Shown here piece after piece: positions 1-36,192 of a stretch of DNA of 36,192 bases. A program made the position numbers and the translations under genes. Source of the DNA: a virus. The notes below the pieces were generated by a model, which was not told the DNA's origin, ran no database searches, and saw only the letters and a list, made by a program, of their open reading frames with translations. The DNA lies in the IMG/VR virus record IMGVR_UViG_3300040751_000165, positions 1 to 36,192 of that record, one strand, 5' to 3'. How positions within the stretch are numbered: the stretch's first letter is position 1; the number at the start of each line of letters is the position of its first letter.

Positions 1-1002
1 AGCCATCTGAAGTGCAGAAGCAACATCAGAAGAACAGATCATTACGTTACCCTTACCACGGCGAGTTGCCTTGGCTAGTTCGTTAGCATCACGCTCGATT
101 TGGAACATAAGACCCTTGAACTTCTCAACTGACCAACGACCGTTTGAGTCGGTGTCAAGATCGAAAGTACCAGAAGTCGTTGTGTTCTTTGTAGCACCAG
201 CAACAGCAGAGTAGTTGATTGTACGAACTACTTCACGGTTGATTTCAGCTAGGATCTCAGCAGAAAGAATGTTTGACAATTCTGTTTCTGCGTCAAGACC
301 GTGAATTGCTTTAAGGTCTTGTGCAAGTTCCATTGTGTACTCAGCCTTTAGCGCACGGCTAACAGCAGTAACAGCAACTTTTTCAACTGAGAATGCCATC
401 TCGTTGAAAGCGTTAGTGCTTGAGTCGCCAAGTGCTTCACCAAGTGCAGTTGACATACCAGTGTGTACAGTATAACCAGAACCAGATGCACGGTCAGCTG
501 GGTCAGTACCGGCTTGGGTTGAACCCAACGCACCGTTAGCAACACCAAACTGATGAGCAGTGTTACCGGAAGCAAGAGCAGAGAAAGAAGTGTTTGCTTC
601 GTTAAACATTGCTTCTGCGCCAGTTTGTGATGTAAAGCGTGAACGCATTGCAAAGATAAGTCCTGTTGGACCAGTCATTGGCTGAACGCCAGCGATATCA
701 TATGCAATTAGGTTCGGCATTGAGCGGCGAACAAGTGAGATAAGAACTGGATCGTAGATATCAACATTTCCAGCACTTGCTACAGATGAAGATGCTCCCA
801 TTGCGTTAGCAGGAGCGGCCTCACCGAGAAGTGTTGGAGCGTTGTAACCACCAGAACCTTGCATCTGCTCACGGGCAGACATTTCTTGGTTTTCTAGAAG
901 TGTTGCAGTAACGGCTCTCTTATGGGCATCCTTGATTGGCTCAAGGTCGGTATGCTCAAGAACTGGCTGCCACTTCTTTTGAAGTTCATCAGATTGATAC
1001 AT
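1..1002 (-). CDS. 23: Major capsid protein gp23, N-terminal part (cut by window edge)
   Basis: This is the precursor of the T4-type hexameric shell protein, which is assembled on the scaffold core and trimmed by the gp21 protease. The first 334 codons are present and stay open to base 1. The protein begins MYQSDELQKKWQPVLEH and contains capsid-type stretches such as DPVLISLVRRSMPNLIAYD and GPTGLIFAMRSRF, as I know them from T4-like gp23. The acidic and helical first 60 or so residues fit the removable propeptide, but I cannot place the cleavage site. The start at 1002 is supported by an AAGGAG ribosome site 8 bases upstream and a late promoter just before it. It follows gp22, as in T4. The C-terminal part lies outside the window. 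Confidence 0.95.
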   Translation of the reverse strand, partial: MYQSDELQKKWQPVLEHTDLEPIKDAHKRAVTATLLENQEMSAREQMQGSGGYNAPTLLGEAAPANAMGASSSVASAGNVDIYDPVLISLVRRSMPNLIAYDIAGVQPMTGPTGLIFAMRSRFTSQTGAEAMFNEANTSFSALASGNTAHQFGVANGALGSTQAGTDPADRASGSGYTVHTGMSTALGEALGDSSTNAFNEMAFSVEKVAVTAVSRALKAEYTMELAQDLKAIHGLDAETELSNILSAEILAEINREVVRTINYSAVAGATKNTTTSGTFDLDTDSNGRWSVEKFKGLMFQIERDANELAKATRRGKGNVMICSSDVASALQMA

Positions 1003-1004
1003 TT

Positions 1005-1026
1005 TAGTTTCTCCTTTAGTAAACTA
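1005..1026 (-). promoter_or_regulatory. Small hairpin holding the gp23 ribosome site in its loop
   Basis: On the minus strand TAGTTT (1026-1021) and AAACTA (1010-1005) are perfect complements. The ten-base loop contains the AAGGAG Shine-Dalgarno of gp23. The stem has only six AT-rich pairs, so it is weak. A regulatory role is a guess. Confidence 0.25.
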
Positions 1027-1043
1027 TCAGCCTTTATAGACAA

Positions 1044-1051
1044 TATTTATA
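1044..1051 (-). promoter_or_regulatory. Late promoter TATAAATA for gp23
   Basis: The minus strand reads TATAAATA exactly, which is the T4 late -10 element. It lies in the short gap between the gp22 stop and the gp23 start, about 42 bases upstream of the gp23 ATG. This gives the capsid gene its own late transcript. Confidence 0.85.
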
Positions 1052-1056
1052 AATTA

Positions 1057-2148
1057 TTACTTTTTGATGCTTCTTGAAATGGCGTCTGTGTAAGCAGCCA
1101 TAGAGCCTGTCACTTCAGTAGCCTCTTCTTCGATTTCAAGAGGTTCTTCATCAGTTGCATCATTCTCAACAACTTCTTCCGATGGGAAGTAGTTCTCTTT
1201 GATTGTCGCTAGTTTATCAGCATATGTGTCGGCATCATAGTCAACACCTTCTGCTAGTGACTTCATCTTTTCAATTTGTGAATCAGTTAGTCCTTCACAA
1301 ACAACTGCAAGTTCCTTGTCTTTCTTCATTTCGACAAGTTCTTTTTTGATTTCGATGTTACGATCAACTTCTTCACTGACTGAAGCCTCAAGTTCTTCAA
1401 CTTTACCGGCTAGTTCGTCTACTAGATCGACTTTCTCTTCTGGAATGTCAATGTAGTTTTCAGCGAATAGATTGCGTAAACCATGCATGAAGTTTTCAAC
1501 GATTTCTGCACGGACACCCTTTTCAATAGCAAGTTCATTCTCTTTCATCCACTCTTCGGCGACATACTCAAGGTAGTCATCAAGTTTCGTGGAGAGATCC
1601 TCGACCATTGTTTCTTTTTCTGCATCAAGCTCTGAAGCCATTTCTACTGTAGCAGTGTCCAGAACTTCGTTTACCTTTGAAAGAACAGCGGCTTCAAAGA
1701 TTGTCGTTGCGGACTCTTTGAATTCCTCAGAAAGTTCTTCTGAACCAAACAATGCAGTTACATCGGCTGATACGTCAATATCTTCTTTAGTAACTTTCTT
1801 GCTCTCTTTCTTCATCTTTTTCTTAGGATGCATACCTTCTTCGGCTTCTTCTTCATCATCACCATGCATAGCGTCCATCATTGGGCCATAAGCTGCCATA
1901 AGGTCATCTTTCTTCATATCTTTCATGGCGGCAGCCATAGCATTGATCATACCGATTTTTGTTTTCGGTGGTGTTGCTTTAGTTGCTATAGGCGCAGGTA
2001 CCTCAGAATGTCCATCGTCAGCCTTCATCTCGTTAGCAGATTTCTTGGCTTCCTCAAGGTTCTCTTCTTCAGTAGCAACGTCCTCGACAACTTCCTGTGC
2101 TTCAAGGATAGCATCATCCTCTTGCGTTTCTAGTTCTTGATCGGACAT
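1057..2148 (-). CDS. 22: Prohead core scaffold protein gp22
   Basis: This is the major internal scaffold of the prohead, which organises gp23 and is later degraded by gp21. The 363-residue protein is highly charged, rich in Glu, Asp and Lys, and mostly predicted helix or coiled coil (for example the Glu-rich residues 10-40 and the Lys/Glu blocks near 110-130), as expected of a core protein. I start it at 2148 (MSDQELETQ), because AAGGAG sits 5-6 bases upstream. The in-frame ATG at 2178 is almost on top of the expected transcription start of the late promoter at 2187-2194 and would leave no leader. Position between gp21 and gp23 matches T4. The C-terminal region (TGSMAAYTDAISRSIKK) looks like the conserved gp22 tail. 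Confidence 0.88.
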   Translation of the reverse strand: MSDQELETQEDDAILEAQEVVEDVATEEENLEEAKKSANEMKADDGHSEVPAPIATKATPPKTKIGMINAMAAAMKDMKKDDLMAAYGPMMDAMHGDDEEEAEEGMHPKKKMKKESKKVTKEDIDVSADVTALFGSEELSEEFKESATTIFEAAVLSKVNEVLDTATVEMASELDAEKETMVEDLSTKLDDYLEYVAEEWMKENELAIEKGVRAEIVENFMHGLRNLFAENYIDIPEEKVDLVDELAGKVEELEASVSEEVDRNIEIKKELVEMKKDKELAVVCEGLTDSQIEKMKSLAEGVDYDADTYADKLATIKENYFPSEEVVENDATDEEPLEIEEEATEVTGSMAAYTDAISRSIKK

Positions 2149-2186
2149 TTGAGTCTCCTTTATCAGATAATTACTCATTTAATCTA

Positions 2187-2194
2187 TATTTATA
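2187..2194 (-). promoter_or_regulatory. Late promoter TATAAATA for gp22
   Basis: An exact TATAAATA on the minus strand sits about 38 bases before the gp22 ATG at 2148, in the gap after the gp21 stop. Its position argues for the inner gp22 start. Confidence 0.85.
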
Positions 2195-2197
2195 ATA

Positions 2198-2860
2198 TTA
2201 CAATTTTGAGAGGAAATTCTCGAAAACTTTCAGTTTCACGCTCTCAAGTTCAGACTTGGAAGCCTTCTTGATCTCTGTTTCATAATCAGCAATCGTGGCT
2301 TCTCTGATTATGCCATTTTCCCAAACCCACTCTTTACTTTCCATGATGCCATTTACAAAAGCATCTGGTGCTGATGGGTCAGCAACAATGTCAGCGGCAG
2401 TTGCAAGATAGAAATCTTTTTGCACTTCTTGTGCGCCAGCTTTTCCAGCTTTAAGACTGCCCATACCACGACTTGATACTCCAAGTTGTGCGCCTTCGTC
2501 CATAAGAGACTTGACGATTGCACCATATGGAGTTTCAGTCATAATCTTTGCTTTACCCATGAAGTTAGAACCATCTTGTTTTAGTTCTGTAATCATGTGT
2601 GAAACTCTCTCAAGGTTGATTGTAGGACCCTGAGGATGACCTAGTTCGCCATAGGCACGTTTCTTTTCAACGTATTCTTTATTATATCTGGCAACTTCTG
2701 TAGCAAGGGTTTCTGCTGGATATACACGACCGTTGCGATTTTTGATATCACCTTGCATAAAGACACCTTCAATGAAGTACGACTTTTTGCCGCTATCGTC
2801 TTTTGCTTCTGTGATATAGTTAATGTCTTCGTTGACTTCGCAAATAAGTTTTAGGCTCAT
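2198..2860 (-). CDS. 21: Prohead core protease gp21
   Basis: This is the maturation protease of T4-like heads. It sits in the prohead core and cleaves the scaffold and capsid proteins before DNA packaging. The 220-residue protein has the family features: the early NRNGRVYP stretch (41-48), GELGHP with the likely catalytic His75, and the GVSSRGMGS loop with the likely catalytic Ser129 or Ser130. Length is close to T4 gp21 (about 212). The start overlaps the stop of the upstream 94-residue gene as ATGA, so the two are translationally coupled. Order gp20-gp67/68-gp21-gp22-gp23 is the T4 head cluster. Nothing appears broken. Confidence 0.93.
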   Translation of the reverse strand: MSLKLICEVNEDINYITEAKDDSGKKSYFIEGVFMQGDIKNRNGRVYPAETLATEVARYNKEYVEKKRAYGELGHPQGPTINLERVSHMITELKQDGSNFMGKAKIMTETPYGAIVKSLMDEGAQLGVSSRGMGSLKAGKAGAQEVQKDFYLATAADIVADPSAPDAFVNGIMESKEWVWENGIIREATIADYETEIKKASKSELESVKLKVFENFLSKL

Positions 2861-3141
2861 GTCGCAATCTCCGCTACTTTGGTTCCGAATACACCACTAT
2901 TCGCAGTGATTGTATCTTGTGGCCGTTTCCTAACAGTTACAACTTCATTTGCATTTAGTCTAATAGATACTTGACTGCCAGGATAGTTACCATGTTGTCC
3001 ATTTTCTTGTGGATCAGCAGTATTTGCTATTACAATAGTTCTAGCAGTACCATCGTTAGTGATACGAACAGCAGTGGCGTTATATACATTATTTGCGGCT
3101 GTCCCAAACGCAACAGTATTTGCAAGAACCTTAATAGCCAT
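2857..3141 (-). CDS. Small protein between prohead core and protease genes, unknown
   Basis: I do not recognise this 94-residue protein with certainty. It has no signal peptide or membrane segment and reads as an all-beta domain, with alternating hydrophobic and polar residues, several ITNDG or ANTAD turns, and a VTVRKRPQDTITANSG stretch near the end. It starts with TAATG on the stop of the upstream acidic core protein and ends with ATGA on gp21, so it is locked into the head-assembly operon. T4 has no gene at this place. By position and fold type it could be a head decoration, core or vertex protein, but this is inference. I recall similar short beta proteins in marine T4-like phages and cannot confirm it. 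Confidence 0.75.
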   Translation of the reverse strand: MAIKVLANTVAFGTAANNVYNATAVRITNDGTARTIVIANTADPQENGQHGNYPGSQVSIRLNANEVVTVRKRPQDTITANSGVFGTKVAEIAT

Positions 3142-3680
3142 TACTTACCTCCTAATGCGATATCCATCATCTTCATAAAAGAATTTGGATCTTTTTCAAC
3201 TGCATCGGCAAACTTTGCTTTTGTAGCATCATTCTTAATGCGTTTGTCGTGTGCATTTACCATTGCTGATGCAGTAGTAAGATCAATTCTCATTGTCTTA
3301 CCATTAGCAAACTTTACTTTTTGCATCTGCTTATCTTTAACGATCTTTCTGAGGGTATCCATAACGCCTTCTTCTAGGTCTTCATCATCTTCGTCTTCAT
3401 CATCTTCGTCCTCATCATCAGCTTCTTCTTTGATTGGCTTGACAGGCTTCTTTTCACCAGCGTCTTTACCTTTAGGTGTTGTTGGCTTAGTAGAACCCGT
3501 ATGCACTTCATCATCGGCAGTTGGATGCGGCTCTGTCTCTTTTACATGAGCGTCATCAAAATCTTTCTCGCCTTTAGAGCGTGGCTTTAGTTGTTTTTCG
3601 TCATTCTTAGGCGTTTTTGCTGAAAGATCAGCGGCACTTGCCTCAACGAAAGTGCTAAACTTCTGAATCTTGGACATCAT
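3141..3680 (-). CDS. Acidic prohead core protein, gp68-like by position
   Basis: A 179-residue protein with a basic/acidic N-terminal half, a solid acidic tract at residues 85-104 (mostly Asp and Glu) and a positively charged helical C-terminal third (MDTLRKIVKDKQMQKVKF onwards). Such charge segregation is typical of T4 prohead core proteins, and the place between gp67-like and gp21 is that of gp68. Similarity to T4 gp68 is not obvious by eye. I start at the ATG pair at 3680/3677 (MMSKIQKF), which has a GGGG ribosome site and lies inside the end of the upstream gene (26-base overlap). An in-frame ATG at 3725 is further inside that gene and has no good ribosome site. The acidic tract is coded by a 15-base tandem repeat. 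Confidence 0.75.
   Translation of the reverse strand: MMSKIQKFSTFVEASAADLSAKTPKNDEKQLKPRSKGEKDFDDAHVKETEPHPTADDEVHTGSTKPTTPKGKDAGEKKPVKPIKEEADDEDEDDEDEDDEDLEEGVMDTLRKIVKDKQMQKVKFANGKTMRIDLTTASAMVNAHDKRIKNDATKAKFADAVEKDPNSFMKMMDIALGGK
3365..3425 (-). repeat. Short tandem repeat coding the Asp/Glu tract
   Basis: Roughly 15-base units of the form TTCATCATCTTCGTC (plus strand) follow each other and code the Glu/Asp run of the acidic core protein. Such a repeat may change length by slippage while keeping the frame. Confidence 0.6.
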
Positions 3681-3855
3681 TATCCCCTTCGTCTGATACT
3701 TGTGCAGACATAAATTGAGATGCAACTTCTATACGCTTTAGTTCAATTGCATCAGCGACCTTATCAGCCATGATGTTATTGATAGCATTCTTAAATTCGG
3801 CAGTGTTACCGTCAACAGCGAACTCTACTGCATCTCTTGTTGTATAGTCTGACAT
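3655..3855 (-). CDS. 67: Small prohead core protein, gp67-like
   Basis: A 66-residue protein with a helical first two thirds (DAVEFAVDGNTAEFKNAIN, then MADKVADAIELKRIEVASQF) and an acidic tail (DEGDNDVQDSEV). This build (short helix-rich body, acidic end, directly after the portal gene) matches T4 gp67, the prohead core protein also called PIP, and similar short genes in marine relatives. An exact late promoter lies only about 20 bases upstream. The last 26 bases overlap the start of the acidic core gene. The assignment is by position and pattern; sequence identity to T4 gp67 is low by eye. Confidence 0.7.
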   Translation of the reverse strand: MSDYTTRDAVEFAVDGNTAEFKNAINNIMADKVADAIELKRIEVASQFMSAQVSDEGDNDVQDSEV

Positions 3856-3874
3856 ATTAAATCTCCTGTAATTC

Positions 3875-3882
3875 TATTTATA
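3875..3882 (-). promoter_or_regulatory. Late promoter TATAAATA for the prohead core genes
   Basis: An exact TATAAATA on the minus strand lies between the portal stop and the gp67-like ATG, 20 bases before the start. It likely drives gp67-like, the acidic core protein, the 94-residue gene and gp21 as one unit. Confidence 0.85.
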
Positions 3883-3898
3883 ATAAATTGCAATTAGA

Positions 3899-5389
3899 TT
3901 AATTGAACTCATCATTATCAATTTCACCATCGCCTTCGTCTTCAATCTCTTGATTAATCTGTTCAATATCTTCTTCTGTCTGGCGTAGAACATTTTTCTG
4001 AATCCAAGCAGTAGAGAAATATTTACCAGTGTACTGATCAACATCTTGCAACAGACGTAATCTATTTTCAAGAACTTCAGAATCTTTTAGTTCTGCAAAA
4101 TGATTATCTTCCATGAAATCATAATGAATATTATCCTGCATCTCTTTCCACTCTGCGGCTGTGATTACACCTTTGAGTAGTAGTTGACGCTCAAGAAGAA
4201 TATGAAAAATTTCTGAGAAGCGTGTTCTTAGACGACCAACAAAGCGAGAGAACTTTAATTCATCTCTTGTGATCTCTGAAGCACGACCAAGATTGAAAGC
4301 ACCATCTGCCTGTAATCTTGTTGTAGGAACATTCAATGCTTCATATAATTTGTTTTTGAAATAGTTTACATCGTCCATTTCGCCAAGATTCTGGCCACCA
4401 GGAAGAGTTGTAATCTCTGTGCCACGACCACCTTCTCTGCGAGGCAGCCAATAATCCTCAAGCATTGTAAGAAACTTACGATCATCTCTGACTTCGCCAG
4501 TGTTCGCATCATATACAAGTTTGTTCTTGTGCTTGACCATCATATCACGCAGATATTGCTCTGCTTTTGCTTTTGGTAAGTTACCAACATCAATGTAAAA
4601 GATTCTACGCTCTGGCGCCCGTGCCAAACGATAGATAACTGTGGCATCTTCTAACATACGCAACTGATTTAGTGGCTTCAGTGCTTTGTGAAGATACGAT
4701 AATACTGTGTAATTTTTTGTATCTAGAAGGCCGCTGTTGCAATATGCAATCGAATCTGGTGCAATCTTTAAACCTTCACCCTCTGAAGTGATACCCTTTG
4801 ACTGATAAATGTAAAATTCATCATAGCGTTTAGTTAGTGAAATCTCGCCAACTCTAGCCTTTTGATCACGTTTTTCTTTACGAACTTTTTTAATCTTACG
4901 AGGATCAATATGCCTTAGTTCTTTGATTCCCGCTCTTGGGTTCTTAATATCAATAACAATATGATAGAATAGTCTACCATCAACATACCAATTACGAAAG
5001 ATATCATATGCTCTATAATTGAATTTCATTAACTTCAGAATATAATCAAATTCATCTCTAATTTTATCTTTGATCGCCGCCGATGCCTCAATGTCATCTA
5101 GCACAATCTCTACTGGTGCTTGATTATTGTCAGCAACGATTGCCTCATTAATGATATCGTCAACTGCTTTCTCAGCCTCAGGCTGTTGAGCCATCTCACG
5201 ATACTTAGTAATGAGTTGTGATTCGTTTTTTACTGTATTTTCTAAGTCTACGGTTGTGCCAAACGCACCGCCCTCAGCTACAGTGATGCTTCCATCATCT
5301 TGCGCTGGTGGTACGAATGAAGGTAAATTGTCGAGTTGTGTCTCTTTCTCTTCTTTACCTATTTTGAAACCGAATAGATTTACTGCCAT
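3899..5389 (-). CDS. 20: Portal vertex protein gp20
   Basis: Forms the dodecameric portal at the head vertex, through which DNA is pumped by gp17 and to which the neck binds. At 496 residues it is near the usual size of gp20 (about 520-560). Typical stretches are visible: KYREMAQQPEAEKAVDDIIN near residue 60, RHIDPRKIKKVRKEK near 160, and LEDATVIYRLARAPERRIFYIDVGNLPK near 250, the region widely used as a T4-like marker. The end is acidic. The start at 5389 has an AGGA ribosome site. A CATAAATA late promoter inside a hairpin lies just upstream. Confidence 0.96.
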   Translation of the reverse strand: MAVNLFGFKIGKEEKETQLDNLPSFVPPAQDDGSITVAEGGAFGTTVDLENTVKNESQLITKYREMAQQPEAEKAVDDIINEAIVADNNQAPVEIVLDDIEASAAIKDKIRDEFDYILKLMKFNYRAYDIFRNWYVDGRLFYHIVIDIKNPRAGIKELRHIDPRKIKKVRKEKRDQKARVGEISLTKRYDEFYIYQSKGITSEGEGLKIAPDSIAYCNSGLLDTKNYTVLSYLHKALKPLNQLRMLEDATVIYRLARAPERRIFYIDVGNLPKAKAEQYLRDMMVKHKNKLVYDANTGEVRDDRKFLTMLEDYWLPRREGGRGTEITTLPGGQNLGEMDDVNYFKNKLYEALNVPTTRLQADGAFNLGRASEITRDELKFSRFVGRLRTRFSEIFHILLERQLLLKGVITAAEWKEMQDNIHYDFMEDNHFAELKDSEVLENRLRLLQDVDQYTGKYFSTAWIQKNVLRQTEEDIEQINQEIEDEGDGEIDNDEFN

Positions 5390-5410
5390 TACTTAATCCT
5401 CAATGAAAAT

Positions 5411-5446
5411 GGGGGAGCGTCCAATACTATTTATGACGCCCCACCC
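5411..5446 (-). terminator. GC-rich hairpin between gp19 and gp20, probable terminator
   Basis: On the minus strand GGGGCGTC (5442-5435) pairs with GACGCTCC (5421-5414) over eight positions, one of them G-U, and two more G-C pairs follow after a mismatch. The loop is 13 bases and the 3' flank is ATTTTCATT. The T-run is short, so termination may be partial. The loop carries most of a late promoter box. Confidence 0.6.
5428..5435 (-). promoter_or_regulatory. Variant late promoter CATAAATA for gp20
   Basis: The minus strand reads CATAAATA, one base from the T4 late consensus. It lies about 39 bases before the gp20 ATG and mostly inside the loop of the hairpin described for this gap. The same variant stands before gp19, which supports it as a real form in this phage. 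Confidence 0.6.
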
Positions 5447-5466
5447 AACATAATTAAAAAGCGGAT

Positions 5467-6015
5467 TTAGATACCACCGGCGTTGCCAGTAGTTCCGCCA
5501 GATACTTCCCAATAATCGTACTGGAAAGTGACAGTGTATTCTTGAATACCTTCTGTTTCCCATGCTAGGTCGATGGTGCTAACCTCTGTTGGAAAAATAC
5601 CAACAAAGTTATACTCCCTAAGAAGATCACCTGTTTGCGAATACTGAAGTACCTGAGCGTTTGCTTTGTACAATGATGGTGCTGAACCACCAGTATTTCT
5701 TAGGTTGCCTTGAAAAGAGTTAATTGAATTAGACCACTGTTCCATTGCATTGCGAATTGCAAAGTCTTCATCGTTGATGATCGTTGGTGCCCATTCTGCA
5801 AATGTTCTATTACCAGCAATCTTTACAGTGCGGCCGAAGTATGGAACTTCGACTACACCCAAAGTAGCGGCTGGAATCTGAGCGGCTTTGCAGAGAAAAG
5901 GTACCTGTACATCAGCGACACCGTTGATTGGGTTCGTGATTTGTACTTGGAACAATGAATTTCTAGCACCACCCGCTTTGAGGGCGCCTGAAAATTCGTT
6001 TACATTAAAAGCCAT
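5467..6015 (-). CDS. 19: Tail tube protein gp19
   Basis: Subunit of the inner tail tube, around which the sheath assembles and through which DNA passes. The 182-residue protein begins MAFNVNEFSGALKAGGARNS and carries the tube-family core: PFLCKAAQIPAATLGVVEVP (residues about 39-58), YFGRTVKIAGNRTF, a central NAMEQWSNSIN helix and a C-terminal YTVTFQYDYWE strand. T4 gp19 is 163 residues, so the length fits. It starts with an AGGAG ribosome site and has a CATAAATA box directly upstream, overlapping the gp18 stop. It is followed by the hairpin before gp20. Confidence 0.95.
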   Translation of the reverse strand: MAFNVNEFSGALKAGGARNSLFQVQITNPINGVADVQVPFLCKAAQIPAATLGVVEVPYFGRTVKIAGNRTFAEWAPTIINDEDFAIRNAMEQWSNSINSFQGNLRNTGGSAPSLYKANAQVLQYSQTGDLLREYNFVGIFPTEVSTIDLAWETEGIQEYTVTFQYDYWEVSGGTTGNAGGI

Positions 6016-6036
6016 TGTCTTTTCTCCTGTCTACTT

Positions 6037-6044
6037 TATTTATG
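6037..6044 (-). promoter_or_regulatory. Variant late promoter CATAAATA for gp19
   Basis: CATAAATA on the minus strand overlaps the last codon and stop of gp18 and lies about 22 bases before the gp19 ATG. It would let the abundant tube protein be transcribed apart from the sheath. Confidence 0.6.
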
Positions 6045-7953
6045 TTGCTCTGCCGACGATTTCAGAAAACTCAACGCCAGTTCTTACAGCAACAAAGTTC
6101 AACTGGATAAAGTTGATAGAACGAGCAGGTTTAACATAAATGTCACCCACAAATTCGTTATTATCAATGACTTGACCAGTGTTATTCGTTCCGTCACAGA
6201 CAACTTGGAAGTCCGTGATACCACGGCGACCTTGTACATCTCTGAGGAATGGCTCAACTAGGTTCTTAAACTGTGACCGTGTGAACTCATCATTGAACTC
6301 AAAGAGAGTAAACTTGGACGCTGTACTAATTGCTTTCTCAAGTACGATAAACAATCTACGAACATTGATACGATCAAATGCGCTTGGCTGTGCAAGCATT
6401 GTCTTATCACCGAATAGAACTGTACCCTGACCTGGGAATGTCACGACAGGATTGATGCCCTTCTTGTAAAGTTCATCTCTATCAGCCTTGCTTGGATTAT
6501 AAGCGAGTTTGATAACATTCTTGACATTACCACGATTGAAACCTGCAGGACTGAACCATGGATCTCTTGTCAAGTCTGTTTGTACCATTAGACCAGCAGT
6601 GTCGCCGTTTAGTGGAACATAACGATAGATATCGTTGTATTTATCATACTGATATTTCCAGCCTGAATCCATGACTGCATATGAGGATGATGGTAGACCA
6701 TCTCTAAATGCAATAACATCAGCCACTTCTTTACCTTCGTAACCGTTGTTGTTTACAACATCGGCTCTTTCTGGTGAGATAACAGCGACACAATCTTTAC
6801 GGTGTTCAGCAATATTGTTGATAATATGTGTAGCAACAGTGGAACTTGAGCCTGAGCCAAGAACCAATGAAACATCTACAGTATCAGCATCTTTAAATTT
6901 ATTGTAAGCAGTAATATATGCGCCATCGCTGGCAGAACCATCTTTACCTTTTGTCATGCTGTTTGTTATTGGCAAATCATTACCTGGGTAATTCGTGCCT
7001 AGTCGAGCATTTGTACCCGCTTTTGAAGCATTTGAGTTGTGGGCACCAAACCATACCCATGCAGATTGCTCATTAATAACATCTTTGTAGTATAGACCGG
7101 CACCCTGTTCGTCTTTAGCATCTGGCGCCATTGAAACATTTTCATATGTCTCAATTAATGAACTAGACTGACCTGTGATGACACCATCTTCATCAACAAT
7201 AGCAACATGCAGTGCGTCTCCTTGAGCGTTTACTGTGTTAGCAAATGTTGTAGTTGTTGGTGCCCGATCAAAGTTCGGATAGAACTCCCACTGACGAGTC
7301 AATGATGGTGCATAGTTAGAAACTGTGTTACCGCCATATGCTGTTGACAGTGTAATTGTGTTACCAGAAAGAACGGATACTTTACGAGCCTCTCTGTCTG
7401 GTCCAAGCAAAATTCTGTCACCAACAACAAACTGTGTCTCTGTGTTAGAAGTGCCTTGTCCGTCACCAGCAAGTGTGACAGTCTTTGAATTGTTTGTAGC
7501 ATAGTAGTTAGTTGTAACCGAACTCTCCCATGCATTCGCATTGTGACATACTGAAACTTTCAAAGAATTGCCAATGTCGCCAGGATATTTTGCTACCCAA
7601 TCGCCATGACCACTTGAATGTGCGTATGTTTCATTATAGTAATCTTCATTACTAATATAAGCGCCTGTGCCACCAGTTGTCGCATTGTTAGCACTTGTAA
7701 CAGCACGACTTACAAATAGCGAATTGCCATATGCAAGAAAGTTGGCAGCCGTAAAAAAGTCATCAGCGGTATTTGCATTAGGTTTATTAAAGACAGTTAC
7801 AAGATTGTCTTCAGTACTAACTAGGACACGCTGATCAACTGGGCCCCACTTAAAGTGTCCTGCGAGGGCACCGGTGGTTGTTGATACGGCAGGCACCACC
7901 GTAGTGAGATCAATCTCACTGACATTTACTCCTGGTGATACTTGAAAAGCCAT
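6040..7953 (-). CDS. 18: Contractile tail sheath protein gp18
   Basis: Forms the contractile outer tail. The 637-residue length is close to T4 gp18 (659). The N-terminus MAFQVSPGVNVSEIDLTTVV and the C-terminal half (FIVLEKAISTASKFTLFEFN, then RDVQGRRGITDFQVVCDGTN) are classic sheath sequence. The C-terminal part makes the conserved handshake core of the sheath, the middle the variable outer domains. Residues about 157-210 hold a small beta module (GTSNTETQFVVGDRILLG, then TITLSTAYGG) that also appears in the baseplate proteins of this window. A TATAAATA box is 50 bases upstream. The stop overlaps the gp19 promoter. Confidence 0.96.
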   Translation of the reverse strand: MAFQVSPGVNVSEIDLTTVVPAVSTTTGALAGHFKWGPVDQRVLVSTEDNLVTVFNKPNANTADDFFTAANFLAYGNSLFVSRAVTSANNATTGGTGAYISNEDYYNETYAHSSGHGDWVAKYPGDIGNSLKVSVCHNANAWESSVTTNYYATNNSKTVTLAGDGQGTSNTETQFVVGDRILLGPDREARKVSVLSGNTITLSTAYGGNTVSNYAPSLTRQWEFYPNFDRAPTTTTFANTVNAQGDALHVAIVDEDGVITGQSSSLIETYENVSMAPDAKDEQGAGLYYKDVINEQSAWVWFGAHNSNASKAGTNARLGTNYPGNDLPITNSMTKGKDGSASDGAYITAYNKFKDADTVDVSLVLGSGSSSTVATHIINNIAEHRKDCVAVISPERADVVNNNGYEGKEVADVIAFRDGLPSSSYAVMDSGWKYQYDKYNDIYRYVPLNGDTAGLMVQTDLTRDPWFSPAGFNRGNVKNVIKLAYNPSKADRDELYKKGINPVVTFPGQGTVLFGDKTMLAQPSAFDRINVRRLFIVLEKAISTASKFTLFEFNDEFTRSQFKNLVEPFLRDVQGRRGITDFQVVCDGTNNTGQVIDNNEFVGDIYVKPARSINFIQLNFVAVRTGVEFSEIVGRAT

Positions 7954-8002
7954 TTTTTCATCTCCTTCTAAGAATATTCAAAATAATCTCTGATTTACTC
8001 AA

Positions 8003-8010
8003 TATTTATA
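8003..8010 (-). promoter_or_regulatory. Late promoter TATAAATA for gp18
   Basis: An exact TATAAATA on the minus strand lies in the 68-base gap between the gp17 stop and the gp18 ATG. Confidence 0.85.
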
Positions 8011-8021
8011 AAAACGAGTGT

Positions 8022-9653
8022 TTAGAACCATGTATCACGATTTCCAGAGTTTATGTACTCTTGTATGTCCTCTGGGCCGTTTAAAACGCCCTCTTCTGGA
8101 TGTCCATCATCTAGTATTCCAAACGGTAACTGCTCATCCTCGAGCATTTTTATTTTATCTTCGTACATTTTTTGTCTGATATCAACATTTGTTATATCCT
8201 TAAAGTATGGCTGTCTTACTAGCCATGAGAACAAAACGCATGTCATCACCAAATCATCATGTGAACCTTCTTCTGCTTGATATGATACACCCTTACCAAT
8301 GAATGAAGATAATTCCGATATAAGATCCATATCTTCGATAATTAGTTTGTCGTTCTCAATCAAGTCTTTTAGATTAGAACAGCCAATTCTTTTTACTGGC
8401 TTTGTTGTTCTAACACCAAACTGTACATTTGATGAGAATCCTCCACTGACTACTTGTCCTGCTCTACCTTTATTTGCTGTAGATATTAGATTCTCATATT
8501 CCAAGTCATTATGCATAATATCTGCAACCTGGCCGCCGATATCATTAACTTCTATAAGAACAAAGGCTTCATTATATAGTCTTGCGATAGTGTGTATATA
8601 GTTTGGATATAGCAGTGGTGAAATATCTTTACTACGAAATTTTGCACATAATTTATATGGCACCTCTGAAGCATCAAATACTGTAAATGCTGAGTAGTCT
8701 TGTCCTACACCTCTTGATACATCACACACTGCAACATATATGCGATCTGCTCTTGGTTCGACATAGATATCAGCACCGTTATAATTTCTTAAAGGCCTCT
8801 TAAATGCAAGTTGTCGTAGTTTTGTGGGATGAATTAGAGTATTGGCCGATCCTAAGAAATTACATTCAAATTCTTGATTGAATTGCTCTTCACTGGTGTT
8901 AGCAATGGTTTCTTCTTTCCATTTCTCATCACGGCCAGGGACTGATGACCAATGTATTTCGATTGGTATGTATTTACTATTACCCTCTTCAGCATCAGTC
9001 CACATCTTGTAGAAATGATTCATACCATTCGGTGTAGAAACGATAATGACTTTTGAAGTAGCACCAGATGAAATTGTCGGGTAAACTGAACTAAAAAATT
9101 CTTCAGCAAGATTGTTGCCAATAAATGCAAACTCGTCCAAGAAAATAAGATTGTATGATCCACCACGAATAGCAGATGATGACGTTGCCGCCGCTACAAC
9201 TTTAGACCCGTTCTCTAGTTCGATATTACCCTTGTTCCAAACAACAACTCCCTGTTGTAGCCACTTAGGGAGATATTCATATGCGAGGGTAATTTTGCCT
9301 AGAAGTTCTCTAGCCAATGAGCCTTTGTTAGCAAGAATAGCCACATTCTGCTGGTCTTTGAAAAGAATTTCGTGTAGGATATATGCTGTTGTCGTGGTAG
9401 ATTTGCCTGACTGCCTAGGCAGTTTGCATATCGAAAATCTGTTTGCACTAAAAGTGCGAACCATCTCTTCTTGAAAATCATACATTTCAAAAGGTATAAG
9501 ACCCTTGTCTACATTTACAATCTTTACATATTGTCTTGCAAAGTAGACTGGATCTTTCATACACTTCAGATATTCTTCTACCTGATCTTTTGTAAATTCT
9601 ACAGGTACATCCGCTTTTTTAAGATTTGGATTACCTAGATAGGTCTCAGCCAT
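8022..9653 (-). CDS. 17: Large terminase subunit gp17 (packaging ATPase and nuclease)
   Basis: The motor that cuts concatemeric DNA and pumps it into the prohead through gp20. The 543-residue protein has both domains. In the ATPase: Walker A PRQSGKST (79-86), Walker B LIFLDE (169-174) and the coupling motif STPNG (206-210). In the RNase H-like nuclease: Asp311 in AVCDVSRG, Glu368/Asp371 in LIEVNDIGG, and the acidic pair Asp466-Asp467 in SHDDLVMT. All expected catalytic residues are present. It is shorter than T4 gp17 (610), as often seen in marine relatives. Its start overlaps the end of the nuclease gene by eight bases, so translation is likely coupled. Confidence 0.97.
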   Translation of the reverse strand: MAETYLGNPNLKKADVPVEFTKDQVEEYLKCMKDPVYFARQYVKIVNVDKGLIPFEMYDFQEEMVRTFSANRFSICKLPRQSGKSTTTTAYILHEILFKDQQNVAILANKGSLARELLGKITLAYEYLPKWLQQGVVVWNKGNIELENGSKVVAAATSSSAIRGGSYNLIFLDEFAFIGNNLAEEFFSSVYPTISSGATSKVIIVSTPNGMNHFYKMWTDAEEGNSKYIPIEIHWSSVPGRDEKWKEETIANTSEEQFNQEFECNFLGSANTLIHPTKLRQLAFKRPLRNYNGADIYVEPRADRIYVAVCDVSRGVGQDYSAFTVFDASEVPYKLCAKFRSKDISPLLYPNYIHTIARLYNEAFVLIEVNDIGGQVADIMHNDLEYENLISTANKGRAGQVVSGGFSSNVQFGVRTTKPVKRIGCSNLKDLIENDKLIIEDMDLISELSSFIGKGVSYQAEEGSHDDLVMTCVLFSWLVRQPYFKDITNVDIRQKMYEDKIKMLEDEQLPFGILDDGHPEEGVLNGPEDIQEYINSGNRDTWF

Positions 9654-10065
9654 TCAAATTCACAAACTCACGATTTTTTAGATGAGCCTCTTTTATATTA
9701 TCTTTAGACTGGCCATAGTAAGGAACTGCATGATATTTCTCAATCATATATTCATTGACTGTTTGATCAGCATAATTTGTAGTTCTTCTAAGTGATCCTA
9801 GAATACGACCAAATTTACCCTTTGCATCATATTCATTACATTCAAGAATCATCCATTCATCATCACACATGCCTTTTAGAAATTCTTTGGCAGCCAAGCC
9901 ATAGACCTTTTCTTCTTTATCTCTAGTGCGTGATTCGGGAGTGTCGATACCGTAAAGACGAACTCTCTCATCTTTTAGCCAAATGCCAAAACCAAGATCC
10001 AGATCAATGTCAACTGTATCACCGTCAATAACTTTTACAACTTTACATCTATATGAATACATCAT
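9646..10065 (-). CDS. Staphylococcal-nuclease-like (thermonuclease) protein
   Basis: A 139-residue protein with the single SNase fold motifs: IDGDTVD (13-19), RLYGIDTPESR (36-46), YGLAAKEFL (55-63) and KFGRILGSL (84-92). The residues matching SNase Arg35, Glu43 and Arg87 are Arg36, Glu44 and Arg87, and the calcium-binding aspartates correspond to Asp16 and Asp41, so an active calcium-dependent nuclease is likely. No signal peptide is seen, so it should act in the cell or virion. It overlaps the gp17 start by eight bases. T4 has no such gene between its terminase subunits. A role in DNA trimming, host DNA breakdown or packaging is inference. The ribosome site is weak (AGGTAAG next to ATGATG). 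Confidence 0.88.
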   Translation of the reverse strand: MMYSYRCKVVKVIDGDTVDIDLDLGFGIWLKDERVRLYGIDTPESRTRDKEEKVYGLAAKEFLKGMCDDEWMILECNEYDAKGKFGRILGSLRRTTNYADQTVNEYMIEKYHAVPYYGQSKDNIKEAHLKNREFVNLNG

Positions 10066-10070
10066 CTTAC

Positions 10071-10271
10071 CTATTTACTGTGTGGTGGCATCTTTGATTC
10101 TATAAACCAGACATGCTGCCTTTTGCCTGGATGATATTTTCTCATACGCAACTTTACACCATTGCGAATCTGATTCATTGTTTTTGGATGTACAAAATGA
10201 TAACTAGCATTTGCTCTTTGTTCGCCTTCAGGAATCATCCATACTTTATCATTACGATTTTTCTTTGCCAT
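10071..10271 (-). CDS. Ribosomal protein bL33-like small basic protein
   Basis: A 66-residue basic protein. Its second half, KLRMRKYHPGKRQHVWF plus IESKM, lines up with the end of E. coli L33, KLELKKFDPVVRQHVIY plus KEAKI: the shared pattern is K-L-x-[ML]-[RK]-K-[YF]-x-P-x-x-R-Q-H-V, then E-x-K three residues on. A His-Phe pair upstream (HF at 25-26) also fits the first strand of L33, with one extra residue between. There are no cysteines, so it is like the zinc-free form. The first 20 residues do not match L33. It starts with TAATG on the upstream 49-residue gene and lies six bases before the nuclease gene. If the match is real, the protein could enter host 50S subunits. A DNA- or RNA-binding role in packaging is the alternative. 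Confidence 0.65.
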   Translation of the reverse strand: MAKKNRNDKVWMIPEGEQRANASYHFVHPKTMNQIRNGVKLRMRKYHPGKRQHVWFIESKMPPHSK

Positions 10272-10420
10272 TATCTTGCTTTACCTTGTCCACGGTATTT
10301 CTTATAACTTGCTCTCTTTTTCTTATTCATCTTGGTAAGAGAGAGCATACCTCTACCGATTGATGTTTTTACTTTTGTGGGTTCCCATGCTTTGGTTGTA
10401 CCCATCATACTTTTAGCCAT
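10271..10420 (-). CDS. 49-residue highly basic protein next to small terminase
   Basis: A short gene read from ATG at 10420 to TAA at 10271. It begins MAKSMMGTTKAWEPTKVKTS and ends with MNKKKRASYKKYRGQGKAR; about a third of residues are Lys or Arg, mostly in the last 20. Its start overlaps the end of gp16 by eight bases and its stop overlaps the next ATG as TAATG, so it is tightly coupled on both sides, strong evidence that it is translated. I recall short basic ORFs with a similar Arg/Lys-rich end near terminase genes of marine T4-like phages but cannot check. A nucleic-acid-binding role is likely from charge alone. Function is unknown. Confidence 0.72.
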   Translation of the reverse strand: MAKSMMGTTKAWEPTKVKTSIGRGMLSLTKMNKKKRASYKKYRGQGKAR

Positions 10421-10847
10421 CTTCATTTCTCCCATTAACTAATTTTTGCAATTCGGCAGTGCTACCAACAAACAAAGCGTTTGTTACGTTCTGCGGTTTT
10501 TCTGCCTCTTCAGTTTTTTTCAAGTCTTTGACCTTCTTCTGTATATCTAGCAGGTCTTTATTTGCATCAACTAGAGTTTTAGTGAGTTGAGATACCACTT
10601 CAAACGCTCTAGGATGCTCACTGGCTTTAGCCAATTCTATAAGTGTGTCGAGAGCCTCCGAGCCTTTCTCTATAACACCGTATAGATTTTCTCTGGCATA
10701 TTTGTAGTCTAAGTCTATGTCTTGAGTATCAGTTTTAGCAAGTTCAGAAAGAACTTCTTTGTCTCTTTCCATAATATCTTCCATCACTTCAAACTGACTT
10801 TCAACATTCAATGTTTTATCTAGCCCGTCAGCAACATTATTTTTCAT
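10413..10847 (-). CDS. 16: Small terminase subunit gp16
   Basis: Recognises DNA and regulates the gp17 motor. The 144-residue protein is almost wholly helical. A long central helical pair (residues about 45-110, ENLYGVIEKGSEALDTLIEL and VVSQLTKTLVDANKDLLDIQ) is the coiled-coil core of T4-like small terminases, followed by NVTNALFVGSTAELQKLV, a conserved-looking end. Length is close to T4 gp16 (164). It begins one base after the gp15 stop and overlaps the next small gene by eight bases. Unlike T4, three short genes separate it from gp17. Confidence 0.88.
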   Translation of the reverse strand: MKNNVADGLDKTLNVESQFEVMEDIMERDKEVLSELAKTDTQDIDLDYKYARENLYGVIEKGSEALDTLIELAKASEHPRAFEVVSQLTKTLVDANKDLLDIQKKVKDLKKTEEAEKPQNVTNALFVGSTAELQKLVNGRNEDG

Positions 10848-10848
10848 T

Positions 10849-11697
10849 TTATCTTATAACCGTTGAGAAGTTATTCCCTGTAAAAAAGTTTTCAGTATCA
10901 AATGCAAAGCCATAAGCAGAGTTAGCATTGATTTGGCTTCTGTCTACGCTTGCCGCTGAATTTGCAGTAGCAACACCAGCCGCAGTTTGCCCTGGTGTAA
11001 GTGTGATACGCTCTTGTTCAAAGTCTGTTGTGCTTACAAGTGTATTACTACTAGGAATGTGAAAGTCAACCTTAGTTCTTGTGATGACCCCTTTATTTGT
11101 CACAGGCCCATAAATATAACCTTTGACTGTGAAATTGAAAGTATAGATGATAGCCCTACGACTTTGAAAGTCTGCTTCATATGTATCTTCAATCGTCATG
11201 CCCTGCAATACTGTAGGCACGTCAACATAGACACCTAGAGATGGTACAATCTTGACTGAGTTTGTCCACTCTGGGCGAAAGTAAGGCAAAATCTGTTCTA
11301 CGACTTGTACAGCATCTTCTTGATTTGCAAACATGCCGTATAGTGACATATCAATATTGTATGGCGCTGGCGCCCAACCAGACCGCAAAGAATTATTGCC
11401 AGACCCAACAGATGTTAAACGATTTTGCCTGTTCATTTGTCTTGTAGAATCGTAATTAAATCCAGTGATTTCAAACGCAAGTCTAGGTAATACTACTGCG
11501 ACTTCTCTTGTGATATCTGGGTTTTGTCTAAGTCTTGCAAGAAACTTTTCTTTAGGACCATATGCAATAGGCACACGGAGAGTCTGTGTAGCATCACCAG
11601 CATTATTATAGCGAGTTACATCTATATCATTGAACATATTACCGAACATGATGATATACTTACGAATAGCACTATGATAGTCACTGTTACCAAACAT
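10849..11697 (-). CDS. 15: Tail completion / sheath stabiliser gp15
   Basis: Caps the finished tail and joins it to the neck. The 282-residue length is near T4 gp15 (272). Family-type stretches include FGNMFNDIDVTRYNN (17-31), VPIAYGPKEKFLARL (42-56), and VVLPRLAFEITGFNYDSTRQ (about 68-87), then ANQEDAVQVVEQILPYFRPE near 125. The start gives a TAATG overlap with the gp14 stop, indicating coupled translation. The last 60 residues are polar and variable. Confidence 0.93.
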   Translation of the reverse strand: MFGNSDYHSAIRKYIIMFGNMFNDIDVTRYNNAGDATQTLRVPIAYGPKEKFLARLRQNPDITREVAVVLPRLAFEITGFNYDSTRQMNRQNRLTSVGSGNNSLRSGWAPAPYNIDMSLYGMFANQEDAVQVVEQILPYFRPEWTNSVKIVPSLGVYVDVPTVLQGMTIEDTYEADFQSRRAIIYTFNFTVKGYIYGPVTNKGVITRTKVDFHIPSSNTLVSTTDFEQERITLTPGQTAAGVATANSAASVDRSQINANSAYGFAFDTENFFTGNNFSTVIR

Positions 11698-12464
11698 TAC
11701 CAGTCACTCCCTTCACTGAACGGATTTTGTTCAGAGAAATCAAGAAATGCTCCGAGTGATCCTGATGATGTTGTTTCAGTTTGAATATATTCATTATTTG
11801 CTGTAGTGACAATAGAATCTATTCTATAATCTTCTGCTACCATAGCATCGCCAGTTTCAAAAACGAGGACATTGCCCGCTTCATCTAAGATGCTAAAGTC
11901 TTGCATTACTGTTGAATGTGTTGTCTGAATATCATCAATGACATCAATACCAGTGTCAAGTTCTTCATGTGAATATTCAAACAATTCACACTTCAGATCA
12001 TACATTGCAAGTTCGCCCATCTGATAGAAAACAGATTCGTCCTCTACGAATTTGATCTCAAACAGGCCTCCCGTGAGTGGTAGGTATATAAGATCGCCTT
12101 CTAGAGGTCTTGTTGCTTCATCGCCATCTTCTTGTGCAATCATATCTTTGGCAATCATTTCATCGCCAAATCTTCTCTTTGAGATAGTGAATGTGATTTC
12201 GTCACGAATCTCTACATTAAATTTTGAAAGAAAGTCGCCTTCCCCCTCAAAGCCTTCAACATTTTTGATATACATTTCTAATTCATAGGCATCATCAAAC
12301 TTTGATAGAACATCTTCGCCAAAAAGATTATCTTCTTTTATGAGTGTTCTAGGAAGGTAAAAGCAATCATAGCCATACATCTTGATAGACTCAATAATCA
12401 AGTCCTCAATTAATGTTTGCTGGCCTAGATGACCAAAATTGTTAAAGAAGAGATTTGTTGCCAT
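11697..12464 (-). CDS. 14: Neck protein gp14
   Basis: Head-completion and neck protein that binds the portal with gp13 and closes the filled head. The 255-residue protein (T4 gp14 is 256) begins MATNLFFNNFGHLGQQTLIE, then GYDCFYLPRTLIKEDNLFGED and EITFTISKRRF, all typical of the gp14 family. It starts a few bases after gp13 and ends in a TAATG overlap with gp15. Confidence 0.93.
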   Translation of the reverse strand: MATNLFFNNFGHLGQQTLIEDLIIESIKMYGYDCFYLPRTLIKEDNLFGEDVLSKFDDAYELEMYIKNVEGFEGEGDFLSKFNVEIRDEITFTISKRRFGDEMIAKDMIAQEDGDEATRPLEGDLIYLPLTGGLFEIKFVEDESVFYQMGELAMYDLKCELFEYSHEELDTGIDVIDDIQTTHSTVMQDFSILDEAGNVLVFETGDAMVAEDYRIDSIVTTANNEYIQTETTSSGSLGAFLDFSEQNPFSEGSDW

Positions 12465-12470
12465 TTATCA

Positions 12471-13214
12471 CTATCCGATCATATCCATTACAGGCATAGA
12501 GAACTTAGAAACGATTTCTTCTTCTAGTCTCTTGATTTCTTCATCTGCTTCAGACCAGATTTGCTGGCCATTAAATGTTATACCACCGGGAAGTTGCATG
12601 CCCTCAAACTTCTTCATGTTCTCGCCCCATTGACGCTTGAAGAGTTGTGTGCAATATTGTCTTAGCCAGTAGTCACCCCATACCTGCGTATATGTATTAG
12701 GGTCAATAACACGATATGCTTCAACGATTAGATATTCTCCTTCGGTCACTCTTGTTTCCCAGTCCATATCAATAAACAGTCTATCCATATGTCTTGAAAA
12801 GCGTAGTGGTTGCTTACCAACAAAAATTTCTTCCATTAGAGCAATTCGCTCCATAGATGACACATAGTTTTGAAATTGTCCGTGGGCGAAATCGTATATT
12901 TCGTTGAGTGTGATCTGATATCTTAAATTAAATAGGTTGTTTGAATTAAGTCCTGTACCAACAGGAAATAAATTTATGATGCCAGTGATTGTAGTTGGAA
13001 TTGAAATATATTCATTTGTGATATCTGATGCAGTGACTTGATGCTTTAGAAATGTTCTCTCTGTGCCATCAAAATGATAGTCACGATAAAACTCTAGGGC
13101 ATCATCAATGCGATCCTGCATCTGATCTTCATCAACATTAATTTCAACTACCGGCGAACCTAGCCTGCGTAAGCAGTAATTTTTTAGTTCTGTGCGTGAA
13201 CGTGGATTTGCCAT
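12471..13214 (-). CDS. 13: Neck protein gp13
   Basis: Partner of gp14 in the neck. The 247 residues begin MANPRSRTELKNYCLRRLGS and continue with DEDQMQDRIDDALEFYRDYH, the characteristic gp13 start in marine T4-like phages. Later LYIVEAYR-like and WGDYWLRQYCTQLFKRQWGE stretches also fit. It is shorter than T4 gp13 (309). A TATAAATA box lies 34 bases upstream, so gp13 to gp17 (with the inserted small genes) may be one late operon of about 5 kb. Confidence 0.92.
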   Translation of the reverse strand: MANPRSRTELKNYCLRRLGSPVVEINVDEDQMQDRIDDALEFYRDYHFDGTERTFLKHQVTASDITNEYISIPTTITGIINLFPVGTGLNSNNLFNLRYQITLNEIYDFAHGQFQNYVSSMERIALMEEIFVGKQPLRFSRHMDRLFIDMDWETRVTEGEYLIVEAYRVIDPNTYTQVWGDYWLRQYCTQLFKRQWGENMKKFEGMQLPGGITFNGQQIWSEADEEIKRLEEEIVSKFSMPVMDMIG

Positions 13215-13247
13215 AGTAATAGTTCCAGAATAGTTGGTTTCTTATAC

Positions 13248-13255
13248 TATTTATA
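13248..13255 (-). promoter_or_regulatory. Late promoter TATAAATA for gp13 onwards
   Basis: Exact TATAAATA on the minus strand in the gap between the oxygenase stop and the gp13 ATG. No other exact box appears until the one before gp18. Confidence 0.85.
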
Positions 13256-13274
13256 ATATCTGAACTACAGCCTT

Positions 13275-13844
13275 TTATTTAAATTTAGGCCCTTCAATCC
13301 AAGATACTAGGGAACGCCTTACACCTTTTGTTACGGGTGTAACACGATGAGGAAGAAATGATGGAAAAAGAAAAACAGAACCCTTAGTTCTAAATCCCTC
13401 AGGTTGAGGATATTGTCTGTCTAACTCAAAATCTCCACCTTCATACTCTGAAGGATCAGTAAGTTGTATAACTATGCTCAATTTTCTATCTGTCATTCTT
13501 GGATTTGCCCAAAAAGTATCAATATGCCAGTCATATTTTCCCTGACTAACCGCTTCATATTTTGTATATTGAATATCACGAATAAGAGAAATATCAAAAC
13601 CAAACGCATTTCTATTTCCCTCACATGCATATTCCCAAATCATTTCTGAGATGAATTTGCTATTGGGTCTCTGTCTATCAATCCATCTGACTTCACTACT
13701 TCTAAACTTGTCTTTATCATTATCTGTAGAACCGTCAAATCCTATATTTGCTATCTCTGATGGATATGTTTCACATTCTTTAATTATTGAATCTATTCCA
13801 GAATCAGAAATAGCACCTTGCCAAAACTGCCATAGTTGAATCAT
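13275..13844 (-). CDS. Fe(II)/2-oxoglutarate-dependent oxygenase (prolyl 4-hydroxylase-like)
   Basis: A 189-residue non-haem iron oxygenase. The iron ligands are visible as His107-x-Asp109 (in YDWHIDTFW) and His166 (in FLPHRVTPV). Arg177 in GVRRSLVSWI is the expected 2-oxoglutarate anchor, and EYEGGDFEL (133-141) is the usual glycine-rich strand. The whole double-stranded beta-helix is present, so it should be active. Homologues in bacteria and cyanophages hydroxylate proteins or small molecules; the substrate here is unknown. It sits alone between a strong terminator and the gp13 late promoter, with its own leader containing two palindromes, so it may not be a normal late gene. GAGG serves as ribosome site. 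Confidence 0.9.
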   Translation of the reverse strand: MIQLWQFWQGAISDSGIDSIIKECETYPSEIANIGFDGSTDNDKDKFRSSEVRWIDRQRPNSKFISEMIWEYACEGNRNAFGFDISLIRDIQYTKYEAVSQGKYDWHIDTFWANPRMTDRKLSIVIQLTDPSEYEGGDFELDRQYPQPEGFRTKGSVFLFPSFLPHRVTPVTKGVRRSLVSWIEGPKFK

Positions 13845-13861
13845 ACTTTTTTCCTCATATC

Positions 13862-13892
13862 ATGTTATATAACATATTTTATGGTACCATAA
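13862..13892 (-). promoter_or_regulatory. Two 14-base palindromes and possible extended -10 before the oxygenase
   Basis: ATGTTATATAACAT (13862-13875) and TTATGGTACCATAA (13879-13892) are both perfect palindromes, three bases apart. On the minus strand the first contains TGTTATATA, which resembles an extended -10 box 20-odd bases before the oxygenase ATG. I see no good -35. They could be an operator and a promoter for a host-type or middle promoter. Confidence 0.4.
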
Positions 13893-13899
13893 TATATAT

Positions 13900-13935
13900 A
13901 AAAAAAGTGGCAGCCTATTTCTAGACCGCCACTTT
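13900..13935 (-). terminator. Strong intrinsic terminator after the 558-residue fibre gene
   Basis: On the minus strand bases 13935-13904 fold into a 14-pair stem (AAAGTGGCGGTCTA against TAGGCTGCCACTTT, two G-U pairs) closed by a GAAA tetraloop and followed by seven T. The G-U pairs become A-C mismatches in a plus-strand transcript, so the structure favours minus-strand RNA. It ends the fibre operon 24 bases after the gene stop. Confidence 0.9.
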
Positions 13936-13959
13936 GCTACTTGATTGTTTGTTAGACTA

Positions 13960-15636
13960 TTAGCCTTTTAATTCGTCAATCTCAGCCTTAAGTTCTTTGA
14001 TTGCCTCAATAAGTAGAGGTACAAGTTTTTCATATGAGACTGTAATATAATCTAGGTTCTTATCGGCATGCTCTGGAGCATCATTGATAGGCGCAGGTGA
14101 TACAACTTCAGGAAGAACTGATTGAACTTCCTGGGCGCTTACACCAACTTGTCTATCGTCATTGTCGTAGCCAAGGTCTTTAGCGGCTTCGTTTTCAGTG
14201 AAGTAGTAACCATTAAGGGCGGCAACTTTATCCATTGCGCTATCAATTTTGCCTGAGAAATCTTTAAGTCTAGCATCTGAATAGTAAGCAGTGATGTTGT
14301 TGGTTGCACGAATTTCACCAGCAGTTCCAGAGGCGGCAGTACCAACACCAAGTGAATTTACCTGTGCATCAGAACCTGTGCTAAAGCCACCGGCTGGCCC
14401 TGTTGGGCCTGTAGGACCTGTTGGACCAGTAGAACCGTTTGAACCCGCTGGACCAGTAGGACCAGTTGGACCAGTAGAACCGTTTGAACCCGCTGGACCA
14501 GTTGGACCAGTTGGACCTACGAGAGCGGCGTTTGCGATAGTTGCTTTACGCATTGCACCGGCTGTAACGTCATACACTGCAATTGTATCATTAGATGCAA
14601 TTGAGTTTTCGTTTGTTAGGCTATCAACATCTAGGGCAAGTGTGTGAGAGATACCTTCACCTGATGTTGCACCAGACGATGTGATACCAGTTCCACCAGT
14701 TACTGTTCCTACATAGTTACCGCTTGTATCAGTACCAAGAACTACATCGTTATTGTAAGTAGTAGAGATAGAAACTGCATTAGCAGAGAATGATGCTGAA
14801 CCAGTAACATCACCAGTCAAGGTCACAGATGCAGTAGCACCTAGTTTCTGACCAATGTTTGTTGCGACTGTTGTTGAGAATGAAGCATCGTCACCAAGAG
14901 CGGCAGCAAGTTCATTCAATGTGTCTAGTGCGGCTGGTGCAGAGTCTACGATATTTGCTACAGCGGTATCAACATATGTCTTACTTGCGGCATCTGTTGC
15001 GGCAGATACAGTGTCAACACCTTGAATACGACCTGTGCCTGATAAAGTGATATCACCACCACCAACTGTCAAGTCACCAGCGAGTGTGATATTATCAGTA
15101 AGTTTGTTGCCATCAACTGAGTCATTGGCAATTGTTGTTGCTACTGATACTGCATTAGTAGAAAATGCTGTGGCCGATGCTGTTACATCGCCTGTTAGTG
15201 CTACTGTAGCACCAGCACCAAGTCTAGCATTAGCAAGAGTGACAGTGTTAGCAACTTGCATACGATCATTGACACTTGTTGTCAATGTTGTGAAACGTGG
15301 CTCTGAGTTAGCAATATAAGAATTTAGATTTGCAGTAACGCTAGTATGTAAAGCCTGTGTATTAGCGACTGTCATATAGCCAGCAACTTCTACTGTCAAG
15401 TTTGCAGTAGATACCACGTTAGCGACAAGACCACTGAATAGAGCTTGCGTGTTTGCGACTGTCATATAGTTGTTGAGTTGTGTAGAACTAGCACCAATAA
15501 CATGACCACCCTGTGTACTACCATCATGTACACGGAGTTGGTTAGTGGTTGTGTCCATTGTTACTTCGCCTTCAGCACCAGTGAAAACGTCTTGAGCGGC
15601 AGTATTTCCGCGGCGTAATTGTAGTTGAGTTGCCAT
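13960..15636 (-). CDS. Tail fibre with collagen-like segment and S74 chaperone end (558 aa)
   Basis: A likely host-binding fibre. Order of parts: a small N-terminal cap (1-50, QLQLRRGN and GAEGEV), two VANTQAL motifs (59-66 and 89-96), beta-strand shaft modules, a [20 protein letters not shown] module (219-238) common in phage fibres, a Gly-x-x collagen-like stretch (374-417) and a C-terminal S74 intramolecular chaperone (from about 450). The self-cleavage pair should be Ser453 and Lys458 in [22 protein letters not shown] and a terminal coiled coil ([20 protein letters not shown]) complete the domain. The first 135 residues are nearly the same as in the 933-residue fibre next door. A strong terminator follows. 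Confidence 0.88.
14389..14517 (-). repeat. Collagen-like Gly-Pro-Thr coding repeat
   Basis: About 43 residues of unbroken Gly-x-x triplets, built from a 45-base unit coding [15 protein letters not shown] twice and a final run of GPT. Trimeric collagen-like segments are known in phage fibres as rigid or flexible linkers. Tandem identity makes length change by recombination likely. Confidence 0.85.
15443..15478 (-). repeat. 36-base exact match to the neighbouring fibre gene (copy A)
   Basis: This stretch is identical to 18413-18448. It lies in the near-duplicate 5' thirds of the 558 and 933 fibre genes, which resemble each other along about 340 bases (15300-15636 and 18270-18606). Confidence 0.85.
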
Positions 15637-15804
15637 TTTTCTCTCTTCTAGTTAGTTTATCTAAACTTTTTTTAATTATTATAGGTTCTTATTTAAGTCA
15701 AAGCCAAAACATATTGAATGTCGGCCATTTTCTGTAGAGTACTGTACTAACCACTTCTACTACATTATACAAATTGTTTAACATTTATTAACTTATGATT
15801 GCTG
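15637..15804 (-). other. Intergenic gap between the two paralogous fibres
   Basis: 168 bases without a supportable gene. On the minus strand there is a TATAAT at 15769-15764 without a clear -35, and near the 558 gene a short AGTTTAGATAAACT inverted repeat beside a run of A (T on the plus strand). I see no exact late promoter, so how the 558-residue fibre gene is transcribed is unclear; read-through from the 933 gene is possible. Confidence 0.4.
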
Positions 15805-18606
15805 TTATTTAGCTTCTAGTGTCGCAATACGGGCTTCTAATTCTTGTATAGTCTTAACAAGTAATGGGACGAGTTTGGACTGGTCAATGCCCTGCATTAC
15901 AGGAATAGTATTGCCATCGTCATCGAGTTTGTTGTCGCCAACCGAAACGCCGTCTGGCAGTTCTTCACCGTCTTTCCAAACTTCAACTTCATCCATAGTT
16001 CCGGTTACAGATTCGGGGACAACCGCCTGTGCCTCATGTGCTAAGAAGCCATCGACTGTGGTATCTGAGTCAGCGATAAAGTTAAAACGTGCTGGCTTAA
16101 GTTGCTTGAGGCGGGTTGTAGCATCCCAATCATAAGTTACGTTTTCTTTTAGGCGATAGTCTGATGATGTGACGTAACTTATACCGCTTGTGCCGTTTTG
16201 TGAAATGCCACCGATGGTAGTGCCATTGTATCTAAATACATAATACGAATAACCAGTACCAGCACCTGACGCATGATCCATTATTGCATATGCACCCCCA
16301 GAAACTGGTATTAAGTTCCAATAAGAGTTTGAGTTATTAAAACCAATTTTTACGCTGGTGCTGCTGTCGATGCGCATAGCCTCTGAACCATCGACATAGA
16401 AACCCATTAGACTGTTCGCAACCTCTCCATCATTATCTGAATAAAATCGCAAGTTGCCATCACTTGCGTCAATCGTGCCATCGCCACTTGTGTCGTTGTC
16501 AGTCAGGTGCAATGTCGGTGAGCCAGACGTTTTCGTAATCCTGACTTCATCAGCCGTCATAGTGCCAGTGACATCCACGCCTGTGGCTGTGGTGGCGAGT
16601 TTAGCACCCCCATTGTGATAAGCAGTTAAACTTCCACCATCTGTCATTGCCAGATAGTATTTATTTGCAGCCGAATTAAGAAACTCAATGCTAGTACCAA
16701 GAACATTGAGATTCCCAGTGCCTTGTTCACTTATATATGAGTTAGAACCATCGTGATAAATCTGCAAATCCGAAGCATTTCCGAAGATGGCCTTGCCATT
16801 GTCAGCAAATGTTGCATTGCCTGTTACGTCAATGCCAGTGCTACTTGTGTTCAACTTCATAGAACCGCCATAATTTAGACGAGCCTCACCATCACTTGCA
16901 ACAGCAGAAATAATAGTATTTGTGCCGCTACTGTCTTGAATCTCAAAGTTTGCCGCACGAATTTTTAGATTACCTGTTCCAGTGTCGTCAATATAACTTG
17001 CAGACCCATCGTGGTAAATCTGCAAGTCAGACCCAGCACCGAATATGGCCTTGCCATTGTCAGCAAATGTTGCATTGCCTGTTACGTCAATGCCTGTGGC
17101 TGTGGTGGCGAGTTTAACTGCATTACTGTTGTATAGTGAAACTGCACCACTTGGTGCATCAGCATAAATAAGTGTGGCAGTTGCCTGAGCATTTTCTAGC
17201 TTAAAATCATCTGCAAGAATTCGTAAGTTTCCAGTGCCAAAATCATGAATAACACTGTCTGTCCCACTATGATAAATTTGCAAGTCAGACCCAGCACCAA
17301 AGATGGCCTTGTCACCATCGCCGAAATTAATGTCGGCAGAAGTAGTCATACCGTCTGTGGTAATTACGCCAGTTACGTCAACGCCTGTGGCTGTGGTTTC
17401 TAGCTTCTGCGCATTGTTATGATAAAGTCGAACACTGTCAGCATTACGACCCCAAAGAAAAAAGTCACCAGAAGCGTTTGTCAGCTTTAGGTTACTTGCT
17501 CGCACAAACAAGTCTCCAGTCTGATCGCCACCTTCTGCAATATAACTATTTGACCCATCGTGATAAATCTGAAGGTCATCGCCAGTACCAAAAACCAATT
17601 TGCCATTATCTGCAAGAGCAATATCTTCAGAACCAGTTGTCCAACGATCATTCGCTTCATCCCAGACAAACTGAACATTTGGTGATGTACCACGCTCAAC
17701 TTCAATACCAGCATTCTCTGATGGAGTGCCGGTTTCATCAGCGTTAAGTGTGATAATTGCATCATTGATATTAACTATATTACTGTCAACTGTTGTTTGT
17801 GTACCAGAAACAATCAAGTTACCGGAGACAACTAAGTTCTCCGCAATCGTGATGTTGTCTGTCAACTTAGCACCAGTAACTGTATTATTAGGAATTGTTG
17901 TAGAAATCGTTACTGTATTTGATGAAAATGATGTAGAACCTGCCGTAACATCACCTGTAAGTGTTACTGAAGCAGTAGCACCAAGTCTGGCATTTGCAAG
18001 AGCAATAGTATTTGCTACCTGCATACGATCATTAACATTTGTTGTTAATGATGTGATACGAGGATTTGTGTTAGCGATATAGGAATTAAGATTTGCTGTA
18101 ACATTATTGTGAAGTGCTTGAGTATTAGCTACCTGCATACGATCATTTACAAGTGTATTCGTATTAGCTACCTGCATACGATCACTGACCAACACTCTAA
18201 TAGCATTATTAGTTGATGTTAGATTCGTATTCAGAAGATCGACACGACCTATCTCGGTAGTAATTCTTGGGTTTGTGTTAGCAATATAAGAATTTAGATT
18301 TGCAGTAACAGAATTATGAAGTGCTTGCGTATTTGCAACTGTCATGTAGCCAGCAACTTCTACAGTAAGATTCGCTGTAGATACTACGTTAGCAACTAAT
18401 GTAGAGAATAGTGCTTGCGTGTTTGCGACTGTCATATAGTTGTTGAGTGAGGCACCACTGCCTCCCACAATATGACCACCCTGAGTTGAACCATCATGCA
18501 CACGAATTTGATTCGTAGTAGTATCAATAGATATTTCACCCTCAGCGCCAGTAAAGGCATTTTGCTGTGTCGTGTTTCCACGTCTTAGTTGAAGTTGGAT
18601 AGCCAT
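15805..18606 (-). CDS. Tail fibre with four LQIYH repeats and S74 chaperone end (933 aa)
   Basis: Likely a trimeric, host-binding fibre. The first 110 residues match the 558-residue fibre closely. Then come repeated VANT motifs with DRMQVANT (142-200), a shaft module with NLIVSGTQTTVDSN (263-276) shared with the 987-residue fibre, and four tandem modules with DLQIYH at 344, 441, 528 and 613, each about 85-97 residues and ending in TTATGxDVTG or similar. The C-terminal S74 chaperone has Ser815 and Lys820 in SSDYRLK, GFLAHEAQAVVPESVTG (853-869) and a final coiled coil. The S74 domain should cut itself off after trimer folding. AGGAG precedes the start. Confidence 0.88.
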   Translation of the reverse strand: MAIQLQLRRGNTTQQNAFTGAEGEISIDTTTNQIRVHDGSTQGGHIVGGSGASLNNYMTVANTQALFSTLVANVVSTANLTVEVAGYMTVANTQALHNSVTANLNSYIANTNPRITTEIGRVDLLNTNLTSTNNAIRVLVSDRMQVANTNTLVNDRMQVANTQALHNNVTANLNSYIANTNPRITSLTTNVNDRMQVANTIALANARLGATASVTLTGDVTAGSTSFSSNTVTISTTIPNNTVTGAKLTDNITIAENLVVSGNLIVSGTQTTVDSNIVNINDAIITLNADETGTPSENAGIEVERGTSPNVQFVWDEANDRWTTGSEDIALADNGKLVFGTGDDLQIYHDGSNSYIAEGGDQTGDLFVRASNLKLTNASGDFFLWGRNADSVRLYHNNAQKLETTATGVDVTGVITTDGMTTSADINFGDGDKAIFGAGSDLQIYHSGTDSVIHDFGTGNLRILADDFKLENAQATATLIYADAPSGAVSLYNSNAVKLATTATGIDVTGNATFADNGKAIFGAGSDLQIYHDGSASYIDDTGTGNLKIRAANFEIQDSSGTNTIISAVASDGEARLNYGGSMKLNTSSTGIDVTGNATFADNGKAIFGNASDLQIYHDGSNSYISEQGTGNLNVLGTSIEFLNSAANKYYLAMTDGGSLTAYHNGGAKLATTATGVDVTGTMTADEVRITKTSGSPTLHLTDNDTSGDGTIDASDGNLRFYSDNDGEVANSLMGFYVDGSEAMRIDSSTSVKIGFNNSNSYWNLIPVSGGAYAIMDHASGAGTGYSYYVFRYNGTTIGGISQNGTSGISYVTSSDYRLKENVTYDWDATTRLKQLKPARFNFIADSDTTVDGFLAHEAQAVVPESVTGTMDEVEVWKDGEELPDGVSVGDNKLDDDGNTIPVMQGIDQSKLVPLLVKTIQELEARIATLEAK
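16750..17330 (-). repeat. DNA repeats coding the LQIYH modules
   Basis: Near-identical blocks recur about every 255-290 bases inside the 933-residue fibre gene. The clearest pair is around 16790-16835 and 17045-17095 (both reading GGCCTTGCCATTGTCAGCAA and on through the module end on the plus strand), with a looser third copy at about 17270-17330. Confidence 0.75.
18413..18448 (-). repeat. 36-base exact match to the neighbouring fibre gene (copy B)
   Basis: Same sequence and orientation as 15443-15478. The pair could support recombination that deletes or swaps the segment between them, fusing the 933 cap to the 558 tip. Confidence 0.85.
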
Positions 18607-18618
18607 CGTCAGCTCCTA

Positions 18619-19329
18619 TTAAACATTTAGGTCTTGAGAGTTGTCTACGCTGTCGGCTACTGATCTTAGGTCAATAATTCCTAATGATGCGACATCCAGA
18701 TCCGTATCTGTTGGAAACGCCGAAACATTACTGAGAGTTACTAACTCTCTCTTTGCGAAAACAGTACTTACAAAACTATCTGTAGTTGGTGAAAATCTTA
18801 GTTCTACATTAGCACCATTAAGTGCGGCCGAGAAGTCTCCCAGTTTTGCTTGCTCTGCAATGACAACATCACCATATTGTGAGAAGTCAACTGAAGATCC
18901 TCTGTGAACAATAAGAATTTCGGATACTTGAAATCCATCAAGATTTGAAATCTGTGCAACATACTTTGCTGAACGAAAGTTTGCTTTTGGAAACGAATCC
19001 ACTTTTTGTGGAGTGTTGGTACTGACTGTAGCAGTAGTTTGATCAGCACCAGCATCTTGAAATGTAACATTACCAGCACCATCTGTTTTCAGAATTTGTC
19101 CTGCCGTTCCATCTGCGGAAGGAAGAGTAAATGGAGTGGTGTTACCGACAGTAAGCGTACCAATACGACTTGTCGCTGTGTTAGCGCCAAGTTCAAATAC
19201 GTTTGATCCGTCGGAAGAAAAGAATTTACCATCTCTGGTATTAAGTGCGATTTCGCCTGTAGCGATATCAGATGTAGAAGGCGCCTTTCCTTGAATGGAA
19301 CTGCGTTTAATCTTTAGAATTGATGCCAT
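18619..19329 (-). CDS. Fibre-cluster protein with shared N-terminal cap (236 aa)
   Basis: A 236-residue protein that begins MASILKIKRSSIQGKAPSTS, then TGEIALNTRDGKFF: the same N-terminal cap as in the 566, 131, 558 and 933 fibres. Residues about 70-95 (LPSADGTAGQILKTDGAGNV) are a common fibre module. The rest (RSAKYVAQISNLDGFQVSEI, then VHRGSSVDFSQYGDVV) is a separate beta-rich domain I do not recognise, perhaps a receptor-binding tip. It has neither an S74 end nor the Gly-Gly-aromatic tail. It lies 12 bases before the 933 gene and after a strong hairpin, with a GAGGAG ribosome site. Confidence 0.8.
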   Translation of the reverse strand: MASILKIKRSSIQGKAPSTSDIATGEIALNTRDGKFFSSDGSNVFELGANTATSRIGTLTVGNTTPFTLPSADGTAGQILKTDGAGNVTFQDAGADQTTATVSTNTPQKVDSFPKANFRSAKYVAQISNLDGFQVSEILIVHRGSSVDFSQYGDVVIAEQAKLGDFSAALNGANVELRFSPTTDSFVSTVFAKRELVTLSNVSAFPTDTDLDVASLGIIDLRSVADSVDNSQDLNV

Positions 19330-19385
19330 ATCTATGGCTCCTCTTAGTCAGTGTCTATAAAGACAGTTAAAACTAAAATAATATA

Positions 19386-19429
19386 AATTAGAGCGTCAAC
19401 CCTATAGAGATAAGGTCAACGCTCTAATT
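19386..19429 (-). terminator. 20-pair hairpin after the 566-residue fibre gene
   Basis: On the minus strand 19429-19410 pairs with 19405-19386 over 20 positions without a bulge (three G-U pairs) around a CTCT loop; 11 outer pairs are perfect. The flank is TATATTATTTTAG, so the T-run is imperfect. G-U pairs would be A-C mismatches on the other strand, so the minus-strand RNA is the structured one. It starts ten bases after the fibre stop and may end or attenuate that transcript. Confidence 0.75.
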
Positions 19430-19438
19430 ATTTAGTTC

Positions 19439-21139
19439 TTAGTATGAACCGCCATCAATGATAGCGTTCAACTGTGCTAGTGTATAACCAGTATCAGTAA
19501 TATCAACTGTAGATGTCGGCTCAACGTCTAGACCTGTGTAGAAGTTGAAGTGACCAGTTGTTGCATCTCTGAAATAACCAGTGTATTGTACAGCGGAGTT
19601 TCCTGCGACAACATACTTACCATAGACACCAGTATCAACTGTGTCGGCAGCGTTGTTAGCAGAAAGTTTCAACATGCTATCGTCAACATTAACTGTTGAT
19701 GATGAGATGTATGTTACTGCACCTTCGACTGTTAGATTACCGTCAACGTGGGCATCACCAGAGACTGTCAAGTTTGCACCGACAGAAGTGTTACCAGTTG
19801 CAACGATGTTTGCACCAGTTGTAAGGTTCTGTACAGTTACGTTGTCTGCCAGACCGAGAGTTGCTGTTGATGCTTCACCAGGAGTGTGAGTTACAACAAT
19901 CTCATTAGCAGTACCAGAAACATTACTCATAAAGTTGCCTGTTGTGTCTGTACCAAGAGCAACAGAGTTTGGCTGGATTGCTGTTGTCATCGTCACGCCG
20001 GCAGAACCGTCAAAGTTGACTGTACCTACAACATCGCCTGAAAGAGCAATCGCTCTTGCTGTAGCAAGTTTGCTTGATGTGGCCGCATTACCAGAGGTAT
20101 TAGCACCAATGTTGTCTGCAATTGCAACTGTTACACCCGCTGTCTCTGAGCCTGAGCCGGTGACAGTAAGTGAACTATTTGATGCGGCGACAGTAGCAAC
20201 ATAGTTACCAGTTGTCTTTGTACCAAGAGCAATCGAGTCATCAGCATATACGTTTGCAGTAAGTGATTGATTACCGATTTGTACCGGTGTGATAGCACCA
20301 TCTGCAATTGCAGCCGTTTCTACTGACTTAGCACCATAAGTGTTAGCAGTAAGAGCATTAGCACCAACTTTTGCGGCTGTGATAGCGGCATCAGCGATAG
20401 CGACTGTACCAACGGCCTTGGCAGCAAGAGTGTTTGCTGTAAGAGCGTTAGCGCCAACCATTGCAGAAGTGATGATACCATCAGCAATGTTGTTTGCTTG
20501 AATGCCTTTAGCACCGATCTGAGCAGCACCTACAGCACCGTCTGCGATTGCGGCTGTTTCTACTGACTTAGCACCATAAGTGTTAGCAGTAAGAGCATTA
20601 GCACCAACTTGTGTCGCTGTGATAGCACCGTCAGCGATAGCGGCGGTACCAACAGCCTTGGCAACAAATGTATTTGCACCAAGTGAGTTAGCACCAACTT
20701 TAGCGCCGTTGATAGCGCCGTCAGCGATTTGAGCCCGGGCAATACCACCTGCCTTAACAGCAACAGCACCGGATGTTACGGCAAAGTCGGCTGCGGCAAA
20801 GGAAGCAATACCTTTAGCAGATGTTGTAGCGTCAGAACCACCGAATGTGATGGAACCGTTTGACTGCATGGTAACATCCATGCCAGTCCCTGCTTGAAGA
20901 AAAATACTATTCGTAGAATCAGATGTTTCACCGAGTAGTTTGATGTAAGCACCGTCTCCACTGACAGAACCTTCATCTACGGTAATTCTGAAATCTTCAC
21001 CGCCAATGGCTGATACGCCAGTGCCGTTACCAACATATAGTTTTCTATCAAACAGGTTAACCGCAATTTCACCAGTTTCAAGGGAGCCAGGGGCCGCACC
21101 TTGGGTGTTATTACGCTTTAGTTTAATAATGGAAGCCAT
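19439..21139 (-). CDS. Repeat-rich tail fibre with shared cap and Gly-Gly-Ser-Tyr end (566 aa)
   Basis: Probable fibre. It has the N-terminal cap (MASIIKLKRNNTQG and TGEIAVNLFDRKLYVGNG, 1-40), a KGIASFAAADF module (109-119) also found in the 987 fibre, and then six IADG-type repeats with IAD at 138, 168, 198, 218, 248 and 278 (30, 30, 20, 30, 30 residue steps; consensus near AIADGAITAxxVGANALTANTYGAKSVETA). Residues 190-220 return as 270-300, an 80-residue higher-order repeat. Later come ALGTKTTGNYVAT and NLTVSGDAHVDGNLTVEG shaft modules. It ends AQLNAIIDGGSY. An exact late promoter lies inside the upstream 94-residue gene. AGGAG is the ribosome site. Confidence 0.82.
   Translation of the reverse strand: MASIIKLKRNNTQGAAPGSLETGEIAVNLFDRKLYVGNGTGVSAIGGEDFRITVDEGSVSGDGAYIKLLGETSDSTNSIFLQAGTGMDVTMQSNGSITFGGSDATTSAKGIASFAAADFAVTSGAVAVKAGGIARAQIADGAINGAKVGANSLGANTFVAKAVGTAAIADGAITATQVGANALTANTYGAKSVETAAIADGAVGAAQIGAKGIQANNIADGIITSAMVGANALTANTLAAKAVGTVAIADAAITAAKVGANALTANTYGAKSVETAAIADGAITPVQIGNQSLTANVYADDSIALGTKTTGNYVATVAASNSSLTVTGSGSETAGVTVAIADNIGANTSGNAATSSKLATARAIALSGDVVGTVNFDGSAGVTMTTAIQPNSVALGTDTTGNFMSNVSGTANEIVVTHTPGEASTATLGLADNVTVQNLTTGANIVATGNTSVGANLTVSGDAHVDGNLTVEGAVTYISSSTVNVDDSMLKLSANNAADTVDTGVYGKYVVAGNSAVQYTGYFRDATTGHFNFYTGLDVEPTSTVDITDTGYTLAQLNAIIDGGSY
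20316..20611 (-). repeat. 240-base higher-order repeat in the 566-residue fibre gene
   Basis: About 55 bases starting at 20316 are repeated exactly from 20556, 240 bases apart (80 codons), within a field of looser 60- and 90-base repeats. In-frame unequal crossing-over would shorten or lengthen the fibre by 80 residues. Confidence 0.8.
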
Positions 21140-21179
21140 TTACTTCTCTCCTACTATGTTATGTTATTCTTCTTATTAA

Positions 21180-21464
21180 TTATTTTCTAGCAAACTGATT
21201 CTTACGAACTGATTTTCTATTATCATTGTTCCTATTTATAACCACTTGCTTATCCACGTGATTTTTATAATATTCTAGATCAGATTCTAATTTCTGAATC
21301 TTCTCTTTTTGTTGTGCTACCTGTATGATCACTGGAGTGGGAACAGGCATACGTTTCGCTATTTCAATCTTATTGGTCAAGTCTCTTATGACTTGGTCCT
21401 TCTGATCAAGTTGTTGTTTCAATTCAACTACAAGTGAGGCATAATTTAAAGCATCGTCTGACAT
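21180..21464 (-). CDS. Coiled-coil protein in fibre cluster (94 aa)
   Basis: I do not recognise this 94-residue protein. It is helical with heptad-like spacing: ALNYASLVVELKQQLDQKDQ and VIRDLTNKIEIAKRM (about 5-39), a proline-rich break (PVPTPVI), then a second coiled coil (AQQKEKIQKLESDLEYYKNH) and a basic Asn/Arg-rich tail. No signal peptide is seen. This looks like a small oligomer or chaperone, perhaps a helper for folding or attaching the fibres around it, by analogy with T4 gp57A and gp38 type factors; that is only a guess. Its 3' end carries the late promoter for the 566-residue fibre. AAGGGTG precedes the start. Confidence 0.75.
   Translation of the reverse strand: MSDDALNYASLVVELKQQLDQKDQVIRDLTNKIEIAKRMPVPTPVIIQVAQQKEKIQKLESDLEYYKNHVDKQVVINRNNDNRKSVRKNQFARK
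21233..21240 (-). promoter_or_regulatory. Late promoter TATAAATA inside the 94-residue gene
   Basis: Exact TATAAATA on the minus strand, 94 bases before the 566-residue fibre ATG and inside the coding end of the coiled-coil gene. It would let the fibre be made apart from the small genes upstream. Confidence 0.7.
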
Positions 21465-21484
21465 ATTTTTTCACCCTTATAATG

Positions 21485-21880
21485 TTAATATGTTCCACCG
21501 TCCATGTCATCAAAAACTGGAGTGTTATTGGAAGCGATTTGCATCACTTTGCCAACAGCACCCGTAATTGCTTCTGTCTTACCACCCGCTTTAGTGATAA
21601 GAACTCCGTTTGTTGTATAACCCGAAAGGGTTAGTGTATTACTTATGACCAAATTTGATACTGATGGATCACCGCCAAAAAGAATGCTTTCAAGGTTAGC
21701 GACTTTATCGACTATAAGTTTACCACCAATAAACTCTACACTTACCGGAGAACCAGCAGTAGTAGTTTGACCAATAAACATTTTATTTGATGAAAAAGAA
21801 TACGCAATTTCACCATTTGCTAGAGAGGATGGGGCGGCTGCGCTTTGGCCCCGTTTAATCTGAATTACTGTATTTGCCAT
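21485..21880 (-). CDS. Small fibre protein with shared cap and Gly-Gly-Thr-Tyr end (131 aa)
   Basis: A 131-residue protein that is almost only the shared ends: N-terminal cap MANTVIQIKRGQSAAAPSSL, then ANGEIAYSFSSNKMFIG (1-37), a short beta body, and the C-terminus VFDDMDGGTY. The last four residues match the pattern of the 566 (GGSY), 121 (GGSF) and 86 (GGAF) proteins. It begins two bases after the stop of the 86-residue gene. It may be a fibre adaptor or a minimal fibre. No enzyme motif is present. Confidence 0.78.
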   Translation of the reverse strand: MANTVIQIKRGQSAAAPSSLANGEIAYSFSSNKMFIGQTTTAGSPVSVEFIGGKLIVDKVANLESILFGGDPSVSNLVISNTLTLSGYTTNGVLITKAGGKTEAITGAVGKVMQIASNNTPVFDDMDGGTY

Positions 21881-21882
21881 GA

Positions 21883-22143
21883 CTAGAACGCTCCACCATT
21901 AATGTTAAAGGTATTAGTCGCTGCATCAAATGACAAAATTGCTCGTTGAACGTAGGTATTTGTTGCTTCGTTGTAAACGAGAATAGCACCGTTTGCCGAA
22001 CTGATTGTTAGATCAACGTCAGCAAGTGCGGTTAGATTGATTGTACCGGTGATATTATTAGCAGCGATGTTACCATGCTTGTCAATAATATCATGGGTAT
22101 TAACCGTCAATCCATTGTCAACACTAAAATTTTTACTTGCCAC
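21883..22143 (-). CDS. Small fibre protein, paralogue of the 121-residue one (86 aa)
   Basis: An 86-residue protein translated from GTG at 22143 (GGGAGA six to eight bases upstream). The last 50 residues, ADVDLTISSANGAILVYNEA then TNTYVQRAILSFDAATNTF and NINGGAF, align with the end of the 121-residue protein without gaps over most of the length. The N-terminal half (SVDNGLTVNTHDIIDKHGNI) resembles a fibre shaft strand pair. It has its own late promoter. Likely a virion fibre component; exact place unknown. Confidence 0.75.
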   Translation of the reverse strand: MASKNFSVDNGLTVNTHDIIDKHGNIAANNITGTINLTALADVDLTISSANGAILVYNEATNTYVQRAILSFDAATNTFNINGGAF

Positions 22144-22182
22144 AATGATTCTCCCGAATTTGGGTTATATGAGGTATGTGAT

Positions 22183-22190
22183 TATTTATA
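22183..22190 (-). promoter_or_regulatory. Late promoter TATAAATA for the 86-residue gene
   Basis: Exact TATAAATA on the minus strand, 40 bases before the GTG start, in the 78-base gap after the 121-residue gene. Confidence 0.85.
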
Positions 22191-22221
22191 ATATAGGAAT
22201 AATTCCATAGATGTGGATATG

Positions 22222-22587
22222 CTAAAAAGAACCACCTTCAAATCGAAAAACATTTTCTGCTGGATCGAATTGTAGTATAGGTCTTTGAACATATGTGTCA
22301 CTGGCTTGATCATATACAAGAATAGAGCCATTTGCTTGGCTCACTGTGGTATCAACATCAACTAAATTATCAAGTCGATTACCTGCGACTTGATTTTGTA
22401 ATGTAATTGTATCAGTAGCGCCTTTGAAAGCAACCTTTCCAGTCGTACCATTTCCATTTCTTAAAGATAAATTAGATGCAGTGCCAGCAAATGCTACAGA
22501 AGGTCTTAGAACAGTTATACCGTTTGTTCCATTTTTTAGGGAGACAGAAAGTACGTTACCACCACCACTTAACGTCACATTTGTCAT
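22222..22587 (-). CDS. Small fibre protein with Gly-Gly-Ser-Phe end (121 aa)
   Basis: A 121-residue beta-rich protein. The C-terminal half, LVDVDTTVSQANGSILVYDQ then TYVQRPILQFDPAENVFRFE and GGSF, is paralogous to the 86-residue protein. The N-terminal half has short repeats (GGGNVLSVSLKNGTNGITVL and SNLSLRNGNGTTGKVAFKGA), again shaft-like. No signal peptide is present. AAGGA is the ribosome site and the late promoter lies 27 bases upstream. Probably a small fibre or fibre-associated protein. Confidence 0.75.
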   Translation of the reverse strand: MTNVTLSGGGNVLSVSLKNGTNGITVLRPSVAFAGTASNLSLRNGNGTTGKVAFKGATDTITLQNQVAGNRLDNLVDVDTTVSQANGSILVYDQASDTYVQRPILQFDPAENVFRFEGGSF

Positions 22588-22613
22588 ATCTTTATCCTTA
22601 ATAGTTGTACACT

Positions 22614-22621
22614 TATTTATA
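22614..22621 (-). promoter_or_regulatory. Late promoter TATAAATA for the 121-residue gene
   Basis: Exact TATAAATA on the minus strand in the 99-base gap after the 111-residue gene, 27 bases from the ATG. Confidence 0.85.
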
Positions 22622-22686
22622 AGGATATGATGCTCAAAAAGCTACAAACCGTTAGTAAGTAACATTAATATTTCAGATTATTTAGA

Positions 22687-23022
22687 CTATCTTGTTACTT
22701 GTGGAGTTACTGTAACGATACCCTCAACAAGTCTTGATGTATTATTTGCAGAATTTGTTAGTTCTACATCATACACATATCTGCCATCTGCAATGTTAGC
22801 AGTTTGTATTCTGTTGAGGGATAATGTCAACTGGCCAGCCGATCTGGGTGATCCAAAAGTAATTGAAAAAGCGACTGCCGTATTAGAGGTGTAGTGCTTA
22901 CGCATTTGAGCGGCAGCAGTATATCCTTCTAGATTCTGAGAGGATCCATCATCACCAGTTACGGTCAATGTTGTTGAATAGTCAGTACCCTGATCTATGA
23001 TGATATTTGCTTTTGCTGCCAT
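22687..23022 (-). CDS. Small beta-sandwich protein, baseplate/fibre attachment type (111 aa)
   Basis: A 111-residue protein with the look of a single beta-sandwich: KANIIIDQGTDYSTTLTVTG at the start, SSQNLEGYTAAAQMRKHY, then LSLNRIQTANIADGRYVYDV and a final VEGIVTVTPQVTR. The pattern (an opening 'I-x-x-G-x-x-Y/F' strand, an 'L-x-G-Y' turn, and a late 'G-R-Y-x-Y-D-V' strand) recalls the N-terminal domain of baseplate upper proteins such as BppU and short proteins of marine myoviruses. It starts on the stop of the 987-residue fibre (TAATG), so it is coupled to it. An adaptor holding that fibre is plausible but unproven. Confidence 0.75.
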   Translation of the reverse strand: MAAKANIIIDQGTDYSTTLTVTGDDGSSQNLEGYTAAAQMRKHYTSNTAVAFSITFGSPRSAGQLTLSLNRIQTANIADGRYVYDVELTNSANNTSRLVEGIVTVTPQVTR

Positions 23023-25985
23023 TACTTGCTCTCTAGTTCTTTAACTCTGGCAGAAAGTTCTTTTACTGCCTCAATAAGTAGTGCGTGTAGTGCATCATAA
23101 TTTACAGAAAGATGACTATCATCACTATTTAGATCACTCACCTCTTTTACTGCCTGTGGTAGAACCTCTAAGACATCCTGAGCAATGACACCAGCACTTT
23201 TGTTACCATTTTTTATCCATGTAAACTCAACACCGTTTAGTTGTTCTATCTTTTCAAGTGCATTATCAACAACATTGATATCAGTCTTCAGTTTAATATC
23301 TGAAGAAGTTGTGGATGAGTTTGAATCTAGATTACCATCAATATGAAGATCACCGTCGTTTTCCAGACGCATATCAAGAACGCCATCAAGATACCAGTCA
23401 TGCGTTGTAGCATTAATTACATAGTAATCGTTTGTGTCTGGCCCTATTTGTGTAACATCACCACGCAAATCTGATTCGATTGAAATCGTATGACCAATGC
23501 CCTCACCAGTAGGGGCGCCAGTTGTGTCGATACCTGAGCCAGCGGCGATTGTTGCAACATAGTTACCGGTTGTCTTTGTGCCGAGGGCAACAGAGTTGTC
23601 ATCAACAGCCGAAGCAGAACCAGTTAGATTACCAATAAACGTGTTTGCAGTTAAAGTGCGATCACCCAGTGTCCAGTTGTTTGTAGTCTCATCAAACAAG
23701 AATGAGTAGTTTGTAGCAGTGCCACGCTCAATTGTTATGCCACCATTTTGAGATGGGGTTCCAGTCTCGTTACTATTCAATACAATGATATTGTCAGCGA
23801 TATTAACTGTCTCTGAATTTACAGTTGTGGTTGTACCAGAGACAATTAAGTTTCCAGTGACAATAACATTTTCACCTACATTTAACTGACCTGTAACTGT
23901 TACATCATCTGGAAGACCAACTGTTACTGTGCCGTTAGAGCGTGAAACCGTTGTCTCATTTGCTGTAGCAGAGATAGTAAGAACAGCACCAGTCGTAGCA
24001 TTCTTGAGTGAGACTGCACCAGATGAAATATCAAAGTCGCCACTATCGAATGAAGCAACACCTCTTACTGAAGCTGTTGCTGGGTCGATGACATCATCAT
24101 AAGTCGTGCCGTCAGCGGTTGATATACGAATATTATTATTTGCTGAAGTATATGTAAGTCCAGTCACACCAGCAACTGCGGTATTTGAAATGCCTATCAC
24201 TTGTCCTCTATCGTTTACCGTAACTATAGGAATCTGTGAGGCAGAACCGTGTGTTTGTAGCGTTGCTGCCATTGTGTTGGCAATCATAGTCGTTGTGACT
24301 GTCTTTGCACTAATCGTATTATTGGCATGTAGTTTAGCGTTAGCACCAACGATTGTTGTTGCGCCATCTTTAATACCACCGCCGATGAAAGCAGTGCCAG
24401 TAACATGAGCGTTACCAGAAATAGTTGCTCTATCTCCACCAAGAGTTGCGGCTTCATCAACTGTCAATATATCAATTGACGCAGTGCCATCAATATAGAG
24501 GTCTTGCCACTGTAGTAGATTTGTACCTAGATCATAAGTATCATCAGCATCTGGTATCAAAGTAGATGCAATATGAGCAGTAATTGTTAGATTGTCTGAA
24601 GCATCATTACCTATGATTGTTGTGCCATTAAACTCTGCAAGAGTTGTAGCGTGTACATTTGTAAATCTACCGACTGGTGAAGAGAATGTCTGACCAGAAG
24701 CAACAGACGTTGTTCCGTTTACAGTTAGATCACCATTGATAGTTGCATTATTGTCAACATTTATAGTGTTAGCATATACTGTATTTGCATAGACTTCATG
24801 CCAACGATTGTTTGTTGCACCCATGCTTCTCTGTGTGCCAGTTTGTGGATCAAAGTCTGAATCAATCTGTGCAGTGATTGTCAGTGTATCAGATGAAGCA
24901 TCACCGATATTAACATCGCCATTGAGTGAGAATCCGCCATTGAATGTTGCTGTGCCATTAGCAGTGAATGCGCCACTTACTCCTAGTGTATTGAATACGC
25001 CAGCGCCACCATTAGTGGTTTGTGCAAAGAGTGTATTCCATTTACGAGTTGTTGAACCAAGATTTCGTGTACCATTTGGTTGTGGAATGAGAGAACTGTT
25101 GACACCTTGTGATGCACCAGTAGCAACTTCTAAAATATCTACTTGTGCAGTACCATCAATATATAGATTTCTAAACTCACGATTTGGCGCACCCAGATCA
25201 ACTGCATCATCACTTACTGGTAGAATATTTGCGCTTGTTGTTACACCAGCGGCTGTTACGTTAGCAGTGAATACTGCTTCACCATCAGATGTTACATGAC
25301 CAACAATAGCATTGGCTGAGTCTGCAATTTGAAAGCGACTGTCGCCAGAAGCATCAACAAGTTTTAGATGAACATCAGAGTCACCTGCAACTCCGTCTGA
25401 TGCAAGATGAAGGAATGCATAATCCGTTCCGTTTGACATTACAAGGGCAGGTTGGCCGCCCTGTGCAGTAAATGATGAGTTTGCGCCAGACAAAATGATA
25501 TTTGAAGCGTTTGATGATAGGTCTGTAATATCTCTAAGAGTTAGCGATTTGAAATCAGGGTTGTCAGTAGTGCCACTAAGTCTCATAAATTGACCAGAAG
25601 TTCCGCCACTAATGATTAAGCGATCAACCGCACCAAGATTTACTCTGTCAGTACCAGAAGTTTGAAATATTACATTACCTGTAAATGTAGCATTTGCTGA
25701 GACTGTAACTTGTGAGCCATTAAATGTTGTATTAGAAGATACTGCAAGCGCCCCACCAGTTCCGCTGGTTGTATTACCGCCCTTGATTGTTGAAGTTCTA
25801 AGATTGGTAGCACTAAATGTGCCTGAGACATGACCGTTACCTTTAGCCGCACCGCCTCTGTTAGCAGAACCCGCTCTAGATACAGTTACCACATTGTTAC
25901 TCATAGTGGTTGCTGCCAGATTCGTATTCAATCTCCAAGTATTAAAACTGTCATTTAGATTTGTGTTTGATACTGCAACAGTCAT
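23022..25985 (-). CDS. Long tail fibre with S74 chaperone end (987 aa)
   Basis: The largest fibre of the cluster. It lacks the shared N-terminal cap and begins MTVAVSNTNLNDSFNTWRLN, which fits a different attachment. Long beta-repeat shaft follows with recurring units around LYIDGTA, DDAVDLGAPNREFRNLYIDG and NRWHEVYANTVYANTINVDN, the SVRGVASFDSGDF module, and the NLIVSGTTTTVNSETVNIAD module shared with the 933 fibre. The C-terminal S74 domain has Ser895 and Lys900 in SSDIKLK, then SAGVIAQDVLEVLPQAV and a final coiled coil. Its start overlaps the upstream stop as ATGA and its stop overlaps the next ATG, so three genes (71, 987, 111 residues) are coupled. Confidence 0.88.
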   Translation of the reverse strand: MTVAVSNTNLNDSFNTWRLNTNLAATTMSNNVVTVSRAGSANRGGAAKGNGHVSGTFSATNLRTSTIKGGNTTSGTGGALAVSSNTTFNGSQVTVSANATFTGNVIFQTSGTDRVNLGAVDRLIISGGTSGQFMRLSGTTDNPDFKSLTLRDITDLSSNASNIILSGANSSFTAQGGQPALVMSNGTDYAFLHLASDGVAGDSDVHLKLVDASGDSRFQIADSANAIVGHVTSDGEAVFTANVTAAGVTTSANILPVSDDAVDLGAPNREFRNLYIDGTAQVDILEVATGASQGVNSSLIPQPNGTRNLGSTTRKWNTLFAQTTNGGAGVFNTLGVSGAFTANGTATFNGGFSLNGDVNIGDASSDTLTITAQIDSDFDPQTGTQRSMGATNNRWHEVYANTVYANTINVDNNATINGDLTVNGTTSVASGQTFSSPVGRFTNVHATTLAEFNGTTIIGNDASDNLTITAHIASTLIPDADDTYDLGTNLLQWQDLYIDGTASIDILTVDEAATLGGDRATISGNAHVTGTAFIGGGIKDGATTIVGANAKLHANNTISAKTVTTTMIANTMAATLQTHGSASQIPIVTVNDRGQVIGISNTAVAGVTGLTYTSANNNIRISTADGTTYDDVIDPATASVRGVASFDSGDFDISSGAVSLKNATTGAVLTISATANETTVSRSNGTVTVGLPDDVTVTGQLNVGENVIVTGNLIVSGTTTTVNSETVNIADNIIVLNSNETGTPSQNGGITIERGTATNYSFLFDETTNNWTLGDRTLTANTFIGNLTGSASAVDDNSVALGTKTTGNYVATIAAGSGIDTTGAPTGEGIGHTISIESDLRGDVTQIGPDTNDYYVINATTHDWYLDGVLDMRLENDGDLHIDGNLDSNSSTTSSDIKLKTDINVVDNALEKIEQLNGVEFTWIKNGNKSAGVIAQDVLEVLPQAVKEVSDLNSDDSHLSVNYDALHALLIEAVKELSARVKELESK

Positions 25986-26197
25986 TTGTTACCTTCTTTA
26001 TCTATCATTTGTAAGAGAAGAGATTTAATTTCAGAAACGTCTTTCTTCAATGTGTCAATCTCTTCATTTCTTTTTCGTTCTTGTTCTCTTCTCATCTTAT
26101 ATTTAGATAGAGCGTCAGCGTCAACATTCAGAATGGCAGAGTTTTCTTTGTCTCTGACCAAATCATCATTGTCTTTGACCTTCACATATTCATTCAT
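25982..26197 (-). CDS. Small coiled-coil protein after the DUF4815-type gene (71 aa)
   Basis: A 71-residue hydrophilic protein: MNEYVKVKDNDDLVRDKENS then AILNVDADALSKYKMRREQ, followed by a coiled coil NEEIDTLKKDVSEIKSLLLQ. The pattern 'v-R-D-x-x-S/T-x-A-I-L/I-N-x-D' plus a C-terminal coiled coil is one I recall in short proteins of many marine T4-like phages, with no known function. It begins two bases after the 1943-residue gene and ends in ATGA on the fibre start. A trimeric linker or fibre-assembly helper is a possibility. Confidence 0.75.
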   Translation of the reverse strand: MNEYVKVKDNDDLVRDKENSAILNVDADALSKYKMRREQERKRNEEIDTLKKDVSEIKSLLLQMIDKEGNK

Positions 26198-26199
26198 AT

Positions 26200-29100
26200 T
26201 TACCTCTGAAGTGCAATCGCTCTCATATCTTTCACTAGAGGAATGATATTAGTGCCGGTACTTGTCATTACAATCTTAATAGCGAATGTTTTATAGGTGG
26301 CGTAGATTGCGCCATCCGAATCTCTATAAGATACGACATTGTTGTTAGCACTATTTAGTTTCGCTTGATTATCGCTGTTTGAACCAAGGAAGTTATCACC
26401 GTTTGTGTTTGCCGTAAAGCCATATTCAAACTCTTTGTAGTCTGTTCTATCGACACTATCAGAGATTGTGTTTGAAGCCGTGATCTGTGTGAGAAGTGAG
26501 TAATCTTTATCTTCAAATGACTGACCATCTTCTGTATTAAGAATCTTAGCAAAGACTTTAATATCTGTTCCTGCAGGCTTGTATGATGACAAGAAGACTT
26601 TAATATCTTCAGCGTCTTGGCCGTCAGCAAGTTCGATTGGCTTTGAAATATACCTCATCTCTGCATCACCAACTTCATTCGTTTCATTTGTGAATGAATT
26701 GTTGATAAAGTTTTCGATGACATAGGCATTTGCTCTTGACAAATCAATGACTGGTGAAAGTTTAGTATCAGTAGTTGATAGTGTACCCTTGATAACTAGA
26801 GATTTCTTAGAGCCTGCAACTGCGGCTAGTCCTGCTTCATTTGTCTTACCAAATATCTTCTTCTCCGCATCACGAAACTCATTTTCAACGCTCAAGTCAA
26901 TATCAACAAAACCTGTTGAGATCGTGCCGCCAGTGCTTGTAAGTCTAGCAGAAAATGCCGCAGAAGTGTTTGCATATGTAAGTTGTGGAATCTTAGGAAC
27001 AATAGCATTCATCACTACGTTGTTAGCGGCTGTTACTCTTGCAACCGCACCACTCACTGTGCCACGAATGTAGCCATTTGCAAATGTGCCTGAAGAATCC
27101 TTGACGTTCATCTTCAGATTTGTTGTATCCAAGAAGTTTACAAAGCCTGAAGTAGTATTTGCAGTAAATGATACAACATTACCCACAAAAGTACTTGCAC
27201 CGACATAGAGGTTTTCAGCATCGCCTGTTGTTGGAAATATTCCCTTATTGTCAATCTTAATAGCAACTTGACCACCGCCGTATGTACCTATAGAGCGAAT
27301 TGTTCCGTTAGCGACATTTGTTTTATTTCTGATGACGGTTCCAACACTAAGCGTTTGAGTATTAGCAACTACGAGAATTGATTCACCAGTTACTTTTTCT
27401 TCGGCGTTGAATGTGCCTGTAAGATTGTCAATATTCAAGAAATCTACATCTTCATTTTCAATATATACTATGCCAGTACTTCTTGTAAAATTCGCACGAT
27501 ACAGATTAAATTTTAAGTCTTCGGCTTGGATAGGAGTCCATGTCTTATCGTTAGCAGATGAGAATAGCACACCAGATGAAGGCTGTTTGTTAATGATGCG
27601 TGAAGTATCAACATCAGTGCCTCCTAGTTCGCCAACCCAGACTGCATATTCATCATTGTCACCCGCAGGCTTCAATGTGATTGAGTAGTCTTTGCCTGTT
27701 TTCAAAAATACAGGAGCATCAAATATGAATTGTGTTTCATCACTACCACCGCCAGTGCCGCTTGAGTTAGCAGAAATAGCAGATGCTTGAAGTGTCTTAG
27801 AGCCATATGGTAAGATAACAGGTGTTGGGAAGCCATTCTCAACTTCACGAATTTGAAGTGAGATCGGGAATGTGCTTGACTTTCTACCGAAGAAGACACC
27901 AACTTTAGTAACCATGATACCTTCAGAATTGTCACCAGTATCAACAGTAAATGTCTGTGACATTGGATCATTTTCACCTTCAGGAGCGACAATAACTGTG
28001 CTAGTAAGTATTCTAGTATCAGTAACCGTTTCAGTCTGAATCTGTGGTGTTGTCAAGTTGATAGAGGCACCCCTCTGTGTGATGTCAAGTGGAATACTTG
28101 TATAATCACCAAATGCTGAGGTTGTGATGAGACTAGATTGTGTAATTGTATTAGCAACATCTTTTAGTTCAAAACGCTTTGTACCAATTCTAAACTTGAG
28201 TGCATCTGTGTTTGGCAGTCTGAAGTTGCCGTGTACGGTGCCTGTACTATCTGTTGTTAGAGTTGAGCCTTCTGCCGCTGTGTTAGCGAATGATGAGTTT
28301 GCTGGTGTACAGAATGATGAAACCAATTCATCATCAAAGTAAGCAAATACTCTTGTGTTAGGCTTCATGCCAACACCGGTAAACTTAATAAGTCTAGACC
28401 TCATAAAGTCCCGAACAGCAACATTCTCTACAAAACCACCGATATCGAATGACTGAGTTGACGGACTGATAGATGTCTGAATGCCGTTGATGATCTGCTC
28501 TGTCTGCGTTGTTAATGTTCTGCCTGCAGGACCAACGCCCTGTTGCGTTCTTTCTGAAACTGTTGTCCAGTTACCCCAATCAATACCAGTCAAACCTGTA
28601 CTTTGTGCAAGAAGTTCAATAGCTTCATACATTCCATCAAAGTCCAACTGAATATCAGGCAATGTTGTAATGTCTGGCGTATTGTCCATTGGTGGATCAA
28701 GAATAACTTCGCCTTTCCAGTTGAAAGTGACTTCTTGAACTGGGTTTCGTAGTTTACTTGCAAATGGCTGGCTAATCTCATTTATATGTGTGTACGAGAG
28801 TGTCAGTAGATTACCAGTCTTAGCAACATTGGAAGAACTTAAAGACTTATCTTTAGCAAGAGGGATGTCCATTCTAGAAAATGCAGGTCTAAGAAGATTA
28901 TTGTTTCTATCAATACTTGCACGATATCCTACTTTTGTAGTATCAGAGAGGTTATGTCCATCAAAGTTCTCTACTAAGAAACCGTTTTTAAATCTCTCTA
29001 GTCCTGTATCGCCAAAGAGTTGCTTGTTTCTTGCACTTGTCTCAAGGGCGTTTAGTGAAGTATAGTATTCTAGATTTTTTACACGACCTTCAATCGCTCT

Positions 29101-32031
29101 TAGATCACGCATGGTATATCTGCGATTGTTTTCAAGTGTCATCTTTACTTGATAGTCGGTTCTGCCTGTCTCTCTTGCAACTTGCGCTGAAAGTGATGGA
29201 TATACCGGAATATCTAGGACACTAATAGTCATTGTACCTGCTTTTTCGTCAGGTGTTTTTGGTGTTAGTGATGGAACACCTTTAATTACTTCGACACGGC
29301 CACTATCAGTTACTACTACTCTATCTTTTCTTGGTAGATAAAACTGAACGTCTGCTTGAAAGTTTTCATCTGGTGTTGGAAAGTATGCACCATCGCTATC
29401 AATATCAAATGAAGTTGAGGCAGTTGGATTGGTTGGAGCCTGCGCCACTGTACCAGTTGTTGATACTGCAACTGTATTCGCTTTGAAAGGTCTAAAGTCA
29501 ACTGCATCACGCAAATCGTATGATCTACCAGTTGTTGGTGAAACAAACTTTGGAATATCTTGAGTCGTTATTGCTGTTGTGTTTGCTGTGTTATTGTCAT
29601 CTACAGGATATGAGTCAACTGACAAGAAACCTATACCCTGTGAACGATCTCTACCGTAGTGATGAAACTTTACCATCAAGCCAGAATTGGTTGTGTTTAG
29701 TGTGCTTGTTGACTTCTTCTTCAACAATGCTGTATCGTACATAGCATCTTTCATGCCTGTATCAAGTTCAAAGTGTGAAGTAACATCATTATCTGTAGTG
29801 GTCACTCCAGTGTTAGAACCTTTATATACTGCAACCAACTTAAATGCGTCTGAAACACCCAAAGGCCATGGGCCAGAAGCCGAGGCAGGGTTTGATCCAG
29901 TATTAATGTGTACAAATCTGTTCTTATTTACAGTCTTAGTTGTTTGAACCGCTGAAGTTCTCAATACATTAAAGTAAACAGAAGCGGAGAATGAAGAAAG
30001 ATTTGCTTGCTGTAGATTAATCGTATGCGCTGTAGATGAAGAACTAATCGTTCCGTTTGCTGACAGATCAAAGATGTATCCTGTTGGAAAAATTGTCTTA
30101 TGTGCGCCTGTTTCTGAGCCACCGTATGTGTTAGCGACCTTCAATGAAGTATCACCTACGACCTGTGTAATTCTCTGAATAGGATTAGAGCCGATTTTGA
30201 TGAAGTCGCCAACTTGATATGCTGTTGTAAATGCTGTACCAGATCCTGTTACAGTATTACCGCTTGTGCCTGAGATTGTGCCTTTATGTGCCGCTGTTTC
30301 TGCCGCAGATTTGGCAACAACGAGTACATTACGCTCTTCTGTATTTGTTAGAGAACCAGTCTCGTTCAGAGTTTCAGTACCACCAGCATGTGCCGAGTTA
30401 GCAGTAACCGTAGCAGTGCCACCAGTGAATGTGACAGTCTTTTCTGTTCTGAATACAAACTGTGTATCAACTGTGCCAGTTGAATCTGTGAGTTGTTTTG
30501 TTCCCCTTTGTGTGAATGGGAATACGAGTGTATTTAATCCGGACTCTTGTAGTTTTGCTTGACCGCTTGTAAGAACAATATCAGCCATCGACTTAGGACC
30601 TGATGAATTGTTCTCATAGATACCACGAACATCAGAAAATGTTTTACCGGCATTCATTGAAATGTCAAAGAGATAAATTCTGAATTGACCATTAAATGTC
30701 CCAGGTGTGCCACTGTGATGTTGGAAGCCACGAACTCTTGCAGTACCAATCTCTGCTCCCTGTGCGCCCTGTGCGCCCAAGTTTTTACCAGAGATACCTC
30801 TCTGTGCGCCATCACGCAAAGATACTTGTCGTAGACCCTGGAAGTCCCATGTGCCTACAACTTCTTTAGCAATGACATAGTTACCAAATCCCTGAGAAAT
30901 TACTCTAGCATCTTTAGTTTCAAAGTCTGTTGCTTTGTCTACGTCCTTATACAAAGGATTAATCAACTCAACCTTATTACCGTTTACATAGCCAGCGCCC
31001 TTTTCAATCTCGGCGACCAGTTTAAGATAATTGCCATCTGAATAGCGACCAAGATTTGTGCTAGTTTTTAGATGCTCACGAATACGAACATTAAATGGGC
31101 TTACCGCATAGTTGCCATTTGTGTCATATGTTCTCTCAGCGATATATTTGCCAAGATCGGAGTATACAGTGTCGGTGTTCTTTCTAGTTATTGTGCCTTC
31201 TACAATTTCAGCAACTGTAACGAATGTAGTTGTGTTTGCTGAGTTTAGTGGACGAGAAACAAGAGTTGGTGTGATCTTCAAGCGATTAGCGCCCGGTGCG
31301 GCAAAGTTAGTTGCACCTGTCGCATTATCAAGCAATGAAGAATCCTGATTTGAATCAATAATTGTTTCGGCAGATTCAAAACCAATCTGTACTGATGGTC
31401 TTGAACTAAATTTATTTACGATAATGCTCTGTGGAGCAATTCTAATGAAGTTACCTTTGTGATATAAAATGCCATCACCAACTGTTGCTCTAAAGCCAGT
31501 ACCGGTTGAAGATGAAGTAATCGTATTAGCGGCAACAACAAATGCACCACCATTTCTATTACGAACTAGAAGTGTTTCATTATCAGTAAATGCCTTCGTT
31601 GTATTGTTTGCACCAGAGTTGGTGTACTGAACAAAAATAGAAAGAAAGTTGGGATCGGCAGCCTCAGAACCTTCTTTCGCATCAATCAATTGTGCAGTCA
31701 TTCCAGAGATTGCGCCAGTTACTGTCGCATTTGCTACTACACCGCCAGAGAAAAAATCTGAAAGAAGAATAACTCTATTGTTAGCATCCTTATCTCTCAG
31801 TTTTACAAAAGAAATTGTTTCTGCCTTTACAGGCGAACCAGTAACAATAGTGCCATCAACTAGAATTTCATCAGCAAATCTTTCAAGCTGATTTTGCAAA
31901 ATAGATTGTAGTTGTGTTAGTTCTCTTGCTTGTACAGCAAATCCAGGACGAAATAAAACACGGTGAAAATTTTTATTTTCAGTGAAATCGTCAAAAAAAG
32001 GACTTTGATTTAGATTAGTTTCAATGCTCAT
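26200..32031 (-). CDS. Giant DUF4815-type virion structural protein (1943 aa)
   Basis: The longest gene here. The N-terminus, with FFDDFTENKNFHRVLFRPGF then AVQARELTQLQSILQNQLER (12-51), is the signature of the DUF4815 family of marine myovirus structural proteins. Residues about 580-640 hold a 'VTGSGTAFTTAYQVGDFIKI' module also seen in the sheath and baseplate proteins. A GAQGAQGAE stretch is in the first quarter. LENNRRYTMRDLRAIEGRVK plus NLEYYTSLNALETSARNKQL suggests a helical stalk in the middle. Placed after gp8, it occupies the slot of T4 gp9-gp12, so it may serve as baseplate spike, fibre hub or short-fibre equivalent; this is inference. An exact TATAAATA lies inside gp8 about 220 bases upstream. 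No frameshift is seen. Confidence 0.85.
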   Translation of the reverse strand: MSIETNLNQSPFFDDFTENKNFHRVLFRPGFAVQARELTQLQSILQNQLERFADEILVDGTIVTGSPVKAETISFVKLRDKDANNRVILLSDFFSGGVVANATVTGAISGMTAQLIDAKEGSEAADPNFLSIFVQYTNSGANNTTKAFTDNETLLVRNRNGGAFVVAANTITSSSTGTGFRATVGDGILYHKGNFIRIAPQSIIVNKFSSRPSVQIGFESAETIIDSNQDSSLLDNATGATNFAAPGANRLKITPTLVSRPLNSANTTTFVTVAEIVEGTITRKNTDTVYSDLGKYIAERTYDTNGNYAVSPFNVRIREHLKTSTNLGRYSDGNYLKLVAEIEKGAGYVNGNKVELINPLYKDVDKATDFETKDARVISQGFGNYVIAKEVVGTWDFQGLRQVSLRDGAQRGISGKNLGAQGAQGAEIGTARVRGFQHHSGTPGTFNGQFRIYLFDISMNAGKTFSDVRGIYENNSSGPKSMADIVLTSGQAKLQESGLNTLVFPFTQRGTKQLTDSTGTVDTQFVFRTEKTVTFTGGTATVTANSAHAGGTETLNETGSLTNTEERNVLVVAKSAAETAAHKGTISGTSGNTVTGSGTAFTTAYQVGDFIKIGSNPIQRITQVVGDTSLKVANTYGGSETGAHKTIFPTGYIFDLSANGTISSSSTAHTINLQQANLSSFSASVYFNVLRTSAVQTTKTVNKNRFVHINTGSNPASASGPWPLGVSDAFKLVAVYKGSNTGVTTTDNDVTSHFELDTGMKDAMYDTALLKKKSTSTLNTTNSGLMVKFHHYGRDRSQGIGFLSVDSYPVDDNNTANTTAITTQDIPKFVSPTTGRSYDLRDAVDFRPFKANTVAVSTTGTVAQAPTNPTASTSFDIDSDGAYFPTPDENFQADVQFYLPRKDRVVVTDSGRVEVIKGVPSLTPKTPDEKAGTMTISVLDIPVYPSLSAQVARETGRTDYQVKMTLENNRRYTMRDLRAIEGRVKNLEYYTSLNALETSARNKQLFGDTGLERFKNGFLVENFDGHNLSDTTKVGYRASIDRNNNLLRPAFSRMDIPLAKDKSLSSSNVAKTGNLLTLSYTHINEISQPFASKLRNPVQEVTFNWKGEVILDPPMDNTPDITTLPDIQLDFDGMYEAIELLAQSTGLTGIDWGNWTTVSERTQQGVGPAGRTLTTQTEQIINGIQTSISPSTQSFDIGGFVENVAVRDFMRSRLIKFTGVGMKPNTRVFAYFDDELVSSFCTPANSSFANTAAEGSTLTTDSTGTVHGNFRLPNTDALKFRIGTKRFELKDVANTITQSSLITTSAFGDYTSIPLDITQRGASINLTTPQIQTETVTDTRILTSTVIVAPEGENDPMSQTFTVDTGDNSEGIMVTKVGVFFGRKSSTFPISLQIREVENGFPTPVILPYGSKTLQASAISANSSGTGGGSDETQFIFDAPVFLKTGKDYSITLKPAGDNDEYAVWVGELGGTDVDTSRIINKQPSSGVLFSSANDKTWTPIQAEDLKFNLYRANFTRSTGIVYIENEDVDFLNIDNLTGTFNAEEKVTGESILVVANTQTLSVGTVIRNKTNVANGTIRSIGTYGGGQVAIKIDNKGIFPTTGDAENLYVGASTFVGNVVSFTANTTSGFVNFLDTTNLKMNVKDSSGTFANGYIRGTVSGAVARVTAANNVVMNAIVPKIPQLTYANTSAAFSARLTSTGGTISTGFVDIDLSVENEFRDAEKKIFGKTNEAGLAAVAGSKKSLVIKGTLSTTDTKLSPVIDLSRANAYVIENFINNSFTNETNEVGDAEMRYISKPIELADGQDAEDIKVFLSSYKPAGTDIKVFAKILNTEDGQSFEDKDYSLLTQITASNTISDSVDRTDYKEFEYGFTANTNGDNFLGSNSDNQAKLNSANNNVVSYRDSDGAIYATYKTFAIKIVMTSTGTNIIPLVKDMRAIALQR

Positions 32032-32042
32032 TTATTTTACCT

Positions 32043-33815
32043 TTAGAAATCCAGAATGATTTTAATATCTTCTGTTTGCTCTACATCTCTTGTAACTTTT
32101 TGTACACTCTCTGTGTAGATAAACTCGCCTGAGAATGTATTTGCTTCGGGCCCCTTTATTGAAGAGATTGTTGCCACTTTAGTAGCATTGCCTCTTTTTA
32201 GGATTTGATCTGCTTGTGTGAAAGGAACACGATTGCTAAAACTCTGTACATTATTTATATAAACATTAAAGAAGGATGTATCAGTTTCAGTCTCATCTCT
32301 CTTAACAAATACCACGTTGCCATTAGCACCATAAACGGCATTATTAGCAGCCTGATTTGTTCTGGTGATTGGGTTCAATTCTGTAATAAAACCTAGTGTA
32401 CCAAGTTCAGAGAGAAGTCTCATTCTTTCGTTGGTAAGAGTTTCGCCTGCAACGATGGCGTTGACTGGATTATTTCCATCCATCTGTGTATATGATATGA
32501 GAGCCCGGGTTGTAAGTCTGAGTGTGCTAGGGCTATTTGAAGTATTTGCTATTGATTCAGTAGACATATGATTATTGTTGGCATCCACTTTCAGAATTGG
32601 ATCTTTCAAAATACTAATTGATCTGAAGTCCGTATTTGCTGGAATATATCCGCTACCATTTGCAGATACTCCTAGTGAACCTTCAAACTGAACATTGAGA
32701 AGAACTCTGTCTCCACCCAATTCACGAATAGGATCTTTACCGTGGCCACCGATTGGCGAAATGATTGCGTTTGCTGTTGCACCAGCACCATGAATAGCAT
32801 TTGCTGAAATAATTACTTCTGCTTCTGAGTACTGACTTCCAACTGAAATAATATCAACATTTGCAATTTGACCCTGAGAATTGACTTCAGAGAATGCCAA
32901 AGCGCCTTGCCCGTCACCACGAATAATCACTGTAGGCGAAACAATACAGCGTGAATCCGTATTAGCGATTGTGCTAAAAGCAGAATTTACAGTGAATGTC
33001 TTTGTTGACCCAGCATAGTCGATAATTCTACGAATCTGCCCAGAACCAGTTCCTGTCGTAATATAGATTGATGATCCATTATAAAAGTTATCAACTGATG
33101 ATGGTGGGTTATCGCCAGCAGCCGAAAGTCTAATTGTAGTAGATGTTGCTGAAGTTACAACACCATTAGATACTTGATGATAACCTGTACCAGAAGCAAC
33201 TGTCTCAATAATTTCAATAGAACTATTGACTGCCGCATTTTGAACTGCAAGTTGTCTATCGCCCTCAACTGAACCATCTGAAGCAGAAATTGTTTTTACT
33301 GGCATATGAGATACAGTTAGAAACTTATCTGCTTCACCAAGTGAGATATTATACATAAACTTCCATGTATAGCCGTCAGCTAAAGTAAATGATAGTGTAG
33401 AAAAGTCTGCTGGCTTTATAGTAGACGCTGATCCTTTATTATTTGACAAACATTTGTATACGTTATTTTCATCAGTGACAACATAAAATGGTCTAGTATA
33501 AAGATTAGTATCACTATCACGATATTGTGCATAGACTGTGCCTGATACCCAATTATAACGAGGAATAACATGGCTTACATCACCTGGTGTGATCTTTTTG
33601 GCACCTATTGCTTCTCTCCAAAGTACTCTCTGCTTATGATTATCAGTTTCGATAGGAGTAGTGGCAGTAGGTTCAGTAGTATACTCTAGTTGATTACCTA
33701 GAACAGCATAAAGAATATTTGATTCTTTTGTATTGCGCCCATCTTCATGTGACAAAGACTCAACAAAAGACTTTGCGTTCATTATACTCATTTCTTTGCT
33801 GTTGTATGAAGGCAT
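32043..33815 (-). CDS. 8: Baseplate wedge protein gp8
   Basis: Part of the baseplate wedge with gp6, gp7, gp10, gp11 and gp53. The 590-residue protein (T4 gp8 is 334) carries the family core VSHVIPRYNWVSGTVYAQYR (80-99), RPFYVVTDENNVYKCLSNNK (108-127) and ADGYTWKFMYNISLGEADKF (146-165). The extra C-terminal 300 residues, beta-rich, are typical of marine homologues. Residues near 240-290 hold another GSSIYITTGTGSGQIRRIID module. The start shares an A with the upstream stop (TAATG). AGGGA is the ribosome site, about ten bases away; a second in-frame ATG nine codons later is possible. Confidence 0.88.
   Translation of the reverse strand: MPSYNSKEMSIMNAKSFVESLSHEDGRNTKESNILYAVLGNQLEYTTEPTATTPIETDNHKQRVLWREAIGAKKITPGDVSHVIPRYNWVSGTVYAQYRDSDTNLYTRPFYVVTDENNVYKCLSNNKGSASTIKPADFSTLSFTLADGYTWKFMYNISLGEADKFLTVSHMPVKTISASDGSVEGDRQLAVQNAAVNSSIEIIETVASGTGYHQVSNGVVTSATSTTIRLSAAGDNPPSSVDNFYNGSSIYITTGTGSGQIRRIIDYAGSTKTFTVNSAFSTIANTDSRCIVSPTVIIRGDGQGALAFSEVNSQGQIANVDIISVGSQYSEAEVIISANAIHGAGATANAIISPIGGHGKDPIRELGGDRVLLNVQFEGSLGVSANGSGYIPANTDFRSISILKDPILKVDANNNHMSTESIANTSNSPSTLRLTTRALISYTQMDGNNPVNAIVAGETLTNERMRLLSELGTLGFITELNPITRTNQAANNAVYGANGNVVFVKRDETETDTSFFNVYINNVQSFSNRVPFTQADQILKRGNATKVATISSIKGPEANTFSGEFIYTESVQKVTRDVEQTEDIKIILDF
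32252..32259 (-). promoter_or_regulatory. Possible internal late promoter TATAAATA inside gp8
   Basis: Exact TATAAATA on the minus strand within the gp8 reading frame (coding N-V-Y-I-N-N), about 220 bases before the DUF4815-type gene start. It could be chance in coding sequence, but no other late box precedes that gene. Confidence 0.4.
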
Positions 33816-36192
33816 TATGTGATATTCCCTGAGTAGTAATAAGCATTAGCACTAGACACATCAGCAAGTGTCCAGTTTGCAACAAGATTTGCACTAGTGG
33901 CATTAATAACTTTATTTAGTTGTAATTGTCTATAAGCCTCTGGAGCAGTTTCTATAATCATAATATCTCCATTCGTAAACTCTGAAGAAGTGAATGTGGT
34001 CGATGATCCCACAATATTGAATGCATTTGCATAGTAAATATTAGCGCCAGAAACATTTCCATATACCCAAGCCGAACTCATGTTAGCGGCTGTTGCACTT
34101 GTAGTTCTATTTAGTCGAACTTCAAAGAACTTATCGTGTGCCGATTCAACTAATAGAGAAGAACCATTTGCAAATTGTGTGGAAAGTGAAGTGCCAGATC
34201 CAGATAGATTAAATGTATTATTGGTAATCGAAACAGTACCACTCGCTTTAGGCTTGGATATTGAAATCGTGCCGTTTGCAGTAAATCTTTTTCTTTGTAC
34301 TTTTGATACTGTAACATTAACATCAACATTAGATGTAGACTTAAATTTTCCAAACAGTGCTTGACCTGCTGGATGTACCAACCTCAAAGCGAGATCCCTA
34401 TATCTATTTAATGCAATTGCCGCTTCAACTTCATAAGAAAATTCTTGATAAAAACGACTGTCTTGTATAAAGCCTCTCTTTGTAGAGATATGACTTCTTG
34501 AGGTGGCGTAATAGCCCTCTGAGTTTGCCACATTGTCAAGTGTAAGTCTCAACTGTGCCGATGTTGCGTCTGGGTGAGTTGTAGTTTCAATAGTCACTAA
34601 CTCATTTTGAATATGATTGAATCCAGAGTCCACAAGCCTCAATGCAGTAATTGTGCCGTTTGCACCAACTGTTGATGAAATATTTGCATTATCACCAAGA
34701 ACACCCTCATCCTGAACACTCACGATCTTGGCAACACCTGGGCTACCAGTTATTTGTGTAGACTGAGATGCATCGGTGAAAAATTGAATGTCAAGATGTT
34801 GGTTGTTGGCAAAAAATACATTACCCGGGCGCCTTTGTAGTTCATCTTGCCAGACACGAATCTGCGTTTCATATGTGCCATTTGCAAATTGTCTTGTTAA
34901 GATACGTTGCATGACATCGCCTGAAGCATTTGTGTTTGCCTGTGATACTCTGTCATTTGTGTCAATAAGAAGAATTTGAGAGTTGCTTGTACCAAAATTT
35001 TGTTGATCATAATGAAGTGTTAGATACTGTTCTCCAATACCAAGTGTGGCTACAGCATTATCCCTAACAGTAACTACAGGCGCAACAGAGAAACCGGCAC
35101 CACCAACACGATTTGATAATTGTGAAATTGTGCCAACTGTGGCAGACTGAAATAAAAGTGCATCTGATAGTTTGGTATGAATATTCTCTATATGCGTATT
35201 TGAGGTTGTACTTACAACATTACCGACTGTAGTATTAGCACCAACAATACGCAATCCTTCATTTTCAGTAAATGATCTCATAGGCCCAGCATCAAACTGT
35301 GATGTTAGATTTGCTGTAGTATTCGCTGTGACTTGTACAGTAACTAAATGTCTATCATCAGCACCACCAACGCCACGACTGTATCCGTTAGCAACTGTTG
35401 AGATGACTTTCTTTACTACACCGAAAGCACCAGATGTTCTGCCAACCAACTCTTGACCGGCAAGAACAACCTGACTTGCAGTATTGCCGAACTGTAGAAC
35501 ATGATAACCTATTGTGTTTGCGCCAAACTGTGAAACTGTACCTACAGTTGTACCCGTAGCAGTAGATTTATTTACTTTTTCACTTCCACTAAAATTCTTA
35601 TACCCATCTACACGCAATATAACGTCTGTACTATTGTACGCCCTTGAAACCGCCGATACAGTGGCGTTGGCACCAGAGGTTACTCCATACAAACTATCAC
35701 CAACAACAACTGAAGGATCAGAAGTATTTGCTATAACAATGACTGCATTAGAATTTGATTTAAAGTTTATACCACTTGTCAAAGTCTGACCAGATTCTTG
35801 AAATCCATAATCAGGCTGAGATAAAAGTGTATTTGCAAACGTATCGGCTCTTCTTGAACCACCATCTTTATGAGTGAGTGTAGGCCCTAAAGCACCGAAT
35901 ATTGTGTTACTGCCAACAAGATTCACATTAAGAGATAGGGCAAATGTGTCATTCAAGTCATCTCTAGCAATAGTAAAACTTGCAGGTGATGATCCGTCAC
36001 CACCACTTAGAGTGATTTGAGTTGTGTCATTGATGCTTGAGGAGTATCCTGAGCCACCATCTAGTAACGAGAATGTGATAGCACCATTCAGATCGACCGT
36101 TTTAGTTACAACGATTTTACCAAACTTACCTTTATCCGATGAGATAATATCGACAACATCACCCGGATTGTATCTACCACCGGGAGATACAA
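33815..36192 (-). CDS. Baseplate-region structural protein, start outside window (791 codons seen)
   Basis: The reading frame stays open from the stop at 33815 to the right edge of the window, so the true start is outside; an apparent start at 35956 would be a TTG with coding-like sequence above it (GRYNPGDVVDIISSDKGKFG, then LDGGSGYSSSIND). The protein is beta-rich with repeats of the type VGDSLYGVTSGANATVSAVS and AGQELVGRTSGAFGVVKKV. Two tandem modules of about 66 residues close it (GSGTSLSTQFANGSSLLVES and GSSTTFTSSEFTNGDIMIIE). Position directly before gp8 corresponds to T4 gp7, or to the end of a gp6-like protein. I do not see gp6 motifs in this part. TAATG couples it to gp8. Confidence 0.8.
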   Translation of the reverse strand, partial: VSPGGRYNPGDVVDIISSDKGKFGKIVVTKTVDLNGAITFSLLDGGSGYSSSINDTTQITLSGGDGSSPASFTIARDDLNDTFALSLNVNLVGSNTIFGALGPTLTHKDGGSRRADTFANTLLSQPDYGFQESGQTLTSGINFKSNSNAVIVIANTSDPSVVVGDSLYGVTSGANATVSAVSRAYNSTDVILRVDGYKNFSGSEKVNKSTATGTTVGTVSQFGANTIGYHVLQFGNTASQVVLAGQELVGRTSGAFGVVKKVISTVANGYSRGVGGADDRHLVTVQVTANTTANLTSQFDAGPMRSFTENEGLRIVGANTTVGNVVSTTSNTHIENIHTKLSDALLFQSATVGTISQLSNRVGGAGFSVAPVVTVRDNAVATLGIGEQYLTLHYDQQNFGTSNSQILLIDTNDRVSQANTNASGDVMQRILTRQFANGTYETQIRVWQDELQRRPGNVFFANNQHLDIQFFTDASQSTQITGSPGVAKIVSVQDEGVLGDNANISSTVGANGTITALRLVDSGFNHIQNELVTIETTTHPDATSAQLRLTLDNVANSEGYYATSRSHISTKRGFIQDSRFYQEFSYEVEAAIALNRYRDLALRLVHPAGQALFGKFKSTSNVDVNVTVSKVQRKRFTANGTISISKPKASGTVSITNNTFNLSGSGTSLSTQFANGSSLLVESAHDKFFEVRLNRTTSATAANMSSAWVYGNVSGANIYYANAFNIVGSSTTFTSSEFTNGDIMIIETAPEAYRQLQLNKVINATSANLVANWTLADVSSANAYYYSGNIT

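What the first reader, a model, noticed from the sequence alone, without database searches (positions are those of the whole stretch)
13960..22587. Mix-and-match build of the fibre cluster: one cap, two kinds of ending
Five proteins (558, 933, 236, 566, 131 residues) share an N-terminal cap of the form [IL]-[KQ]-[IL]-[KR]-R ... G-E-[IV]. Four (566, 131, 121, 86) share a Gly-Gly-x-aromatic C-terminus. Three (558, 933, 987) end in S74 chaperones. Combinations differ: cap plus S74, cap plus GG-tail, cap with neither, S74 without cap, GG-tail without cap. This suggests interchangeable docking and ending parts in one locus.
Basis: partly seen in the sequence, partly recalled or inferred. Interest (0 to 1): 0.65.

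Follow-up and report, generated by a model that had tools for sequence, protein, structure and literature searches.

The report
Snap-together joints of phage tail fibres
This phage builds one host-recognition fibre from several separate proteins, each probably ending in a tiny "plug" (Gly-Gly-x-aromatic) that fits the "socket" at the start of the next one; the same joint appears in the classic phage T4 and in unrelated marine phages, which makes a poorly understood step of virus assembly easy to test.

Summary
A cap profile built without the window picks exactly the five named proteins (E 4e-26 to 6e-15). Four proteins end in GGx[FY], a motif about 200-fold enriched at C-termini in related loci. 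Three end in S74. The "mix-and-match" reading is only partly right. Across about 90 IMG/VR loci the parts obey a grammar: an LtfC-type anchor; one small tag-only starter; one or two cap+tag links; one cap-only terminator, in fixed gene order. Cap type predicts the ending: 7 label changes on the cap tree against 38 in shuffles. T4 suggests the mechanism. The gp37 N-terminus is the same cap family (E 1e-12), its partner gp36 ends DFGYY, and the gp36 C-terminus is known to bind the gp37 N-terminus. When loci are sampled by cap alone, 91 of 150 upstream genes end in the tag, against 44 of 622 other ORFs. Isolate genomes carry tags if and only if they carry this cap type (7 against 11). HTVC008M has the starter fused into one long fibre and has lost both. 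I infer that the C-terminal tag plugs into the next protein's cap, making a head-to-tail segmented fibre. Direct docking was not shown; only monomers could be modelled.

The parts
22687..23022 (-). 111 aa LtfC-type anchor/collar protein, first gene of the cassette
   Evidence: phrog_3304 'L-shaped tail fiber protein assembly' E 7e-26; family profile hits solved T5 p132 and DT57C LtfC chains, E 8e-5 and 9e-5; directly upstream of the starter in most loci
22222..22587 (-). 121 aa starter: N-terminal strands, C-terminal beta-meander, tag EGGSF, no cap
   Evidence: AF2 pLDDT 81-91 over residues 71-120 in blocks of ten, low at the last residue block; family alignments
21883..22143 (-). 86 aa second starter (paralogue of 121), tag NGGAF, no cap
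   Evidence: 52% identical to 121 over its last 61 residues
21485..21880 (-). 131 aa link 1: type A cap (residues 1-46) plus tag MDGGTY
   Evidence: cap profile E 4e-26; AF2 pLDDT 82-87 over residues 11-50; alignment A3
21180..21464 (-). 94 aa coiled-coil-like accessory protein; no tag here, but the same slot holds a coil ending GGTF or DDF in other phages
19439..21139 (-). 566 aa link 2: type A/B cap plus tag IIDGGSY
   Evidence: cap profile E 1e-21
18619..19329 (-). 236 aa terminator: type B cap, no tag; cap family shared with T4 gp37 N-terminus
   Evidence: cap profile E 2e-17; cap tree
15805..18606 (-). 933 aa fibre: type C (Mtd_N) cap, S74 chaperone, no tag; separate fibre
   Evidence: PF18454 9.5e-11, PF13884 7e-6
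13960..15636 (-). 558 aa fibre: type C (Mtd_N) cap, collagen-like GPT repeats, S74 chaperone, no tag; separate fibre
   Evidence: PF18454 1e-11, PF13884 5e-11, Collagen 1e-6; Mtd 1yu0 E 3e-4 over residues 1-89
23022..25985 (-). 987 aa S74 fibre with no cap and no tag; similar N-terminus seen in L096
   Evidence: PF13884 1e-15

Best explanation
The cluster encodes one segmented host-recognition fibre, plus separate S74 fibres, built by a plug-and-socket rule. An LtfC-type anchor (111 aa) sits on the virion and takes up the N-terminal strands of a small starter (121 or 86 aa). The starter's flexible C-terminal tag ([DNE]-G-G-x-[FY]-COOH) docks into the N-terminal cap of the next trimer (131). 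Shown here: the parts, their order and numbers, tag-cap co-occurrence, and homology of the cap to the T4 gp37 N-terminus with a gp36 tail of similar form. Taken from the literature: gp36 C-terminus binds gp37 N-terminus, and LtfA N-terminal strands insert into LtfC. Inferred: that the tag itself is the contact, which tag meets which cap, and that the starter binds the anchor.
For: Tag enrichment and tag as the only near-invariant part of the starter family. Fixed order anchor, starter, link(s), terminator. Of 56 complete loci most have 1 starter, 1-2 links, 1 terminator; apparent missing starters are ORF-filter artefacts and most missing terminators lie at contig ends. P-SSM2, which seemed to lack a terminator, has one elsewhere (214874, E 3e-12, annotated 'phage tail fiber-like') and two LtfC-like genes. 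T4 gp37 N-terminus matches the terminator cap profile, E 1e-12. gp36 orthologues end DFGx[YF](S) and the next gene has the cap in 20/20 loci; an optional trailing S also occurs in cassette tags. gp36 C-terminus binds gp37 N-terminus (PMC9603124; PMC3004832). In a set sampled by cap only, 91/150 upstream genes end in the tag against 44/622 other ORFs, Fisher p 2e-44, and 75/89 tagless caps have a tagged ORF within 2.5 kb upstream. Tags if and only if A/B caps: 7 isolate genomes with both, 11 with neither. HTVC008M: starter (44% identical over 62 aa to Mosig's) fused into a 1020 aa fibre; tag and A/B cap both absent. AF2 leaves the tag low-confidence in both monomers. LtfC homology and LtfA-LtfC strand insertion (PMC10713586).
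Against: No complex could be modelled, so docking is not demonstrated. The gp36 tail is DFG, not DGG, and no gp36 structure was found. The two starters of this window (121, 86) break the one-starter rule. Coil proteins also carry GGTF or DDF without a dedicated cap. L096's split link ends GGEV, without the aromatic. Some cap genes have no tagged neighbour (14/89). Isolates are partly near-relatives (P-HM1, P-HM2, MED4-213), and tags were searched in only 15-60 kb of each tagless genome.
Confidence: 0.76

Rival explanations
1. All tags bind one common receptor on the virion or on the LtfC-type anchor, so the tagged proteins are parallel fibres rather than a chain.
For: The anchor gene accompanies tags in all six tagged cyanophage, pelagiphage and Limnohabitans isolates, and tags sit on several proteins of one locus.
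Against: T4 has the gp36 tail and gp37 cap with no LtfC hit. Podovirus-like loci L111/L114 show tags with no LtfC at that place. HTVC008M and S-SSM7 keep LtfC without tags or A/B caps. A hub model does not predict one tagless cap protein behind the tagged ones.
Confidence: 0.12
2. The tag is a self-contained trimer-closing end: the aromatic residues pack together at the fibre tip and have no partner.
For: It sits at the very end of trimeric-fibre-like proteins; the starter and p131 both have beta strands before it.
Against: It also ends coil proteins and 65-residue cap-only proteins. It tracks with the presence of a downstream cap. AF2 gives it low confidence as a monomer, which does not decide between the two.
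Confidence: 0.09
3. The shared endings are only common ancestry or composition, with no current function.
For: Starters 121 and 86 are paralogues, and starter and p131 C-termini may be related.
Against: The last residues are the most conserved ones while the rest diverges. At least four unrelated contexts carry the tag. About 200-fold enrichment over interior positions.
Confidence: 0.03

Closest known systems
T4 distal long tail fibre joint gp36-gp37
   Same: gp37 N-terminus is the same cap family; gp36 ends D-F-G-x-[YF]; gp36 C-terminus is known to bind gp37 N-terminus (PMC9603124)
   Different: T4 has one such joint and tail DFG rather than DGG; the window has two starters and two links in series, and an LtfC-type anchor instead of gp34/gp35
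Bordetella phage Mtd N-terminal domain (Pfam PF18454, Mtd_N)
   Same: 558 and 933 are clear members; A/B caps are distantly related (hhalign about 95%)
   Different: A/B caps, including T4 gp37, are not recognised by Pfam and form the tag-linked subfamily
T5/DT57C LtfC-LtfA fibre attachment
   Same: 111 aa protein's family profile matches solved LtfC chains and its gene precedes the fibre genes
   Different: In T5 the fibre starts in LtfA itself; here a small starter with a tag comes between, except in HTVC008M where it is fused
A-1(L) neck fibre gp82-(gp81)14-gp80
   Same: adjacent genes for starter, link and end joined head to tail (PMC10966104)
   Different: no cap and no Gx[FY] tag

Membership tests
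Mtd_N (PF18454) fibre N-terminal domain | Pfam match above the curated cut-off at the N-terminus (558, 933) | tested here: met
   558 (44.7 bits) and 933 (41.9 bits) against cut-off 26.3
   21.8 bits, 14.1 bits, none; filed only as a distant relative, hhalign about 95%
T4 gp36-gp37 type joint | distal protein begins with the gp37-type cap | tested here: met
   terminator cap profile hits the gp37 N-terminus, E 1e-12; leave-window-out profile hits 20/20 gp37s, E 1e-13 to 1e-17
T4 gp36-gp37 type joint | proximal protein ends D-F-G-x-aromatic | tested here: inconclusive
   G-x-aromatic is shared; the residue before that G is G here and F in gp36
T4 gp36-gp37 type joint | physical C- to N-terminal contact | not testable with these tools
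   only monomers could be modelled; no gp36 structure found
gp36 (PF03903) family | Pfam Phage_T4_gp36 domain in the tagged proteins | tested here: not met
   none of the window proteins match, so the tag is shared but not the protein family
LtfC | sequence homology to solved T5/DT57C LtfC | tested here: met
   7qg9_R 8e-5, 8hqz_Q 9e-5 with the family profile; the window protein alone scores below Pfam's LtfC cut-off
LtfC | dodecameric collar taking up fibre N-terminal strands | not testable with these tools
   known for DT57C (PMC10713586)
S74 intramolecular chaperone fibres | C-terminal PF13884 | tested here: met
   558, 933, 987

The most novel reading that the evidence does not exclude
Gx[FY]-COOH plus the gp37-type cap is a general joint code of tailed phages. 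It lets fibres be built from starter, link and terminator trimers and lets whole fibres move between myo-, sipho- and podovirus-type tails.
Probability: 0.6. Interest if true: 0.75.

Novelty: new variant of a known kind. Interest (0 to 1): 0.66.

Why it matters
It turns a set of hypothetical proteins into an ordered fibre with predictable joints. It gives a residue-level, testable candidate for the T4 gp36-gp37 joint; a 2022 review (PMC9603124) says no atomic structure of a whole T4 long fibre had been presented. It explains how fibre modules can move between unrelated phages: only a five-residue tail and a 45-residue cap need to match. It also gives a genome-reading rule for host-recognition fibres that Pfam does not see.

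Tried and rejected
Free shuffling of caps and endings: rejected by the cap tree and fixed order. LtfC as the general tag receptor: weakened by T4, L111/L114, HTVC008M and S-SSM7. A-1(L) neck fibre homology: no cap or tag. PDB matches for starter and link profiles: none useful. Fold search of the two AF2 models: nothing significant; p131's top rows include phage hyaluronidase and Mtd, the starter had none of interest. Genome-contig scan with A2: no relatives. DNA-level search for near relatives among phages: none. Profile A1 was too divergent to scan with. Apparent lack of starters in L039, L042, L057, L061, L066, L068 and L069 was an ORF-overlap artefact.

Full report
What the window is. A 36,192 base IMG/VR virus fragment with a T4-like structural region. 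Its portal is closest to cyanophages and pelagiphage Mosig, at 56-58% identity. No phage in the isolate collection matches the cluster at DNA level.

Check of the observation. A cap profile made from 97 relatives without any window sequence hits exactly 131, 566, 236, 558 and 933 (E 4e-26 to 6e-15). Pfam sees Mtd_N clearly only in 558 and 933. Four of 30 selected window ORFs end in GGx[FY]; the interior rate in related proteins is 8e-4 per position. S74 is in 558, 933 and 987. One qualification: 121 and 86 are paralogues.

The motif is conserved. In 42 and then 80 IMG/VR loci related to p131, small starters, cap proteins and many coil proteins end in [GA]Gx[FYW]. 205 of 1191 distinct plus-strand ORFs have GGx[FYW] ends, against 0 of 220 on the other strand. 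In the starter family the last G and F are invariant. Consensus of the tagged cap proteins: [LI][DN]GG[TS][FY]. LtfC-type neighbours never carry it (0 of 76).

Grammar. Gene order is anchor, starter, link(s), sometimes a coil, terminator. Of 56 complete loci, 37 had one tag-only starter, one or two cap+tag links and exactly one tagless A/B cap. Missing starters are present but had been dropped by the overlap filter, and most missing terminators are at contig ends. On a tree of 116 caps the tag label changes 7 times, against 38 in shuffles, so cap and ending are inherited together. The window has two starters (121, 86), links 131 and 566, terminator 236, and two type C fibres (933, 558).

Portability. 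The same cassette occurs in P-HM1, P-HM2, MED4-213, P-SSM2 and Mosig, in Limnohabitans phage DC31 of 76 kb, and in contigs that look podovirus-like (L098, L111, L114) or carry a lambda-J-like gene (L099) (the backbone assignments rest on my reading of neighbouring genes, not on a test).

Partner of the tag. Searching isolate genomes with the terminator cap profile found T4 gp37 (E 1e-12). T4 gp36 lies just upstream and ends VQDFGYY. In 20 T4-type loci gp36 ends DFGYY, some with a trailing S, and is followed by the cap. More distant ones end DFGTF, DFGSF, DFGEF or DFGTY. The literature states that the gp36 C-terminus binds the gp37 N-terminus (PMC9603124; also PMC3004832). Sampling by cap alone, 91 of 150 upstream genes end in the tag against 44 of 622 other ORFs (p 2e-44), and 75 of 89 tagless caps have a tagged ORF within 2.5 kb upstream. 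Seven isolate genomes have both tag and A/B cap, eleven have neither. In HTVC008M the starter domain continues into a 1020 aa fibre, and both tag and A/B cap are gone.

Anchor. The 111 aa family matches solved T5 and DT57C LtfC chains. In DT57C, LtfC forms a ring that takes up N-terminal strands of the fibre (PMC10713586). The starter's N-terminal strands may do the same; this is inferred.

Structure predictions. AF2 of p131: cap confident (pLDDT 82-87 over residues 11-50), tail low. AF2 of p121: C-terminal beta-meander confident, last residues lower. This fits a flexible plug but does not show docking. Fold searches gave no significant match.

Relation to known families. Type C caps are Mtd_N. 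A/B caps, including the gp37 N-terminus, are outside Pfam but related to type C (hhalign about 95%) and close to each other (99%). Segmented head-to-tail fibres are known (T4; A-1(L) neck fibre, PMC10966104). The tag-cap code and its spread were not found in the papers I could search, which is not proof that it is undescribed.

Limits. Simple ORF calling; loci chosen by homology; isolates partly related; tags searched in 15-60 kb of the tagless genomes; no multimer modelling.

Noticed in passing
window 13275-13844 and 13960-15636: A 2OG-Fe(II) oxygenase-like gene (identified by eye, no family search run) sits next to the 558 aa fibre that carries collagen-like Gly-Pro-Thr repeats; it could hydroxylate them.
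   Followed up: no
window 9646-10065: A 139 aa protein that by eye resembles a staphylococcal-type nuclease lies between the terminase genes.
   Followed up: no
L007:3780-4217, L026:11362-11973, L126:9217-9423: Coil proteins in the same slot end in DDF instead of GGTF; all 38 distinct coils of this family end in F. Their partner is unknown.
   Followed up: partly
L108:8001-11707, L109:804-4579, L113:4825-7934, L096:7995-11916: Split links: a cap protein without tag is followed by a protein starting MAI.D.QK.D.L.KK; in three of them it bears the tag, in L096 it ends GGEV.
   Followed up: partly
L375:2174-5236 (HTVC008M): Starter domain fused to a 1020 aa fibre, with loss of tag and A/B cap.
   Followed up: yes
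L002:2137-3887: The link gene is split into two ORFs (354 and 250 aa), probably a frameshift or sequencing error.
   Followed up: no
window 23022-25985 and L096:3083-7309: The capless S74 fibre shares its own conserved N-terminus with a related locus, a second kind of docking end.
   Followed up: no
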